Assembly (NCBI GenBank): GCA_003023695.1
Contig: PXYW01000006.1
Location: 1-64,000 of the forward strand
Direction: 5' to 3'
DNA: 64,000 bases
Source: Sulfobacillus benefaciens
GTDB taxonomy: Bacteria > Bacillota > Sulfobacillia > Sulfobacillales > Sulfobacillaceae
Part shown: positions 1 through 64,000 of the stretch, piece by piece
How the letters are laid out: the number at the start of each line of letters is the position of its first letter
Position numbering within the stretch: the stretch's first letter is position 1
Notes under the pieces: model-generated
The model's database searches: none
Told to the model about the DNA's origin: nothing
Seen by the model: only the letters and a program-made list of their open reading frames with translations
Translations under genes and position numbers: made by a program

Positions 1-2
1 AA

Positions 3-24
3 ACGGGCCGCAGACGGGCCGCAG
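3..24. repeat. Tandem 11-bp direct repeat
   Basis: Two exact adjacent copies of ACGGGCCGCAG lie at the extreme left edge of the window. They sit on the far side of the tRNA-Gln fragment, that is, on the presumed mobile-element side of the junction. With only two copies and no context to the left, no function can be given. Confidence 0.5.
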
Positions 25-147
25 AAACATCCAAAAACACCATGACGAGTCGTAACCGTTCATGACAGGATAATTTGGAGAATCGTATAACAACGCCATT
101 TTTCCGCAAATCAGAAGACGCTTTATGACGTAAAAACTCCCACTTTG

Positions 148-197
148 CGGGACTTTGGATCCCGCATGCGCAGGTTCGAGTCCTGCCTCCCCAGCCA
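148..197 (+). other. 3' half of tRNA-Gln(TTG), probable attachment-site remnant
   Basis: The anticodon arm CGGGA-CTTTGGA-TCCCG (148-164, anticodon TTG), the T-arm GCAGG-TTCGAGT-CCTGC (170-186), the 3' acceptor strand CTCCCCA and an encoded CCA end (197) are all present and fold correctly. The matching 5' acceptor strand (TGGGGAG) and any D-arm are missing from positions 1-147, so this is not a full tRNA. A copy running from the anticodon stem to CCA is what tyrosine-recombinase integration into a tRNA 3' end leaves at the distal attachment site. By that model the element lies to the left of 148 and the host chromosome resumes after 197. Recombination decay of an ordinary tRNA gene is the alternative. 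Confidence 0.8.
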
Positions 198-213
198 ATC
201 TTTTTTGAGACAA

Positions 214-236
214 CCGCAAGCGATTGCGGGTTTTTT
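214..236 (+). terminator. Rho-independent terminator after the tRNA-Gln fragment
   Basis: A 6-bp stem CCGCAA/TTGCGG with a GCGA tetraloop is followed by G and a run of six T. It lies 17 bases past the CCA end and is probably the native terminator of the tRNA gene. Confidence 0.75.
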
Positions 237-237
237 G

Positions 238-565
238 TTTTGCGCCCCCCACACGTGGTGTGCCTTATCTCTTCCTCTTTACACCAAACGAGACAAGCCA
301 TATCCCGGAGGGGTGCGATTTTCGATCGGGTCACGTGGGTTATCTCGAAGCCTTGCGCGAGTTGTTTATAGCCATTTCCTATCTGTCGTTTCACGGAAGG
401 GTAGGGTGCAATATCTTGAAAATCATTATGGTTATGCGGCATATGAAGCCCAGGAACAGCGTCCTTGCGTTTCGAGGCTATCTCTAAGGAAATTTTTGGT
501 CTCCGACGCTTTGAGAGGCAGGAATTGACCAAGTGCCTGGCGAACGGATTGACGGAGGAAATTAG
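238..565. other. Intergenic stretch, no gene recognised
   Basis: Open frames here (for example 145-528) begin inside the tRNA fragment and show no family resemblance or sensible ribosome binding site. No RNA element was recognised. Confidence 0.4.
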
Positions 566-637
566 ATGAGGGGAGTCACCATGGATCCGGAACTCACGGC
601 CTGTCAGGCTTCCGTGGCTGTCGATGAATTTTTATAG
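566..637 (+). CDS. 23-codon upstream ORF overlapping the acetyltransferase start
   Basis: An ATG at 566 lies five bases after a strong GGAGGAA site. It opens a 23-codon frame (begins MRGVTMDPEL, ends VAVDEFL) that stops at 637, 14 bases inside the start region of the acetyltransferase at 624. A second in-frame ATG at 581 has its own GGGGAG site. The downstream gene has no ribosome site of its own, so this could be a translational-coupling leader. It could instead be the true N-terminus of the acetyltransferase separated by a frameshift. Function is unknown. Confidence 0.35.
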   Translation: MRGVTMDPELTACQASVAVDEFL

Positions 638-1556
638 CGATCACATGAAAATGGCAGATGCCATAAAAATAAGTGGTTGGACCTATCCGCCCCCATACAA
701 TTTTTATGATATGGGGAAGACCGAAACATCGGTTGCGGAACTGTTATTTGACGGCTATCGGGCCGTGAGATGCGACAACGATCCTCTGGTGGGATTCTAT
801 TGTTTGGGTCAATCGGCCCAAGTTCCTGCGGGGCACCGATTTTCAGCCTATGATTCTGAAGGTCCGGTGATCGATATAGGGATAGGCATGCGCCCTGACC
901 TGACAGGGAAAGGACTTGGGGCGGAATTTTTAGATTTTGTGATGCGTGAAATACGGAGAAATTACCCAACTACCGCATTAAGGTTGACTGTTGCCTCATT
1001 TAACCAAAGAGCCGAGAAGCTGTATCGGAGGTTTGGGTTTCGTCCTCTGCATCAATTTGAAGCCAACGGCATTTGTTTTCGGGTCGAGTACTTCGAGGGT
1101 CGGTATCTAGGATACCTAAGACGGGCGACTTTTGATGATGAAAGGTATTTGGCTGACTGGCTTCGAGACCCTAAAGACTGCCATTGGGCTACAGGAACTC
1201 CCAATTTTTCTCATGAAGCTTATTTATCGTGGTGGCATGCCGCGGATCAGCACGGATGGATGCTGGATTCAACGATGGGACCTTTAGGATACGGAGAAAT
1301 ATGGGTCGATCCTCTGGAAGGTGATGTTGAACTGGCCCATTTGGTAGTAAACGCTGCACGACGTGGACAGGGAATCGGCCGACGATTAGTCGAAGCCCTA
1401 TATGATCAGGCCAACGATTATGGTTATCCTGTGACATACATGAGGGTACACCCTGACAATCAGGGTGCCCTCCATTGTTACCAATCCGTTGGATTTCAAG
1501 TTGTGAGAGAGACCCCTGGGGACTGGCCAGATCATTATGTATGGCTTAGGCGGTGA
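624..1556 (+). CDS. Tandem-domain GNAT N-acetyltransferase
   Basis: A 310-aa protein with two GCN5-type acetyltransferase domains. Domain 1 (about residues 10-140) carries the acetyl-CoA loop RPDLTGKGLG at 90-99 and the C-terminal FNQRAEKLYRRFGF signature. Domain 2 (about 165-310) carries RRGQGIGRR at 246-254 and DNQGALHCYQSVGF. Such proteins transfer acetyl from acetyl-CoA to a small-molecule or protein amine; the substrate cannot be read from sequence. The first ATG at 624 lacks a ribosome site, and an upstream 23-codon frame overlaps it, so initiation is either coupled or the N-terminus is misframed. It stands alone and converges on the menaquinone operon. Cytoplasmic, with no signal peptide. 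Confidence 0.85.
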   Translation: MNFYSDHMKMADAIKISGWTYPPPYNFYDMGKTETSVAELLFDGYRAVRCDNDPLVGFYCLGQSAQVPAGHRFSAYDSEGPVIDIGIGMRPDLTGKGLGAEFLDFVMREIRRNYPTTALRLTVASFNQRAEKLYRRFGFRPLHQFEANGICFRVEYFEGRYLGYLRRATFDDERYLADWLRDPKDCHWATGTPNFSHEAYLSWWHAADQHGWMLDSTMGPLGYGEIWVDPLEGDVELAHLVVNAARRGQGIGRRLVEALYDQANDYGYPVTYMRVHPDNQGALHCYQSVGFQVVRETPGDWPDHYVWLRR

Positions 1557-1627
1557 CTTCCGGGATAACAAAACATATGCCCAGGTCACGCACATAGTGG
1601 AGCACTGTTAGATAAGCATGACATGGG

Positions 1628-2005
1628 CTAGCGGACTGTAGCCTTTCTTTTGCTCCGCGCAATGCCCATTTCAGCCATTCCCATGGCAATTAACATCAAA
1701 ACCAAATGCAAGATGCCCCAAAGGTTGCCGGAAATCCGCATGAATAGAGCAATCACGGCACCAACTAGTACTACAAAACCTGCGACCCATAAGGGTCCGC
1801 CAGCACCGGAGGCGACTTTGCCAGCTTGAACGGCTAGGGTCCACATGGAGCCTAAGACCAGGAGGCCGGCAATAATGTGGGCGTCAACTAATACTGGCGT
1901 TTCGGCCCAAATCTTAAAAAGGTCGCCTAAACCCAGAAGTAAAGCCAGCAAGAAGGCAGTTCGCAGCAACATCGTAGTGAATTTCATTGATTGGACGGGT
2001 TTCAT
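1628..2005 (-). CDS. Small four-helix membrane protein, last gene of the men operon
   Basis: A 125-aa protein with about four hydrophobic segments: LLRTAFLLALLLGLGDLF, an AHIIAGLLVLGSMWTLAV helix, PLWVAGFVVLVGAVIALF and GILHLVLMLIAMGMAE. It has a basic C-terminal tail (RSKRKATVR). It begins 25 bases after menA ends, with an AAGGGATGA site about ten bases before the ATG, so it is very likely cotranscribed with menA. I do not recognise a named family. The conserved position beside menA hints at a quinone- or haem-related membrane role, but that is inference. Bordered downstream by the convergent acetyltransferase gene with no clear terminator. Confidence 0.75.
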   Translation of the reverse strand: MKPVQSMKFTTMLLRTAFLLALLLGLGDLFKIWAETPVLVDAHIIAGLLVLGSMWTLAVQAGKVASGAGGPLWVAGFVVLVGAVIALFMRISGNLWGILHLVLMLIAMGMAEMGIARSKRKATVR

Positions 2006-2029
2006 GTCGCGGTCATCCCTTTCTTTATA

Positions 2030-2911
2030 TTAATGCCCGATTCGACTCCACAAAATTCCAACGGTAATAAGAACGCCAAAAATAAGGTGGAGTCTTCCTA
2101 TAATGGGAACGGCCTTTCTTAGGGCATGGGGGGCTTGTAGTTGGCGAACCGTTAAAATGGCCAGCGGCAGGGCGATCCATATCACTAGCATTGCTAGGGG
2201 CAGGGCTTTCAGAATTACGGCACCAGTAATCCAAAGCAAAATTATCAAGACCATGGATTCCAAGACCTTAAAACCGCCGTCAATGCCGAGCACAATGGGA
2301 ATGGTTCGCCTTCCGTGTTGCGCGTCCTTGACGCGATCCCTAAGATTATTGGCTAACAAAATCGTGGCAACCGATATACCTACTGGCCAGGAGATAATCC
2401 ATGCGGTCGTTGTCATTTCTCCTGCCGCTGCATAGGTCGTGCCAAGCACCTCTAAAGGCCCCATGATTGTGAGTACCATTAATTCACCAAATGGCGTAGC
2501 GGAGATCGGGTAAGGACCGCCGGTATATAGAAACCCCCCTAAAATGGCTAAAAGTCCTATAATGAGCAAAATGTATCCGCGAAACCATACCAGTATCAAC
2601 CCTAGAATCAGGGCGATGCCATACAATAACAACGCACTGCGGAGTACGGCTTGTGGCGTTACTTCACCCGATACGATAATCCCTCCAATGCCAAGGGACT
2701 CAATCGTGTCTTCGCCTCGGCGCCAGTCAAAATATTCATTGAGCATGTTGGCGGCAATTTGCATGATAAATGCTATAGCCATCATATCTAGCCAACACCA
2801 CCAAACAAAATGGCCGGTGGTCCAGGCGATCGCTCCTCCTGCAAACAAGGGAACGACCGTTGCGGTTAAGGTTGGTGGTCGAGCCACGCGCATAAATTGC
2901 TGAACAGTCAC
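2030..2911 (-). CDS. menA: 1,4-dihydroxy-2-naphthoate polyprenyltransferase MenA
   Basis: MenA attaches the polyprenyl tail to 1,4-dihydroxy-2-naphthoate in the membrane, giving demethylmenaquinone. The 293-aa product has the UbiA-family layout of eight to nine hydrophobic helices. Both Asp-rich prenyl-diphosphate/Mg2+ motifs are visible: NEYFDWRRGED at 58-68 and NNLRDRVKDAQHGRRT at 188-203. The start is a GTG eight bases after AGAGGA. It follows menE by about 20 bases in the minus-strand operon menF-D-H-B-E-A. The menG methyltransferase needed for the last step is not in the window. Confidence 0.95.
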   Translation of the reverse strand: MTVQQFMRVARPPTLTATVVPLFAGGAIAWTTGHFVWWCWLDMMAIAFIMQIAANMLNEYFDWRRGEDTIESLGIGGIIVSGEVTPQAVLRSALLLYGIALILGLILVWFRGYILLIIGLLAILGGFLYTGGPYPISATPFGELMVLTIMGPLEVLGTTYAAAGEMTTTAWIISWPVGISVATILLANNLRDRVKDAQHGRRTIPIVLGIDGGFKVLESMVLIILLWITGAVILKALPLAMLVIWIALPLAILTVRQLQAPHALRKAVPIIGRLHLIFGVLITVGILWSRIGH

Positions 2912-2932
2912 TCTTGGAGTCCTCTTTCTTTA

Positions 2933-4447
2933 TTAAGGCAAGGAGAGCACATCGCCGCTTTGTATCGTATGCCGCACTACGTGCCGTTGCACCTTGCCAC
3001 TTGGTGTACGGGGTAAAACAGCCATCTTAAAGTAGACTGTAGGAATTTTATATCCTGCGAGCCTGTTCCGCAAGAAAGAGCGAAGTTCTTGCGATGTGAT
3101 GTCAGTCTGTGTCACAATGGCGGCGACAACTTGTTGTCCCCATTCCTCATCGGGAATTCCCACAACGCCGGCCTCTATTACCCCCGGGTGAGACATCAAC
3201 ACATGCTCCACTTCAGTAGGAGAAATATTTTCACCGCCGCGAATAATGATGTCGGTAAGACGGTCCTTGACGGTAAGCCAGCCATTTTGATCGACTACGC
3301 CAACATCTCTGGTATGGAGCCAACGTTGACCATTTTGCTCTGACAGCGACTCAGCCGTAGTTTCGGGAAGATGCCAATATCCTGCAAAAACCGAGGGGCC
3401 CGATATCCAAATTTCGCCTAATTCTCCCCGGGGCACTTCATGCCCCTGGGCATCTACAATGCGAATCGTAGTGGGGGAAATAGGGCAGCCTGAACTGCCT
3501 TTGGGTTCGTCTTGCCAGGGAATGAGGCCGGTCACGACTTGGGAGCATGTCTCCGTTAGGCCATAAGTAGTAACTACAGGGAGCCCAGATTTTCTGGCCC
3601 GCTGAACTAAATCCTGTGAGGCGGCAGCACCTCCCAGCAATATCATGCGTAGGTGTTGAGCATTTTCTTGGGCAAGACCATGGTCCAAAAGTCGCCATAG
3701 CATGGTAGGTACCAGGGAAGCCAGGGTTACCTGTTCCAATTGCAAGGCTTTTAAGGCGGTTTCGACATGAAATGGCGTCCGCATGACAATAGCACTGCCA
3801 TGAATAACGCTACGAAAGACGATAGATAATCCAGATACGTGAAACAGCGGCATGGCAAACAACCAACGATCTGCGGGTTGGGTCCCCATATGAATACCGC
3901 TAAATACGGCGCTCCAATAAAAGTTGCCGACGCGTAAAAGCGCTCCTTTAGGACGATTGGTAGTCCCCGAGGTATAAACCAAGGCAAGAATCCTATGTAA
4001 ATCCACCTCGGGGACTGACACCAAATCTTGCGGCTCCTCGGGAAGATTAGTTATCGCCATACGTTGGGACATACTGCCAATCGATGACAAGTCCACAGTT
4101 AAGCCAGACGAATCATACACGAGCAGCGCTGGCTGGGCGTCTAGCCAGCGCCATTGGAGTTCGGGTACGGTCAATTTTGGATCCAGAGGAACCAAAATGG
4201 CTTTCAGTCGCATTATCGCGTGAATTAAGGCGATAGCCCTTGCGCTCGGGAATCCAATCCAGGCAATACGGTCTCCCGGACCTATCCCCGCGGCCGATAG
4301 CTTGCGTATCAACTGACCGCTGGCAATGTCCAACTGTAAAAATGTCCAGCGAGTGGTGCCGTCGTCAATGGCGAGGGCATGAGGCCTGGAAAGAGCCTGT
4401 GTCCTCAGCCAGTCTGGTGTTTTCTCAATCGCTGACGATGTGTTCAT
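2933..4447 (-). CDS. menE: o-Succinylbenzoate-CoA ligase MenE
   Basis: A 504-aa member of the ANL adenylating superfamily that activates o-succinylbenzoate to its CoA thioester using ATP. The P-loop-like motif [14 protein letters not shown] is at 158-170, the adenylate-binding [11 protein letters not shown] motif is mid-protein, [13 protein letters not shown] and the WLHTRDVG hinge follow, and the catalytic lysine motif TPSGKVQRH is near the C-terminus. Its ATG overlaps the menB stop in an ATGA arrangement, so translation is coupled. Its position between menB and menA supports this substrate over other acids accepted by ANL enzymes. Confidence 0.94.
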
Positions 4448-5271
4448 GGGAGTCTGGGAAATTTTGCGAAATTTGGCGCCCGCTTTTCCAAATAGGCATT
4501 TTTCCCTTCTTTGGCTTCTTCGGTCATGTAGTAGAGCATCGTCGCATTGCCCGCGAGCTCTTGGAGCCCTGCTAAGCCGTCGGTGTCGGCATTAAATGCC
4601 GACTTAAGAAACCGTAAGGCAATGGGGCTCTTTTCCAATATTTCTTGGGCCCATTGCACTGCCGTGGCCTCTAAGTTCTCCAATGGCACCACCGTATTCA
4701 CCAAGCCCATGTCCAGCGCTTCTTGTGCATTGTATTGCCGACACAGATACCAGATTTCGCGAGCTTTTTTATGGCCCACGATTCTAGCTAATAGCGTGGA
4801 TCCATATCCTGCATCAAAACTTCCCACTTTGGGGCCGGTTTGGCCAAAAATCGCGTTGTCGGCGGCAATGGTCAGATCGCAGACGATGTGCAATACATGG
4901 CCTCCGCCAATGGCGTACCCAGCGACCATAGCGATAACAGGTTTTGGCAGGGCGCGGATTTGCTTTTGCAAGTCCAAGACATTAAGGCGTGGGATGCCAT
5001 TAGGATCCAGATATCCTCCGTCGCCGCGAATTCGCTGATCGCCGCCGGAACAAAACGCCTTATCACCCATTCCGGTAAATATTGCGACGCCGATGGCGGG
5101 GTTATCTCGTACCCAGTTAAAAGCGTCGGACAACTCAAAAAGGGTCTGAGGGCGAAATGCATTGCGGACTTCAGGCCGATTAATAGTTATCTTTGCAATA
5201 CCCTGGTATTGCTCTAAGATAACATCGGTGTAGTTCTTCACCAAGTTCCACGAAATATGAGACTGTGTCAT
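4444..5271 (-). CDS. menB: 1,4-Dihydroxy-2-naphthoyl-CoA synthase MenB
   Basis: A 275-aa crotonase-fold enzyme that ring-closes o-succinylbenzoyl-CoA to 1,4-dihydroxy-2-naphthoyl-CoA. The oxyanion-hole segments NRPEVRNAF (31-39), CSGGDQ (74-79) and GYAIGGGH (118-125) are present, as is the MenB signature [15 protein letters not shown] (144-158). The glycine in QTG at this site, rather than aspartate, is the pattern I associate with bicarbonate-dependent (type I) MenB enzymes. The C-terminal [13 protein letters not shown] tail is also typical. It starts at ATG 5271 behind AAGGAA and overlaps menE. Confidence 0.95.
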
Positions 5272-5276
5272 GAGAG

Positions 5277-6128
5277 TTAGTTCCTTTCGTCGATAAGATA
5301 TCGTTGTATAAACGGGTCCACAGCGGTGCGAAATGCCGGAGGTTGCTCGAGGTGCACATTATGGCCGGCAGAGCCTATTGAAACGGCTTGCGCATAGGGC
5401 CACTGTCTTTGCATGGCGGCGCTAATTGCGCAAAATTTTTCGTCAAGTGCCCCCGTTATTAAGAGGACAGGTACCCTGATGGTCTCTAGTTTATCCCATA
5501 GTGACTGTTGGGTCCCCGTTCCGGCCGCCCTTAGGCTTTGGGCTAATCCGCGAGGATCTTGCCTGAAACGTCTTTGCCTCACTTGTTCTCGGACTGACGG
5601 TGGCAAACGGCTTTGACTGGAAAACAGGGGAAGTGCACCCCAGTATGAAACAAACCATTCAATTCCCCGTTCTTGGATCTGGTCAGCCAATTGGTTGTCT
5701 TGCATCCGGCGTGACTCTCGTTCTTGGGGATCATGGATCCCCGGTGAGGTACTTTCCAATACCATACAGGAGAGGGTGCTTCCTGCAACAAGACTCAAAT
5801 GAAGCGCCACACGGCCGCCGAACGAGTACCCTAAAACCCCATATTGCTGGATATTCAACCCTGACATTAAGGCCTGTAGCGCCGATGCGGTTTCGACTAG
5901 CGACATATCCCGAGGGGTGGGTAACCATGGACTTAGACCGTGGCCGGGAAGATCCGGTGTGATGACAAAGTACCGGGTAGCCCATAGTCTTGCGTAAAAC
6001 TCCCAGTCGTAAGCGGTTCCGAAAAAACCATGCAAAAGCAGAAGAGCTGGATTGTCTGGAAGACCCCATGCATAATAGGCTAAAACCAAATTCCGGACTG
6101 TAATATATTTAGCACTAGAAGTGGCCAT
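5277..6128 (-). CDS. menH: MenH-like alpha/beta hydrolase (SHCHC synthase)
   Basis: A 283-aa alpha/beta hydrolase. From ATG 6128 the oxyanion segment [12 protein letters not shown] is at 31-42, the nucleophile elbow GYSFGG at 100-105 (Ser102), with a late Asp in TGALDEKF and His in [12 protein letters not shown]. MenH removes pyruvate from SEPHCHC to give SHCHC in menaquinone synthesis. A longer frame runs to 6200, but ATG 6128 overlaps menD by 14 bases and aligns better with the family N-terminus. It sits between menD and menB, as in many Firmicutes. No menC (o-succinylbenzoate synthase) is in the window, so that step is encoded elsewhere. Confidence 0.88.
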
Positions 6129-7881
6129 GTGACAGGACCTCCCCGATACGTTGCGCGGTATCCAAATGCCAACGTCGATTCTCTTCACGAGAAGGAACAA
6201 TCCATTCCAAAATTCTTAGTCCTCGCAACTGCTGCAAATCTTCCAGATATTGTTTTAAGTCTGACGCACTAGTAGCTCGGCGGAATTCTGCACGGTAAAG
6301 AGAAGCTGCATGGGATAAATCGAGATCCAGCGGTGTGCCAAAATAGGCCTCGAACACGTCGGGCGCTAATTGTTCGTGTTGTGGCAGAAAGGAGAATATG
6401 CCACCACCGTGGTTGTTAATCACAATAATTAGGGCACTTAATCCGAATTTTAGTGCTGCAAGTAACCCGTTCATGTCGTGATAAAAGGCCAAATCACCAA
6501 TGATCAGGAGAACATCACCAAAGTGGGATGATAATCCGAGGGCGGTTGAGGTTACCCCATCAATGCCGTTGGCCCCCCGATTGGCGAAAAATCGGAGATG
6601 GGGAGATCCTGTCGGAAGATACGTGTCTAAGTCCCGTACTGGCATGCTGTTGCTTACCATAACTGGCAAGGGACGAGGTTGATGTGTGGAAAGCCATTGG
6701 TCCAAGTTGCCAAAAAGTTGGGGCTCAGCGTTCGGTGGCTGTTGAGTCAATACCTCGGGCAGTGCTGCCGTCACTTGCTGATGCGCCTCCCGCCATTGGG
6801 AGATCCACTGGGGATCGCCGTGGTACCTAGCTGGCGGATCTAATAGGGCTCTGAGTGACTCAGAAATATCGCCACCGAGCAGAACGAGGTCCTGACTGTT
6901 GGGATCCAATCCCTGGGGTGCAGGCTCTAAAAGCAGGCCCGGTAACCCATGTATTAATTGATTCAACGATTTAGAAGTGGGGATGGCGCCTATCCTGATT
7001 ACCACTTCCGGAGCAGGCGCCGGATGGTGTTTCAGCAGGAGGTCATAGGAACCAATAACGCCAGGGATATGCCGCATGTTGGCAAGAATATCTGCAAAGA
7101 CTGGCCAGCCCCAACGATTGGCCCACGACAACACAAGGTCCGCTGGTATTTCTTCAGTTTCCTGGCCTACCACCACGATTCCTCGTGAAAACTGGCCTAA
7201 AAACTCCTTGGCATCCGCCAAAGACCGTTGGGGGACCGTTAAGATGGGATGCGTAATGGGCGATGGCTGAACGGAAATCCCGCTATGAGACCATTTGGGC
7301 AATAGAGGTTCGCGAAAGGGAAAATTGAGGTGAACCGGCCCGGGCCGTGTGTCTCCCGCACATTGTAAAGCCCTAGCAACTTGAGAACGCACGTATCTTA
7401 TCACTTCTATCGTGGCTTCGGGGCTTGGCAGATCCTTAAAGAACTTGACATGGGATCCGTAGAGTTCAACCTGGTCGATCGTTTGACTGGCCCCAACCCC
7501 TCTAAGTTCGCGAGGGCGGTCAGCCGTAAGTACAATTAATGGGACGTGGCTCAATGAAGCCTCCACCACAGCGGGCAACAAATTTGCGGCGGCGGTTCCC
7601 GATGTTACCACGACGGCGACTGGCTGTTTCAATGCTTTGGCTAAACCTAAGGCGAAGAATCCGGCCGACCTTTCATCGACAAGAACATGGACCTTGATTC
7701 CGGCATGGTGGTGTAGGGCAAGAGTTAGGGGCGTGGATCGCGAACCTGGGCAGACGACTGCTTGAGCAACTCCTCCGGCTGCTAACTGCATCACCACAGT
7801 GTTCAAGTACCATGCCAGAGGATCAATATTTACAGTAGCTCCCCAACGTTCATCGCTTCCAACATCGACCGAAGTTTCCAT
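6115..7881 (-). CDS. menD: SEPHCHC synthase MenD
   Basis: A 588-aa thiamine-diphosphate enzyme that adds 2-oxoglutarate (as succinic semialdehyde) to isochorismate. The N-terminal PYR domain shows VCPGSRSTPLTLALHHH and DERSAGFFALGLAKA; the C-terminal ThDP/Mg2+ motif is GDLAFYHDMNGLL with the paired INNHGGG. The frame is open to 8040, but METSVDVG at 7881 has a perfect GGAGGAG six bases upstream and gives the usual family length. The start lies 52 bases inside menF, so the two are translationally linked. Confidence 0.94.
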   Translation of the reverse strand: METSVDVGSDERWGATVNIDPLAWYLNTVVMQLAAGGVAQAVVCPGSRSTPLTLALHHHAGIKVHVLVDERSAGFFALGLAKALKQPVAVVVTSGTAAANLLPAVVEASLSHVPLIVLTADRPRELRGVGASQTIDQVELYGSHVKFFKDLPSPEATIEVIRYVRSQVARALQCAGDTRPGPVHLNFPFREPLLPKWSHSGISVQPSPITHPILTVPQRSLADAKEFLGQFSRGIVVVGQETEEIPADLVLSWANRWGWPVFADILANMRHIPGVIGSYDLLLKHHPAPAPEVVIRIGAIPTSKSLNQLIHGLPGLLLEPAPQGLDPNSQDLVLLGGDISESLRALLDPPARYHGDPQWISQWREAHQQVTAALPEVLTQQPPNAEPQLFGNLDQWLSTHQPRPLPVMVSNSMPVRDLDTYLPTGSPHLRFFANRGANGIDGVTSTALGLSSHFGDVLLIIGDLAFYHDMNGLLAALKFGLSALIIVINNHGGGIFSFLPQHEQLAPDVFEAYFGTPLDLDLSHAASLYRAEFRRATSASDLKQYLEDLQQLRGLRILEWIVPSREENRRWHLDTAQRIGEVLSHGHF

Positions 7882-9209
7882 TGTGACTCCTCCCATTCCT
7901 CGTCCGGATTTGACTGGGCCATGATACCGCAGCCGCCAAATAGTGTGGCTTGTTGGCCTTCGATTAAAGCAGAGCGCAACGCCACCAGTAACTGCCCTTG
8001 GCCCTTTAAGGACACATGGCCAATAATGCCCGAGTACCATCCGCGATCGAAAGGTTCATGCTGCATAATCCAGTGGATAGCAGCGGACGGAGGCAACCCT
8101 CCAACTGCCGGAGTAGGCTGAAGGGCTTCTGCTACCGACCAAAACGACGAACCCGAAGGTAATGTGGCCGTAATGGGGGTGAATAGATGCTGCACTGTGG
8201 GCAGTTGCTTTATTCGTGGCTCCTTCGAATATTTGACTGTGCATCCTAATTTTTGCAAAATGCTTAAGATATGGCGTTTGACGGCTTCGTGTTCTTCTCG
8301 GTTCTTGGCATGGCGTAATAATGCTTGGGCATTTAAGGAATCCTCGGCAGCCGTCTTGCCCCGGGGGGCAGATCCTGCCAGTGCCATGGTGGACACAAAT
8401 GGCTCATGGGTTTCCAGTAGGATTTCTGGTGTGGCACCCAAAAAAGTCCGCGATTGCAGGCGCAAGGCAAATATTTTGGAAGATGGATTTCTCTGGCTTA
8501 ATTGATGAAGTATGGGACTGGTTTTCACATTGGCAGAAAAGTTGGCAGTTACGGCTCGAGCTACTACCACTTTACTTAACTGCTGGGCTTTGATGGCACT
8601 GACAGCGTCTGCAATAAGGTGGTTCCATTGATCGCGATTTGGTGTACTCAAGTGGTGAATCAGTCGAGGCAAAGTATCAGGGTCTGGGTGCGGTGCCGAA
8701 ATCCTATCAAGCAATTCTTGGTAATAATTGATCACCGGATTTAGAGGTAAGTTCCCATCGATTTCGGCTACCAATCGTGCCAGAATGCCATTAGACACTG
8801 GTTGCATCATGATAGCCGGCAATGTCCAAGCCATACGGGGAAATGCACCCCAGGGTTTGGTGTGCCCCATGTCGTCAACAGAAAAGGCGACTCCTCCACC
8901 GACCTGCAAGTCTGGTGGCAGCGTGTTTTCGGATATTAAGCGCTCCCAGTCTACCTTCCAGTCGGCCCAGGCCTGAGGACCGTGGTAAGTCCAACGACGC
9001 GCCACTCCTACCCCGACTGACTGAGTATTTTGGTCGGAAAATACCCAGATATCCTCAAATTCATCCACAAGTGACAAAATATCAATCCATGGCAGGTCCA
9101 AATCCGTTGTCACCCACGTGGATGTGCCCTGGCGTCGTGCCTTGCGCCATGCCTCATAAAAATGATCGGCAATTTTGGTTCGATAAAATCCCACTGAATG
9201 CGTGTTCAT
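7830..9209 (-). CDS. menF: Isochorismate synthase MenF
   Basis: A chorismate-binding enzyme that converts chorismate to isochorismate, the first committed step to menaquinone. The C-terminal domain has LSKVVVARAV (catalytic Lys region), FLGATPEILLE, LAGSAPRGK and PTPAVGGLPPSAA followed by EPFDRGWYSG, all standard for MenF/EntC. The frame can be read from a TTG at 9263, but the ATG at 9209 (MNTHSVGFYR), with AAAGGAA about 15 bases upstream, is preferred; length is then 459 aa. First gene of the seven-gene minus-strand operon. No convincing promoter was found upstream, where a decayed insertion sequence now lies. Confidence 0.92.
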   Translation of the reverse strand: MNTHSVGFYRTKIADHFYEAWRKARRQGTSTWVTTDLDLPWIDILSLVDEFEDIWVFSDQNTQSVGVGVARRWTYHGPQAWADWKVDWERLISENTLPPDLQVGGGVAFSVDDMGHTKPWGAFPRMAWTLPAIMMQPVSNGILARLVAEIDGNLPLNPVINYYQELLDRISAPHPDPDTLPRLIHHLSTPNRDQWNHLIADAVSAIKAQQLSKVVVARAVTANFSANVKTSPILHQLSQRNPSSKIFALRLQSRTFLGATPEILLETHEPFVSTMALAGSAPRGKTAAEDSLNAQALLRHAKNREEHEAVKRHILSILQKLGCTVKYSKEPRIKQLPTVQHLFTPITATLPSGSSFWSVAEALQPTPAVGGLPPSAAIHWIMQHEPFDRGWYSGIIGHVSLKGQGQLLVALRSALIEGQQATLFGGCGIMAQSNPDEEWEESQWKLRSMLEAMNVGELL

Positions 9210-9424
9210 ATTGTTATGATAAGATTCCTTTGCGAAGAAATCAATGGTGTGCCACGGGTTCAACCCCTAGTCATGCCCTAAAGTTGCATCTTCACTCATC
9301 TATCGAACTCCGCCCACTTTAGGTGGGTGGTGAATGGGCGGCGGGTAAGCCCGGTCGTTTTGTAGCAATTTGCCAAAATTTGCTGTAAAATATAATTAGT
9401 ATCCTCAACGAATGCCTTGGTGTT

Positions 9425-9735
9425 GCTATGAAACTGGTGGAATCGCCGAAAGGTGACGATTCGGGGAATATATCACGCCGGGCTATCACATCACATTTTT
9501 GGAATGCAACCATGGCCGTGACCACATACCCATTCTTTTGGTGCTCACCCCAACAGTGCTATATCCAACTACATCAAGCATGGAAAAGTACTTCATCCCG
9601 GTTGGTCAAAAAAGGGTGTTCCCGGGACGGAAACACCTTTGGAAAGACATTGCTGGTCTCGCGGTTTTTGTCATATGACTGTCGAAGCACCGCCAATCGA
9701 AGGAATAAAAAACACCTTGAGTCCCAGAGTGACAA
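9425..9735 (+). pseudogene. IS200-like transposase TnpA remnant
   Basis: Read across frames, the segment gives YHITFLECNHGRDHIHILLV, which contains the HUH motif (His-x-His, here HIH) of Y1 transposases. It continues with a region ending LWKDIAGLAVFV, and then in another frame VEAPPIEGIKNTLSPR, which matches the family pattern CGGAPISIIKQYI. The N-terminal third is missing and at least one frameshift breaks the rest, so no functional protein is made. Open frames such as 9428-9742 are out-of-frame shadows of this remnant. Confidence 0.65.
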
Positions 9736-9738
9736 AAA

Positions 9739-10880
9739 ATGATTCGGCGTTTACCGGTTCCACATCAAGCCAACTAAAGAACAAGAGCGGAAGCCGTTTG
9801 AAACCCTCACGCTTTGCTGGCGGCTATACAACGCCGCCCTGGAACAAAGGGCGATGGGGTATCGGGAAAGAGGCCATTTACCTTCTTGCACCGCAAAAAG
9901 AACATACTGCCGGCATTAAAGAAAGAGTGGCCGGATTACAAACAGGTCAACGCCCAGGTCCTGCAGGATTGTCTTCAGAGGCTGGACAAGAACGGTTTTC
10001 CGATGGCCTGGTATCGTGCATTACAAGGACCGGAACCATTACCGTTCTTTTACGTACCGGAAGTGGACAAGCAGGGTCATTTTTAAAGGCCCGGACACAT
10101 TTACTGACCCAAAATCGGTTATGTCAAAGTCAAAGCGACTTGGGGTTTGACCCGGCAACAGTCAGCAGGATGGATGTGGAATACCAAAACGGCCAATAGT
10201 ACGTCAACCTGACTGCGTAAATTCAGGATACTGAAGCTCTACAAATTATCCATCAGGTTGGCATTGACGTGAAGCTGCTAGCCTTTGCCGCAGTTTTCAA
10301 CGGCACCAAAATCGACAATCCCCAATACTTTCCCAAATACGAGAAGAAATTGGCCCGGTTGCAAAGACGACTTTCTTGAAACAAAAAAAGGTTCCAATAA
10401 CCGGGAGAAAGCCCCAAGTCAACGTCACCCGGCTGCATGACAAGATTGCTAACCAGCGAAAGGATTTTTAACACCAGGTTTCCCACGGCATACTTGAAGA
10501 GTCTGAGTTGGTTGCTGTAGAGGACTTGTCAGTCAAGAATATGATCAAGACCCGCCATTTAAGCAAAAGTATTGCCGACAACGCTTGGGGCACGTTGATC
10601 AGTTATCTGAAATACAAGTGCCTGAGATATGGAAAGAAATTCGTGAAAGTCCCGCCCGGCGGTACTTCCCAAACCTGTATGTGCGGCGCTCATTCGGGTG
10701 CATGAATGCCGGGAATGTAGATTAATTGCCGATCGGAAGGTGGTGTCGGCAATGGTCATACGGCAAAGGGCGAGTTACGTTTAGTATTTTCAGTAGGGCT
10801 GGAAGCCCCGAACTCACGCCGGCGGAGACCCTTGTAGCGGCGGCCAATGAAACAGGAAGCTCCCGCGAGAGGCTTCACTT
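9739..10880 (+). pseudogene. TnpB (RNA-guided nuclease family) remnant
   Basis: The N-terminal FGVYRFHIKPTKEQERK and LCWRLYNAALEQRAMGYR are followed, after a frameshift, by LPALKKEWPDYKQVNAQVLQ. Later come LHDKIANQRKDF, a RuvC-II-like segment LVAVEDLSVKNM, HLSKSIADNAWG and the first CxxC-type zinc motif in SQTCMCGA. A final frameshift leads to HECRECRLIADRKVVSAMVI, which holds the second zinc pair and the RuvC-III aspartate. At least four frame breaks or stops disrupt it. The 10508-10705 open frame is its best-preserved piece, not an independent gene. Confidence 0.75.
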
Positions 10881-10883
10881 AGC

Positions 10884-11288
10884 TCATTGCACAGGAATTA
10901 GGGCGCGTACCTCAATGGGGCTGCCTTTAGCATCCTGCCAAGTTGCGACAAATTGCCAGGTACCGGCCATACAAAACGATGGAGTTGCTAGGTAGGCCCC
11001 GCGGCCAATTTTCCGAACCGAACCCGTTTCACAATGCGGCATAGCCATATCCAACATTCCCCACTGCCACTGGGTTATCTTTCCTAAAGTCGCCGTACCG
11101 GTCACTTGAACGCGCACGCTGCTTTTGGTCAAGGTCATAGGGTATGGCCTGACCGAGACCGTTGCGCCTACGCCCTTAGGCCCGGCTACTTCTGTGGGTA
11201 CTGGGTGCCAGTTTTCATGTGATACCAGGCCACAGCCAGTAAAGAGTATAGTGGATAGCATTCCCAGTGCAATTTTGTACGCACTCAT
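10884..11288 (-). CDS. Lipoprotein with FixH/YtkA-like domain
   Basis: Starting at ATG 11288 the product (134 aa) has a lipoprotein signal MSAYKIALGMLSTILFTGC with the lipobox LFTGC and Cys19 as lipidation site, so it is anchored outside the membrane. The mature part ends with a beta-rich domain resembling YtkA/FixH: GMLDMAMPHC, then GAYLATPSFCMAGTWQFVATW. In the family such Met- and Cys-containing domains are linked to copper handling or oxidase assembly, but no metal role is proven here. The frame extends to 11333 without a better start. It sits between two decayed regions and is intact itself. Confidence 0.65.
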   Translation of the reverse strand: MSAYKIALGMLSTILFTGCGLVSHENWHPVPTEVAGPKGVGATVSVRPYPMTLTKSSVRVQVTGTATLGKITQWQWGMLDMAMPHCETGSVRKIGRGAYLATPSFCMAGTWQFVATWQDAKGSPIEVRALIPVQ

Positions 11289-11340
11289 GGACTTAGGATA
11301 GCGCATTTTATGCAAGGATGCATGAGAAGGCATTTATAGG

Positions 11341-11708
11341 CTAGGTATCGAGGTCCTCATCATCTGCGGAATCGTCATCGTATAACCCCAAGATCTGGGA
11401 GAGACGAATGATATCTCGTAGCGTGACCGCGGAGGAAGAGGTGTCTGAGATCGAGCGAAAGGCTTGGAATCTGACGAGTGAAAATGGGATGTGGGCACTG
11501 GGCGTGGATTCATGACAAGACCTCTGTCGTATTCAGAGATACCATAGGGCTTACCGACCGTTGGTGCACAGCATAAATGATCCCCATAATCAAGCCCCAG
11601 ACGGAGAAAATCATGAGCGCCAAGACGGATGAGGAGAGATGATGCCGATGGCGCCAAGCCTAAACATGGATCGGCGAATACCAGCAGCAGGATGAGTCCA
11701 TCGTACAT
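11341..11708 (-). pseudogene. Possible frameshifted small membrane protein remnant
   Basis: On the minus strand one frame gives a hydrophobic stretch SSSVLALMIFSVWGLIMG followed by IYAVHQR. Another frame, downstream, gives a credible acidic C-terminus TLRDIIRLSQILGLYDDD ending before 11341. The continuous open frame (11334-11708) mixes the two and looks artificial. I read this as a membrane protein gene broken by one or more frameshifts; family unknown. Confidence 0.25.
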
Positions 11709-11840
11709 TTCGTCGCTGGTCTCTTCGCTATCGTTGCGCTAGCGCCCCCTTGCTACCGCGCCGGCTCTGCACTGACCTCTGAAAAAGAAGGGTGTTCTCA
11801 CGGCTCATGCTGATTACTGTTTTGGCTTCGATGGTGCTGG

Positions 11841-12446
11841 GTGATCTCATTGTGCCTACGCCGATGCCTGAGGAAGCCGCCCAACGCCTGTACGCCCTCA
11901 CAAACGGGAAATTTTATGCGTCCATTGCCTTTTGCCCGTTTTGCGTTGGATGAGCACAGTATACCGATCATTCGCCACAATCAAGAGTGTTGCGTTTGGT
12001 GCGGTTGTTGCTTCTTTTTACGCAAAAAGCACGACCTCGACCTCGGACCGCCGAAACACTCCGCGGCCCATTTACAGGTGGCCGGAAAGACCTGGGTAGA
12101 ACGCAGTCAACATGTTTGGGAGGTGGCAAAGGCAGTCTGGCCCCAGGATGACGCCCTCCAATACGCGTGGGTGGACGATGTGTTGCATCGGCTCCGCCAT
12201 GAAGGCGGAGAGATCCTGGACGAGGTCTGGAAAGCGTTGCCGACGTTACCGGCGGCAGCCCTAGAACAGGTGGTCAGAGAGTATCCGGCCCATAGCGGAA
12301 TGCGATGGACGGAATCCGGTAGGCAATCCATCGCCACTCTCCGGACCATTCATCGGTCGGGGCGTTGGCAAGAGTTCTGGAATGAGGATCCCTGGTCCCA
12401 ATTGGTACCGCTGTCTCGACGCATTGCAGCATGGTCACAATTTTAA
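11841..12446 (+). pseudogene. Remnant of ISKra4-like transposase
   Basis: The second half of this 201-codon frame resembles the C-terminal half of ISKra4-type DDE transposases: HVWEVAKAVWPQDDALQYAW, then LHRLRHEGGEIL and ALPTLPAAALEQVVREY. After that the expected middle segment (the stretch with the VGSG motif) is missing, and the frame jumps directly to AHSGMRWTESGRQSIATLR and RSGRWQEFWNEDPW, which match the family C-terminus. An in-frame internal deletion removes part of the catalytic core. The N-terminal 60-70 residues look unrelated. Not expected to be active. Confidence 0.5.
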
Positions 12447-13029
12447 GGTGCACCCTGCAATATGCAATGGGGATACTTGACATTGCCGGACGGTATAATG
12501 TCAGTTCATGTCGAATGAATTGCGAGTCCACTAGACTTTAAGCAGGAGATTCGAATACTCGCGGGACGAAATATTTCATAACTCTCCCATAAAGGGCGGT
12601 CTGAACCCCTAATTCTAGACAGATCGTTGATCGCTGGACCCGGAGCCTCGCGGGGCATGATATTGCTAGACAAGGCCAAAGGGTTACAGCCCCAGCGTTC
12701 CAGGCTATCATGCCCCGTTCTCCGCCTCCAGCGAGACCATAGCCCAGACCTGTCGTGGATTAGTGTAATAAGGGGCTTAACAGGCGACAAGGCCTAGCGG
12801 CACGCAGTCCGTCGTCAGCGCCAAAGCGCTGTGGAGCAAGAACCCGTGTTGTCTGAATTGATTTACCGTGAATGCGATATCTTAGAGATTAGACACGCAG
12901 TCGCAAATACCTTGGCCTCAGGACACTGTGATCAAAAATTTCTTGGCGATGAGAACACCCGCTCTCGAATGATATTCATGGCAAAAATTGGCGATAATGC
13001 GGCCAAAAACTTATGGGTAAAGATTAACT
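12447..13029. other. Decayed or unidentified stretch
   Basis: No protein family was recognised on either strand; the 12506-12790 (minus) and 12831-13175 (plus) frames lack convincing ribosome sites and motifs. A 12-bp inverted repeat (12651-12717) and a perfect 6-bp hairpin CAGCGC-CAAA-GCGCTG (12816-12831) are present. Confidence 0.4.
12651..12717. repeat. 12-bp perfect inverted repeat with 43-nt loop
   Basis: CGGGGCATGATA (12651-12662) and TATCATGCCCCG (12706-12717) are exact reverse complements separated by 43 bases. Short GGAG/CTCC segments outside could extend the stem after a bulge. It may be a relic of insertion-sequence ends or a folded DNA/RNA element. Confidence 0.5.
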
Positions 13030-13446
13030 TGAGGATGCCGGGCAAATGTTGGGGCCGGGCACTACCGTGCACATCCCGCTGTCAGTCACCCCCTGGCCCG
13101 CAAATCCCCAGGCGGTGTCGTTTCTCTCGCATGAAACCGTGCCAGTGGAATCGCCTACAAATTAGCCGGGAGTGATCGGGTCTACTGGGTGTCGAGGGGG
13201 ACATTGCATTGGATCCCCAACCGGCTACGTTTACCGCCGTCGATTGACATGGAATCGCACATTTCACCGCGCCCATTGGCTATCCCGTCTTGGTGCGTGA
13301 TCGGACAGCCCCAGGTGTATGTCGAACGCCCCCTGACGTTACACTGGGTGCCCTCAGTGGCCCAATTTGTGGCAGACGGCGGTGTACTCACCGTCTCCCA
13401 TTTGCAGGAGCCTCTGGAAATTTATTGGGCGACCCCCTCGACGTAA
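13030..13446 (+). pseudogene. Broken gene for a protein with repeated Trp-Val-Pro motifs
   Basis: One frame gives LEDAGQMLGPGTTVHIPLSV and SFLSHETVPVES up to a stop near 13160. A second frame, starting slightly upstream, continues with LAGSDRVYWVSRGTLHWIPN and later VYVERPLTLHWVPSVAQFVA, then ends at 13446. The repeated unit (VYWV-x3-TLHWIP and VYVE-x3-TLHWVP) suggests a short beta-repeat protein, as seen in some secreted Firmicute proteins. A single frameshift around 13155-13165 separates the two halves. The family is not named with confidence. Confidence 0.4.
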
Positions 13447-13792
13447 AAAATCTTGCAAAATTTCTGCCCAGGATCCGCGACCGGGAAACCTCATGAGATA
13501 CCGTGCCGATCCCAAGCAATTGGGATGACATGGAGTAGCACCTTGACGGTCAGGACCATAGGACAACAGGCTGCAACACCTCCAATATTGTTTTCGTGTT
13601 TCTGGTGTAGTCAGCGGCTGTATGTTGGCTTCAATTCAGCGAGGAGCGCAAGAGAATGCGTTCGACGGGGAATGTACAACTAGCATTGTTCTCAGGTCTA
13701 TTCACTGGGTTTAACTGGTATCGTGCTCGGATTTCCTTGACTGTCCCATAGCTAAGTCCCAAAATTTTTTTTAAAAAAGATGAGATAGGGAC
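13447..13792. other. Unidentified non-coding or decayed stretch
   Basis: Nothing recognisable was found. The minus-strand frame 13631-13900 contains ISSFLKKILGLSYGTVKEI, vaguely helix-turn-helix-like, but it runs into the leader region and has no convincing start. Confidence 0.35.
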
Positions 13793-13821
13793 TTTGTTCC
13801 GTGAATCACTAATGTTATAGT
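13793..13821 (+). promoter_or_regulatory. Possible promoter for the T-box leader
   Basis: A TATAGT -10 box (13816-13821) lies 16 bases after a weak TTGTTC -35 box (13794-13799), about 130 bases before the T-box stem I. It is the best candidate found for the branched-chain amino acid operon but only moderately matches consensus. Confidence 0.35.
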
Positions 13822-13957
13822 GTAGTACAACAGTCGAAGTGTACCTAGGGATCCGCCGGATGGCGCCGGAAGGACCAAGCGGTACAGGCTCCAGCATCAA
13901 GAGCTACACCGTGGGGATAAAAGACCCGTGGCAAGTTCGGCAAGTTATATGAACTTG

Positions 13958-14228
13958 CAACGTGGGGCATAGAGCTCCACTTGCCCACAGGCTATGACAG
14001 GGAATAGATATAGGGAACGGTAGCATGCAGCGACTTAGGGATGGTGAAAGCCTAAGGTTACAGCTATATCTTCTCACCCTTGAGCTTGCTTCCCGAACCC
14101 CGCTGGGGTGTAGACGAAGCCGGATGATGTCGTTACCCATCGCATGAGGCTCTCGTTGACAACGAGGGTAAATAAGGGTGGTACCACGCTGCGGCGTCCC
14201 TTTCTAGAAAAAGGGGCTTTTTTGTTTT
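13958..14228 (+). promoter_or_regulatory. T-box leader, leucine specific (CTC specifier)
   Basis: The T-box sequence AGGGTGGTACCACG is at 14175-14188, followed by a terminator hairpin (GTCCCTTT...AAAAGGGGC then T-run, 14196-14227). Upstream, stem I is visible as AGATATAG (14006-14013) pairing exactly with CTATATCT (14064-14071). Just 3' of that strand lies TCTCA, placing the codon CTC (14073-14075, Leu) in the specifier position followed by a purine. Uncharged tRNA-Leu would stabilise the antiterminator and turn on ilvN-ilvC-leuA-leuB-ilvB-ilvE-pheA. The specifier assignment is from hand folding. Confidence 0.88.
14194..14227 (+). terminator. T-box regulated terminator hairpin
   Basis: GTCCCTTT pairs with AAAAGGGGC across a short CTAGA loop, followed by TTTTTTGTTTT. 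It competes with the antiterminator formed by the T-box sequence immediately upstream. Confidence 0.8.
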
Positions 14229-14253
14229 GCGAAAACGGGGAGGATTACACGCC

Positions 14254-14796
14254 ATGAGCCAAACAATTCGAGTGGAGATGCAGGATGGATTTGGAGCCAT
14301 ACAGCGCTTGTTGGTGCTGTTAGGTCAACGCAGTATTGCCATCGAACATCTTGCTGTACAGTTTGCGCCGCAAAACGGGTCGATTGTGGCACATTTAGGA
14401 ATCGCGGGAGACACCGCTAGAGCGCACTGGGTTATGCGGCAAATATCTCGCCACAAGGATGTTATTGCTGTTTACATGTTATCGAATCAGGATGTCAATA
14501 CCTGGGCTGAAGTACGATTGGCTCCATTTCAAGAAGTTCTTTCGGAATCCAACGTAACAGTCTTAGACCGCGACCACGAAAAGGGCCATTATCGGATTAT
14601 GGGTTCCGAGGTTGCGGTGAATCGATGGGTAGCTGCCCATCAAGGACAAGTGGAGTCAATTTCGCAAACAGGTTTATGGCCTTCTATTAAATCGGACGAT
14701 AAGGATATACCGTCTTTAAAATCGCGAGGAGGAATCGACAGTGAACGCAAAATTGTACTACGACGACAGCGCCGATCTCGGGTGGTTAGCAGGTAA
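14254..14796 (+). CDS. ilvN: Acetolactate synthase small (regulatory) subunit IlvN, divergent
   Basis: A 180-aa protein whose first 75 residues form an ACT-like domain ([20 protein letters not shown] and [10 protein letters not shown]), followed by a second region as in IlvN C-terminal domains ([34 protein letters not shown]). IlvN binds the catalytic subunit IlvB and gives valine feedback control. The ATG at 14254 follows GGGGAGG. It overlaps ilvC by 56 bases. Unusually it is first in the operon and four genes away from ilvB. The sequence is divergent, and the usual HTLSVLVEN start is absent. Confidence 0.8.
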
Positions 14797-15772
14797 AACG
14801 GTAGCCATTATCGGATACGGCAGCCAGGGGCACGCACACGCATTAAATCTACGTGATAGTGGTGTCAAAGTCGTGGTTGGTATACGTCCTGGCGCTTCCC
14901 AGAAACGTGCCCAAGCTGAAGGATTATGGGTGACCGACGTCAAGGAGGCAGCAGAAGCTGCTGATGTCATCATGATTTTAGCTCCCGACCACGTCCAGGC
15001 AGATATTTATGCCAATGAGATACGCCCAGGACTGAAACCCGGGAATGCGCTGGCGTTTGCTCATGGATTTGCTATACGGTACAAACAAATTGTTCCTCCT
15101 GCTGATGTTGATGTGTTTATGATTGCGCCAAAAGCTCCAGGACATCTGGTGCGCCGCCTTTATGTGGAGGGACAGGGAACTCCAGGGTTGTTGGCGATCC
15201 ACCAAGATGCTACAGGTCATGCTGAGGAAATTGCGCTGGCCTACGGGAAAGGAATAGGCTGTACTCGGGCAGGTGTGATTCGCACTACCTTTGCCGAAGA
15301 AACCGAAACGGATTTGTTTGGGGAGCAAACGGTATTATGCGGAGGCATTACGTCCTTGATTCAGTCAGGCTTTGAAACTTTGGTCGAGGCAGGATACCAA
15401 CCAGAAATCGCATATTTTGAGACCTTGCATGAAATGAAGCTGATTGTCGATCTGATGTACGAAGGCGGGCCGCGTGCCATGTGGTATTCAGTGTCCGATA
15501 CCGCTGAATATGGTGGAATGACGGTGGGACCTACCATTGTTACCCAAGAAACCAAAGCGAGAATGAAAGATGTTCTAAAAGACATCCAAAATGGCACGTT
15601 TGCCGAAAATTGGATAGCGGAAAACCGCACCGGGAGAAAGCGCTTCACTCAACTGCGGGAGCAGGCGGCAAATCATCCGGTGGAAGCCGTGGGCAAAGAA
15701 TTGCGCAGTATGATGTCTTGGCTAAAACCCTCAGTAGTTGATGAGGAGGTCCCCAACGGAGGAGGACGATAA
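14741..15772 (+). CDS. ilvC: Ketol-acid reductoisomerase IlvC
   Basis: A 343-aa class I enzyme that isomerises and reduces acetolactate/acetohydroxybutyrate with NADPH and Mg2+. The Rossmann motif [10 protein letters not shown] is at 25-34; the metal and substrate region includes [42 protein letters not shown] and CGG; the C-terminal knotted domain has [13 protein letters not shown] and [11 protein letters not shown]. The start is a GTG nine bases after GAGGAGG, inside the end of ilvN. Confidence 0.96.
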
Positions 15773-15775
15773 TTA

Positions 15776-17308
15776 ATGAAGGAAACCGTTAAGATTTTCG
15801 ATACAACGTTGCGTGATGGAGAACAGTCCCCGGGTGTTGCTTTAACCGGGCAGGAAAAGTTAGCTATTGCCGAACAGTTGTCTAGACTCGGTGTCGATAT
15901 AATCGAAGCGGGATTTCCGCAATCATCTCAAGGCGACTTTGACGCAGTACGGAGCATTGCCCAAAATATTGTTGGCCCGACAATTGCCGGATTAGCTCGT
16001 TGCAATCAGGCCGACGTGGTGCGAACGGCCGAGGCCCTAGAACCTGCTCAACGGCCGAGGATTCATGTCTTTATTGCGACGTCCCCCATTCACATGCGAT
16101 CCAAATTGAGAATGTCTCCCGAAGAAGTACTGGATCGCGTGGGTTCTATGGTGGCGTTGGCCAGAACTTATTGTGACGATGTGGAATTTTCCGCTGAAGA
16201 TGCGACAAGGTCCGAGATAGAATTTTTGTCTAAGGTGGCGCAAATTGCGGCGCAAGCCGGGGCACGCACCATTAACTTGCCTGATACCGTGGGCTACACC
16301 ACGCCTGCAGAATATTACGCGTTAGTGAAAGCAATCCGGGCCGCAGTGCCGGATCCCTCGGTAACCTTATCGGTGCATTGCCACAATGATCTGGGGTTGG
16401 CGGTCGCCAACACACTATCCGGTATTGAGGCAGGATGCCGTCAAGTGGAAGTGGCGATTAATGGTATCGGTGAAAGAGCAGGAAATGCTGCTTTAGAGGA
16501 AGTGGTTATGGCTCTCACTGCGCGCGCCGATGTCTTAAAGGTGGGGCATCAGGTGGATACCAAAGAAATTTATCGTGCCAGTCAAATGGTGAGTCGACTC
16601 ACCGGTATGTCCATTCAGTTCAATAAGGCCATCGTAGGACGTAACGCATTTCGCCATGAATCCGGAATTCATCAGGATGGTATGCTCAAGGATCGCAATA
16701 CGTATGAAATCCTATCGCCCGAGAGTATCGGACTGGGTTCCACGATATTGGTTCTAGGAAAGCATTCCGGGCGGCATGCATTGCGCCAGCGGTTGGACGA
16801 ATTGGGATTGACAGTGACTCCTGAACAACTGGATCAAATTCAACAGCGGATCAAGGTGTTGGCGGAAGAGAAAACGGCGATCAATGACCAAGATTTAGAG
16901 GCCATTTGGCAGGGCGCAGTAGGTGCCGGATCTGCCTTGTCGGAATCGGAACTGTTGTCATGGCAAGTGACCACAGGCACTCAGGTTAAGCCCACCGCGC
17001 ATGTTGTCATCCGGGTTCGCGATATGGTGAGAGAGGATTCGGGCAGTGGCGACGGACCGGTTCATGCGTTGTTCCAGGCTCTAACGCGGGCGTTTGACCA
17101 ATCCGATGTCCAGTTGGGCAATTACCAACTGGTTCCGGTATCTCCTGGCGAAGGCGGGTTGGCTACAGTACGGGTAGAGGTTGTGGCTGGCAGTCAGGAT
17201 TTCTCAGGTCAGGCAACTGACAGCGATGTCTTACGGGCTTCGGCATTTGCATTACACCAGGCACTGAGCCGGGTGGCAGAGCATGTTACGAAAGGTGTTG
17301 TGGCATAG
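15776..17308 (+). CDS. leuA: 2-Isopropylmalate synthase LeuA
   Basis: A 510-aa enzyme that condenses acetyl-CoA with 2-oxoisovalerate, the first step specific to leucine. The TIM-barrel domain begins with FDTTLRDGEQSPG (9-21) and contains LSVHCHNDLGLAVANT and the metal/regulatory segments NGIGERAGNAALEEV and GIHQDGMLKDRNTYE. The C-terminal LeuA dimer/allosteric domain (from about 390) binds leucine for feedback inhibition. It starts four bases after ilvC. The leuCD isomerase genes are not in the window. Confidence 0.96.
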   Translation: MKETVKIFDTTLRDGEQSPGVALTGQEKLAIAEQLSRLGVDIIEAGFPQSSQGDFDAVRSIAQNIVGPTIAGLARCNQADVVRTAEALEPAQRPRIHVFIATSPIHMRSKLRMSPEEVLDRVGSMVALARTYCDDVEFSAEDATRSEIEFLSKVAQIAAQAGARTINLPDTVGYTTPAEYYALVKAIRAAVPDPSVTLSVHCHNDLGLAVANTLSGIEAGCRQVEVAINGIGERAGNAALEEVVMALTARADVLKVGHQVDTKEIYRASQMVSRLTGMSIQFNKAIVGRNAFRHESGIHQDGMLKDRNTYEILSPESIGLGSTILVLGKHSGRHALRQRLDELGLTVTPEQLDQIQQRIKVLAEEKTAINDQDLEAIWQGAVGAGSALSESELLSWQVTTGTQVKPTAHVVIRVRDMVREDSGSGDGPVHALFQALTRAFDQSDVQLGNYQLVPVSPGEGGLATVRVEVVAGSQDFSGQATDSDVLRASAFALHQALSRVAEHVTKGVVA

Positions 17309-17311
17309 TTT

Positions 17312-18370
17312 ATGGCGAGTAAACAGTTGTTGGTATTGGCTGGGGATGGTATTGGCCCCGAAGTCACAGGGGCTGCCCTGATGGTGCTCGATGCGCTTAG
17401 CCACACGGCGGGAACGGCCATTGAGGTAAAAGAAGCGGCCATTGGGGGTGCAGCAATCGACCAAACCGGCTCTCCTTTGCCGGAAAGTACCTTGCAATTG
17501 GTGGATAAGGCATCTGCAGTGCTCTTAGGTGCTGTGGGCGGACCAAAGTGGGCGAGTGGTCCCCGCCCAGAGGCAGGTCTCTTGAATTTACGACGGCACA
17601 TGAAACTTTGGGCAAACTTGCGGCCATTTGAGATATTTCCAGGGCTTGAAGATCGGTCGCCTTTGAAGAACGCTGCCGGGGTTAAAGGTCTCTTCATTCG
17701 GGAACTTACTGGCGGAGCTTATTTTGGCGAACCTCAAGAACGTGGAGGAGAAGGCGAAGAGGCTTGGGCATTGGACACTATGATTTACCACCGTTATGAG
17801 ATTGCCCGCATCGTCCGCCTGGGGTTTCAATTAGCCGAGGAAGCGGGTGTGCCCCTAACCTCAATTGATAAAGCCAATGTGCTGGAAAGTTCTCGGCTCT
17901 GGCGAGAGATGGTGAATGAACTGCATCAGGACTTTCCTGGGGTGCCGGTGGTCCATCGGTTGGTGGATTCTGCCGCCATGGACATGGTATTGCATCCGCA
18001 TGAATTTAAGGTTGTCGTGACCGAAAATCTATTTGGAGATATCTTAAGTGATTTGTCGGGCGGGTTGGTTGGCAGTCTTGGGCTCCTAGGCTCTTCATCA
18101 GTGTCCGGAGTGGCTGGAACCCCGGGATTGTTTGAACCGGTGCATGGCTCAGCCCCGGACATTGCGGGCAAAGGGATAGCCAATCCTATCGGTGCAATGT
18201 TGTCATTGGCAGCCTTGATGCGTTGGTCGTGGCAAGAACCAGAGTGGGCGATGAAAGTGGAATCGGCTGTCAAGGCGGTTATTGCGGACGGGTTACGTAC
18301 TCCAGACCTAGGTGGCCACGCGACCACTGAAGATGTGGTCAACGGGGTCATTAAGAACTTAGGGAATTAG
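17312..18370 (+). CDS. leuB: 3-Isopropylmalate dehydrogenase LeuB
   Basis: A 352-aa NAD-dependent beta-decarboxylating dehydrogenase. Diagnostic segments are GDGIGPEVT at the N-terminus, LLGAVGGPKW, LRRHMKLWANLRP, FIRELTGGAYFGEP, DKANVLESSRLWRE, VVTENLFGDILSDLSGGLVGSLG and PVHGSAPDIAGKGIANPIG. The Leu residues and ELTGGxYFG distinguish it from isocitrate dehydrogenase, which is encoded separately at 48031. It lies three bases after leuA. Confidence 0.96.
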   Translation: MASKQLLVLAGDGIGPEVTGAALMVLDALSHTAGTAIEVKEAAIGGAAIDQTGSPLPESTLQLVDKASAVLLGAVGGPKWASGPRPEAGLLNLRRHMKLWANLRPFEIFPGLEDRSPLKNAAGVKGLFIRELTGGAYFGEPQERGGEGEEAWALDTMIYHRYEIARIVRLGFQLAEEAGVPLTSIDKANVLESSRLWREMVNELHQDFPGVPVVHRLVDSAAMDMVLHPHEFKVVVTENLFGDILSDLSGGLVGSLGLLGSSSVSGVAGTPGLFEPVHGSAPDIAGKGIANPIGAMLSLAALMRWSWQEPEWAMKVESAVKAVIADGLRTPDLGGHATTEDVVNGVIKNLGN

Positions 18371-18390
18371 AAAGCAGGAGGCTGGTAAGC

Positions 18391-20061
18391 ATGACGGGAG
18401 CAGAATTAGCATGGCAAACCTTGCGGCAGTTGGGCGTGTCTGTGGTGTTTGGAGTACCTGGCGGTGCGATATTACCTTTGGTTGACGCTATGGTGACTCA
18501 CCAAGATGCCGTAAATTTCATCGTGACCCGTCATGAATCGGCAGCGATTCATGCCGCTGACGGCTATGCTCGGGTGACTGGCCGCCCTAGTCTAGCGCTG
18601 GTCACCTCTGGTCCGGGAGGAACCAACGTTATCACCGGACTGGCGACGGCGATGACCGATTCGGTGCCTGTGGTATTGCTGGTCGGTCAAGTGCCGACCA
18701 CGTTAATTGGTACGGATGCCTTTCAGGAGGCGGATTTATTTGGAATGACCATGCCGGTCGTCAAACACAGTTGGCGGATTACCAAGGCCAATGACGTGGG
18801 CGTGATTTTGCGGCAAGCTTATCGTCTTGCAGGAGAAGGACGCCCGGGCCCTGTGGTCGTGGAATTTCCTAAAAATATTCAATTTGAAGAAGTGGACGAT
18901 GTTGTGATCGGAGAGAGCTTTACCGATGCCTCAAAGCCACGGCGGTGGAATCCAGAACCTATTGCCTGGGCTCGAGCTCGCGCTTACCTTAAGAGAGCCA
19001 AACGTCCGGTACTATATATTGGGGGTGGGGTTTCCAGCAGCGGAACTGCTCCTTTGGTAGCCCAACTGGCGGAACGTTATGACTGTCCAGTCACAACGAC
19101 GTTGCTAGGTCTTGGAGCATTTCCAGCAAGGCATCCTCTGGCTTTGGGAATGTTGGGAATGCATGGCACTTGGTATGCCAATACGGCAATGCAGGAAGCG
19201 GACCTGATCATAGCCTGTGGCGTGCGATTTGATGACCGGGTCACAGGGAAATTGGATGAATTTGCGCCTAAGGCCCATATTATCCATATTGAAGTGGACC
19301 CAGCGGAGGTAAATAAACTGGTTCATCCTGATGTAGTGTTGCAGGGCAACTTGCAAGATATTCTTCCGAAATTTTTGGAAATTGTTCCAGAAGCTACGCA
19401 TGCGGGATGGCGGACTACCATTGCCCAATGGGTGCGTGAACACCCCCTTAAGATACCCTCAGCACCTCCAGGCACTGTGGCATCCGCGGAGGCGCTGCAG
19501 GTCATTGCGGAAAGCCTTGATGATGAAGATGTGGTAGTGACTGAAGTAGGACAGCATCAGATGTGGACCGCGTTGTTTTTGCCGCGCAATCTTCCGCGCC
19601 GATTTTTAACCTCGGGCGGTGCGGGAACCATGGGGTACGGATTTCCAGCTTCATTAGGTGCTAAAGTGGCAACGCCTGATCATCGTGTGGTGCTTATTGC
19701 CGGCGACGGCAGTTTTCAAATGAATCTGCAAGAATTGGCAACCCTGGCGCAATATCAAATCGGGGTCCGCATCATTGTATTTAACAATGAAGGGCACGGC
19801 ATGGTTCGGCAATGGCAGGATTTGTTCCATGGACAACGTCGACACGGAGTGCGCCTCTATAATCCAGACTTTGTCAAATTGGCTGAGGCATTTGGTATCC
19901 GCGGGTTTTCAGTCAATACTGTGGAAGGTTTGAAAGAAGCCTTGGCGGTCTCAGACTCAGTGGAAGGACCGGTAATCATTGAGGTTGCGGTGCCGGAAGA
20001 TGAACATGTATATCCCATGGTGCCCGCAGGCCTATCTCTGTCAGCGGTGCTAGAAGGGTAA
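18391..20061 (+). CDS. ilvB: Acetolactate synthase large (catalytic) subunit IlvB
   Basis: A 556-aa thiamine-diphosphate and FAD enzyme making acetolactate or acetohydroxybutyrate from pyruvate. It carries VVFGVPGGAILPLVDA, the catalytic Glu49 in TRHESAAIHAADGYA, LVTSGPGGTNVITGLATA, VGQVPTTLIGTDAFQE, and the ThDP/Mg2+ motif AGDGSFQMNLQELATLAQY followed by FNNEGHGMVRQWQ. A good GGAGG precedes the ATG. The partner ilvN is four genes upstream rather than adjacent. Confidence 0.96.
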   Translation: MTGAELAWQTLRQLGVSVVFGVPGGAILPLVDAMVTHQDAVNFIVTRHESAAIHAADGYARVTGRPSLALVTSGPGGTNVITGLATAMTDSVPVVLLVGQVPTTLIGTDAFQEADLFGMTMPVVKHSWRITKANDVGVILRQAYRLAGEGRPGPVVVEFPKNIQFEEVDDVVIGESFTDASKPRRWNPEPIAWARARAYLKRAKRPVLYIGGGVSSSGTAPLVAQLAERYDCPVTTTLLGLGAFPARHPLALGMLGMHGTWYANTAMQEADLIIACGVRFDDRVTGKLDEFAPKAHIIHIEVDPAEVNKLVHPDVVLQGNLQDILPKFLEIVPEATHAGWRTTIAQWVREHPLKIPSAPPGTVASAEALQVIAESLDDEDVVVTEVGQHQMWTALFLPRNLPRRFLTSGGAGTMGYGFPASLGAKVATPDHRVVLIAGDGSFQMNLQELATLAQYQIGVRIIVFNNEGHGMVRQWQDLFHGQRRHGVRLYNPDFVKLAEAFGIRGFSVNTVEGLKEALAVSDSVEGPVIIEVAVPEDEHVYPMVPAGLSLSAVLEG

Positions 20062-20088
20062 TCAGGGGTAACGAGGGAGCGATAAGCA

Positions 20089-20997
20089 ATGGCAGATAGC
20101 TTGGAGAGGCAAATCTTTATTAACGGACAACTGGTGCCTGCAGGGCAAGCCACCATCTCAGTGTTTGATCATGGATTTCTCTATGGGGACGGAATTTTTG
20201 AGGGAATACGCGCTTATCGGGGACGCGTATTCAAACTGGAAGAGCATCTTGACCGGCTTTATGACTCTGCCAAAGCAATTTTGCTGGAAATTCCCTATTC
20301 GAAACAGGAAATGACCAAGTTGGTAGTAGAGACGGTCCGAGCCAACGGATTGCATGACGCTTATATTAGATTGGTGGTATCTCGAGGGCCAGGCGATTTG
20401 GGTTTAGATCCAACGAAATGTCCCCAACCGACGGTAATTATTATTGCGGACACCATTACCTTATATCCGGAACAAGTCTACCAACAAGGTATGACCTTAG
20501 CATCGGTGGCAATTCGGCGGCCTGCCACAGATGTGCTAAACCCGGCGATTAAGTCGTTAAACTATCTCAATAACATTTTGGCAAAAATTGAGGCTAATCT
20601 CAGGGGGCTGCCTGAAGTCTTAATCTTGAACCAAGAGGGCTACGTGGTAGAAGGAACCGGAGACAATGTATTCATTGTCAAGGATGGAGCGTTGCGCACG
20701 CCACCACCTTATACGGGAATTCTTAACGGCATTACCCGCCAAGTGGTGATGAAAATTGCGCACGATTTAAATTTAGATACGTTTGAGACTCCGATTACAT
20801 TGCACGATGTCTACACGGCGGACGAGTGTTTTCTTACCGGCACTGCAGCCGAAGTGATTGGTGTGGTTCAGTGCGATGGGCGGGCAATCGGAAGTGGTGT
20901 TGTCGGTCCCAACACCATTCGCCTGCGGGAAGCATTTTTCGCGTATGCCACAAGAGTGGGAACACCGATATACAACGAAGCGGTAGTGGAGGCATGA
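20089..20997 (+). CDS. ilvE: Branched-chain amino acid aminotransferase IlvE
   Basis: A 302-aa class IV PLP aminotransferase performing the last step to leucine, isoleucine and valine. It shows FDHGFLYGDGIFEGIRAY (26-43), the lysine motif NPAIKSLNYLNN (Lys155 as PLP ligand), EGYVVEGTGDNVF and TGILNGITRQVV, all typical. D-amino acid aminotransferase shares the fold, but the operon context decides. It overlaps the next gene in an ATGA arrangement. Confidence 0.94.
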   Translation: MADSLERQIFINGQLVPAGQATISVFDHGFLYGDGIFEGIRAYRGRVFKLEEHLDRLYDSAKAILLEIPYSKQEMTKLVVETVRANGLHDAYIRLVVSRGPGDLGLDPTKCPQPTVIIIADTITLYPEQVYQQGMTLASVAIRRPATDVLNPAIKSLNYLNNILAKIEANLRGLPEVLILNQEGYVVEGTGDNVFIVKDGALRTPPPYTGILNGITRQVVMKIAHDLNLDTFETPITLHDVYTADECFLTGTAAEVIGVVQCDGRAIGSGVVGPNTIRLREAFFAYATRVGTPIYNEAVVEA

Positions 20998-21833
20998 CCA
21001 GGCTTAGCACCATCTTTTATCAGGGAGAACCAGGATCGTATAGCGAGGCCGCCATATTAAATCATTGGCCGCACGCCAAAGCTATTGGCCTGCCTTCGTT
21101 TAGCGAAGTCGTGGCTCGATTGCAAAGTGATGAATCGGTTGTGGGATTGTTACCCATTGAAAACGCTTATCGAGGACCAGTTTATGAGGTGCTGGATTTA
21201 TTTACGGGCGCTAGCCCGGCCTTGGAGATCCGGGCTGAAGTGGTCCAACCCGTGGAACTAGCGTTGTTGGCACGGCCTGGGATGGAATTAAACGACGTGC
21301 GGGTTGTTCGCTCGCATCCACAGGCTTTGATGCAAAGCCGTGGATTTTGGCAGCCGAAAGGCTGGAACACAGAACCAGCTCTTGATACGGCGGGCAGTGC
21401 CCGGGAAGTGTCGGAGTCTGACCGACCCGGCGTAGCGGCCATTGCGAGCCAACGGGCGGGGGCTTTATATGGGTTGAATGTCTTAGCTTCCAACATTCAT
21501 GATCACACAGATAACCGGACACGATTTTGGCTTATTGCCCAAAGGCCCGTGGGGATATCAGTATCGCCATTAGGACTTTATAAAACCAGTATTGTATTTG
21601 ATGTGCCCAACGTGCCGGGGAGTTTAGTCAAGGTCCTTATGCACTTCAGCAACGGTGGATTAAACCTCAATAAGGTGGAATCTAGACCACGCCCTGGCGT
21701 GCCCTTTGCATTTCGATTTTGGATTGATGTAGCGGGTCGGTCTGAACAAATGGCGTCAGTTGTCGAACAAGCTGTAGGGGAAATGGAGTGGCATCGGGTC
21801 CTGGGATCAGGCTATCCAGTTTTGGACCAGTGA
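20994..21833 (+). CDS. pheA: Prephenate dehydratase PheA
   Basis: A 279-aa monofunctional prephenate dehydratase converting prephenate to phenylpyruvate for phenylalanine. N-terminal FYQGEPGSYSEAA and LLPIENAYRGPVYEVLDL, then HDHTDNRTRFWLI (the catalytic TRF region), precede an ACT domain with the Phe-binding GSLVKVL and ESRPRPG motifs. The start ATG overlaps the ilvE stop by four bases, so the gene is coupled to a leucine-controlled operon. This is unusual, because aromatic and branched-chain pathways are normally regulated apart. A longer open frame to 20826 is a shadow inside ilvE. Confidence 0.93.
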   Translation: MTRLSTIFYQGEPGSYSEAAILNHWPHAKAIGLPSFSEVVARLQSDESVVGLLPIENAYRGPVYEVLDLFTGASPALEIRAEVVQPVELALLARPGMELNDVRVVRSHPQALMQSRGFWQPKGWNTEPALDTAGSAREVSESDRPGVAAIASQRAGALYGLNVLASNIHDHTDNRTRFWLIAQRPVGISVSPLGLYKTSIVFDVPNVPGSLVKVLMHFSNGGLNLNKVESRPRPGVPFAFRFWIDVAGRSEQMASVVEQAVGEMEWHRVLGSGYPVLDQ

Positions 21834-22140
21834 ACCTCTCCATCCTAAAGGCTGGAACAGTTGCAGGGAATTGCCGCGCAGAGGTGTAAAGCCCTCGGAA
21901 TCAACGATTGGATCCGCTACCGATTATACTCGCAGCACCGCCTGGGTTCAGCTGGACTACACCTCGATGTTCCCTGGAGGGGAACGAGACGGCGTGTGAA
22001 TGGCCATAGGGTTTGGCTGCGCATAGCGGGAGAGGCGAAGGCGTTTCCTAAAGACGAAGTTTTCCTGCGCATCCGGATAAAATGTGATGGCATGATCGGA
22101 TTCGTTAGGATATCATTAAGCGTATAAAGTGAATCACACG
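21834..22140. other. Intergenic stretch between pheA and the TPP riboswitch
   Basis: A hairpin GTTCCC-TGGAG-GGGAAC near 21970 has no T-run. An 88-codon plus-strand frame (21861-22127) has no recognisable family and no good ribosome site. A TATAAA box at 22123-22128 could serve the thiamine operon. Nothing else was recognised. Confidence 0.35.
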
Positions 22141-22142
22141 TT

Positions 22143-22223
22143 TGCTAGGGGAGCCTGACGGCTGAGAGGCGTATTGCGCCAACCCTTGGAACCTGCTCTG
22201 GGTAATGCCAGCGAAGGGAAGCA
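22143..22223 (+). promoter_or_regulatory. TPP (THI-element) riboswitch
   Basis: The conserved core is easily read: GCTAGGGGAGCC, CTGAGAGG, CAACCCTTGGAACCTG, CTGGGTAATGCCAGCG and GAAGGGAAGCA. This is the aptamer for thiamine pyrophosphate. It is followed by a terminator, so TPP should stop transcription of the AIR-synthase-like gene, thiD, thiE and tenA. Confidence 0.95.
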
Positions 22224-22234
22224 ATTTTCTTTTG

Positions 22235-22268
22235 CAGACATCGCCTTGTGGCGTGTCTGTGATTTTTT
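22235..22268 (+). terminator. Riboswitch expression-platform terminator
   Basis: CAGACA pairs with TGTCTG and CGCC with GGCG around a TTGT loop, then GATTTTTT. It lies directly between the TPP aptamer and the first gene. Confidence 0.85.
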
Positions 22269-22288
22269 CTATTAAGGGGGAACAAACT

Positions 22289-23353
22289 ATGAGCACTGAG
22301 TTGCCGGCGATTGGAAAAATTTCGCCCCAGGCGTTTCACGAGTATATCTATCCTTATTTAGGAGCACGTAATGCCGATGTTTTGGTAGGCCCACAGTCCG
22401 GCGTCGACATCGCAATTACGCGGGTTGCACCAGGAATAGTAATGGCCACGACCACCGATCCAGTGTTTGTGGTGCCAGCTTATGGGTGGCAACGGGCGGC
22501 TTGGTTTGCGGCACATATCTTGGCATCCGACGCAGCCACCTCGGGGTTGCCCCCCACACTGATGACAGTGGACCTCAACCTGCCATTGTCGATGACGACC
22601 GAAGAATTTGGGGCATTGTGGCAGCACTTTGCGAATAGTTGCGAAGCTATGGGCATTAGTATCGTTTCCGGTCATACCGCTCGATACCAGGGCTGTGATT
22701 ATCCTATGGTTGGGGGAGCCACCGTGATGAGTATTGGTCCTGAGGAAGGCTACGTGACGGCAGGGATGGCCCGGCCGGGGGATATTTTATTGTGCACCAA
22801 GGGAGCTGCCATAGAGGCCACCGGTCTCTTTGCTGCCACATTTCCCAATTACATCCAACAGCACTTAGGTGTCGATATCTACCAAGCTGCTGACGCTTTA
22901 TTTGATCAGATGTCGGTGGTCGACGATGCGCGGATAGCGTCGCGCGTGGGGGTCAGAGAGTATGGGGTAACGGCAATGCATGATGCGACAGAGTGCGGTG
23001 TGGTGGGAGGCGTGTATGAGATTGCTGAAGCTTCTGGAGTTGGGGTCATTTTGTTGGATGATCAGATTTTAATTCGCCCTGAAGTTAGGGCCGTGACGGA
23101 TTTAATATCCATCGATCCCTTGATATCAATCAGTGAAGGCACGCTGCTATTGACGGTAGCCCCGCACCGTACAGATGCGGTTGTTCAAGCACTCGCCGCA
23201 CACGGGATAGACACCCAGATTATCGGGGAAATGACTGATGCGAATCAAGGAATGTGGCGGGAGTGCAAGGGGAAACGAAAGCCCTTGGTTCACCCAAGAG
23301 TAGACCCTTTTTGGGAAGCATTTGGGCGGACTATGGAAGGCGGTGTAAAGTGA
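22289..23353 (+). CDS. AIR-synthase/HypE/ThiL-superfamily protein under TPP control
   Basis: A 354-aa protein of the AIR synthase-related (PurM-like) ATP-binding superfamily. The N-terminus GKISPQAFHEYIYPYLG and VLVGPQSGVDIAI resembles HypE-type members; the central SIVSGHTARYQG and PGDILLCTKGAAIEATGLFAA fit the same fold; MHDATECGVVGGVYEIAEASGVG fits the second PurM domain. It starts at ATG 22289 behind AAGGGGG, first gene after a TPP riboswitch, and its stop overlaps thiD. It lacks the HypE C-terminal cysteine tail, and no hyp genes are near. A kinase-like step in thiamine salvage, such as ThiL, is an inference from context, not proven. Confidence 0.8.
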   Translation: MSTELPAIGKISPQAFHEYIYPYLGARNADVLVGPQSGVDIAITRVAPGIVMATTTDPVFVVPAYGWQRAAWFAAHILASDAATSGLPPTLMTVDLNLPLSMTTEEFGALWQHFANSCEAMGISIVSGHTARYQGCDYPMVGGATVMSIGPEEGYVTAGMARPGDILLCTKGAAIEATGLFAATFPNYIQQHLGVDIYQAADALFDQMSVVDDARIASRVGVREYGVTAMHDATECGVVGGVYEIAEASGVGVILLDDQILIRPEVRAVTDLISIDPLISISEGTLLLTVAPHRTDAVVQALAAHGIDTQIIGEMTDANQGMWRECKGKRKPLVHPRVDPFWEAFGRTMEGGVK

Positions 23354-24147
23354 AACGGGTACTTACCATTGCTGGTTCCGATTCCGGGGGTGGTGCCGGA
23401 ATTCAGGCTGACTTGAAAACTTTTATGGCGTTTTCTGTTTACGGTATGTCGGCGGTCACCGCGGTGACGGCGCAAAATACCCGAGGTGTGCAGCGTATAT
23501 TTCCCATGCCGCCGGACATGGTTGCGGAGCAAATCCGAAGTGTGATAACCGACATTGGGGTTGACGCGGTAAAAATCGGAATGTTGTTTTCTGCCGATGT
23601 CATCAAAGTAGTGGCCACAGAACTGAGACACATGCCACTGCCAGTTCCCATCGTCATCGACCCGGTAATGCGGGCTAAAAATGGGGATGCCTTACTGCAA
23701 CCTGTAGCCGAGGAGACTTTTCTGACACAACTTTTGCCGTTGGCTACGGTGGTGACCCCTAATCTTCCAGAGGCCTCGGCACTTTTGGGGCTTGAAGTCA
23801 ATTCGAGGGAGTCCATGATAAAAGCGGCTAAAATGTTGGCAAACAGCGGAGCTGGTGCAGTGCTCATAAAAGGGGGACACTTGCAAGACGATCTTGCAGC
23901 AGACCTGTTGTGGACGGAAGGACATTACGAGTGGTTCGAGGCTCCCAGAATTATGACCCGGCATACGCACGGGACTGGATGCACCGTGTCTAGCGCGATT
24001 GCTGCCCAGTTGGCACGCGGACAAGGGCTCTGTCAAGCGGTTCAAGGAGCCAAGCACTATGTGACAGAAGCGATTCGGCAGGCTCCAGGACTTGGAGGCG
24101 GCAACGGGCCATTAAACCATCATTGGGGGCAGACGGAATGGATTTGA
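23350..24147 (+). CDS. thiD: Hydroxymethylpyrimidine (phosphate) kinase ThiD
   Basis: A 265-aa ribokinase-family enzyme that phosphorylates HMP and HMP-P to HMP-PP. The N-terminal TIAGSDSGGGAGIQADLKTF, the VDAVKIGMLFSADV segment, VIDPVMRAKNGDALL and the anion-hole motif THGTGCTVSSAIAA are diagnostic. It begins at a GTG that overlaps the upstream stop (GTGA). It feeds ThiE, encoded next. Confidence 0.95.
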   Translation: MKRVLTIAGSDSGGGAGIQADLKTFMAFSVYGMSAVTAVTAQNTRGVQRIFPMPPDMVAEQIRSVITDIGVDAVKIGMLFSADVIKVVATELRHMPLPVPIVIDPVMRAKNGDALLQPVAEETFLTQLLPLATVVTPNLPEASALLGLEVNSRESMIKAAKMLANSGAGAVLIKGGHLQDDLAADLLWTEGHYEWFEAPRIMTRHTHGTGCTVSSAIAAQLARGQGLCQAVQGAKHYVTEAIRQAPGLGGGNGPLNHHWGQTEWI

Positions 24148-24764
24148 CACTGCAGGTTCTCGTGTCGCCGGATAATTTGGCAATGGATCAAATTCCTGGA
24201 TTCTGTACGGCTATTGCCAGAGGAGGCGCCACCGTGGTGCAATTGCGATCGAAAACAGACCCGCTCCGGGTCATGATTAGATATGGACAAGAATTACGAG
24301 AAGCAACCCGAAATGAGGGGTTGGGATTCATCGTCAATGACCGGGTTGATGTAGCGTTGGCGGTCAAGGCCGATGGCGTCCACGTGGGGCAGGACGACAT
24401 GCCCGTGCCGCTGGTTCGGGCTATTGCCCCTAATCTTCTCGTAGGATTGTCGGTGTCTAACGTTGAAGAAGCCCACGCTGCCCAGGCTGAGAATCCAGAT
24501 TATATTGGAGTCGGTCCGGTATTCCCAACATTTTCCAAAATTGATGCCAATGCTCCGGTTGGAGTTGATCAGTTAGCGAAGATTTGTGCTGTCGTGGATA
24601 TGCCGGTGGTGGCGATAGGAGGAATCGGGAGATTAAATGTCTCGCAGGTGTGGGGCTATCCGGTTGCGGGAATAGCCGTGATTTCTGCGGTGATGTCAGC
24701 AGAAGACAAAGAAAATGCCTGCTACTTGCTGCGACCGGAAAATCAAGGATTAATGGGGAGGTAA
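24138..24764 (+). CDS. thiE: Thiamine-phosphate synthase ThiE
   Basis: A 208-aa TIM-barrel enzyme that joins HMP-PP and thiazole phosphate to thiamine phosphate. It has GGATVVQLRSKTD, FIVNDRVDVALAVKADGVHVGQDDM and the phosphate-binding NPDYIGVGPVFPT and VAIGGIG segments. The start at ATG 24138 overlaps thiD by ten bases. No thiazole-synthesis genes (thiG, thiS, thiO) or thiC are in the window. Confidence 0.93.
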   Translation: MDLTLQVLVSPDNLAMDQIPGFCTAIARGGATVVQLRSKTDPLRVMIRYGQELREATRNEGLGFIVNDRVDVALAVKADGVHVGQDDMPVPLVRAIAPNLLVGLSVSNVEEAHAAQAENPDYIGVGPVFPTFSKIDANAPVGVDQLAKICAVVDMPVVAIGGIGRLNVSQVWGYPVAGIAVISAVMSAEDKENACYLLRPENQGLMGR

Positions 24765-24766
24765 TT

Positions 24767-25411
24767 ATGGTTAAACTTTCTTGTCTTTGGCAACAAGAAA
24801 ATCAAGAAGTCTGGTCCGCCATTCTTGAGCATCCATGTGTCCAAAATCTGGGGCGCGGTACCCTCGGGTTGGACCAAATGGCACGGTTTATTGGTCAAGA
24901 TGCCCAATATTTAAATGAGTTCTTCCGGGTGCTGGCAATTGCAGCAGCAAAGGCGCCTAGTTCTGAATGGAAACAGGTACTAGGGTCTCACAGTCAAAAT
25001 GTTCTCGTGGTAGAAGATCAGTTGCATCATCGGCTGGGACCCGTACTAGGCATTTCCGCAGAGAGTGAACCCCTCTCAGTTACCGTCGCCTACACCGATC
25101 ATTTGTTGCGCATAGCGTGGTCTGGCAGCTTTTCCGAGATTATTGCGGCCGTTTTGCCCTGTTATTGGACTTACCGCGAAATTGGCCAACAATTAGGTGC
25201 TCAAGGGATGCCAGACAATCCGATTTTTCGCGACTGGATTGAAACATATCAGGGTGCGGCCTATGGCCAAGCGGTGACCGAAATCCTGGACATTGCGGAT
25301 GCCCTTGAGGATAGCAAGGAGTGCCATATTGCATTTGCCCGTTCATTACGGTATGAATATGGGTTTTGGTCACAAGCCTATGATTCTAACTACGGCTTTG
25401 GATGGCGATGA
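24767..25411 (+). CDS. tenA: TenA/thiaminase II family aminopyrimidine aminohydrolase
   Basis: A 214-aa all-helical enzyme that hydrolyses aminomethyl-HMP (a thiamine breakdown product) to HMP for salvage. The conserved FIGQDAQYLNEFFR (41-54) and AVLPCYWTYREIGQQL (128-143, catalytic Cys132) are present. The ATG follows GGGGAGG two bases after the thiE stop. With ThiD and ThiE it makes a pyrimidine salvage route, which fits the absence of thiC here. Confidence 0.92.
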   Translation: MVKLSCLWQQENQEVWSAILEHPCVQNLGRGTLGLDQMARFIGQDAQYLNEFFRVLAIAAAKAPSSEWKQVLGSHSQNVLVVEDQLHHRLGPVLGISAESEPLSVTVAYTDHLLRIAWSGSFSEIIAAVLPCYWTYREIGQQLGAQGMPDNPIFRDWIETYQGAAYGQAVTEILDIADALEDSKECHIAFARSLRYEYGFWSQAYDSNYGFGWR

Positions 25412-25515
25412 GGTTGCCGTTGCATAGGCGAATATTTTTTCCCCTGAGTAGTGAAGAGCTAGCAAACATAGTACCATAGAGATGCTTATTATGGTGTGAT
25501 AAATGAGGGAGAATT

Positions 25516-25875
25516 ATGCGAATTGGACTCATCGCCCACGACACCAAAAAGGATGTCTTAGTCGATTTTGTGGCACGGCACAAAAACCACTTTGCCCAAC
25601 ATAATCTGTGGGCAACGGGGCATACCGGTCAACGAATTCAAGACGAAACGGGCCTGAAGGTTAATTGCTTACTTCCCGGTCCATTAGGTGGAGATCAAGA
25701 AATGGGAAGTCTCATTGCGGAAGGGTCAATAGATTTGTTATTTTTCTTTCGTGATCCACTGTTTGCGCATCCCCATGAACCTGACGTCAGCGCTTTGCTG
25801 CGTGTATCCGATGTTCGTGGTATTCCTGTGGCGACAAATTTGGCAACCGGTGAAGGATTAGTGCATTTATTATAA
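25516..25875 (+). CDS. mgsA: Methylglyoxal synthase MgsA
   Basis: A 119-aa enzyme that eliminates phosphate from dihydroxyacetone phosphate, an overflow bypass of lower glycolysis. It shows [16 protein letters not shown] at the N-terminus, the phosphate/catalytic motif [10 protein letters not shown] (55-64), [10 protein letters not shown] and [14 protein letters not shown], and the C-terminal [13 protein letters not shown]. The ATG follows GAGGGAGAA. It is a single gene with no detectable partner. Confidence 0.95.
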
Positions 25876-26321
25876 GATTGGGTTCGCTCCCAAGGTTGGT
25901 GGTCATGAACCAAGACACGCTGTCGCTAGAACAAGATTGTGGGTTGTCCTTGTCTTTGGCGCCCGATTAGATGGCTTACGGTCTTATCGAAAGTGGTTGA
26001 AACAGACTCTTAGCGAATAGGGTTCGCATTACTGCCCCTCCAGAGATCTGGAGTTCATGGGAGCCCAGTGTCGAGCACTGTACAGTCCGCAGTGGAATCA
26101 GTGGACAGCAGGGGTCCAATACAACGCGTAGCAAAACAGTCAAAACGTCTTCATCATTAGAGAACGCTAGCTCGATGGCGTGTTCGGAATGTGGCAATTG
26201 CCCTGGGATGGGGTGGTGGAAGCGGCCGTATCACGGCACGCAATACGGCCTCGTTATGGATCACGACGAAAATTCGGCTCAGCTCCTATGTGTACCCATA
26301 TTTAGAAAGGCAGGTTGTAAA
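25876..26321. other. Intergenic stretch between mgsA and the phosphatase gene
   Basis: A small hairpin TTGGG-TTCGCT-CCCAA lies four bases after the mgsA stop but lacks a T-run. The minus-strand frame 25976-26197 (73 codons) and the upstream extension of the phosphatase frame show no conserved motifs. No RNA element was recognised. Confidence 0.35.
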
Positions 26322-27299
26322 GTGTCGCCAAACGGATATGCCGTGGAGAAATTACCTGAGGGCGGGTGGCTGGTGGAATTAGCCAGTAACCTAGATGAAC
26401 CTCCTGAGGTGTACCTAAGTGTAGAGCCGGATTATCAGGTCGCAATGCCATCACTTTTTCCCATTCGCTGGAACGGAAAGCAATGTCGTGTCGCAGAATT
26501 GCCTGGAACACGCAGCTATCTTCATTTGCGATTCCCCAATGGCCGAGTGGACACGATTGCTGACAGAGTCTTGCCATTGGAGGGGGGATTCAACTTCCGC
26601 GACCTTGGTGGGTACCGAACTCAGAGCGGAAAAATGGTGCGTTGGGGGAAGCTGTATCGTTCGGGCCGATTAAGCGAGTTAACGGAAGGGGATCGCAAAT
26701 ATATCCAACAGCTCGGGATTCATACGATATGCGATCTTCGCAGTCCAGAAGAATGTGATATAGATCGGACTCCGTTGGAATTAGCACAGGAAATTCGGCA
26801 CTTTCCCCTTAATTTGAGTCGGAATCGCGGAAAAGGCAACAACATAGGCCATATAAATCAAGCGTTGGTGCTGTCGCTACTACGTGATAGCTATCTGGCA
26901 TTTACCCAGTCTTTGGAAGCGTATCGTGAATTCTTTCAGGTACTTGTGACATCTGATCCCGAACCCGTCCTATTTCACTGTACGGCCGGCAAAGATCGTA
27001 CCGGCGTGACGGCTGCCTTGCTGTTGTGGGCGCTTGACGTGCCCTGGGACATCATTGTGCAAGACTTCGAGATATCTAACCAGTTCACCACGCAGCTGTT
27101 TCAACTGATTACCACGGATGGGGACATAGGTTCCTCCCATCCCTTGTGGCCAATGGCGCGGGCTTACCCGGAAAATCTAGAGGCAGCGATGGCAGCCATT
27201 ACTGCCAAATACGGCAGCATAAACGAGTTTTTTAGACAAGGACTGGACTTGGAGCCACAGTGGCAGGAAGCTCTCCAAGAAAAATATCTTGTCCCATAG
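26322..27299 (+). CDS. Tyrosine/serine protein phosphatase-like protein (Y_phosphatase3)
   Basis: From GTG 26322 (GAAAGGCAGG seven bases upstream) the protein is 325 aa. The first 85 residues form a non-catalytic beta-rich domain. The catalytic domain has FRDLGGYRTQSG (92-103), GKLYRSGRLSELT and the CX5R active-site loop HCTAGKDRTG (219-228) with Cys220 and Arg226. The family includes MptpB-like dual-specificity phosphatases acting on phosphotyrosine or phosphoinositides; the substrate here is unknown. The frame extends to 26175 but the extra residues look non-coding. It stands alone and converges on the repeat-protein gene. Confidence 0.85.
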   Translation: MSPNGYAVEKLPEGGWLVELASNLDEPPEVYLSVEPDYQVAMPSLFPIRWNGKQCRVAELPGTRSYLHLRFPNGRVDTIADRVLPLEGGFNFRDLGGYRTQSGKMVRWGKLYRSGRLSELTEGDRKYIQQLGIHTICDLRSPEECDIDRTPLELAQEIRHFPLNLSRNRGKGNNIGHINQALVLSLLRDSYLAFTQSLEAYREFFQVLVTSDPEPVLFHCTAGKDRTGVTAALLLWALDVPWDIIVQDFEISNQFTTQLFQLITTDGDIGSSHPLWPMARAYPENLEAAMAAITAKYGSINEFFRQGLDLEPQWQEALQEKYLVP

Positions 27300-27370
27300 A
27301 CGAGGTCTATCATTAGATTCTGCCAGGTTAATAAAGGTCCATCGGACTCCAACAACACGGCCTAATAAAG

Positions 27371-27410
27371 AATTCATCAGCAACGACACTTGACTCGTTG
27401 CTGATGAATT
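27371..27410. terminator. Bidirectional terminator between convergent genes
   Basis: A perfect 16-bp stem (27371-27386 with 27395-27410) encloses the 8-base loop CACTTGAC. On the minus strand it is followed by CTTTATTA. It separates the phosphatase gene and the repeat-protein gene, which end 72 and 5 bases away. Confidence 0.8.
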
Positions 27411-27414
27411 GCGG

Positions 27415-28146
27415 TTATTGGTTGCGCCAGCCCCCTTGATGGGGTGTCATGGTCACCATATGGTCAATCATGGTGGACAAATGGCTTTGTATTTTAGCAG
27501 CCTCGGTTGAAGTGACACGACCAGACGACTCGGCGTTTTGGAGCCGTGATTGAGCTTGACCCAGTAATGTGGATTCCAAAGCGCTGGGAGTGATACCGGA
27601 CTTTTGCGCGATGGTGGCCAGACTGTCTCCGGCCTTTCTGTCCGCTTTCAACGTACTGATGCTAATGTGCAAGTCTTGGGCCAATGTTTGCGGGTTCATG
27701 GCGAACCACGAACGGCCTTTCATCGGTCCCCAGTGGCGTCCATGTCCTGGCCAGGAATGCTGACTGGTGGGGGTCATGGTCACGACGTGGTCTATCATTT
27801 TGGGAAGATGGGACTCTATCGTGCTGGCGCGCGCACTGGTGAGTGCTCCCTGGGACACGGCCTGTTGGACCGCATTTTGGACTTGTTTGAGCAGTGTAGC
27901 CTCTAAGGAGGCTGTACTGATCCCTTGTTTGTTGCCAATGGCGGCCAGAGAAAGGCCAGCTTTGCGATCTGCTCTTAGAGTAGACGTCGATACGTGAAGG
28001 TCACTGGCTACCGTTTGCATTAAATTCATGGACGAGTGAACTCCCATCAGGGGCCCGGCCACAGACTTTGGTGCCTGGTGACTGGCGGCCACGCCTCCCG
28101 TCAACAATCCCCCTGCTGCTAAAATTGAGAGCATTTTTCCGACCAC
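27415..28146 (-). CDS. Secreted protein with two copies of an 80-residue helical repeat
   Basis: From GTG 28146 (AAAGGGG ten bases upstream) the product is 243 aa with a signal peptide (VVGKMLSILAAGGLLTGGVA then AS). Two homologous units follow, at about 46-126 and 155-235, each beginning DLHVSTSTLRADRKAG or DLHISISTLKADRKAG and ending HLPKMIDHVVTMTP or HLSTMIDHMVTMTP. A Trp/His/Gly-rich linker (HSWPGHGRHWGPMKGRSWF) separates them. Secreted Firmicute and actinobacterial proteins with the pattern L-x-V-S-x-x-L-x-x-x-x-K-x-G-x-S-L-A-x-I-A are common, but none has a settled role. The frame continues to 28314 without a better start. Confidence 0.75.
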   Translation of the reverse strand: MVGKMLSILAAGGLLTGGVAASHQAPKSVAGPLMGVHSSMNLMQTVASDLHVSTSTLRADRKAGLSLAAIGNKQGISTASLEATLLKQVQNAVQQAVSQGALTSARASTIESHLPKMIDHVVTMTPTSQHSWPGHGRHWGPMKGRSWFAMNPQTLAQDLHISISTLKADRKAGDSLATIAQKSGITPSALESTLLGQAQSRLQNAESSGRVTSTEAAKIQSHLSTMIDHMVTMTPHQGGWRNQ

Positions 28147-28446
28147 ATGTAACACGCCCCTTTGGCAATCAATTTTTCCGGTACTAGCGCCCTTCTGTCG
28201 AATAGCGGCTAACCCGAGTCCAAGGGTATTAAACTCAGAGAATGTTGCCAAACTGTTAAGAAGACATAAAGATTGCCTTAACCGCGGGTGCTTTGGAGTC
28301 AAGCGATTCCTCAAAAGCCTTTAATATCTTTGATTAGGACCTCATTGGTGAACAGATAATCCTAATAAGAGGTTCGCCGGATTTCATTTCTGGTAGTCGT
28401 GCATGTCTATCATGGCGTTCGCCATCATACCGTCATAAGGTAAGTG

Positions 28447-29070
28447 TTAAGACGTCGGGTTGACCATGATGTCCCAAAGCGGGTTGAGGAGTTTCAGCTG
28501 GGCGGTCCCCGCTGTAATCTGTTGGATTCGGTTGAATAAGGCGTTGGATTGGCTTTCAATGACACGAAAAGATAGAGTCACCTCAGTGTCAAAAACAGCA
28601 TGGAAATTTGTGGTCTGGTTATCCAACACATTTTTGACCATGTTATAGGTGTGATACGGAACGGTCATTTTCACATCGAGGGCGGGGACCAACACTCCCC
28701 ACGTGGTGCTGTCAAGGGCTAATTGCCCAACCTTTTGGTAGGCATGAACCAAGCCGCCGTGGCCGAGTTTGATTCCCCCGAAATACCGTACTACGGTCAG
28801 TACGGTATGGTAGAGATTTCTATGGGAGAGCAAATTGAGCAGCGGCAATCCTGCTGTGCCATGCGGTTCCCCGTCATCGGACGCTTTGTCGATGCCATTG
28901 GGCAGACGATAGGCCCAAACGTAATGCGTGGCACCTGGCCAATCGGATTTGGTTTGGGCCATGAGTTCATGAAATTGTTCCATGCGTGATAGATGTTGGG
29001 TTAGACCTATGAATCGCGATTTCTTGATATCATATGATACGGAATTGGATATAAACGGAACTTTGTACAT
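28447..29070 (-). CDS. yigZ: YigZ/IMPACT family protein
   Basis: A 207-aa protein with the UPF0029 N-terminal domain: KKSRFIGLTQHL, WPGATHYVWAYRL, DDGEPHGTAGLPLLNLL and VVRYFGGIKLGHGGLVHAYQ, all signatures. A C-terminal DUF1949 domain follows. Homologues relate to IMPACT, a regulator of translation/Gcn2 in eukaryotes; bacterial function is not settled. The ATG at 29070 has a perfect GGAGGAA site, so the 23 extra codons upstream are ignored. It is transcribed divergently from the glycosyltransferase gene. Confidence 0.9.
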   Translation of the reverse strand: MYKVPFISNSVSYDIKKSRFIGLTQHLSRMEQFHELMAQTKSDWPGATHYVWAYRLPNGIDKASDDGEPHGTAGLPLLNLLSHRNLYHTVLTVVRYFGGIKLGHGGLVHAYQKVGQLALDSTTWGVLVPALDVKMTVPYHTYNMVKNVLDNQTTNFHAVFDTEVTLSFRVIESQSNALFNRIQQITAGTAQLKLLNPLWDIMVNPTS

Positions 29071-29098
29071 GGTTCCTCCTTGCCGCGACGTTGGTCGC

Positions 29099-29127
29099 GA
29101 GACAATCAGCGCCAACTGGCGTACAAT
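29099..29127 (+). promoter_or_regulatory. Candidate promoter for the glycosyltransferase operon
   Basis: GAGACA (29099-29104) and TACAAT (29122-29127) are separated by 17 bases, in the divergent region between yigZ and the plus-strand cell-envelope run. Confidence 0.4.
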
Positions 29128-29212
29128 AACGCTAGCCAAAATTTTTGGTACTATTTATTATGGAAAGTCGTTGGGTCGGGGTCAACGACATTCGACAGAA
29201 GTGAGGTGGCGC

Positions 29213-30445
29213 ATGGACCCAGCATCGGTGAATTCTCCAACTACTACGGAATTGGCGGAGTGGGTTAATTGGCTACCCAATCACCACGATGCAACCCTTG
29301 CAATGCATCCTGAAGTGATGATTTTGGCGGCACGCTACGGAGATGGCCATTTACGTGCTGCGAAAGCCATTGCTTTGCAATTGTTGTTGTTAAACCCATC
29401 GATTAAACTAGGAATTTTGGACTATTATCGGTTTGTTAATCCTAAACTAGACCATACAATACGATGGGCCTATTTAAACAGCGTACGGTTTGCACCCTCC
29501 TTATGGCGTTGGTTTTACACGGCGACACAACGGATTGATCCGTTATCGTCGACGCAGCAATTTCTCAATCACATCGGATTGACCCGGTTTTATGACGCAA
29601 TTAGCGCTGCTCCGCCAAAGATTGTTGTTTCCACTTATCCCACGGCGGCTGGTGTGGTTTCCACACTAAAGCAGGATGGCAAGCTGGATGTCGTCAACTA
29701 TGTGGTTATGACGGATTATAGTGTGCATTCTCAGTGGATTCATCCGGCGGTTGACGGTTATTTTGTCGGCAGTGAAGATATGAAGGATGAATTGCTTTCT
29801 CGAGGCATTGGACCCGACAAAATTATCGTTTCCGGGATCCCTGTAGATGAGAGGTTTAAAGACATTGTAGATACGGTGGCCGTTAGGCAACGCTATGGGA
29901 TTGATGATCATCCTGTTATCTTATTTATGGGTGGATCGTATATGCCCTTGGTGGAATTTGAAAAAATATTGCGTGTAGTGGATGAGATTCCCCAAAAGCA
30001 TACCACCCTCGTGGTAGCTGGGCGAGAAATCGCGCGCCAGCGTATTGCGCGCGGATATCGGGAGCGTTCCAAGAACCCGATGGTGGTATTAAATTACGTC
30101 GATAACGTCCACGAGCTCATGGCGGTTGCGGATCTTTTGGTGAGTAAGGCAGGCGGCCTCACCACCACGGAATCGCTGTGTCGAGGATTGCCAGTTGTTA
30201 TCTATCGCCCAATTCCCGGGCAAGAGGATGCTAACGCCGAGTTTTTGGTACGGCATGGGGCAGGGAGAAGAGCTAAGACGGAGGAAGAAGTAGGCGAATT
30301 GATTACATACCTTTTACAACATCCATGGGAAATTCGCGCGATGGCGCGGCAGTCGGCACAATTAGGACATCCTGAAGCCGCAACGACTATCGCGTTGGCG
30401 ATTGACGATTCTCTGGTGGGACGCCGGGCGCATGCGCCAGCCTAG
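29213..30445 (+). CDS. MGDG synthase-type glycosyltransferase (processive diacylglycerol glucosyltransferase-like)
   Basis: A 410-aa GT-B fold enzyme of family GT28. The N-terminal domain contains MILAARYGDGHLRAAKAIA, the glycine-rich acceptor motif of MGDG synthases, and DVVNYVVMTDYSVHSQWIHP. The C-terminal nucleotide-sugar domain has GIPVDERFKD, VILFMGGSY and LLVSKAGGLTTTESLCRGLPVV. Such enzymes glycosylate diacylglycerol to make glycolipids or lipoteichoic acid anchors at the inner membrane leaflet. Start at ATG 29213 with GAGGTGG upstream; the open frame runs to 28982. It overlaps the MFS gene. Confidence 0.85.
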   Translation: MDPASVNSPTTTELAEWVNWLPNHHDATLAMHPEVMILAARYGDGHLRAAKAIALQLLLLNPSIKLGILDYYRFVNPKLDHTIRWAYLNSVRFAPSLWRWFYTATQRIDPLSSTQQFLNHIGLTRFYDAISAAPPKIVVSTYPTAAGVVSTLKQDGKLDVVNYVVMTDYSVHSQWIHPAVDGYFVGSEDMKDELLSRGIGPDKIIVSGIPVDERFKDIVDTVAVRQRYGIDDHPVILFMGGSYMPLVEFEKILRVVDEIPQKHTTLVVAGREIARQRIARGYRERSKNPMVVLNYVDNVHELMAVADLLVSKAGGLTTTESLCRGLPVVIYRPIPGQEDANAEFLVRHGAGRRAKTEEEVGELITYLLQHPWEIRAMARQSAQLGHPEAATTIALAIDDSLVGRRAHAPA

Positions 30446-31604
30446 GCCCCCACTCTCTTCCGCACAAATTTTTCTGGTCGGTATTTTGGGGTTAGCCGAA
30501 TTTGCCCGCGGAGCGTTGATTGTGTCACTGTTGCCGGCTTTTGTCACGGGTCCTCTGGCTGCTCCAATTACGATCGTGGGATGGGCGCTGTCAAGTCATT
30601 ATTTTTTGGATACTGTTTTTCGGGGGCCGTCGGGATGGTTGGTAGATCGAATTGGGCCACCACGGGTGTTGACGATTGGGGTGGCCATCGAAGTCATGGC
30701 TTTGATCGGGGCCATGAATTCTCGCAGCCCGGCCTGGATCATTATTTTCGTCGCTTTGTTGGGAGTGGGGACAGCAACGCATTGGCCTGCTGTGGTTACT
30801 GGAACCAACCGGTTGACTCCGCCCGAGAATCGGGCCTCTATTATGGGCTTGGTTTTTGCCGCTTGGTTGACGGGGTCAGGATTGGGACCGGTGCTGATAA
30901 ATTTCTTGCTAAACGGCCGCGATCGGGTGGCGTTTTTGGTATTAATCATGGCGGACATCGCGGCCTTTGTGATGACGATCTTGGTTTATGATCCACGTTT
31001 GTATCACATACACCGATCCGACCACAAAGTGCAACATTGGCTGAAAACGCTAAAGCCGTTTCGTGCCGTATTGCCGGGAATGTTTGTCCAAAACATGACA
31101 TTAGGCGTAATGTTGCCGATATTGCAGCCGTTTGTTACACACGTGTTGCATTTTGGCCATTGGCAATTTGCCGAACTTTTAGTGGGCAGTGGCGCATTTA
31201 CGGTATTGTTGCTGGTACCTATGGGACGAATCACCGATCGGTTTGGATTGAAGGTGCCCCTCGTGACGGGATTTTTCTTGGCTGGCTGTTCTTTGACGGC
31301 TGTGGGGATTGTGCGACATTTTTGGCCCCTTATTGTTGCTGGGGGCTTTCTGGGACTTTCTTACGCGATGATATTGCCTTCCTGGAATGCTTTTTTGGCC
31401 GGCATGATCCCGAAGGAAATTGAGGGGTGGCTTTGGGGAATCTTTATGACTGTAGAAGGCATGGGAATGTCGGTTGGCCCCATCATTGGTGCCCGGCTGT
31501 TTGGATATCGTATTTGGGCGCCATTTATGGCTTCTGCGGCAATTTTGCTCATAATGGGTGTGTTCTATACGGTTTATCCATTAGGGAAACAAGCAAGGCA
31601 TTAG
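30432..31604 (+). CDS. MFS transporter
   Basis: A 390-aa major facilitator with about twelve hydrophobic helices. Loop 2-3 has the family-like signature GPSGWLVDRIGPPRV, and the mid-protein loop 8-9 has GRITDRFGLKVPL. Substrate unknown. The ATG at 30432 lies 14 bases inside the glycosyltransferase gene, and the gene is followed at once by a polysaccharide deacetylase. Context suggests an envelope-related lipid or sugar compound as cargo, in the way LtaA-like flippases work with glycolipid synthases; this is inference. Confidence 0.82.
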   Translation: MRQPRPPLSSAQIFLVGILGLAEFARGALIVSLLPAFVTGPLAAPITIVGWALSSHYFLDTVFRGPSGWLVDRIGPPRVLTIGVAIEVMALIGAMNSRSPAWIIIFVALLGVGTATHWPAVVTGTNRLTPPENRASIMGLVFAAWLTGSGLGPVLINFLLNGRDRVAFLVLIMADIAAFVMTILVYDPRLYHIHRSDHKVQHWLKTLKPFRAVLPGMFVQNMTLGVMLPILQPFVTHVLHFGHWQFAELLVGSGAFTVLLLVPMGRITDRFGLKVPLVTGFFLAGCSLTAVGIVRHFWPLIVAGGFLGLSYAMILPSWNAFLAGMIPKEIEGWLWGIFMTVEGMGMSVGPIIGARLFGYRIWAPFMASAAILLIMGVFYTVYPLGKQARH

Positions 31605-31617
31605 GAGGTTTTGTATT

Positions 31618-31701
31618 GTGCCGCTGCGCAAGGTGACTCAGTTTCGGACGCGAGTCGCTCGTCATGACCCAAGATTCCCAACACCAGGTGGCTGGGAATG
31701 A
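31618..31701 (+). CDS. 27-codon leader ORF, coupled to the polysaccharide deacetylase
   Basis: GGAGG at 31603-31607 is followed ten bases later by a GTG (31618), which opens a 27-codon frame encoding a basic peptide (VPLRKVTQFRTRVARHDPRF, then PTPGGWE). Its TGA at 31699-31701 overlaps the ATG (31698) of the deacetylase gene. The layout is typical of translational coupling. The deacetylase otherwise has only a weak ribosome site. No homologue is recognised and the peptide may have no role of its own. Confidence 0.5.
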   Translation: MPLRKVTQFRTRVARHDPRFPTPGGWE

Positions 31702-32987
31702 CTATCATCATAGTCTTGGGGATATTGGTTTTATTGTGGGTAATCCTATATCTTGTGCCCGATCTGTTTTGGCACCATTTGCAGTGGGGGAGTGTGCAAG
31801 GAGCCAGAGACAGCCACCAAATTGCTTTAACGTTTGATGATGGCCCAGGGGAAGATACCGGGGCAATTCTGGACGTGCTTGCGGCCCATCATGCCAAAGC
31901 GACGTTCTTTATTGTGGTAGAGGCAGCAGAGCGGCACCCCGATCTTATCCGCCGAATGGTAGACGAGGGCCATACTCTTGGACTTCATGGGATACGGCAT
32001 CGCTCCATGTATTTTTATACGCCTTGGGCGAGTATCTACACCATTTGGCATGGAGCGCGTCTGCTTGAACATCTATCGGGAAAGCCACCCCGATTTTATC
32101 GGCCGCCTTGGGGCCACGTTAATTTCTTCACGTGGTGGGCGTGGAGGCGTGCAGGTCTAACACCGGTATTTTGGACTATTGCACCAGACGATTGGAATCC
32201 CCGTCACGATGTCGAGCGCATTACCCATACCATCGTCCAATGCGCGGTGCCTGGGGCAATTGTGGTGCTGCATGATGGAGGTGGCGATCGCCAACGCACG
32301 GCTCAAGCGTTGGACCAGGCGTTGCCCCGCCTTCGTCAGCTAAACTTAGATCCTGTGGCGCTAGAAGCATTGGCCACGGACCGAACCGAATTACGCCGTA
32401 TGTGGACCTGGTGGGAAGTTCGGTTTAGCAAGGGTTGGGATATCGATACCGTGCCGTCATCACTCGGAGGAGACCCCGTATTGCGTCTGGGTCATATTCG
32501 GTTTCGCGGACCTCGACTGGCATTACCGGATGGGACCACCTTAAGCCCTGGTGATTCGATGGCCGAGATACATTTTGGCAATCCCGCCTTGGCGCAATTA
32601 AGCAAAAATGCAACCGGAGGGCTAAGAGCGTTTCATGCAGTATTGCGCGGATTGACCGATGTGGCTGATGTAGTGGCGACTAATCCCAAATATGCTGATG
32701 TCCTAGCGGTGGGTGGTATTACGTTGCTGGACGCATCAAGCGCCATCGAGAAATTGGGGTTTACGCGCGTCAAAATTCGGGGATGGCAAAAATGGTCAAT
32801 GTGGATTTATTTAGCCATTTTGATGTCGATATACCATGCTCAGGGGTGGCGTACCCTAAGGAGATTTGTAAAACTTCAACCAGTGTTGTTGATAATGTCC
32901 AAGAAGCATCTTGACGATCACTATTTGCGTCGCCCTAAAGTTGTCGATGGGAAAGACAGGAACTCGCTGCCAGCCAGGGGTTGCTAG
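31698..32987 (+). CDS. Membrane-anchored polysaccharide deacetylase with YkoP-like C-terminal domain
   Basis: A 429-aa protein. An N-terminal signal anchor (IIIVLGILVLLWVILYLVP) is followed by a NodB/CE4 domain: TFDDGP (45-50, catalytic base and metal Asp), LGLHGIRHRSM (metal His97 and His101), RFYRPPWGH (133-140) and VVLHDGGGDR. Residues about 240-400 resemble the B. subtilis YkoP domain (RGPRLALPDGTTLSPGDSMAEIHF). It probably N-deacetylates cell-wall or surface polysaccharide outside the membrane. It is the last gene of the glycosyltransferase-MFS run. Confidence 0.87.
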   Translation: MTIIIVLGILVLLWVILYLVPDLFWHHLQWGSVQGARDSHQIALTFDDGPGEDTGAILDVLAAHHAKATFFIVVEAAERHPDLIRRMVDEGHTLGLHGIRHRSMYFYTPWASIYTIWHGARLLEHLSGKPPRFYRPPWGHVNFFTWWAWRRAGLTPVFWTIAPDDWNPRHDVERITHTIVQCAVPGAIVVLHDGGGDRQRTAQALDQALPRLRQLNLDPVALEALATDRTELRRMWTWWEVRFSKGWDIDTVPSSLGGDPVLRLGHIRFRGPRLALPDGTTLSPGDSMAEIHFGNPALAQLSKNATGGLRAFHAVLRGLTDVADVVATNPKYADVLAVGGITLLDASSAIEKLGFTRVKIRGWQKWSMWIYLAILMSIYHAQGWRTLRRFVKLQPVLLIMSKKHLDDHYLRRPKVVDGKDRNSLPARGC

Positions 32988-33000
32988 GCATACCCAAAGA

Positions 33001-33449
33001 CAGTGCTGGACGCGGAGTCTCTGCCTCACTGCCCTTGGTGATTGTTGCAGAATTGTTGGTCTGAATAGCCTAATATTGGTGCCGAAATTCGGAAAAGCGT
33101 TCGGCTTGGGTTATCGCGCATCGCGGTTTATTCCCCCTATTAGGAGAATTGCCCTGAACTGCCCCAGGCGTAATCGTTTAAGGTTCAGCTTACCTCGCTC
33201 GTGCCTTGAGTATGGCCATTGGCCATACAGGGGAAGGACGCGTGTGAACTCGGCCCCGCGACTGGGGTGTCGCGATTCTTGAGTAGACTCACCGTTACCG
33301 TATACACCATATTAGTGGCCCGGGGGCTAGCGACTTGACCCGGGCCATCGTAGACTCTTGCTTTGTTTTCCAACAACTATTGCACGACCCATTTGGGGTT
33401 TGCCCAGTGCCATGTCACTGCACCAATCCGATAATATTTCGCGCTAGCG
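33001..33449. other. 450-bp stretch without a gene; two palindromes
   Basis: GTATGGCCA-T-TGGCCATAC (33210-33228) is a perfect 9-bp-arm palindrome. TGGCCCGGG (33316-33324) and CCCGGGCCA (33339-33347) form a 9-bp stem with a 14-nt loop, possibly a transcription stop for the small minus-strand gene, though no T-run follows. Nothing else was found. Confidence 0.45.
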
Positions 33450-33725
33450 CTACCAGTCAGAGTTTAGCGCTTGTGCGACCTTTTCGCGAAATCCTGGTTG
33501 GTTTCGCAATCGACTAACTAGCTGCAAGACAATTTTTTCCAAGTAATTGTCTGCATCCGAGGCTCCCGGTTTCATCCAGGCAAAGATGGTCTCCGCCAAT
33601 ATATCCGAAATAACCGCTTCTCCATGGGGTGAGGTCATAAATTCGTGTAGCCATTGTTCCATGCGCGGTTCTATGATGGCTTCCAGCCTTTGGTCAAAAA
33701 TTTTCTCTAATTGCCGTGGAAACAT
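33450..33725 (-). CDS. Small helical hypothetical protein
   Basis: A 91-aa protein, mostly alpha-helical and acidic (LEKIFDQRLEAIIEPRMEQW, then EAVISDILAETIFAWM). The ATG is preceded at 12-13 bases by AAAGGATGG, so it is likely a real gene. No membrane segment or known domain. It is transcribed away from the CoxG-XdhC run, with which it shares a 138-bp divergent region; functional linkage is unknown. Confidence 0.55.
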   Translation of the reverse strand: MFPRQLEKIFDQRLEAIIEPRMEQWLHEFMTSPHGEAVISDILAETIFAWMKPGASDADNYLEKIVLQLVSRLRNQPGFREKVAQALNSDW

Positions 33726-33863
33726 TGAGCCACCATCCTTTCTCCCGTATATAGTGTCATGGAACAGAAGAGTTTCGTCTAGTCTTTATTGCAGCATGTC
33801 TCCAAGGGTGGAAATTATGACGCCTGAGGTTGATAATAAATTTAGTGCGGGAGGGGAAGTTGC

Positions 33864-34307
33864 GTGGAATTTGATGGCCACAAAACGTTAGAAATTCCTA
33901 TGCACCAGTCCTATACTTATTTAACCGACCCGGCAGTACTGATTCGCACTATGCCTGGAGTAAAGAGTCTGGTGGAAACGGACTCCGGTGTCTATCGAGC
34001 GGACGTGGAATGGGGCGTGGCGCCCCTAAAAGGGAAATATCACGGATCTATTCGTATAGTTGATGCAAACCCTCCAAAATCTTATCGTATGATAATGGAA
34101 GGACAAGGACCTAAAGGCGAGGTGGCGATAAACTTAGCAGTCACCTTAACAGCACTGGATCCCGAAACTACCGATGTTCATTTTCAGGGGAACGCGGAAT
34201 CGGCAGACGATGCTGGGGGATTCGGGCAACGAGTCATGTCTGGCGTAGCTCAAATGGTGGTTAGTCAATTTTTTTCTGCTTTAGTCAAAGAGGCTAAACG
34301 TCGTTAA
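33864..34307 (+). CDS. coxG: CoxG-family SRPBCC protein
   Basis: A 147-aa protein of the CO dehydrogenase subunit G family (START-like fold). It has MPGVKSLVETDSGVYRADVE, then GVAPLKGKYHGSIRIVDANP and GPKGEVAINLAVTL. CoxG helps anchor or mature molybdenum CO dehydrogenase in carboxidotrophs, and homologues accompany other molybdenum hydroxylases. A GTG start follows GGAGGGG. It is followed by xdhC and mobA-like genes, but no hydroxylase subunit genes are in the window. Confidence 0.82.
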   Translation: MEFDGHKTLEIPMHQSYTYLTDPAVLIRTMPGVKSLVETDSGVYRADVEWGVAPLKGKYHGSIRIVDANPPKSYRMIMEGQGPKGEVAINLAVTLTALDPETTDVHFQGNAESADDAGGFGQRVMSGVAQMVVSQFFSALVKEAKRR

Positions 34308-34319
34308 TAGAGGTGGGTC

Positions 34320-35324
34320 ATGTCATCAATACGGGAGGCTCAACAGGTTTGGGCGGCAATGGAGCGGGCAGAACAGCGAAAAGCTCGTACCGCCCTATTG
34401 ACGTTGGTTTCTGTGCGCGGGTCCGCCTATCGTCGTCCTGGAGCAAAAATGATGATGGCCAGTGACGGAGAAATGTTTGGAACACTCAGTGGCGGGTGCT
34501 TGGAGGGCGACCTGTACCATTACGCGGAACAAGCAATGGCCTCAATGCAACCTGCAGTGAGGTATTATGATTTGACTGAGGACGCCATGTGGGGACTAGG
34601 TATTGGGTGCAAGGGCACTATTATGGTGTGGATTGAGCCTGTTGAGCTAAAATCGCAGTTTTGGCAACAATACGGTGCCTTGGTTGAACAAGACCGTCCC
34701 TTTGTAATGGAGGCAAAGCTGCCCGTAGGAATTCGTCGGCTTCATCCGCAGATCCGTGCAGAAGAATTGTCGGAACTGCCCGAAGAAGTGAGATCCTGGC
34801 GCAGTATGACACATTATCGTGATGATGTCGTGTATGATATATTGGTTCCCCCCGAGCGTCTGATTGTGGTTGGCGCTGGGCACGATGCGGTGCCCTTGGT
34901 AGCTTTGGCCAACCAAGCAGGCTTTGAGGTCACGGTATTGGATCCTCGGCCGCATTTCAATACGGCTAAAAAGTTGCCACAAGCCGCCAGACACTGGGTT
35001 CAGCAAGTAGGGGATGTGGATCCTGATACGGTGCAAAATGCCTACTGGATCATCATGAATCATCATGAATCGCGCGACCGATCCGCATTAGACCTGGCGA
35101 TGAAAAGCCATCCTCAGTACGTGGGTATGCTGGGACCGCATAGTCGGACGTTGGATCTTTTGGGGGACAATCCCATTCCAGACGTCCTGCGTTCGCCTGT
35201 GGGATTGAGCATTGGAGCGGAAACAGTCGAGGAGGTTGCCGTCAGTATAGTGGCCGAATTATTAGCGCATCGCAATGGTAAAAGCGGGGGCCCGCTCAAT
35301 GGACACCAGCGAATACACGACTAA
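34320..35324 (+). CDS. xdhC: XdhC/CoxI family molybdenum-hydroxylase maturation protein
   Basis: A 334-aa protein with an N-terminal XdhC/CoxI domain (VRGSAYRRPGAKMMM, GTLSGGCLEGDL and LGIGCKGTIMVWIEP) and a C-terminal Rossmann domain (RLIVVGAGHDAVPLVALANQ, DPRPHF and YVGMLGPHSRTLDLL). XdhC binds molybdenum cofactor and sulfurates and protects it before insertion into xanthine or CO dehydrogenases. It begins 12 bases after coxG. Its 3' end overlaps the next gene by about 26 bases. Confidence 0.9.
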   Translation: MSSIREAQQVWAAMERAEQRKARTALLTLVSVRGSAYRRPGAKMMMASDGEMFGTLSGGCLEGDLYHYAEQAMASMQPAVRYYDLTEDAMWGLGIGCKGTIMVWIEPVELKSQFWQQYGALVEQDRPFVMEAKLPVGIRRLHPQIRAEELSELPEEVRSWRSMTHYRDDVVYDILVPPERLIVVGAGHDAVPLVALANQAGFEVTVLDPRPHFNTAKKLPQAARHWVQQVGDVDPDTVQNAYWIIMNHHESRDRSALDLAMKSHPQYVGMLGPHSRTLDLLGDNPIPDVLRSPVGLSIGAETVEEVAVSIVAELLAHRNGKSGGPLNGHQRIHD

Positions 35325-35934
35325 GCCGGTAGCTGTGGTGTTGGCGGCTGGCTTATCGCGGCGAATGGGCACGCCAAAAGCCACACTGCCTTGGCGTGAT
35401 ACCACTCTTTTAGGGCATGTCGTGAGAATGACGCGTGACGAATTGGGATGGGCCACGGTGGTTGTGGTTGGGAACGCCTCACAAGTGCCGCATGATGTGA
35501 TTGGGGTTGTGAATCGGATGCCGGAGGCTGGCATCGCGTCATCTCTGTATCTGGGGTTAGAAGCGGTGTTGCAGCGCGGCAAAGGGGAGTCAGCGGCCAT
35601 TTTTTTGGCGGACCAACCCTTTGTTAGCGCTGAAGATGCCAAGAGAACTTGGCAACTGTTGCGGCAACATCCGGATGCGATTGCAGTGCGTCCGCGGTAC
35701 AATGGATCCATAGGACACCCGGTTCTGTTACGCCTAGAGCGGGTATGGGATACTATTTCTCGACTTACTGGGGACATTGGCCTGGGGAAATGGTTAACGG
35801 AACGACAGGATGTGCTGACCTTTGATGTGTCGGTGGTAGACCGCCCTAGCCCGGCATGGGATCTAGATACTCCTTCAGAGTATCTAGAAGCCATTAACCT
35901 GAAATGGCAAGGAGACGATGACGATGATCCCTAA
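35299..35934 (+). CDS. MobA/MocA-like nucleotidyltransferase
   Basis: A 211-aa (from ATG 35299) NTP transferase-like protein. It has VAVVLAAGLSRRMGTPKATL, the nucleotide-binding signature of molybdenum-cofactor cytidylyl/guanylyltransferases, plus a mid-protein LADQPFVSAEDA metal motif and GSIGHPVLL. Next to xdhC it most likely acts as MocA (MCD synthesis for xanthine/CO-dehydrogenase type enzymes). ATG 35275 is possible in frame but lacks a ribosome site. Confidence 0.85.
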   Translation: MDTSEYTTKPVAVVLAAGLSRRMGTPKATLPWRDTTLLGHVVRMTRDELGWATVVVVGNASQVPHDVIGVVNRMPEAGIASSLYLGLEAVLQRGKGESAAIFLADQPFVSAEDAKRTWQLLRQHPDAIAVRPRYNGSIGHPVLLRLERVWDTISRLTGDIGLGKWLTERQDVLTFDVSVVDRPSPAWDLDTPSEYLEAINLKWQGDDDDDP

Positions 35935-37882
35935 CCCATTTGAACAAGCGAAAATTGTCTGGCAACCAACACCGGACTGGTTAGAGCAGGCCAATTTGAC
36001 GCGTTTTATGCGAAAGCATAGCATTGATTCCTTGGAATCATTGCGTCAACAGGCCGCCGCCGATCCCGCGTGGTTCTGGGATTCAGTCATGGAAGATTTA
36101 TCGTGGCCCTTTACCGAACGCTATCATACTACGGTGGATTTATCTGACGGCATTGCATGGCCACGATTTTTTGTCGGTGGTCAAACCAACCTCGCCATGG
36201 CTGCTGTAGATCGACATGCCGTAGGAGATTTGGCAGACAAGGTCGCGGTAATTTCCCATCCCGAGTTGGGCGCGGTAAAGACCTGGACTTATCGGCAACT
36301 CTATGATCAAGCTAATCAGTTGGCGGCACAGCTAGTTAAAATCGGTGTGGGGTTGGGGGATGTTGTAGGGGTCTACTTGCCGATGACGGGCGAAGCAGTG
36401 GTTGCCATCCTCGCTCTCGCTAAGGTGGGGGCCATATTTCTTCCGGTGTTTTCAGGATATGGGGCGGAGGCTTTACGCATACGTTTGGAAGATGCGAATG
36501 CTAAAGTTCTGATTTGTGCTGATGGGATGACGCGTAGGGGCAAGTCACTACCAATGAAGGCCATTGCGGATCAAGCAGTCAGTGAGCTTCACGGTCAAAT
36601 TGAACACCTAATTGTGGTGCAAAAAACGCATCAGGAAGTGCCTTGGACACCGTCTCGTGATCTTTGGTGGCACAACTTGGTTGGCGGCGAATTGATGCCG
36701 AACCAAACACGGGTCGTAGATTCACAAACGCCGTTAATGGTGATATATACTTCCGGAACTACGGGCAAGCCTAAGGGAGCAGTGCATACCCATACAGGAT
36801 TTCCTGTGAAATGCACCCAAGATTTGCAACACAGTTTTGATTTCAAACCCACGGACACTCTCTTTTGGTTTACCGACATGGGATGGATGATGGGGCCTTT
36901 CATGGTTTATGGGGGGTTAATTACCGGCGCTACCATTGTCCTTTACGATGGAACACCTGATTGGCCTGACCCCCAAGTGCTATGGCGTCTATTGGACGAG
37001 CATCGGGTCACGGTGTTTGGTATTTCTCCCACCGTGATTCGGGCTCTCATGGTGTATGGGACCGAGCCACTGGCATCATATACCTTCGACTCTTTGAGGA
37101 TTTTGGGATCGTCAGGAGAACCATGGAATCCAGACCCCTGGGAGTGGTTTTTTACCCAGGTGGGACATCAACGCTGTCCGATTGTTAATTATAGCGGTGG
37201 CACCGAGATTTCCGGAGGAATTTTAGCGGCTTCTGCCGTGGAGGCGCAAAAACCCTGCGCATTTTCCGGGCCGATCCCCGGTATGGCTGCAGTGGTGTTG
37301 GACGACCAGGGAAATCCGGTGACTCAACAAGTAGGGGAGTTGGCGATAACTGTTCCTTGGCCTGGAATGACGCGAGGATTTCTCCATGATCGGGAAAGAT
37401 ATCTGGATAGTTACTGGCGCCGCTTCCCTGGGGTATGGGTTCACGGCGATTTTGCTTATATTGATGCACAGGGGTTTTGGTACATCCTGGGACGCAGCGA
37501 TGATACGATGAAGCTAGCAGGAAAGCGCGTCGGGCCCGCGGAAATTGAATCGATTTTGGTCAGTCACCCGCAGGTCGCAGAGGCAGCTGCCATCGGCGTG
37601 CCGCACCCGGTTAAAGGAGAAGCGTTGGTATGCTTTGTGGTACTCCTTGATCCAAAGCCTCCGGCTGAGGAGCTGGCACATTTAGTAGAGTCGAGCATGG
37701 GTAAGGCTCTTAAGCCGTCCAAAATCATCGTGGTGGATGAGTTGCCCAAAACCCGAAACGGTAAAGTGGTGCGTCGCGCGATTAAAGCGCGCTACCTCGG
37801 TCAGCCGCTTGGAGACACTAGTGGGATAGAAAATTTGGCAGCATTAGAGTCGATTCACTTGGAGATGTCTACGGACAGATAA
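35924..37882 (+). CDS. Acetyl-CoA synthetase-like acyl-CoA ligase
   Basis: A 652-aa AMP-forming synthetase with the ACAS N-terminal domain. Motifs are IYTSGTTGKPKGAVHTH (P-loop-like), LFWFTDMGWMMGPF, YSGGTEISGG, WVHGDFAYIDAQGFWYILGRSDDTMKLAGKR (key stretch split around the hinge) and the catalytic lysine motif PKTRNGKVVRRAIKARYLG. It resembles acetyl/propionyl-CoA synthetases, but the second substrate is uncertain. The second ATG (35924) has GGAG nine bases upstream. It overlaps the MobA-like gene. Confidence 0.85.
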   Translation: MIPNPFEQAKIVWQPTPDWLEQANLTRFMRKHSIDSLESLRQQAAADPAWFWDSVMEDLSWPFTERYHTTVDLSDGIAWPRFFVGGQTNLAMAAVDRHAVGDLADKVAVISHPELGAVKTWTYRQLYDQANQLAAQLVKIGVGLGDVVGVYLPMTGEAVVAILALAKVGAIFLPVFSGYGAEALRIRLEDANAKVLICADGMTRRGKSLPMKAIADQAVSELHGQIEHLIVVQKTHQEVPWTPSRDLWWHNLVGGELMPNQTRVVDSQTPLMVIYTSGTTGKPKGAVHTHTGFPVKCTQDLQHSFDFKPTDTLFWFTDMGWMMGPFMVYGGLITGATIVLYDGTPDWPDPQVLWRLLDEHRVTVFGISPTVIRALMVYGTEPLASYTFDSLRILGSSGEPWNPDPWEWFFTQVGHQRCPIVNYSGGTEISGGILAASAVEAQKPCAFSGPIPGMAAVVLDDQGNPVTQQVGELAITVPWPGMTRGFLHDRERYLDSYWRRFPGVWVHGDFAYIDAQGFWYILGRSDDTMKLAGKRVGPAEIESILVSHPQVAEAAAIGVPHPVKGEALVCFVVLLDPKPPAEELAHLVESSMGKALKPSKIIVVDELPKTRNGKVVRRAIKARYLGQPLGDTSGIENLAALESIHLEMSTDR

Positions 37883-37929
37883 GGCTTGTTGGACAAGGAA
37901 AACACTTTGGATTCAAGGGAGTTCAGTTG

Positions 37930-38703
37930 ATGAAGGCACCTAATGGGTTAGTATATTATCGTCAAGGGAAAGGCGACGAGACCATCTTGATGCATCCAAG
38001 TTTGGGACTCGGAAGATTTCTGTTTCATCGGATATCGCCTTTTTTGACACCAATGTACTCGATTGTCACCTGGGACCCGCGGGGGATTGGTGATCGCCGA
38101 GAATTGGAACCAAGTCTAAGCGGGTGGATCGACGATGTGTTGACCTTAGTGGAGTTGACGTCAGGACCAGTCCATTTGCTGGGGGTCTCATTAGGCACCT
38201 GGGTAATGGGCCGGGTGGCGGTGCTGGCCGCGGAACGGGTTGCCACCTTGACGTTAATTGGGAGTACCCTAGGATTTATTGATGGGGAGCAGGCGGTTCA
38301 GGAACGACGGTGGCAACTTGAAGGGGAAAGCATGGAAGAGTTCGGCAAACGGTACGCGGAGACCACGCTGATGCCCGGAACCCAGCAGGAGATAAAAGAG
38401 AATTTGGCTTTAGAGTTGGCGATGGTCGACAAAGAGAGTTATCTAAAAGCCATGGCAGCCATTTATACCGTGAACAATCAAGAGGTATTCAGTCAAATTG
38501 GGTGCCCGAGTCTAGTTTTAGTGGGCCAAAGGGATGAACGTACGCCCCCTCATATGGCCGATGCAGTAGCTGATGCGATCCATACACCATTCGTTCGCAT
38601 TGTGCCCCGGGCCGGCCATCTAGCTGTTTTAGACCAGCCCGGGCGAGTGGCGGATTATGTGGCGGCGTTTTGCAAGGCGCGACGGTTGCCCCCCGATTAT
38701 TAG
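37930..38703 (+). CDS. Alpha/beta hydrolase (3-oxoadipate enol-lactonase-like)
   Basis: A 257-aa alpha/beta hydrolase with the elbow LLGVSLGTWVMG (GxSxG), an oxyanion turn in LMHPSLGLGRFL, an Asp in VGQRDERTPP and a His in PRAGHLAVLDQP. The family includes enol-lactone and other ester hydrolases. It lies 47 bases after the acyl-CoA ligase, so it is probably in the same transcript. Substrate unknown. Confidence 0.8.
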   Translation: MKAPNGLVYYRQGKGDETILMHPSLGLGRFLFHRISPFLTPMYSIVTWDPRGIGDRRELEPSLSGWIDDVLTLVELTSGPVHLLGVSLGTWVMGRVAVLAAERVATLTLIGSTLGFIDGEQAVQERRWQLEGESMEEFGKRYAETTLMPGTQQEIKENLALELAMVDKESYLKAMAAIYTVNNQEVFSQIGCPSLVLVGQRDERTPPHMADAVADAIHTPFVRIVPRAGHLAVLDQPGRVADYVAAFCKARRLPPDY

Positions 38704-38785
38704 CGGGTCTTGTCATTGGGCAAGCGGTGTTTCAAGCCCGGATACGGTACAATAAGGGGGGACTCGCGACGGAAAGGGGGAGGGT

Positions 38786-39703
38786 ATGATGAATTTTGAT
38801 GATCGGCGGCGATATCGCCGACTAAAAATTCTGACGACCGTAGGCCCCACCGTGTTTGTGGCGGTTGCAGAAACATTTCGTTTTTACTATTTGCGTTTGG
38901 TATTGCCTCCTGCCAGTGTCAGTTTAGTCGCGGTGGCAGTCACTCTAGTCGGTGCCGCAGCGTTTTCTACCTATGTGTTTGATGTAGTAGAAAAAATGGA
39001 AAATGAACGCCAAGAATATAAAGATGCGATGTTAGCGTTGCAAGAACGCGAGCGGTTGGCGCGGGAAATGCATGATGGTTTGGCGCAAAACTTGGCGGCG
39101 ATAAATCTCAATGTACATCGTGCCAAGAAGTTATTGGAAGCAGAAGATTTTCCGGAGTTAGGGGAAGAATTAGGACATATTCAGGCGGCGGTCAACTTGT
39201 CCTACACCGAAGTCAGACAGTCTCTTTATGATTTGAAGGCATCTCAGTCATTGCAACAAGGATTTTGGAAGACGCTTCGCAAGCAAGCAGTGGACTTCGA
39301 ACGCAGCACTGGAGTGCCCGTGGTGCTAGAACCATTGCCCGATGAGCAAGAACCGTGGACCGACTCGGCGGCAGTGCAGATTCTACGGATTGTTCAAGAG
39401 TCTTTGGCCAATGTGCGAAAACATGCGGCAGCGCGAATGGTGACGATTCGGGCTGCCCGCGAGGATAATCAGGTGAAGATCTGCATCATTGATGATGGGA
39501 AAGGCTTTGTACCAATTCCTGCCGGAGAAGTGGGGCACCATTTTGGCCTTAGTATTATGGAGGAACGCGCAGAGTCCGTTGGTGGCCATGTTACGGTTCA
39601 TTCCGAGCCAGGTGTCGGAACTACAGTGACGATTATTTTAGCCCTAGATGGGCAACGAGGAGGAGACAACGTTGGAAAAGGCAAGACTTATGTTGGTGGA
39701 TGA
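38786..39703 (+). CDS. NarL-family sensor histidine kinase (HisKA_3)
   Basis: A 305-aa kinase with two N-terminal hydrophobic segments (VGPTVFVAVAETFRFYYL and VSLVAVAVTLVGAAAF) that anchor it without a large outer domain. A HisKA_3 dimerisation domain has the H-box LAREMHDGLAQNLAAINLNV, and the ATPase domain has ILRIVQESLANVRKHA (N-box), IDDGKGF and GLSIMEERAESVGG. This layout is like LiaS or DesK, which sense membrane stress or fluidity. A TACAAT box lies 38 bases upstream. The regulator gene overlaps its end. Confidence 0.88.
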   Translation: MMNFDDRRRYRRLKILTTVGPTVFVAVAETFRFYYLRLVLPPASVSLVAVAVTLVGAAAFSTYVFDVVEKMENERQEYKDAMLALQERERLAREMHDGLAQNLAAINLNVHRAKKLLEAEDFPELGEELGHIQAAVNLSYTEVRQSLYDLKASQSLQQGFWKTLRKQAVDFERSTGVPVVLEPLPDEQEPWTDSAAVQILRIVQESLANVRKHAAARMVTIRAAREDNQVKICIIDDGKGFVPIPAGEVGHHFGLSIMEERAESVGGHVTVHSEPGVGTTVTIILALDGQRGGDNVGKGKTYVGG

Positions 39704-40316
39704 TCATGCGCTATTTCGCTCCGGATTGGCAGCCTTATTGTCCAGCCAAGATGAAATGGAAGTCGTGGCTCAAGCGGACAACGGGTTGGATGCAGTGAAA
39801 CTTGCCGAAGAAGTGATGCCGGACCTCATTTTAATGGATATCAATATGCCGGGCAGCGATGGTCTGGAGGCGACCCGCATCATTAAGGACCGGATGCCTT
39901 ATGTCAAAATTGTCATGCTTACGGCAAGCGACGAAAACGATTTACTTTTTGAAGCGGTGAAGGCTGGGGCTCAAGGGTATCTATTGAAACACTTGGATCC
40001 AGAACAGTTTTTAGCAGAGTTGTCGGCGCAACTTCGGGGCGAAGCCTCAATTTCCGGGGACGTGGCGATAAAAATTATTCGGGCGTTTTCGGCCCATGAT
40101 GTGGAACGCCAGCAAACGCAATTAACGGCCCGGGAACTCGAAGTACTAAAACTAGTAGGAGAAGGATTTTCCAATCGGGACATTGCCTCGCGTCTATACA
40201 TTTCCGAAAATACGGTAAAAAACCATCTGCGAAACATTTTGCAAAAACTGCATTTTGAAAATAGGGTTCAGGCGGCTGCGTATGCCATCCGTCGAGGACT
40301 GGTGGAGCCCCATTAA
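39672..40316 (+). CDS. NarL/LuxR-type response regulator
   Basis: A 214-aa regulator: receiver domain with DDHALFRSGL, phosphoacceptor in LILMDINMPGSDG and LKHLDPEQ, then a LuxR-type helix-turn-helix (LTARELEVLKLVGEGFSNRD, IASRLYISENTVKNHLRN). TTG 39672, eight bases after GAGGAGG, is preferred to ATG 39648. It overlaps the kinase gene, so the pair is a two-component system. Target genes are unknown; tatC and feoA follow directly on the same strand and may be cotranscribed. Confidence 0.88.
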   Translation: MEKARLMLVDDHALFRSGLAALLSSQDEMEVVAQADNGLDAVKLAEEVMPDLILMDINMPGSDGLEATRIIKDRMPYVKIVMLTASDENDLLFEAVKAGAQGYLLKHLDPEQFLAELSAQLRGEASISGDVAIKIIRAFSAHDVERQQTQLTARELEVLKLVGEGFSNRDIASRLYISENTVKNHLRNILQKLHFENRVQAAAYAIRRGLVEPH

Positions 40317-40320
40317 GTCC

Positions 40321-41070
40321 ATGGCCGATCGCGAAATGAGTTTGACCGAACATTTAAGCGAACTGCGCAATCGCTTATTTGTCATGATTGGAACTGTCGC
40401 CGTGCTCTTTATGGGTGGGTTTTTCTTTGTTCGGCCGGTTCTGAATTGGATTATCCATAATACGCCAGTTCACCATGTGATTGTGACTGGTGTTACCGAA
40501 GCCTTCTTTGCCTTGGTAGAAATAGATTTTGTTCTGTCATTGATTGCAGCGTCACCTGTAATTCTGTATGAAATTGCTGCGTTTGTCCTGCCGGGGTTGA
40601 CCCGGTTGGAACGTCGGGTGTTGCTGGTTGTTGCGGGGCCAGGGCTGATTTTATTCGTGCTGGGGACGGCGGCGGGGTACTTTTGGGTGGTGCCTTTGGT
40701 CTTAAAGGTGATGTTAAGCTTCACCGGTTCTACGGTAGAGCCACTATGGCGGTTAGGCAGCCTGCTAAGTTTTATCATTGATTTGTCGATTCCGTTTGGC
40801 ATTTTGGCCGAGTTCCCGTTGGTGGCAGGTGTTTTGGCCCGGTTAGGTATTTTAAACCCCGATATCTTTCGACGTTATCGCCGATATGCGGTATTTGTTG
40901 TGTTTTTGATTTCAGCCATTATTGCGCCGCCCGAGGCGTCGGCTATGTTGCTCATGGCCATACCGATTTATCTCATGTACGAATTGTCAGCGCTCGTCGC
41001 GCGAATGTTTTACAGAGCACCGTACGTTGAGAATAACTATCCGGCCGTGCCCTCTGAAGACGAGCCTTAG
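40321..41070 (+). CDS. tatC: Twin-arginine translocase subunit TatC
   Basis: A 249-aa TatC with the N-terminal SLTEHLSELRNRLF signature and about six membrane helices. TatC recognises twin-arginine signal peptides of folded, often cofactor-bearing exported proteins. ATG 40321 is four bases after the regulator stop; upstream in-frame starts at 40255 and 40285 lie inside that gene. No tatA is found in the window. The feoA ATG follows the tatC stop immediately. Confidence 0.92.
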   Translation: MADREMSLTEHLSELRNRLFVMIGTVAVLFMGGFFFVRPVLNWIIHNTPVHHVIVTGVTEAFFALVEIDFVLSLIAASPVILYEIAAFVLPGLTRLERRVLLVVAGPGLILFVLGTAAGYFWVVPLVLKVMLSFTGSTVEPLWRLGSLLSFIIDLSIPFGILAEFPLVAGVLARLGILNPDIFRRYRRYAVFVVFLISAIIAPPEASAMLLMAIPIYLMYELSALVARMFYRAPYVENNYPAVPSEDEP

Positions 41071-41301
41071 ATGACACTAGATCAAGTGCCTCGAGGCACT
41101 CGGGTAAAAATCGACGATATCGCCAATGTGAAGCGGAAGTTAGAAGCTGCCAGGCTAGGGTTAGGGCCCGGGGCCTGGGTAGTGGTGATTCGCATCGTTC
41201 CCAGGGGGCCGATTATTGTTCGCGGGGAGGCTGGCCAATTAGCTTTAGGCCGGCAATTAGCACAGGAGATTACGGTTTCTGTTGTTTCTGAAGGGAAATA
41301 G
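41071..41301 (+). CDS. feoA: Ferrous iron transport accessory protein FeoA
   Basis: A 76-aa SH3-like FeoA protein: VPRGTRVKIDDIAN, a LEAARLGLGPGAWVVVIRIV segment and GPIIVRGEAGQLALGRQLAQ match the family. FeoA interacts with the FeoB Fe2+ transporter. It is adjacent to tatC, with no intervening bases, while feoB is about 3.8 kb away. Confidence 0.85.
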   Translation: MTLDQVPRGTRVKIDDIANVKRKLEAARLGLGPGAWVVVIRIVPRGPIIVRGEAGQLALGRQLAQEITVSVVSEGK

Positions 41302-41307
41302 TTGCAC

Positions 41308-41336
41308 TTGTCAAGTAACTGCTGAGTTGATATACT
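41308..41336 (+). promoter_or_regulatory. Promoter for the Fe-S oxidoreductase gene
   Basis: TTGTCA (41308-41313) and TATACT (41331-41336) with exactly 17 bases between are a near-consensus sigma-A promoter, just after feoA. Transcription from about 41343 would give a leader of some 30 bases. Confidence 0.6.
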
Positions 41337-41373
41337 GGGCAAGGAGTACATGGCGATAGAGGAGGATTCGGCA

Positions 41374-43377
41374 GTGACAATCAATCACTTGCTATTTATT
41401 GTCATCTTAGTATTTGCAGTCTTATGGTTTGGCCTCCTGGTCGAGGAAAAAATGCGATATGTTGGCGTGGGACAACCTCAAGACCGTAGCAGCCATGTTG
41501 GTGCACGGTGGCGCGGGGTTCTGGTTTATGTGTTTGGTCAAAAACGTCTGTTCAAAGATCGCTATTCTGGGCCCATGCACTTCTTTATCTTTTGGGGATT
41601 TATAATCTTGTCTATTGGTACCCTGACTTTTTTAATTAAAGGGGTATTTCCCGGGTTTGTCAGTTTTGGTGGACCTTGGGCAGTGGCCATCAATACCCTG
41701 TCGGATATTATGGGGGTGTTGGTGTTAATCGCGCTGGCCATGGCTGCGTACAAGCGGTACGTCATGAGGCCCAAGCGGCTGGTGCGCAATGTCGACGCGG
41801 CGCTGGTTTTAGCCTTGATTGCCATCGTCGTGTTGTCCGACATGGCGATTGAAAGTTTTACCTTGGCGGTACACCCCCATGCTCCTTATGCGCCGATCGG
41901 AACTCCTTTAGGGCATTGGCTGCGAACGTTTGGCCCCCAAGTAGATCATACCGGACTCTTGATTTCGGATTGGGTCAAATTAGTGTCGTTGTTGGGTTTT
42001 TTGGTCTATCTGCCTTATTCTAAGCATTTTCATCTAGCTATTGCTCCTTTTAATATTTATCACCGTAATCTGGATCCTTTGGGACATTTACCCGCTTTGA
42101 ACTTTGAGGATGAAACCGTCGAAAGCTACGGGGTGGGACAGGTGACCGACATGACTTGGGCGGACCTTCTCGACGCCTATGCATGTGTGCAGTGCGGTCG
42201 TTGCACCCAAGAGTGTCCAGCCAATGCCACCGGCAAAACATTATCGCCTAAAGAAATTATGGTGGATTTGCGCCACCAGTTGGAGCGCGTTGGCCCGGTT
42301 TTGCTTAAAGAGCCACAGGCGCGCAGTAGTGCGGAGCAGGCGTTGCTGGAAATTCCCATGGCGGGTGGAGTCACTGCCAGTGATGATCTCTGGGCTTGCA
42401 CTACTTGTGGAGCCTGTGTCGAAGCATGTCCAGTGTTCAACGAGCACGTCGTCAAGATTGTGGGCATGCGACGGCACTTGGTCCTAACGCAAGGAGAAAT
42501 TCCGCAAGCGGCACAAAACCATTTTAAGAACGTAGAAAACACAGGAAATCCTTGGGGGCTGGGGCTCGACGCTCGGCAAAAGTTCGCAGAGGATATGGGC
42601 ATTAAAGACGTTTCTCGAGGGGACCACCCTGAGGTTTTGTATTGGATGGGATGCGCTGCCACTTACGATGATCGGGCGCGAAAAGTCGCAGAATCTACCG
42701 TGCGGTTGATGAAGGAGGCCGGCATCGACGTGGGTGTGTTGGGTGCATTGGAAAAATGCACCGGCGACTCGGCACGGCGTATGGGCAATGAATACCTGTT
42801 TCAAAGTTTGGCCCAAGAGAATGTTGACACTTTGAATCAGGCCGGGGTCAACACCATCGTGACAACCTGCCCCCATTGTTTCAACACCCTGAAAAATGAA
42901 TATGGCGATTTTGGCGGGTCCTATAAAGTGGTGCACCACGCAGAATTCTTATCACAGTTGGTCCAGTCTGGGCAGTTGACACCAGATAAGGAAAATCCGG
43001 TGACTCTGACGTACCACGATTCCTGCTATTTAGGACGTTACAACGGCATCTTTGACGCTCCCCGCGAGGTTTTGCAGGCAGTACCGGGCATTCACCTGGT
43101 TGAAATGGAAAAATCACGGGAAAAAAGTTTCTGTTGTGGCGCTGGGGGTGGCCGGATGTGGATGGAAGAAAAAGTGGGCCAACGCATTAATCAAAATCGA
43201 ACCCAACAGGCGATCGCCACAGGAGCAACCACGGTCGCTACCGCCTGCCCATTTTGTTTGACGATGATGCGGGATGGGGTGCAGTCTTTGGGTGAAGATG
43301 AGCATATTGTGGTGAAAGATTTTGCGGAAATTCTCGCAGACTCGGTGTTGCCGATGGCCAGCTCACAGCAATCCTAA
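41374..43377 (+). CDS. Membrane Fe-S oxidoreductase of the FadF/EtfD type (probable ETF:menaquinone oxidoreductase)
   Basis: A 667-aa protein with three parts. Residues 1-240 have five to six membrane helices resembling the haem b-binding NarI-type domain. A bis-4Fe-4S domain follows with CVQCGRCTQECP and CTTCGACVEACP. Two CCG domains end the protein, visible as CTGDSARRMGN with CPHCFN, and DSCYLGRYNG with FCCGAGGGRMW. B. subtilis FadF and mycobacterial EtfD share this architecture and are proposed to pass electrons from ETF to menaquinone. GTG 41374 has GGAGG eight bases upstream and is preferred to ATG 41350. Heterodisulfide reductase-like oxidoreductases are the alternative. Confidence 0.85.
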   Translation: MTINHLLFIVILVFAVLWFGLLVEEKMRYVGVGQPQDRSSHVGARWRGVLVYVFGQKRLFKDRYSGPMHFFIFWGFIILSIGTLTFLIKGVFPGFVSFGGPWAVAINTLSDIMGVLVLIALAMAAYKRYVMRPKRLVRNVDAALVLALIAIVVLSDMAIESFTLAVHPHAPYAPIGTPLGHWLRTFGPQVDHTGLLISDWVKLVSLLGFLVYLPYSKHFHLAIAPFNIYHRNLDPLGHLPALNFEDETVESYGVGQVTDMTWADLLDAYACVQCGRCTQECPANATGKTLSPKEIMVDLRHQLERVGPVLLKEPQARSSAEQALLEIPMAGGVTASDDLWACTTCGACVEACPVFNEHVVKIVGMRRHLVLTQGEIPQAAQNHFKNVENTGNPWGLGLDARQKFAEDMGIKDVSRGDHPEVLYWMGCAATYDDRARKVAESTVRLMKEAGIDVGVLGALEKCTGDSARRMGNEYLFQSLAQENVDTLNQAGVNTIVTTCPHCFNTLKNEYGDFGGSYKVVHHAEFLSQLVQSGQLTPDKENPVTLTYHDSCYLGRYNGIFDAPREVLQAVPGIHLVEMEKSREKSFCCGAGGGRMWMEEKVGQRINQNRTQQAIATGATTVATACPFCLTMMRDGVQSLGEDEHIVVKDFAEILADSVLPMASSQQS

Positions 43378-43400
43378 AAAAGACGTCCAATATGTTAATC

Positions 43401-43444
43401 GGTGAGAGTCACTGGGTCGCACAAAGAGACTGGTGATTCTCACC
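43401..43444 (+). terminator. Stem-loop between convergent genes
   Basis: GGTGAGAGTCAC and GTGATTCTCACC pair with one mismatch over 12 bases around a 20-nt loop, 24 bases after the oxidoreductase stop. The following ATTTAATTT is AT-rich rather than a pure T-run. Confidence 0.55.
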
Positions 43445-43552
43445 ATTTAATTTCAATAGTATTCCGGCGGTTACATAGATGATGTCCTGTCAAGTGGGCT
43501 AAAGTCTTCGGCTTCCTAAATGCACTACTAGTCTCTCCTTGGGGAATGAATG

Positions 43553-44818
43553 TTAACGGCCGATGGTTCTCCACCACAAACCACGCAAATCGGTTAGGGC
43601 CCCGGGACCCATAGCGGCAGTCATAAATAGGAAAGCACCGACCAGACGCCAACCAGAGGACAAGATCATGGTGCCATTCATGTGAAGCCATCCTAAGCAC
43701 CAGATTCCGAATTCCGGTGCCATAAAGGCGACGGCTCCCAACACGACATTATAAGCGGCAATGTAGTGGGAACGATTGGCTTTGGGGATTTGTTCCAGCA
43801 GTTGGGTGAACAACAGCAGGTTTATGCCGCTCAAAAAAACGCCGCTTTCCAAGCTAATGATGGTGAGATACCAAAGGTTGGTGCTTAAGACTGTCAACCA
43901 AGGCACGGTGGCTACACCAGCAGATGCAAATGCCAGCATAGTCATGCCCCCCCTTTTGTCGGACAAGCGTCCCCACCAGCGGAAAGTCATAATTTGGCCG
44001 AGTTGAGATGCGACTGTAAAGAGTCCCAGCCACAGCCCAGTGGCACCAGCATCTTTTATTTGAAAGATATTAAACAAGGGCCAAGACAACTGCCATCCGA
44101 AATTGAAAAATGCGGCGATGAGTGTATAACGCACAAACTGGTTATCATGGAGGATGGTTGTCCAGCGAATCGGGGTCCAATGAAGGGTGGGACCGGATTT
44201 GGCTTGAGGCTCTCGGTGCCGAGCCAAATAAAGCACCTCGACGGCACCGAACCCTGCGGCCGCCATGAAGAATATCTGATACGGCCAAATCCATCCGGGA
44301 TTAAAGAGTTGAAGAATTCCCCCAGTCATTGCAGTGGCCACTAATCCGATAACGGTGACCACTAAATTGCGTTGACTGAAAAAACTTGATCGCAGACTCT
44401 GAGGTATCAACTGGGCTATTAAGGCTTGCCATCCCAAGTTTCCCAGAGATTGAGGGAAACTGCCCAAGGCCACCGTGTCTACCGTCAGCGATGACGCCCA
44501 CCTAAGACTTATCCAGGGGATGAGACCAAGAAGAAAATAGGAGACGCGCGTGACGAGAATCATGGCAAAGGTAAACGGCTTGAACCGCGATAGGCGGGGA
44601 ATCACAAACACCCCTACGATGCTTGCAACCATGCTGACAATGGCGGGCAAAGAGTTCAACAACGCGATTTGTTGGTTGGACGCATGCAAAGCATCTAAGA
44701 GGTACAGGGGAACGAATGTCCCAATAATGCCCATTGAAACCATCGAAAACCCACCATTTAAGATGGAGACTCGAATATTATGTCGAAGATTTCCCCGCGT
44801 CTGATGTTCGATGGACAC
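43553..44818 (-). CDS. MFS transporter
   Basis: A 421-aa major facilitator with about twelve helices. The loop 2-3 signature is degenerate (IPRLSRFKPFTFA); loop 8-9 has GRLSDKRGGMTML. It resembles generic Firmicute MFS proteins without assigned substrate. Its ATG at 44818 lies in a 258-bp divergent region shared with feoB, where the 44873 upstream extension of the feoB frame is not considered coding. Confidence 0.85.
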   Translation of the reverse strand: MSIEHQTRGNLRHNIRVSILNGGFSMVSMGIIGTFVPLYLLDALHASNQQIALLNSLPAIVSMVASIVGVFVIPRLSRFKPFTFAMILVTRVSYFLLGLIPWISLRWASSLTVDTVALGSFPQSLGNLGWQALIAQLIPQSLRSSFFSQRNLVVTVIGLVATAMTGGILQLFNPGWIWPYQIFFMAAAGFGAVEVLYLARHREPQAKSGPTLHWTPIRWTTILHDNQFVRYTLIAAFFNFGWQLSWPLFNIFQIKDAGATGLWLGLFTVASQLGQIMTFRWWGRLSDKRGGMTMLAFASAGVATVPWLTVLSTNLWYLTIISLESGVFLSGINLLLFTQLLEQIPKANRSHYIAAYNVVLGAVAFMAPEFGIWCLGWLHMNGTMILSSGWRLVGAFLFMTAAMGPGALTDLRGLWWRTIGR

Positions 44819-45076
44819 CTGGCAACTGGCCTTCTCTCAACTCGAATCCCTGCATAGATGCAATTATAGGTCGTGGGACAACTTCCCGCCACGGGGATAA
44901 ATGGCAAAAAGCCCGTTTTGAACAAATTTTCTTTAGCTATTGCGGCAGCCAGACGACGAACTTTAACCAACATGGTGTCCAGTATGGTTGCGAGCTTAAC
45001 ACATCTTTTTATGGAATATCTTTTAGGTCTGTATTATGGTCTGCGGACATACCGTACGTATGGGGGGACGGGCATA

Positions 45077-46870
45077 ATGTCGCGGTTAATTGTTTTGGCA
45101 GGCAATCCGAATGTTGGAAAATCCCGCTTATTTTCACGATTAACCGGTCATTATGCCGAGATATCGAACTTCCCAGGAACCACAGTTGAGGTGCAAAGCG
45201 CGCCATTTATGGACGGACAGTTGATGGATAGCCCTGGCGTATATGGACTAGGGAGGTTTTCTCAGGACGAATCGGTGGCCTTAGATACCATTTTAAAGGC
45301 TGACGTTGTCATTAACGTGGTTGATGCCACCCATTTGCCACGCGATCTATTTTTGACGCTTCAACTTGTGGAATTAGGCAAGCCTTTGTGTCTAGTGCTT
45401 AATATGATGGATGCGTTGGAGGACCTGGGCGCTGAAATCGATGTTCAGGAGTTGTCTCGTCAGCTACAGATACCAGTCGTGCCGATTTCGGCCAAAATGG
45501 GGCAGAACATTGATGCGCTTCGCGAAGTGCTCCGCGGGGCCATTGCGGTGCCTGGGGCACGTGAAAAGTGGGCGCCGGTGCCCGATGTTGTTGGGCGTAT
45601 CGACGCCCTATTGTTTTTGGAAGAAGATCCTGAGGTGCTAAAACGGGTTGGGATAATGCCGCCTGTCGGATCGCGTGAGCGTGTTTATCTTGAGCGGTGT
45701 GCTGCGGCTGATCGCTTAGCGCAAGCGGTCTGGAAACCTCCTGCATCTGATAGTCTTTGGCAGCAAAAGCTAGACGACATCGTTCTCCATCCGGTCTGGG
45801 GATTTGTCATTCTTGGATTGTTGTTACTTCTGTTGTATTACGGGATGGGGGTAGTGGTGGCTGGAGTAGTGGTTAATGCCGGGGAATCCTTTCTGAAGTC
45901 GGAAGTGGTTCAGCCTTTAGAAGCTATGAGCGCATCGTGGCTGGGTTCTTCCACTTTGAGCTATCGCTTGTTGTTTGGGCAATACGGAATGATTCGTGCC
46001 GGATTGGTTGCCGTGGTGGGGTTGCTGCTGCCGTTAGTAACAGCCTTTAATTTGCTGCTCGCATTATTGGAAGGGACGGGATACCTGCCTCGCCTAGCGG
46101 TATTGCTAGACCGCTTTTTTATAAATTTTGGGCTTAATGGCCGCGCGGTGATTCCGATAGTGCTGGGCTTTGGCTGTGTGACGATGGCTACTCTCAGTAC
46201 GCGTGTCTTGGCTACACCGCGGGAACGTTCGATCGCAACGACACTGCTCGCCTGGACGATACCATGTTCAGCCCAAATGGGGGTCGTGGTGGGATTGATG
46301 AGTGGTTTGGGCCCTCTCTATGCTCTCTCTTATACGGCCATTATTTTAGGATTGTTTGTGGCGGTAGGCACTGTTATGGACTGGGCCCTGCCGGGAGAGG
46401 CCACCCCACTCTTTTTGGACATGCCCGCCTGGTCATGGCCATCAATTTCCGACATGTTAGTCAAGACTGAAGGGCAGGTGCGGGAATTTTTGCGGGAAGC
46501 GACCCCGTTGTTTTTATTGGGCACTGGATTGATTGAAGTCGCACATCTGGTAGGAATGCTGGAACGCATTAATCGCGCATTGGCGCCAGTGTTTCAGAAC
46601 TGGTTAGGATTACCGCGTCAGGCCACGGCAGCGTTTGTTTTAGGATTTATTCGACGTGATTTTGGCGTAGCTGAGTTTTATCAATTTCACTTAAGCCCTC
46701 ATCAAATCCTTACGGGATCCGTTACCCTAACTTTGTTTGTACCTTGCATCGCATCGACGCTGGTCATTTTGAAGGAGCGTGGAATTCTGGCGGGAACGGT
46801 TATTTGGGGTGGGTCGATAGCGATTGCCCTCTGCTGCGGAATTGGAGTCGCCCATTGGTGGCCCATTTAG
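45077..46870 (+). CDS. feoB: Ferrous iron transporter FeoB (compact)
   Basis: A 597-aa FeoB, at the short end of the family. The N-terminal G domain has G1 GNPNVGKS (9-16), G2 NFPGTT, G3 DSPGVYG, G4 NMMD and G5 PISAK. The membrane domain has GTGYLPRLAVLLDRFF and two Gate-like regions, including VIPIVLGFGCVTMATLSTRV, then TPRERSIATTLLAW and VPCIASTLVI. ATG 45077 follows GGGGGAC; a longer in-frame extension to 44873 lacks conserved sequence. feoA is upstream on the other side of two genes, and a zinc-ribbon protein follows. Confidence 0.92.
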   Translation: MSRLIVLAGNPNVGKSRLFSRLTGHYAEISNFPGTTVEVQSAPFMDGQLMDSPGVYGLGRFSQDESVALDTILKADVVINVVDATHLPRDLFLTLQLVELGKPLCLVLNMMDALEDLGAEIDVQELSRQLQIPVVPISAKMGQNIDALREVLRGAIAVPGAREKWAPVPDVVGRIDALLFLEEDPEVLKRVGIMPPVGSRERVYLERCAAADRLAQAVWKPPASDSLWQQKLDDIVLHPVWGFVILGLLLLLLYYGMGVVVAGVVVNAGESFLKSEVVQPLEAMSASWLGSSTLSYRLLFGQYGMIRAGLVAVVGLLLPLVTAFNLLLALLEGTGYLPRLAVLLDRFFINFGLNGRAVIPIVLGFGCVTMATLSTRVLATPRERSIATTLLAWTIPCSAQMGVVVGLMSGLGPLYALSYTAIILGLFVAVGTVMDWALPGEATPLFLDMPAWSWPSISDMLVKTEGQVREFLREATPLFLLGTGLIEVAHLVGMLERINRALAPVFQNWLGLPRQATAAFVLGFIRRDFGVAEFYQFHLSPHQILTGSVTLTLFVPCIASTLVILKERGILAGTVIWGGSIAIALCCGIGVAHWWPI

Positions 46871-46923
46871 CCGCGAACGCATAACATATAGCGCATAGTT
46901 ACGAACCTTGAGGAGTCGGTAGG

Positions 46924-47091
46924 ATGGAACTGGAGCCTCGTTGCCCGCGCTGCAATCTGGTGGTGCGAATTCCTTTAGGGAAATGCCCACGATGTCAGGA
47001 ATCGTTGCCTCTGACCTTATGGTACCATTGTCGCAATTGCCGTTGGGAGATGTCATGCCGTCCCGATGCATTGTTCCAGCCTAAACGCTAG
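46924..47091 (+). CDS. 55-aa zinc-ribbon protein downstream of feoB
   Basis: Missed by length-filtered ORF calling. ATG 46924 follows AGGAG, and the product has three CxxC pairs (CPRC, CPRC and CRNC) plus a fourth lone Cys in EMSCRPD, the usual zinc- or Fe-S-binding arrangement. It lies 53 bases after feoB. FeoC-like regulators are often small and Cys-rich, but this sequence does not show the winged-helix pattern, so I call it only a zinc-ribbon protein. Confidence 0.65.
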   Translation: MELEPRCPRCNLVVRIPLGKCPRCQESLPLTLWYHCRNCRWEMSCRPDALFQPKR

Positions 47092-47099
47092 AGTATAAT
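47071..47099 (+). promoter_or_regulatory. Promoter for the DUF881 gene
   Basis: TTGTTC (47071-47076) and a perfect TATAAT (47094-47099) are 17 bases apart, with the -35 box inside the end of the zinc-ribbon gene. The GTG start of the next gene is 19 bases past the -10 box. Confidence 0.55.
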
Positions 47100-47118
47100 T
47101 TGGCCGAGGTGGTCATGG

Positions 47119-47790
47119 GTGCGGTGGCAATCGGGGCAAGTGGCAGTGGCGTTCGCGGCACTGGTTCTCGGGGTGATGATTGCTTTGCAATTTCGTTTGC
47201 AACGAATTGTGCCGCCTCCGACAGCTACCGGACAACTGCTCACCCTATTAAAGAACTCTGATCAAAAAAAGGCGCAATTGGTAGCCGAAGTAGCGCATCT
47301 CAACATGTTGTTAGATCAAAAACTTACCCAAGTGGCGGCTGCCCGTCGTTTGTCGGCCCAACTGATTCAAGCCGAAATGCTGGCTGGCACCATACCCGTA
47401 AAAGGTCCTGGAATAACCGTGGTGTGGGGAAATGGACAGGCACCCAGCGGATATCAACTGACCGATATTGATTTGCTGTTAATGGTCAACGAGCTGAGGG
47501 CCGCAGGTGCTGAGGCCATTGCCATAAACGGGCAACGGATTACCGCGCAAACCGAAATCCGTTCTGCTGCCAACTATATATTGATTAATGGCAGTCAGCA
47601 GGGAGCGCCGTTTACTATCCAGGCTATTGGCAACCCTGGCACCCTAAAAGATGCTTTGACATTGCCAGGAGGATTGTTCGATCAATCCCAGCAAGAAGGA
47701 CGCGTTATGAGTATTTCGGAGATCAAAGTGGAGCATGTTCCCGCGGGTCCTCCGCTATTGGTAAATTATACTCATCCCGTGAGCCCATAG
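47119..47790 (+). CDS. DUF881 (YlxW-like) membrane-anchored protein
   Basis: A 223-aa protein with one N-terminal membrane helix (VAVAFAALVLGVMIALQF), a coiled-coil-like stretch rich in Leu and Ala (VAEVAHLNMLLDQKLTQVAA), then the DUF881 domain: VKGPGITVVWGNG, LLLMVNELRAAGAEAIAING and PFTIQAIGNPGTLKDALTLP. In Bacillus, homologues lie among division genes; the role is unknown. The start GTG is weakly supported by GAGG upstream. It is followed by a 240-bp gap before the TCA operon. Confidence 0.8.
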   Translation: MRWQSGQVAVAFAALVLGVMIALQFRLQRIVPPPTATGQLLTLLKNSDQKKAQLVAEVAHLNMLLDQKLTQVAAARRLSAQLIQAEMLAGTIPVKGPGITVVWGNGQAPSGYQLTDIDLLLMVNELRAAGAEAIAINGQRITAQTEIRSAANYILINGSQQGAPFTIQAIGNPGTLKDALTLPGGLFDQSQQEGRVMSISEIKVEHVPAGPPLLVNYTHPVSP

Positions 47791-48030
47791 TTGATCTAGT
47801 GGGAATATTTAAGGTATTCGATCTAGACGGGTAACGAGGCCATCGAGAAATTGTTGTGTCATGATATAGGCAGGTAGTGGTATTAGCCCGGGGCAGCCAG
47901 GGAAAGACAAATATGAATCCGACATGTCTGTGCGATAACATGTGGGGTGGGGATGTAAGGACATAGAAGATCATCTCTTCCTGGTAACACCCTTAAACAT
48001 TCTCAACAAAGGAAGGAAAGGAGGAGAGCT
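47791..48030. other. Leader region upstream of icd
   Basis: No riboswitch recognised. GATCTAG occurs twice (near 47793 and 47819). The icd ATG has a long purine-rich GGAAGGAAAGGAGGAG site. Confidence 0.3.
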
Positions 48031-49251
48031 ATGGCTTTCGTAGGCGAGACCATTACATATCGGGACGGAAAAATTTCGGTGCCCGATCATCCCATTATTC
48101 CATTTATTGAGGGGGATGGTATTGGTCCGGATATTTGGCGTGCCACACAAAGGGTGGTGGATGCCTCCGTTCAAAGAGCTTATCAGGGGCAACGCAGCAT
48201 TGCTTGGAAGGAAGTTCTAGCAGGAGAAAAAGCTTACCGTGAAACCAAATCGTGGCTTCCGGCCGAGACGTTGGCGGCATTCACCGAGTATAAAGTGGGA
48301 ATTAAGGGTCCGTTGACGACTCCAGTGGGAGGAGGAATTCGTAGCCTTAATGTCACCATCCGTCAAGAGTTAGATCTTTACGCGTGTGTGCGGCCAGTAC
48401 GGTATATTGCCGGGGTGCCATCTCCGATGCGGGAACCGCAAAAGGTGGATATGGTTATCTTTCGGGAAAACACTGAAGATGTCTATGCTGGCATTGAATG
48501 GCCATCAGGATCCGATGAGGCAGTCAAACTCATTGAGTTTATCAACCAGAACACCACTAAACATATTGATCTGTCTGCAGGCATCGGCATAAAGCCAATG
48601 ACGAAGGCTGGGAGTGAACGGTTAATCCGCCGGGCCATCCAATATGCAGTGGACAATCATCGGCGTTCGGTTACGTTGATGCATAAAGGAAACATCATGA
48701 AGTTTACCGAGGGCGCATTTCGCGACTGGGGCTACGAATTGGCGGCGCGCGAATTTCGCGACCAAGTAATCTCGGAAAAAGAAGTGTACGAGAATTACGG
48801 AGGAAAGTTGCCTTCAGGAAAGATTTTGCTCAAAGATCGGATTGCCGACATCACTTTTCAGCAGGTGCTGTTGCGCCCCGATGAATACGACGTTATTGCA
48901 ACGCCGAATTTGAATGGGGATTTCTTGTCCGATGCTTTGGCGGCCCAAGTGGGTGGAGTTGGCATGGCACCGGGCAACAACATGTCGGATGAGGTAGCCG
49001 TGTTCGAGGCCACGCACGGCACCGCGCCTAAATATGCCAATTTAGACAAAGTCAATCCCGGATCATTGATTTTGTCGGCCATCATGATGCTGGAGCATTT
49101 AGGATGGCAAGAATCCGCCGATATGGTACGACATTCACTGGCTGCCACTATCGGTGACAAAATTGTCACATATGACTTAGCACGCTTAATGTCGGGAGCT
49201 ACCGAAGTCAAAACTTCGCAATTTGCTACGGCGATGATTGAGCGGATGTAG
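48031..49251 (+). CDS. icd: NADP-dependent isocitrate dehydrogenase
   Basis: A 406-aa beta-decarboxylating dehydrogenase making 2-oxoglutarate. It shows [107 protein letters not shown] and [19 protein letters not shown]. The arrangement [13 protein letters not shown] and the Lys/Tyr-type NADP signature fit bacterial NADP enzymes. It opens the TCA operon icd-mdh-malic enzyme-sucCD. Confidence 0.95.
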
Positions 49252-49271
49252 AACGAAAGGATGCGAAGGCG

Positions 49272-50201
49272 ATGTTTACACGACATAAGATTACGGTGAT
49301 TGGAGCTGGGGCCACAGGAGCGACCACGGCTCACCTACTAGCGTTGAAAGAATTGGGCGACATTGTTCTAGTCGACGTGGCCGAAGGGATACCGCAGGGA
49401 AAAGCTTTGGACATGTGGGAATCCTGCCCTATTGAAGGGTTGTCCATTAAAGTGCTCGGCAGCAATGACTATGAACCTACAGCAAATTCGGATATTTTGG
49501 TGGTCACTGCAGGAATGCCTAGAAAACCTGGAATGAGTCGTGACGATTTGCTGAAGGTGAATGCCGATATTGTCTATCAGGTGGTGGAGAAGGCAGCCAA
49601 GCTTTCCCCAGATTCGGTTATCGTCGTGTTGACTAATCCCGCCGACGTGATGGCCTATGTGGCGCAAAAAGCTAGCGGATTTCCCCATCACCGGGTGATT
49701 GGCCAAGCTGGTGTGCTGGATTCGGCGCGATTTCGAACATTTTTAGCCGAGGCGCTTAATGTGGCGCCTAAAGATGTCACCGCTTTTGTGATGGGCGGCC
49801 ACGGCGATGACATGGTGCCGTTAGTACGGTATTCGTACGTTGGAGGCATCCCAGTAGAAAAACTGTTACCGAAAGACACACTGGATGCCATTGTGCAGCG
49901 GACTCGCACTGGCGGCGGAGAAGTGTTGGGCTTGATGAAACAGTCCGCGTTTTATGCCCCCGGATCCTCGTTGGCAGAGATGGTCAAGGCGGTGTTGAAT
50001 GACGAACGACGGGTCATTCCGGCCATTTGCTATTTGAACGGCGAGTATGGAGAACAGGACATTTATGTGGGAGTGCCCTCGATTTTGGGCGGTCGAGGCG
50101 TGGAAAAGGTGTTAGAGGTTGACTTTACCGGTGACGAGGCACAACAGTTCAAGAAATCGGTGGCCTCGGTTCGAAAACCATTGTCCATGTTGCAATACTA
50201 A
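49272..50201 (+). CDS. mdh: Malate dehydrogenase (LDH-like type)
   Basis: A 309-aa NAD-dependent enzyme. [19 protein letters not shown] is the Rossmann loop with an acidic LVDVAEG end; [19 protein letters not shown] holds the substrate Arg; [20 protein letters not shown] has the catalytic His. The LDH-like type lacks the cytosolic-type insertions. It begins 20 bases after icd. Confidence 0.95.
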
Positions 50202-50243
50202 ACGGACGAACTGACGTCGTTTTTCCAGGGGAGGGTAGAACCT

Positions 50244-51515
50244 ATGCAGAGTCGCGAACGTGCCTTAAAATACCACGAAGAACATCGCGGCAAGATTCAG
50301 GTGGTTAGCAAGGTTGCCGTACGCAACCCAGACGACTTGTCGTTAGCGTATACACCGGGGGTTGCCGAACCATGTCGGGAAATTGAAAATGATCCCGCAT
50401 TGGTAAATCGTTACACTAATCGAGCCAATACGGTCGCGATTGTAACGGATGGCACGGCGGTTCTTGGCCTCGGGGACATTGGTCCCATGGCCGGATTGCC
50501 GGTTATGGAGGGCAAGGCGATTTTGTTCAAAATGTTCGGTGGTGTGGATGCGTTTCCGATCTGCTTGGATACCAAAGATCCCGATAAGATTGTAGAGACC
50601 GTCCGGCTTTTGCAACCCTCGTTTGGCGGAGTTAACTTAGAGGACGTATCGGCCCCCCGGGCATTCGTGATCGAGGAAAATCTGCGTCGGGTTCTAACGA
50701 TTCCTGTGTTTAACGATGATCAGCACGGCACCGCGGTGGTGGTTGGTGCTGCACTCATCAATGCCTTGCGGGTCACCGGTAGAAAGCTTTCCGATGTGCG
50801 GATCGTGTTTAATGGTGCCGGGGCTGCAGCAATCGCTACAGCTCGGCATCTTTTGGCCATGGGGGCACAAGATATTAGTTTGGTGGACCGTCAAGGGCTC
50901 ATTTACCAAGGGCGTTCCGGAAGCTCCAATCCCTACAAAGATTCCATTGCGCAGGTTACCAATCTGGATCGTCGGGCCGGAGATCTAGGGCAGGCACTCT
51001 TAGGAGCTGATGTCTTTATCGGTGTATCAGTTGCGGGAGCTTTGACCCTAGATATGATGAAAGGGATGAATCCTCAAGCGATTGTGTTTGCTTTAGCCAA
51101 TCCTGTCCCGGAAATTTGGCCGGTCCTAGCTCTGGAAGCTGGGGCTCAAGTGGTGGGTACCGGGCGCAGCGATTTCCCCAACCAAATCAATAACGTGCTA
51201 GGGTTCCCCGGGATCTTTCGCGGTGCCTTAGACGTAGGGGCACGTGAGATTAACCAGGAAATGCGGTTGGCTGCTTCCCACGCATTGGCACACCTGATTT
51301 CCGAGTCGGCGCTGAGAGATGATTATATTATCCCCCAACCCATGGATCGCCGTGTGGCACCGGAGGTAGCGGCTGCGGTTGCAAAAGCCGCGTTGGAGAC
51401 GGGAGTTGCCACAACAAATGTCTCTGCTGAGTGGGTAGCAACTCACTGTCGCCACTTAGTTAATGAGGTTTTGGGCATGGAGGAAAAAATTCTCGAAGAG
51501 GAGGATGGCGTTTGA
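50244..51515 (+). CDS. NAD(P)-dependent malic enzyme
   Basis: A 423-aa small bacterial malic enzyme converting malate to pyruvate and CO2. Motifs are LAYTPGVAEPCREI, EGKAILFKMFGGVDAFPICL, EDVSAPRAFVIEENLR, FNDDQHGTAVVVGAALINAL, and the Rossmann VFNGAGAAAIATARHLL. Cofactor preference is uncertain. It links the TCA cycle to pyruvate and acetolactate supply. It overlaps sucC by four bases. Confidence 0.93.
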   Translation: MQSRERALKYHEEHRGKIQVVSKVAVRNPDDLSLAYTPGVAEPCREIENDPALVNRYTNRANTVAIVTDGTAVLGLGDIGPMAGLPVMEGKAILFKMFGGVDAFPICLDTKDPDKIVETVRLLQPSFGGVNLEDVSAPRAFVIEENLRRVLTIPVFNDDQHGTAVVVGAALINALRVTGRKLSDVRIVFNGAGAAAIATARHLLAMGAQDISLVDRQGLIYQGRSGSSNPYKDSIAQVTNLDRRAGDLGQALLGADVFIGVSVAGALTLDMMKGMNPQAIVFALANPVPEIWPVLALEAGAQVVGTGRSDFPNQINNVLGFPGIFRGALDVGAREINQEMRLAASHALAHLISESALRDDYIIPQPMDRRVAPEVAAAVAKAALETGVATTNVSAEWVATHCRHLVNEVLGMEEKILEEEDGV

Positions 51516-52624
51516 AGCAGTATGAGTATTTGGCAAAACAAACGTTGGCGAGTTACGGGATTCCCATCCCACCAGGCAAGGTGGTGGACAACCCCGATCA
51601 AGCTCGCAAGGCAGTGGAGGAAATTGGTCCAGCTGCCCTTAAGGCGCAAGTGTTGGTTGGAGGTCGCGGTAAAGCCGGAGGTATTCGATTTGCGTCGACA
51701 CCAAGCGAAGCAGCCCAGTTAGCCCAACAAATGATTGGGATGGATCTTAAAGGGTATACGGTGGAGCGGTTATACGCGGAAGCCAAACTAGATATCGATC
51801 AAGAACTCTACATTTCCGTTACCACTGACCGCAACACGAAAGAACCGTTGGTAATGGCTTCGCGCGCCGGAGGCATGGAGATTGAGGATGTGTCCGACGA
51901 CCAAATTGTCAGGCGTTACGTGGATCCTCGTGTGGGGGTGGAGCCATATTTTGGACGCGAAATGGCTTCAGCACTTGGCTTGGACGGCACCATCTTCAAA
52001 GAATTTGCTGATTTAGTGGTCAAATTGTACCGGATCTATCAGGAAAAAGATGCGGAATTGGTGGAAATTAATCCGCTCACCGTGGTTCATGGTCATTTGG
52101 TGGCGGCTGATGCGCGCCTGAACATTGACGATAGTGCCTTGTTCCGTCATCCAGAGATCGAGCGGATTGAAGAAGGGTCCGACTTGGAGCGCAAGGTCCA
52201 CGAGATAGGGCTGGCCTACGTCGAGTTGGACGGGGACATTGCCGTCATGGCGAATGGAGCCGGGATGGCCATGGCGACATTGGATGCCATCCAATATTTT
52301 GGTGGGAAGCCAGCAAACTTTTTGGACGCTGGCGGTGGTGCTTCGGTGGAACCCACGGCACAAGCCTTGGGGGTATTGGTATCGATGCATCCCAAAGTTA
52401 TTTTTGTCAACATTTTTGGAGGAATTACCCGCTGCGATGATGTGGCGCGAGCCATTTTGCAAGTAAAACAGACGGTCGGGATTCCGGTGCCTTTGGTGGT
52501 TCGCTTGGTTGGCACGAACGAGGCCGAAGGTGTCAAATTGTTGGCTGACGCGGGAATTGCTGCCTATTCGGAAATGGCGGAGGCTGCCGAGCAGGCAGTG
52601 AAATTGGCGGGGGAGGGACGTTAA
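51512..52624 (+). CDS. sucC: Succinyl-CoA synthetase beta subunit SucC
   Basis: A 370-aa ATP-grasp protein that begins at a TTG overlapping the malic enzyme stop (TTGA), with GAGGAGG eight bases upstream. [72 protein letters not shown] and [18 protein letters not shown] mark the family. SucC and SucD together make ATP or GTP from succinyl-CoA. Confidence 0.95.
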
Positions 52625-52625
52625 C

Positions 52626-53495
52626 ATGGCTATTTTGTTGACAAGCCAATCCCGTGTGATCGTGCAGGGGATGACAGGCAATCAGGGACGTTTTCATACT
52701 GGGCAAATGGTTGCATACGGGACCCAGGTAGTCGGGGGCGTGTCACCGGGAAAAGGTGGGCGGATGGTAGATGGTGTCCCGGTATTTGATACGGTGCGCG
52801 AGGCGGTGGCAACGACTCACGCAGACGCGTCAATTGTGTTTGTTCCAGCCCCCTTTGCCAAAGATGCAGCGTTTGAGGCTATGGAGAACGGGATTCGCTT
52901 GCTGGTGATGATTCCGGAACATATCCCTGTCCAAGATGCGATTGCCATCGTTACGCGGGCGCGAGATCTTGGGGTGGTGGTCATTGGGCCGAACACGTTC
53001 GGGATAATTTCTCCCGGACAAAATACGAAAATGGGGATTATGCCCAATCACATATATAAGCCCGGACCCGTCGGAGTCGTTGCCCGTTCCGGTACTTTAA
53101 GCTATGAGATTGCTTTTAGCCTTACTAATGCGGGATTGGGGCAAACGACGGTGGTAGGTATGGGCGGTGACCCCGTGGTAGGGCAGACTTTTGTCTCTGT
53201 GCTCGAAGAATTTAAGAGGGACCCCGACACCCACGCTATTGTTATGGTGGGAGAAATTGGTGGCAGCGCAGAAGAGGAAGCAGCCGAACACATAAAGTCG
53301 TTAGGCAAACCGGTGGTTGCTTATTTGGCGGGACGGGCGGCACCTCCAGGCAAGCGCATGGGGCATGCTGGAGCCATTATTGAACGAGGTCGGGGTACGT
53401 TGGAGAGCAAAGAAAAAGCGTTAACCGCAGCCGGAGCACAGGTTGTGACAATGCCGTGGCAAGTGGCGGAAGCTGTCTCCAAAGTGTTGCGGTAA
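52626..53495 (+). CDS. sucD: Succinyl-CoA synthetase alpha subunit SucD
   Basis: A 289-aa CoA-binding Rossmann protein. It has [68 protein letters not shown] and the phosphohistidine motif [10 protein letters not shown]. It starts one base after the sucC stop and ends the TCA operon. Confidence 0.95.
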
Positions 53496-53521
53496 GGCAA
53501 CCAGACTACACATGGCAACAT

Positions 53522-53548
53522 CGGCACCGTCGGTTAAGGGCGGTGCCG
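53522..53548. terminator. Stem-loop between sucD and the convergent XRE gene
   Basis: CGGCACCG and CGGTGCCG form an 8-bp stem with an 11-nt loop, 26 bases past the sucD stop and just 3' of the minus-strand regulator gene. There is no T-run, so efficiency is uncertain. Confidence 0.5.
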
Positions 53549-53551
53549 CCG

Positions 53552-53902
53552 TTATAAACGGCTGCGGTAGGTGGTAACTTTTTCTCGTATCAAGGCAACG
53601 ATTTCTTCCCATTCTTGCGGAGGCAAAAGCGTTTGCGCCTCAAGCCACTCATCCCAAGACAAGCCATAGGGACGTAAAGTTTCCTGAAGATGGGTAGGAC
53701 CGAACCCTGCTAATTGAAGCAAAAAGTCTGGGTCTGCCCTTAGGGCTTGCGCCAAGCTGACAATTTGTTCACGGTTTGGTGCGGGCCGTTCGCCTCGTTC
53801 GATTCTCGACAAATAGGATGCACTAATGCCGGTAAGCCTGTGAATATCATGAAGTGTGAGTGAAAGGTAGCGTCGGCGATTTCTGATATAATCTCCAAAC
53901 AC
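53552..53902 (-). CDS. XRE-family transcriptional regulator (116 aa)
   Basis: GTG 53902 lies six bases after AAGGGGGG and gives a 116-aa protein. It begins with an HTH_XRE domain: YIRNRRRYLSLTLHDIHRLT, then GISASYLSRIERGERPAPN and IVSLAQALRADPDFLLQLAG. A helical C-terminal region (SWDEWLEAQTLLPPQEWEEI) likely makes dimers. The frame continues to 54136 but the extra residues are non-coding. It is divergent from a second XRE gene, and palindrome ATTGCC-TGTA-GGCAAT (53958-53973) lies 56 bases upstream of its start. Confidence 0.85.
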   Translation of the reverse strand: MFGDYIRNRRRYLSLTLHDIHRLTGISASYLSRIERGERPAPNREQIVSLAQALRADPDFLLQLAGFGPTHLQETLRPYGLSWDEWLEAQTLLPPQEWEEIVALIREKVTTYRSRL

Positions 53903-53957
53903 GCCGATCCCCCCTTGATACATCCAGATGCGCTCTCTTCGCCATGGTATCGAAGAT

Positions 53958-53973
53958 ATTGCCTGTAGGCAAT
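53958..53973. promoter_or_regulatory. Palindrome upstream of the minus-strand XRE gene
   Basis: ATTGCC-TGTA-GGCAAT is a perfect 6-bp-arm palindrome that shares the TTGCC/GGCAA core of the operators near 54080 and 54112. It could be a binding site for one of the two XRE proteins. Confidence 0.5.
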
Positions 53974-54073
53974 AGACGGACTCCCCTATGCCACAATACA
54001 CGCAAAGGTTTTTTAAAATGGCGGACGGTGAAACCGTCAGATCTACCCTTTGACCGAGTCCATAAATTGGAAT

Positions 54074-54120
54074 TTGCCAAGTTGGCAATGCATAGGATAT
54101 TATTTTGCCAAACTGGCAAA
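54074..54120 (+). promoter_or_regulatory. Promoter flanked by two palindromic operators (XRE autoregulation)
   Basis: Operator 1 is TTGCCAA-G-TTGGCAA (54074-54088, 7-bp arms). Operator 2 is TTTGCCA-AAC-TGGCAAA (54104-54120, 7-bp arms). Centres are 31 bases apart, about three helix turns. Between them TATTAT (54098-54103) is the -10 box; TTGCCA (54074-54079) inside operator 1 is a five-of-six match to the -35 at 18 bases spacing. Operator 2 covers the start point. This is the classic geometry of an autorepressed gene. Confidence 0.7.
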
Positions 54121-54135
54121 GAGGGAATGAATGCA

Positions 54136-54363
54136 ATGCCCATATTGAGAGTCAATGTGCCGGGAGTGCGGCAGTTTATGAAGGACAAGGGATGGTCGGA
54201 ACGTGAATTGGCTTTACATATGGACCTTGCCTATTCTTACGTGAATCGCATTTTGGGGGAAAAGCGGCAGCCTGGTGCCAAATTTGTGGCAGGCGCCCTG
54301 AGTCTGGGAATGCGAATAGAGGATACTTTTATCATCGAAGATACCCCTGCCAAATCGCAATAG
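54136..54363 (+). CDS. Small XRE-family repressor (75 aa)
   Basis: ATG 54136 is nine bases after GAGGGA; the protein is essentially a helix-turn-helix domain (VRQFMKDKGWSERELALHMD, LAYSYVNRILGEKRQPG, then AKFVAGALSLGM). The longer frame to 53944 is non-coding. Two matching palindromes sit on its own promoter, so it probably represses itself. No partner such as a toxin or metabolic gene is obvious; hemA follows after a terminator. Confidence 0.82.
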   Translation: MPILRVNVPGVRQFMKDKGWSERELALHMDLAYSYVNRILGEKRQPGAKFVAGALSLGMRIEDTFIIEDTPAKSQ

Positions 54364-54390
54364 GATCATCTAACAACTTTTGGTGCAGTC

Positions 54391-54417
54391 AAACCCTTGC
54401 TAACAAGGGTTTGAATT
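54391..54417 (+). terminator. Terminator after the small XRE gene
   Basis: A perfect 9-bp stem AAACCCTTG/CAAGGGTTT with a CTAA loop, followed by GAATTTGTTTTAAT, 28 bases after the stop codon. Confidence 0.75.
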
Positions 54418-54435
54418 TGTTTTAATGAGGTTAAG

Positions 54436-54474
54436 TGGTCAACTGTGCTGATAAATTTTATATTTTTAGCACAG
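54436..54474 (+). promoter_or_regulatory. Candidate hemA promoter with an inverted repeat
   Basis: TGGTCA (54436-54441) and TATATT (54459-54464) are 17 bases apart. CTGTGCT (54443-54449) and AGCACAG (54468-54474) are exact inverted repeats 18 bases apart flanking the -10 box, which would suit a repressor. Confidence 0.45.
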
Positions 54475-54496
54475 GCTAGAAATCGAGGTGAGGGCG

Positions 54497-55807
54497 GTGC
54501 GGATCCAAGTTGTTGGGTTGAATCACCAGACGGCCCCTCTAGAAGTGCGCGAACGAGTTAGCTTGACGCCTGACCAAGTTAGACAAGCTTATGAACAATA
54601 TGGCGAGGTGCCGGAAGTAGCGGGCGTGACGATTGTCTCCACGTGCAATCGTACCGAGTTTTATGTTGCAGGATCTATTACCTTAGGAGAAATTCTTGCC
54701 TGGTGGGAAGTGCTTACGGGTGTCGATCGCGGGGATTTTGTCGACTACCTTTATTGGTATCAGGATCAAGAGGCATACCAACATTTATTTCGTGTAGCCG
54801 CTGGTCTTGATTCCATGGTCCTAGGGGAGACACAAATTTTAGGCCAGGTGAAAGATGCTTACCGATTGGCGGATGCCTACAAAGCCGTTGGTCCGTTGCA
54901 TCGACTGTTTCATTATGCATTAAGGGTGGGAAAACGGACCCATTCGGAAACGGGTATTTCTCACAATGCATTGTCCATGGGTCATGCCGTGGTGGAACTG
55001 GCGAAAAAGGTCTTTGGCGATCTCAGACCGCTCACGGCATTTGTGGTGGGTAGCGGCGAGATGGGGACTTTGGTGGGGCGCCACTTGGCTGCCAATGGGA
55101 TTGAGCATATTATCGTGGCAAACCGTACCCGTGCCAATGCGGATCGCTTGGCCCAAGAGCTGAAAGCTACCGCGGTTGACTTTGATTTGTTGGAAGAAAA
55201 CATGAGGCAAGCAGACATTATTGTTACCGCCACTAGTGCTTCGCGTCCCGTGATCACACAGGCGATGGCTCGCCGTGCATTTAAGGGTCAAACCCAACGC
55301 TTGCGTTTCTTATTTGACTTGGCGGTGCCCCGTGATGTAGAACCTCAGGTGGCTAAGTTAGGATCGGGAATATTCTTATACGATGTGGATGACCTAAAAG
55401 GTATTGTCGAGGCGAATCGCTTACAGCGGCAGAAAGAGGCGATTAAAGTCGAACGGATAATCCGGGAGGAACAAGCAATTTTTGAAGAGGAGTTGGGCGC
55501 ATCGAACGTAGGATCAGTCATCCGTTCCCTGCGAGATAAGGCGGAGAGGATTCGGAAGGCAGAGCTCGGGAAAGCATTAAATCGACTGCCGGATTTAACC
55601 GATCGTGAACGGGCGGTGGTTGAAGACGCCACACGCTTGATGATTAATAAATTGTTGAATGACGCGATGGTGAGTATTCGCAGTTGGGGCAATGATGACG
55701 ACAAGGCGGTTTATATTGCGGCAGTGCGGGATTTGTTCCGCTTAACAGACGATGCGCCTGATACGGTTTCGCAGGCTCCGGCAGGGGAAGTTGCAACGGA
55801 AGGATAA
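54497..55807 (+). CDS. hemA: Glutamyl-tRNA reductase HemA
   Basis: A 436-aa enzyme reducing glutamyl-tRNA(Glu) to glutamate-1-semialdehyde, the committed step of C5 tetrapyrrole synthesis. GLNHQTAPLEVRERV, the catalytic Cys in STCNRTEFY, GLDSMVLGETQILGQVKDAY, the NADPH domain VVGSGEMGTLVGRHLAANG, and a C-terminal dimer helix are all present. GTG 54497 is preferred with GAGG and AGGG upstream; GTG 54488 is nine bases earlier. Opens the haem operon; hemL is not in the window. Confidence 0.94.
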   Translation: MRIQVVGLNHQTAPLEVRERVSLTPDQVRQAYEQYGEVPEVAGVTIVSTCNRTEFYVAGSITLGEILAWWEVLTGVDRGDFVDYLYWYQDQEAYQHLFRVAAGLDSMVLGETQILGQVKDAYRLADAYKAVGPLHRLFHYALRVGKRTHSETGISHNALSMGHAVVELAKKVFGDLRPLTAFVVGSGEMGTLVGRHLAANGIEHIIVANRTRANADRLAQELKATAVDFDLLEENMRQADIIVTATSASRPVITQAMARRAFKGQTQRLRFLFDLAVPRDVEPQVAKLGSGIFLYDVDDLKGIVEANRLQRQKEAIKVERIIREEQAIFEEELGASNVGSVIRSLRDKAERIRKAELGKALNRLPDLTDRERAVVEDATRLMINKLLNDAMVSIRSWGNDDDKAVYIAAVRDLFRLTDDAPDTVSQAPAGEVATEG

Positions 55808-55822
55808 AAACCGGAGGCAATC

Positions 55823-56629
55823 TTGAATCTATTTCTTTCCGTAATGACTTTTGTGGGATACCTAATGGCTTCCGTGCTGTATGTAGGCGCCCTTTATGAA
55901 GGTCGACGAGAACGTTGGGGTCGTTATGGCGTCTTAGCTGGATGGGCGGCACAGACGATATTTTTAATAACAGACGCGATTACCACACACGGGTTGCCGG
56001 TGGCAACCCTTTATGATTGGATGTCGTTTTTTGTCTGGCTTATGATTTCCCTCTTTTTAGTTATCCAACTTCGCCGTAATTATACGCACATCGGAAGCTT
56101 TTTGGTGCCCATTGTGTTTTTGCTTTGGTTAGTGAGCCAGTTTTTGGCTCATCATAATAAAGGAACCGCACTATCGGCCACCGGCGCTTGGCTAGGACTG
56201 CATATTGTGCTGGCCACCGCGAGCTATGCTGCATTTTTATTCGCTGCGGTTTTTGGCATTATGTACACTGAAAAAGAACGCGAACTCAAAAACAAGAGAG
56301 TGCGACTTTTTTATTATCAATTGCCGCCATTGGACGAAATGGATGAAGTTGGATCGCATCTTGTGATGCTGGGAGTTCCCTTATTAGCTGTGGCTCTTGT
56401 TCTCGGCGCCTACGTAGCCAAATCGGTTTCGGGATATTACTGGACCTGGACAGCTAAAGAGATTTGGTCTCTCGTTATTTGGCTAGTGTATGCAGGCTAC
56501 TTAACCTTGCGCTGGGTGGCCGGATGGCGTGGTCATCGGGCGGCGGTTTATGTGATGCTTGCGTTTCTTCTGGTCATTATCAACTTTTGGGGAATTAATA
56601 CGTTATTTCCCGGCGCAGGATATTTTTAG
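55823..56629 (+). CDS. hemX: HemX/CcsA-like membrane protein
   Basis: A 268-aa protein with about eight helices. It has the tryptophan-rich segment YYWTWTAKEIWSLVIWLVYA, which matches the WWD-type domain of cytochrome c assembly proteins (CcsA, HemX). In Bacillus HemX lies after hemA and affects HemA levels. A TTG start follows GGAGG. It lies between hemA and hemC, typical of Firmicutes. Confidence 0.88.
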   Translation: MNLFLSVMTFVGYLMASVLYVGALYEGRRERWGRYGVLAGWAAQTIFLITDAITTHGLPVATLYDWMSFFVWLMISLFLVIQLRRNYTHIGSFLVPIVFLLWLVSQFLAHHNKGTALSATGAWLGLHIVLATASYAAFLFAAVFGIMYTEKERELKNKRVRLFYYQLPPLDEMDEVGSHLVMLGVPLLAVALVLGAYVAKSVSGYYWTWTAKEIWSLVIWLVYAGYLTLRWVAGWRGHRAAVYVMLAFLLVIINFWGINTLFPGAGYF

Positions 56630-56654
56630 ACACCATGACAAGGAGACAGAGACG

Positions 56655-57557
56655 ATGATCAGGATAGGAACACGCTCTAGCGCTTTGGCTGTGGCCCAAT
56701 CCGAAGCGGTTCGGCAGGTACTGTTAAATCATGGAATCGAAGCCGAACTGGCCACCTTTGACACTAAGGGGGATCAGGTTCTTGATCGGGCATTGGACAA
56801 AATTGGTGACAAGGGGCTCTTTACCACAGAATTAGAGATGGCGCTGCGTAACCATGACATTGACATGGCAGTGCATTCCCTGAAAGATCTTCCGACACAA
56901 TTAGCGGTCGGACTTACTGTCGCGGCTTACACACTGCCTGAAGATGCCCGCGACGTTTTGATTGCCGAGCCAGGAACGACATTGGCTGGTTTACCGGCCG
57001 GGGCAGTTGTGGGTACCTCCAGTCTCAGGCGGGCAGCCTTTCTTCGTGAACAACGTCCCGACATTCAAGTGGTTCCGGTTCGCGGCAACTTGCAGACTAG
57101 GGTGGACAAATGGCGCAATCAAAAATGGGCAGGCCTAATTTTAGCAGCGGCCGGAGTACACCGTCTCCGATGGCATTCGCTAATTGCAGAATATCTGGAT
57201 CCGGAGGTGATGGTCCCCGCCCCAGGGCAAGGGGTATTGGCTGTCGAAATGGCCCAAGATCATCGAGAGCTAACGACGATCCTTAATTTGTTGAATGATC
57301 CGGAAATTGCTCCTCGAGTGGTGGCAGAACGGCAAGTCCTGGCAACATTGGCGGGAGGCTGCCAGATACCGCTGGGATCGTATGCAACCCTGTCTCAGGG
57401 AAAAATATTCCTTACAGCAAAAGTGGCTTCTCGGGATGGACAAATCATCATGACGGCTATCGGCGAAGATCTAGTGGCTAATGCGGTAGCGCTAGGCCAT
57501 CAGGTCGGCGAGGAATTACTAAGGCAAGGTGCCCATGAGCTCATTGCCGCCGGTTAG
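56655..57557 (+). CDS. hemC: Porphobilinogen deaminase HemC
   Basis: A 300-aa enzyme that links four porphobilinogens into hydroxymethylbilane. IRIGTRSSALAVAQSEAV, LGDKGLFTTELEMAL-like segment (DKGLFTTELEMAL), DMAVHSLKDLP, GTSSLRRAAFLREQRPD, VRGNLQTRVDKW, APGQGVLAVEM and the dipyrromethane cofactor Cys in LATLAGGCQIPLGSYA are all seen. ATG 56655 follows AGGAGA. Confidence 0.95.
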   Translation: MIRIGTRSSALAVAQSEAVRQVLLNHGIEAELATFDTKGDQVLDRALDKIGDKGLFTTELEMALRNHDIDMAVHSLKDLPTQLAVGLTVAAYTLPEDARDVLIAEPGTTLAGLPAGAVVGTSSLRRAAFLREQRPDIQVVPVRGNLQTRVDKWRNQKWAGLILAAAGVHRLRWHSLIAEYLDPEVMVPAPGQGVLAVEMAQDHRELTTILNLLNDPEIAPRVVAERQVLATLAGGCQIPLGSYATLSQGKIFLTAKVASRDGQIIMTAIGEDLVANAVALGHQVGEELLRQGAHELIAAG

Positions 57558-58329
57558 TACTGGAGCACTTGGTGGCCGTCACCTGCTCTGGCTTAGAGAT
57601 TCGGCGCCCATACTTCGGGCCGCCGAACGGTGTCGGAATTTGGGGGCCATGGCAACGATTGCGCCGGTTAGCGAGATTGTCGACCCCCCAGACCTTGCTT
57701 CGTTGGATCGGGCACTATCCCATTTAGACGACTATGATTGGTTGATGATCACTAGCCAGGAAGGCGTTGCGCGATTTTTTTCACGGCTGGCGACTGTGGC
57801 ACAGAAACTGCCCTCAAGCATAAAAATTGCCGCGGTCGGGGACAAGACAGCGGACGCGTTACGGGAGCATCAGGTTGCGGTTGGTGTGGTGCCGCGCCAA
57901 TTGAACCAGGAAGGGCTGATTCAAGCCTTGCAGGCAATTCCTGGATGGCAAGGATCACGGGTATTGTTACCGCTGGCAGATCGAGCCCGCTCGCAACTCG
58001 CTAAATTTTTGGAGGCGCAAGGGGCTTTAGTGGATCGAGTTGTGCTATACCAATCACGAGAGGTGGCTTTGTCAGAGTTGGTTTTGCAAAAAATTTCCTC
58101 ATCGGATTTTGATGCTATTTTTTACACTGCCCCTTCTAGCGCGGAGTTTCTGTTTAAACAGTTGGATGGGGATCAGCAACGGATCATCCAAGATACTTGG
58201 GCAATTAGCATTGGTTCCACTACGTCAGCGATGTTAAAGAAGTTGGGTATCAGGCGGATTGCCGAAGCTTCTATGCCATCCATCTCCGACCTGGTAGACA
58301 AAGCTATCCAAGTCCTGGGACCGTGTTAA
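57535..58329 (+). CDS. hemD: Uroporphyrinogen-III synthase HemD
   Basis: A 264-aa protein with weakly conserved HemD features: LDDYDWLMITSQEGVARFFS, KIAAVGDKTADALREHQVAV, LLPLADRARSQLAKFLEAQG and DAIFYTAPSSAEFLFKQLDG. HemD sequences are typically divergent, so the order hemC-hemD-hemB is the strongest support. ATG 57535 lies inside the end of hemC; a GTG at 57529 is also possible. Confidence 0.87.
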   Translation: MSSLPPVSTGALGGRHLLWLRDSAPILRAAERCRNLGAMATIAPVSEIVDPPDLASLDRALSHLDDYDWLMITSQEGVARFFSRLATVAQKLPSSIKIAAVGDKTADALREHQVAVGVVPRQLNQEGLIQALQAIPGWQGSRVLLPLADRARSQLAKFLEAQGALVDRVVLYQSREVALSELVLQKISSSDFDAIFYTAPSSAEFLFKQLDGDQQRIIQDTWAISIGSTTSAMLKKLGIRRIAEASMPSISDLVDKAIQVLGPC

Positions 58330-58355
58330 GATATGGGAGAAAGGATGGGACAACA

Positions 58356-59336
58356 ATGTATCCGATACAACGGCCGCGACGATTGCGGGTCACACCTAAT
58401 TTGCGAGCCATGGTGCGTGAAACCTCGATTGCCGTGGATCAACTGATTTACCCGGTGTTTGTGAAACCGGGAACCGATCGTCAAGATCCGGTTCATTCCA
58501 TGCCCGGAATATTTCAATGGTCAGTAGATCGATTGGTTAAACATCTGACGGAAGTATACGCCAAAGGCGTCAAAGCATTCTTGCTGTTTGGGATTCCCAG
58601 CCATAAGGACGAGGTAGGCAGTGAGGCCTACGACGAAAATGGCATTGTTCAACAAGCGTTGCGGCACCTGCGTACCGCTTTGCCTGACAGCATTTTGATT
58701 GCGGACTTATGCCTTTGTGAATATACGAGTCATGGCCATTGCGGACTTCTTACCTCTGACGGCGTGGTCGATAATGATCCGACTGTAGAGCTGTTGGCGC
58801 GCACTGCTGTGGTACAAGCGCAGGCTGGGGCGTCTATTGTTGCGCCGTCCGATATGATGGACGGAAGAGTGGGGGAGATTCGCAGGTCCCTCGATGCGGC
58901 AGGATTTTCCGACGTCAGCGTGATGTCCTATGCAGCGAAATATGCCTCAGCGTTTTATGGGCCATTTCGTGAAGCCGCAGAAAATACCCCAGCTTTTGGA
59001 GACCGGCGCAGCTATCAGATGGATGTGGGCAATCGCCGAGAAGCCCTGCGTGAAGTTCTGTTGGACGTGGACGAGGGGGCTGACATTGTCATTGTTAAGC
59101 CGGCGCTGCCATATCTCGATGTGTTGAGCGATGTCAGGCATCGGGTGTTAATACCCGTTGCCGCTTATCAGGTATCGGGAGAATACGCTATGATAAAGGC
59201 TGCAGGCCTTAATGGCTGGATTGATGAGCGGCGAGTCATCGAGGAGTCGGTGCTGTCGATTCGCCGCGCAGGGGCGGATATGATCATAACCTATTTTGCT
59301 CCAGAACTGGCGTCTTGGCTAAATTCAGACCATTAA
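58356..59336 (+). CDS. hemB: Delta-aminolevulinate dehydratase HemB
   Basis: A 326-aa enzyme that condenses two 5-aminolevulinate molecules into porphobilinogen. It has a Cys-rich metal site LCLCEYTSHGHCG (typical Zn type), the first lysine in SYAAKYASAFYGPFR, Schiff-base lysine in VKPALPYLDVL, PSDMMDGRVGEIR and YQVSGEYAMIKAA. ATG 58356 follows AAGGA. It overlaps the end of hemD only in its upstream frame. Confidence 0.95.
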   Translation: MYPIQRPRRLRVTPNLRAMVRETSIAVDQLIYPVFVKPGTDRQDPVHSMPGIFQWSVDRLVKHLTEVYAKGVKAFLLFGIPSHKDEVGSEAYDENGIVQQALRHLRTALPDSILIADLCLCEYTSHGHCGLLTSDGVVDNDPTVELLARTAVVQAQAGASIVAPSDMMDGRVGEIRRSLDAAGFSDVSVMSYAAKYASAFYGPFREAAENTPAFGDRRSYQMDVGNRREALREVLLDVDEGADIVIVKPALPYLDVLSDVRHRVLIPVAAYQVSGEYAMIKAAGLNGWIDERRVIEESVLSIRRAGADMIITYFAPELASWLNSDH

Positions 59337-59382
59337 GGGGAGTCTACCCACACTAAGAGATTATGGGGAGAGGGAGGGGCTT

Positions 59383-59562
59383 ATGGATAAACGTAAGGTT
59401 AAGCGTCCAGTGCGCAATCACGCTTTGAATTTATATGAAACCGATGCTGACGAACTATTTCACCGGCAAGGTTATTTGGTGATTGATTCCAGTTTAGGTG
59501 TGATGCGTGACGACCCTGACCCCTCGCCTGGACCGCAGGTAGCCAGCCCCATTGACAAATGA
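59383..59562 (+). CDS. 59-aa hypothetical protein between hemB and selA
   Basis: ATG 59383 follows a strong GGGAGGGG. The product is charged and soluble, with a basic start (MDKRKVKRPVRNHALNLYET), then DADELFHRQGYLVIDSSLGV and a Pro-rich C-terminus. No domain or membrane helix was recognised. Its stop lies 16 bases before selA, so it is likely cotranscribed with selA and etfBA. Confidence 0.6.
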   Translation: MDKRKVKRPVRNHALNLYETDADELFHRQGYLVIDSSLGVMRDDPDPSPGPQVASPIDK

Positions 59563-59578
59563 GGGAACGGTGTCCTAA

Positions 59579-61000
59579 ATGAACAACATAGACTCGACGG
59601 CGACCGCGTTCGATTCCATTCCTGCGGTCCATAAAATATGGCAGGAATTCTCGCATCCATGGCCAGTGCCCAAAGTATGGATTGAATGGGCTACCCGGGA
59701 TATACTGGACAACGTACGTCAAGCCGCAAAGAAAGGAACGGTGGCGCCTAACGCGGGCGCCTTGGCAAAGGCTATATTAGAACGTGCCCAAGACCTAGCC
59801 AGGCCTCATTTGCGACCGCTTTTAAATGCGACCGGTGTTATTATTCACACCAACTTGGGGAGAGCTCCGTTAGCCAATGAAATACTTGACCAAGTCAACA
59901 CGGTAGCGGCAGGGTATTCCACCTTAGAATATGATTTAGAGAGGGGAACGCGTGGTTCGCGCCATGACCACGTGTCACAGCTAGTGGAAGTACTGACCGG
60001 CGCCGAAGCGGCAATGGTGGTCAACAACAATGCGGCAGCGGTCTTGCTGGCATTGTCTGCCTTGGCTAAAGATCGGGAGGTTATTGTTTCTCGCGGCGAA
60101 CTCGTGGAAATTGGCGGGTCCTTTCGCATACCTGAGGTGATGGCGTTGTCTGGCGCCAAACTTCGAGAGGTTGGTGCAACCAACAAGACCCATCTAAGGG
60201 ATTACTCGGCTGCCATAAGTGAGAATACGGGATTGTTGCTTAAGGTGCACCAATCAAACTTTCGGGTCATTGGGTTTACCCAAGCTGTCTCGACAGCCGA
60301 GTTGGTGGCCCTAGGCCATGGCCATCGCATTCCGGTGATGGAAGATCTCGGCAGCGGCGTAGTATTCCCGTTTACGTTGGACGGTATTGAGGAACCTAGT
60401 GTCAAGGGTGTAGTCAGTACAGGGATCGATTTGGTGACATTTTCCGGAGACAAGCTTTTAGGGGGGCCGCAGGCGGGACTGGTTGCAGGGCGTCGTGAAT
60501 TGATCGACGCCATGAAGCGCTACCCTTTGGCGCGTGCAGTGCGCGTGGACAAAATGACGCTGGCGGCATTGGAAGTGGTGGTGCGATGGTATCTGGAAGG
60601 CGAAGCCGGACGTTTGCCACTATGGCGCATGATTCACATGTCCCTCGAGGAATTGGAGGTGCGGACGCAGTCGGTAGCGACGCGGCTCAGAAGCCAGTTG
60701 CCCGCCACAGTGAGTGTGGCCATCGGTGATGAAAGCAGTGAAATCGGTGGGGGATCCATGCCAGGGTGTCGATTACCCACGAAGGTGTTGCGTTTAAAGG
60801 GTGGGGCAAGAATAGAAGAGTGGGAACGGCAATTGCGGCGGTCCGATGTTCCGGTGGTGTGTCGAGTCCAGCGCGGTGAACTGATATTTGATTTGCGCAC
60901 AATTTTCCCTAGTCAAGAAACGCTATTGATTGATACCATAGTGGAGGCGTTTGGATTAATACCACAGGCTACTATTACCGAAAGGGGTTTCGAATCGTGA
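59579..61000 (+). CDS. selA: L-seryl-tRNA(Sec) selenium transferase SelA
   Basis: A 473-aa PLP enzyme that converts seryl-tRNA(Sec) to selenocysteinyl-tRNA(Sec) using selenophosphate. RPLLNATGVIIHTNLGRAPL, YSTLEYDLERGTRGSRHDHV, EAAMVVNNNAAAVLLALSAL, and the PLP lysine motif FSGDKLLGGPQAGLVAGRRE are diagnostic, with DLRTIFP near the C-terminus. Its stop overlaps the etfB GTG (GTGA). No selB, selC or selD lies in the window, so selenium use cannot be shown here; the SelA-fold relatives that act in other PLP pathways are an alternative. Confidence 0.87.
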   Translation: MNNIDSTATAFDSIPAVHKIWQEFSHPWPVPKVWIEWATRDILDNVRQAAKKGTVAPNAGALAKAILERAQDLARPHLRPLLNATGVIIHTNLGRAPLANEILDQVNTVAAGYSTLEYDLERGTRGSRHDHVSQLVEVLTGAEAAMVVNNNAAAVLLALSALAKDREVIVSRGELVEIGGSFRIPEVMALSGAKLREVGATNKTHLRDYSAAISENTGLLLKVHQSNFRVIGFTQAVSTAELVALGHGHRIPVMEDLGSGVVFPFTLDGIEEPSVKGVVSTGIDLVTFSGDKLLGGPQAGLVAGRRELIDAMKRYPLARAVRVDKMTLAALEVVVRWYLEGEAGRLPLWRMIHMSLEELEVRTQSVATRLRSQLPATVSVAIGDESSEIGGGSMPGCRLPTKVLRLKGGARIEEWERQLRRSDVPVVCRVQRGELIFDLRTIFPSQETLLIDTIVEAFGLIPQATITERGFES

Positions 61001-61764
61001 AGATTTTAGTGATGGTCAAACAAGTCCCTGACACGGCAACCAAGGTTCGGGTCCAACCTGGCAGCACCTCGATAGCAACCGAAGGCATCAAATGGGTGAT
61101 CAATCCCTATGATGAGTTTGCGATCGAAGAATCATTACGCATAAAAGAACGGCTTGGCGGCGAAGTCATTGTCGTATCAGTGGGGCCGCAACGGGTCGAA
61201 GAAGCAATCCGCCAGACCTTGGCGATGGGTGCTGATCGAGGTATTCATGTAAAAACCGATGATGTGCTCGATTCTCAAACCACCGCTGAGATTTTGGCAG
61301 CCGTTGCGCGCGCCGAGGGCTTTGACCTCATCGTGACGGGAAAACAGGCTGTTGACGATGATGCGGCGCAAGTAGGACCTTTAACTGCGGTGTTGTTGGA
61401 TGTGCCGCAAGTGACCGTCGTGCTAAAGCTAGACGTTAATGCCGACGCGCAGCGCTTGGTTGCCGAACGTGAACTCGAAGGCACCATTGAGGTAGTGGAA
61501 TTGCCTTATCCAGCGGTGGTGACCGCTCAACGCGGATTAAACGAACCTCGCTACCCCACCTTGCCAAATATCATGAAGGCTAAAAAGAAAGAAGTGCGGG
61601 TAGAGACGTTGGAAGGACTCGGAATCAAGCCGGCATTGAAAGTGCGCATAGTCGCATTGAGTGAGCCGCCAGAACGGCCAGCGGCAAAAATTTTAACGGG
61701 AGACCCTGTTGAAACGGCCCAACAACTTGTCGATCTTCTGCACAACGAAGCCAAGGTCTTATAG
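60997..61764 (+). CDS. etfB: Electron transfer flavoprotein beta subunit EtfB
   Basis: A 255-aa protein with MKILVMVKQVPDTATKVRVQ, NPYDEFAIEESLRIKERLGG, the AMGADRGIHVKTDD segment, LIVTGKQAVDDDAAQVGP and the recognition-loop region LPYPAVVTAQRGLNEPRYPTLP. EtfB binds AMP and docks to partner dehydrogenases. GTG start coupled to selA, with AAGGGG nine bases upstream. Confidence 0.94.
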   Translation: MKILVMVKQVPDTATKVRVQPGSTSIATEGIKWVINPYDEFAIEESLRIKERLGGEVIVVSVGPQRVEEAIRQTLAMGADRGIHVKTDDVLDSQTTAEILAAVARAEGFDLIVTGKQAVDDDAAQVGPLTAVLLDVPQVTVVLKLDVNADAQRLVAERELEGTIEVVELPYPAVVTAQRGLNEPRYPTLPNIMKAKKKEVRVETLEGLGIKPALKVRIVALSEPPERPAAKILTGDPVETAQQLVDLLHNEAKVL

Positions 61765-61781
61765 CTTAGGAGGAGCTCATC

Positions 61782-62759
61782 ATGGCTAACAAAATTTTGG
61801 TGGTATTAGAGCAACACGAAGGGAAAGTGCGCCGGATTGCTTTGGAAATGTTATCCCTGGCGCAAAAACTTAGTGCCGGCAATGTGGTAGCGCTGACGTT
61901 TGGCTCGCAATCTGGGGAAACTCAGGAGATTTTGGCGCGTTATGGAGCAGATCAGATTGTGGCACTGAAAGAAGCGGCATTTGACCAATATAGTTCCGAT
62001 GGTTTTGCGGATGCGGTCAAACAGGTGGTAAACGCCGTGGGATCCGACGTGTTGTTTTTTCCGGCTACAGCTTGGGGTAAAGACTTGGCTCCTCGAACAG
62101 CGGGATTGTTGGGGGCGGGGCTCGCCACCGACTGCACTGCGATCGAGGCGGGGCAAGACGGCCGCTTAGTGGCCACTAGACCGATCTATGCAGGCAAGGC
62201 GATAGCCACTGTGGTTATTGACAGCCCAATTCAAATGTTTTCCCTGCGGCCCAACATCCAACCTGTAGTAGAGACCAATCGTGCTGGCCAACTGGAAGAC
62301 GTCGTGGTGACGACTCATTCCGAAGCGTGGCGGGCAAAGGTGACGGCAGTTCGTGCCCAAGGAGGAGAAACCTTGGAACTCACGGAGGCGGAGATTATCG
62401 TATCCGGCGGCCGTGGCATGAAAGGTCCCGAGAACTTTAAACTACTGGACGCGTTGGCGATGGAACTCGGGGCGGCGGTGGGATCGTCTCGGCCAGTGGC
62501 TGACGAAGGATGGGTGCCCCACTCATACCACATTGGCCAAACCGGGAAAGTTGTGAGCCCCAATGTCTATTTTGCCATTGGGATCTCCGGAGCCATTCAG
62601 CATTTGGCTGGTATATCGGGCTCTAAGTATATCGTGGCTATCAATAGCGATCCTGAGGCACCGATTTTTAAGGCGGCTAATTACGGGATCGTCGGGAATC
62701 TGTTTGAAGTGGTACCGGCAGTCACCGAAGCGGTTCGTAAGCTAAAAGCTGAACAATAA
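61782..62759 (+). CDS. etfA: Electron transfer flavoprotein alpha subunit EtfA
   Basis: A 325-aa protein with the FAD-binding C-terminal domain GAAVGSSRPVADEGWVPHSY, HIGQTGKVVSPNVYFAIGIS, GAIQHLAGISGSKYIVAINS and DPEAPIFKAANYGIVGNLFE. With EtfB it carries electrons from acyl-CoA or other dehydrogenases to a membrane oxidoreductase. The window also encodes a FadF/EtfD-like candidate at 41374. AGGAGG precedes the ATG. Confidence 0.95.
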   Translation: MANKILVVLEQHEGKVRRIALEMLSLAQKLSAGNVVALTFGSQSGETQEILARYGADQIVALKEAAFDQYSSDGFADAVKQVVNAVGSDVLFFPATAWGKDLAPRTAGLLGAGLATDCTAIEAGQDGRLVATRPIYAGKAIATVVIDSPIQMFSLRPNIQPVVETNRAGQLEDVVVTTHSEAWRAKVTAVRAQGGETLELTEAEIIVSGGRGMKGPENFKLLDALAMELGAAVGSSRPVADEGWVPHSYHIGQTGKVVSPNVYFAIGISGAIQHLAGISGSKYIVAINSDPEAPIFKAANYGIVGNLFEVVPAVTEAVRKLKAEQ

Positions 62760-62779
62760 ACGAAGGCAAATCGTAACCT

Positions 62780-62815
62780 AACACTCAGGGCAAACGTCCT
62801 GGGTGTTTTCTTTTC
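62780..62815 (+). terminator. Terminator after etfA
   Basis: AACACTCAGG and CCTGGGTGTT form a 10-bp stem (one G-T pair) with an 8-nt loop, followed by TTTTCTTTT. Confidence 0.8.
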
Positions 62816-62854
62816 TAAAACCATAAAAACGAAACAAAATCAAAAGATAATATG

Positions 62855-62884
62855 TTGAAAATGGAAACATATTTATATTATAAT
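62855..62884 (+). promoter_or_regulatory. Promoter of the solute-binding protein gene
   Basis: TTGAAA (62855-62860) and TATAAT (62879-62884) with 18 bases between, in a strikingly AT-rich stretch compared with the rest of the window. The GTG start is 50 bases past the -10 box. Confidence 0.6.
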
Positions 62885-62933
62885 CGAAATAATCCAGAAA
62901 ACTCTGGGTTAAAACATTTTAGGGGTGGGACAG

Positions 62934-64000
62934 GTGAGAAAGCCGGGAAAAAAATTGGCCATAGCGGGCTGTTTGCTGTTAGGGTGTAGCGGGCTTTTGG
63001 CGGGATGCGGCACGAGTACGGCATCAACGAGCCATGCGGCCCCATTATATTTCTTAGATACGTGGGACTACAACGCTGGTCTAACGCCAATGAATGGCAA
63101 TAGTGTATCGGCGATTATGAACGGGTTGGTTACCACAGATCTGGCGATGCAGTTACAGGACAACAATCGTTATTACCCGGAAATTGCTTCGCGTTGGACC
63201 CAAACCGGAAGAACGCTTACTGTGTATCTACGGCCCAATGCCAAATGGTCCAACGGAACCCCTCTAACTGCCACCGATGTGAAAATGAGTGTGGAGTTGG
63301 GATACATCTTTGGGTATTCGACCGCCTCGCGACTGGCAGCAATTCACATTGTCAACCCGCATGAGATTCAATTTGTCGAGAATACCAACTTTCCATACTT
63401 TGCTCATGACCTGTTGGCATTAACCCCATTGTATCCCGCCTCTGAATATGCGCATTTGGTGCCAGCAAACATTGCACAAATTTACCAAACTTCGTTGGGG
63501 AGCGGTAATGCCGCAAATGAAGCAAGTAACGCGATAAGCGCCTTAAGCAAAAAAATTACCGCGTACAAGTCCAACTACTTTTTAGGCGATGGCCCCTACT
63601 CTATTAAATCGATGACCAGTGGTGAGGCGATTTTAACCAAGAATCCGTATTTTTGGAACGCTGGTGCAGTTAAAGTACCAGAAATTGTAGCCTATAACGT
63701 TCCTGGCAATGCCCAGGCGTGGGGGTATTTTCTTGGCGGCAAGGCAGACTTCGGATCATACGTAGCGCCCCCGACGATTATGAAAGAGTGGTTGGCAAAA
63801 ACGACGCATCACTTTGTTAAACCCAACGCATTTGCCCAGGCTACATTGGTATTTAATCCTGACGTGTACCCATTTAACCTGGTGAAAGTGCGGCAGGCCA
63901 TGGCCTATATTATTAATCGGAAAGCAATCACCCACATTGCTGAGCCTGTCATCGGCCACTGGGTTCGTCGGCCCAGCGGTGCGTTTTTCAGCCTAACCAA
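62934..64000 (+). CDS. ABC transporter solute-binding lipoprotein (SBP_bac_5), truncated by the window end
   Basis: The open frame from GTG 62934 has no stop before 64000. Its N-terminus has RKPGKKLAIAGCLLLGCSG with two possible lipoboxes, LLLGC and LLAGC; the second, just before GTSTAST, is the likelier lipidation site. The mature part shows family-5 features: LNG-like NGLVTTDLAMQ, YYPEIASRWTQTGRTLTVYL, RPNAKWSNGTPLTATDVKMS, GDGPYSIKSMTSGEAILTKN and MAYIINRKAI. Such proteins bind peptides, nickel or other ligands for ABC importers. AGGGGTGGG lies upstream. At least 355 residues are seen; the permease genes would follow. Confidence 0.9.
   Translation, partial: MRKPGKKLAIAGCLLLGCSGLLAGCGTSTASTSHAAPLYFLDTWDYNAGLTPMNGNSVSAIMNGLVTTDLAMQLQDNNRYYPEIASRWTQTGRTLTVYLRPNAKWSNGTPLTATDVKMSVELGYIFGYSTASRLAAIHIVNPHEIQFVENTNFPYFAHDLLALTPLYPASEYAHLVPANIAQIYQTSLGSGNAANEASNAISALSKKITAYKSNYFLGDGPYSIKSMTSGEAILTKNPYFWNAGAVKVPEIVAYNVPGNAQAWGYFLGGKADFGSYVAPPTIMKEWLAKTTHHFVKPNAFAQATLVFNPDVYPFNLVKVRQAMAYIINRKAITHIAEPVIGHWVRRPSGAFFSLT

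Follow-up and report, generated by a model that had tools for sequence, protein, structure and literature searches.

A displaced tRNA-Gln 3' end as the probable junction of an integrated mobile element in Sulfobacillus benefaciens

Introduction

The closest described systems to the locus analyzed here are the tRNA-gene islands collected in Islander, for which the part of that description used here gives 3' fragments in 3760 of 3919 islands and anticodon-centred sites in 2083 (PMC4383910). The window, by which we mean the whole 64,000-nucleotide stretch of Sulfobacillus benefaciens DNA under analysis, has in common with those islands, as far as that part describes them, a displaced 3' tDNA fragment, a tyrosine integrase and an anticodon-centred site (PMC4383910). 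It also resembles the PYG1 island of Pyrococcus yayanosii, an element which, in the section of the report drawn on here, lies between a partial and a complete Gln-TTG gene (PMC9897764). A search of literature titles returned none on a tRNA-Gln element in Sulfobacillus. We conclude, with little doubt, that positions 148-197 of the window are a displaced tRNA-Gln(TTG) 3' end and that they mark the downstream boundary of a mobile element integrated there. The fragment is an ordinary attachment-site scar left by integration, a very common type of event.

Results

The window is contig C136, read from its base 1, of a draft assembly of 4.1 Mb in 179 contigs. The features on which the analysis rests are as follows.

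1-45, plus strand: 3' end of a tyrosine integrase gene, 14 codons (KRAADGPQKHPKTP) and the stop, cut by the contig start; 44 of 45 bases shared with genome G006
46-147, plus strand: element DNA from the integrase stop to the tRNA core (attP arm); aligns with the same interval of G006 and G001
148-197, plus strand: very probably the displaced 3' part of tRNA-Gln(TTG), positions 27-76, an attR-type attachment-site copy; 50/50 to four relatives, Rfam 23.9 bits
198-240, plus strand: terminator-like hairpin and T-run, as downstream of tRNA-Gln in relatives; identical sequence follows the intact genes of G003, G041 and others
476-608, plus strand: older-element remnant, with the leader and first codons of the small MDPEL gene found ahead of the G001 integrase; 83% to G001
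624-1556, plus strand: GNAT acetyltransferase gene, right flank; Pfam PF00583, with an 82% identical gene after the intact tRNA-Gln of G003
2030-9263, minus strand: men-type cluster (UbiA, AMP-binding, ECH, TPP enzyme, chorismate-binding), right chromosomal flank; Pfam, same order in G003 and G015

The bases at 148-197 are exactly tRNA-Gln(TTG) positions 27-76, CCA included, and the 5' half is missing. They run in order through the anticodon arm with its TTG (CGGGA, CTTTGGA, TCCCG), the variable loop (CATGC), the T-arm (GCAGG, TTCGAGT, CCTGC), the 3' acceptor strand (CTCCCCA), the discriminator (G) and CCA. Compared with the intact tRNA-Gln(TTG) genes of six relatives, the fragment is identical at 50 of 50 bases in four and at 49 of 50 in two, and chance is ruled out as the source of this match. 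Of the 26 bases preceding it, 5 agree with the tRNA 5' half, and tRNA position 26 is G at the fragment and A in the intact genes of the relatives. The Rfam tRNA score of 148-197, 23.9 bits, is below the gathering score of 29, and ARAGORN calls no tRNA gene in the window. An earlier sequence-only reading had claimed a tRNA-Gln 3' half here, with anticodon arm, T-arm and CCA and without a 5' half, broken at the anticodon stem; the half proved correct to the base, and the break falls at position 27, the 5' edge of that stem. A displaced tDNA end fragment at one junction, as expected of a tRNA-targeted integrative element, is thus present (148-197, 50/50). The bases that follow it (201-240) have a fold energy of -10.3 kcal/mol.

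In G006, a complete integrase of 397 aa closes with the same residues as positions 1-45 encode and with 44 of the 45 bases; the end of the G001 integrase is 95.6% identical. The window thus starts within an integrase gene, oriented in the direction of the fragment. The G006 gene ends about 100 bp ahead of a tRNA-Gln 3' fragment. Complete PF00589 integrases stand at the corresponding place in G006 and S. harzensis; in the window this place holds 14 codons and a stop only. The attP arm at 46-147 aligns less well with the intervals of further relatives, with a ACGCCATTTT block in common. By sequence, the G006 protein matches solved integrases that we take to be of the lambda and Tn916 types, and R211, K249, H326, R329, H352 and Y362, presumably the catalytic positions of a tyrosine integrase, are kept in four aligned integrases (G006, G003 and two of G004).

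To compare occupied and empty sites, 34 genomes of the family were surveyed for the tRNA-Gln 3' half. The pattern was found at 37 places and gave no match in three of the 34 genomes. The same truncated tRNA in all relatives, with no element, would have spoken against integration, but the survey does not bear this out, as the 37 places comprise 27 intact genes and 10 fragments. An integrase match lies just upstream of six of the 10 fragments (G006, G001, G004, G033 and two in G041), and the window is the seventh by virtue of its 45 bases; no integrase match was found at the three others, in G032, in G045 and in G009, where the contig ends after 8 bases. Upstream of the intact genes there was no integrase match in any of the 27 (about 1.5 kb covered for most, less than 350 bases in G033, G034, G002 and G017), and integrase remnants lie downstream of the intact gene in G005, G014 and G040. 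G003 and G015, the strains without an element that the sequence-only reading had called for, carry an uninterrupted site in the order ABC-transporter gene, intact tRNA-Gln, a GNAT gene in G003, small membrane protein and men genes. Both junctions are seen in G004, where the ABC gene and an intact tRNA-Gln are on contig C11 and a decayed integrase, the fragment and the men genes on C33. The regenerated intact tDNA is present in G004, on a separate contig beside the expected left flank, and absent from the draft of the window's genome. In G001 and G006 the order is integrase, fragment, some kilobases of other DNA and men genes. Together, the integrase end at 1-45, the uninterrupted sites and the paired junctions of G004 bear out the earlier prediction of an element on the left; that reading had also placed an integrase beside an intact tRNA, and here an integrase does lie near the junction, with the fragment and not the intact tRNA as its neighbor.

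The integrase of G004 is decayed and that of G001 is interrupted, implying that these two elements may be immobile. In G001 near-identical insertions, each roughly 420 bp long and bounded by inverted ends of 29 bp, break two different integrase genes (L084 1335-1753 and L128 1504-1233) at one shared conserved codon; this MITE-like element seems to prefer the integrase H-x-x-R-H motif. An Rfam search detected no intron that might account for the break in the G001 integrase and matched only a piece of a group II intron in G004, a domain match of 94.4 bits upstream of the decayed integrase (G004:C33, L090 3356-3475). G003 has a second intact tRNA-Gln(TTG), at about 11003 of L088 (G003:C104), which is away from the men locus and has a changed acceptor strand.

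Because C136 begins at window base 1, DNA further left cannot be read on it, and we searched the rest of the assembly. At up to 3 mismatches the assembly contains neither a second T-arm-to-CCA half of tRNA-Gln(TTG) nor its 5' half, and the only tRNA-Gln among the tRNA loci scanned with ARAGORN has the anticodon CTG. CAA codons are common (54 CAA to 31 CAG in five window genes), from which it follows that an intact tRNA-Gln(TTG) would have to sit outside the assembled contigs. The integrase body and the cargo of the window's element were not found in the assembly either and, since the intact tRNA is likewise absent, the element is visible by its last 147 bases alone. The end of another contig of the same genome, C141, carries the left flank, with TM, CBS and ABC genes and one that we take to be of BNR type. 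C141 stops 104 bp past the ABC start, and in G003 the tRNA starts 191 bp past the ABC start; C141 thus ends about 90 bp short of the expected tRNA-Gln start, and most likely the assembly has a gap where the element and the rebuilt tRNA belong. C141 and C136 would then be adjacent, with the far end and most of the element in the gap between them. Near-identical integrase ends among elements may have caused the contig break at the start of C136.

Other contigs of the genome were considered as well. C19, which starts in a broken tyrosine recombinase, was rejected as the left neighbor because that recombinase adjoins a large transposase-like gene (presumably Tn3-type) and does not match the G006 integrase at an E-value of 1e-5, and C108 holds only distant integrase pieces (50% and 38%), away from the contig end. 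C27 starts (L071) within the anticodon loop of a tRNA-Arg(TCT) 3' half (1-41, Rfam 24.3 bits, cut at the 5' side); beyond it come an HTH-type gene and genes for DUF927 and actin-like (ALP_N) proteins. This start probably marks an end of another element, inserted in tRNA-Arg and likewise broken by the assembly. Two further places (G000:C143 6134-6275 and G000:C163 778-919) each show a pair of weak tRNA-like matches of 28.9-38.8 bits, at which ARAGORN calls no tRNA.

To the right of the fragment the sequence-only reading had placed the chromosome with its men operon, and the men genes do stand at 2030-9263, in a cluster that we take to be MenA/E/B/D/F; the DNA before them is not purely chromosomal, given the older-element remnant at 476-608. 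Pfam backs the names GNAT, UbiA, AMP-binding, ECH, TPP enzyme, chorismate-binding, ABC and CBS. The remnant aligns with G001 L084 10100-10230 at 83% over 135 columns and more weakly with the other two G001 copies. Of the MDPEL genes in G001, one stands directly ahead of the integrase and another two lie between the fragment and GNAT, and the tRNA-Gln/men site has probably been used more than once. The MDPEL gene is small and coiled-coil-like with a conserved leader (G001 copies at L084 85-342, 6195-6497 and 10203-10844), and window 581-637 keeps only its start.

Relatives of the integrase were sought beyond this site. Scanning named genomes with a four-sequence integrase profile gave 153 relatives and 80 kept loci, of which we examined 32, made up of the first 30 in the list plus two others. 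Sulfobacillus or Bacillota appears in the titles of 28 of these 32, and seven coincide with contigs already described from G004, G006, G033 and G041. A tRNA 3' half lies within 400-500 bases after the integrase at 20 of the 32 loci, with none at 12. The target is tRNA-Gln at five loci (integrase identity 75-100%), Arg(TCT) at two, Val(GAC) at two and Lys(CTT) at one, and weaker matches point to Lys, Arg(CCT), Arg(ACG) and Met at one each. Six more integrases stand beside a tRNA-Sec 3' half, called from its anticodon TCA; the blastn reference set had no tRNA-Sec, so these six matched a Thr T-arm only, and one of them (L116) scores 43.8 bits as Rfam tRNA-Sec, below the gathering score of 47. Integrases beside 3' halves of other tRNAs were counted as support for integration.

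The integrase tree has 24 rows, 22 of them different, with the decayed Gln rows L190 and L193 left out and stops in L178, L194 and L196 read as X; the position of L179 carries no meaning, as this row was translated in a single frame across frameshifts. Four Gln integrases form one clade (100/99) and two Val integrases another (98/99), and the Sec target needs two changes. All tRNA labels together need 9 changes, compared with a mean of 15.1 for shuffled labels, and none of 200 shuffles was as low. On balance it seems somewhat more likely than not that a single integrase family, found in Sulfobacillus and its relatives, has come to use five or more kinds of tRNA gene (Gln, Sec, Arg, Val, Lys) and breaks them in the anticodon arm; the target mostly follows the integrase clade, and Sec was apparently reached twice.

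Discussion

The preferred explanation would run as follows. The attP of the element would carry a copy of the tRNA 3' half, and the tyrosine integrase whose end lies at 1-45 would recombine it with the chromosomal tRNA-Gln between the ABC-transporter gene and the men genes, with strand exchange presumably in the anticodon-arm region. The element's copy would then complete tRNA-Gln at the far end, as predicted for the window's genome, and the original 3' half with its terminator would remain at the near end. For this genome, we infer the activity of the integrase and the size and cargo of the element.

The main competitor is a decayed remnant, in which most of the element has been deleted, leaving the integrase tail and the fragment, with a working tRNA-Gln nearby in the gap. 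The decayed or interrupted integrases at this site in G004, G001 and G041:C100 and the older debris right of the fragment fit such a history, but the 15 visible codons, sense and stop together, are intact at 44 of 45 bases to a complete gene and nothing visible is decayed; we consider it possible though the less probable outcome. An artifact of assembly is far less likely: the fragment lies 147 bases from a contig end in a 179-contig draft, where a chimeric joint could arise, yet the integrase end, about 100 bp, the fragment and the men side recur in this order in G001, G004 and G006. The 3' half seen by itself could also suggest a split tRNA gene with its 5' half encoded elsewhere and joined later. 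This we rejected after searching the assembly for a 5' half, which is absent at up to 3 mismatches; moreover, G003 and G015 carry an undivided gene at this locus and the fragment has the end of an integrase gene next to it, leaving the idea next to no probability.

Integration at tRNA-Gln explains the absence of an essential tRNA gene from the draft by an assembly gap at the inserted element and not by odd biology, and it makes the tRNA-Gln/men locus a repeatedly used insertion site in Sulfobacillus-like bacteria. Only the integrase family is of interest beyond this one locus; if its clade-linked targets hold, it would offer a natural series for how a tyrosine integrase changes its tRNA target, and could serve work on specificity change.

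Other close systems are the element of S. harzensis DSM 109850 (NZ_JABBVZ010000077), whose integrase shares 80% identity with the G006 protein, and that of S. benefaciens AMDSBA1 (PXYT01000089), at 75%; in both, a tRNA-Gln 3' fragment lies about 100 bp past the integrase. Unlike in the window, men genes were not found in the stretches of these two records that were examined, and the two elements differ in cargo. Next to the junctions in S. harzensis and S. benefaciens are an AAA_25 ATPase, a DNA topoisomerase, a DUF3991 primase-like protein, a resolvase, an N6 methylase, HepT and TadE, which look plasmid- or island-like, and the AAA_25 contig G033:C151 would be the far end of the same element as the junction in G033. 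A PHROGs scan of 8 proteins of the relatives gave integrase, primase/helicase and regulator matches only. Plasmid and phage collections hold 429 and 2527 records with integrase matches, all below 60% identity, and the single G006 query found no relatives in viral contigs.

Relative to the Islander cases, as that part of the description presents them, the window differs in that its assembly lacks the intact tRNA and the integrase body and in that its integrase reads towards the fragment (PMC4383910). PYG1, in the section of the report drawn on here, is archaeal and spans about 21.4 kb between 44-bp repeats (PMC9897764), and its likeness to the window is one of insertion site.
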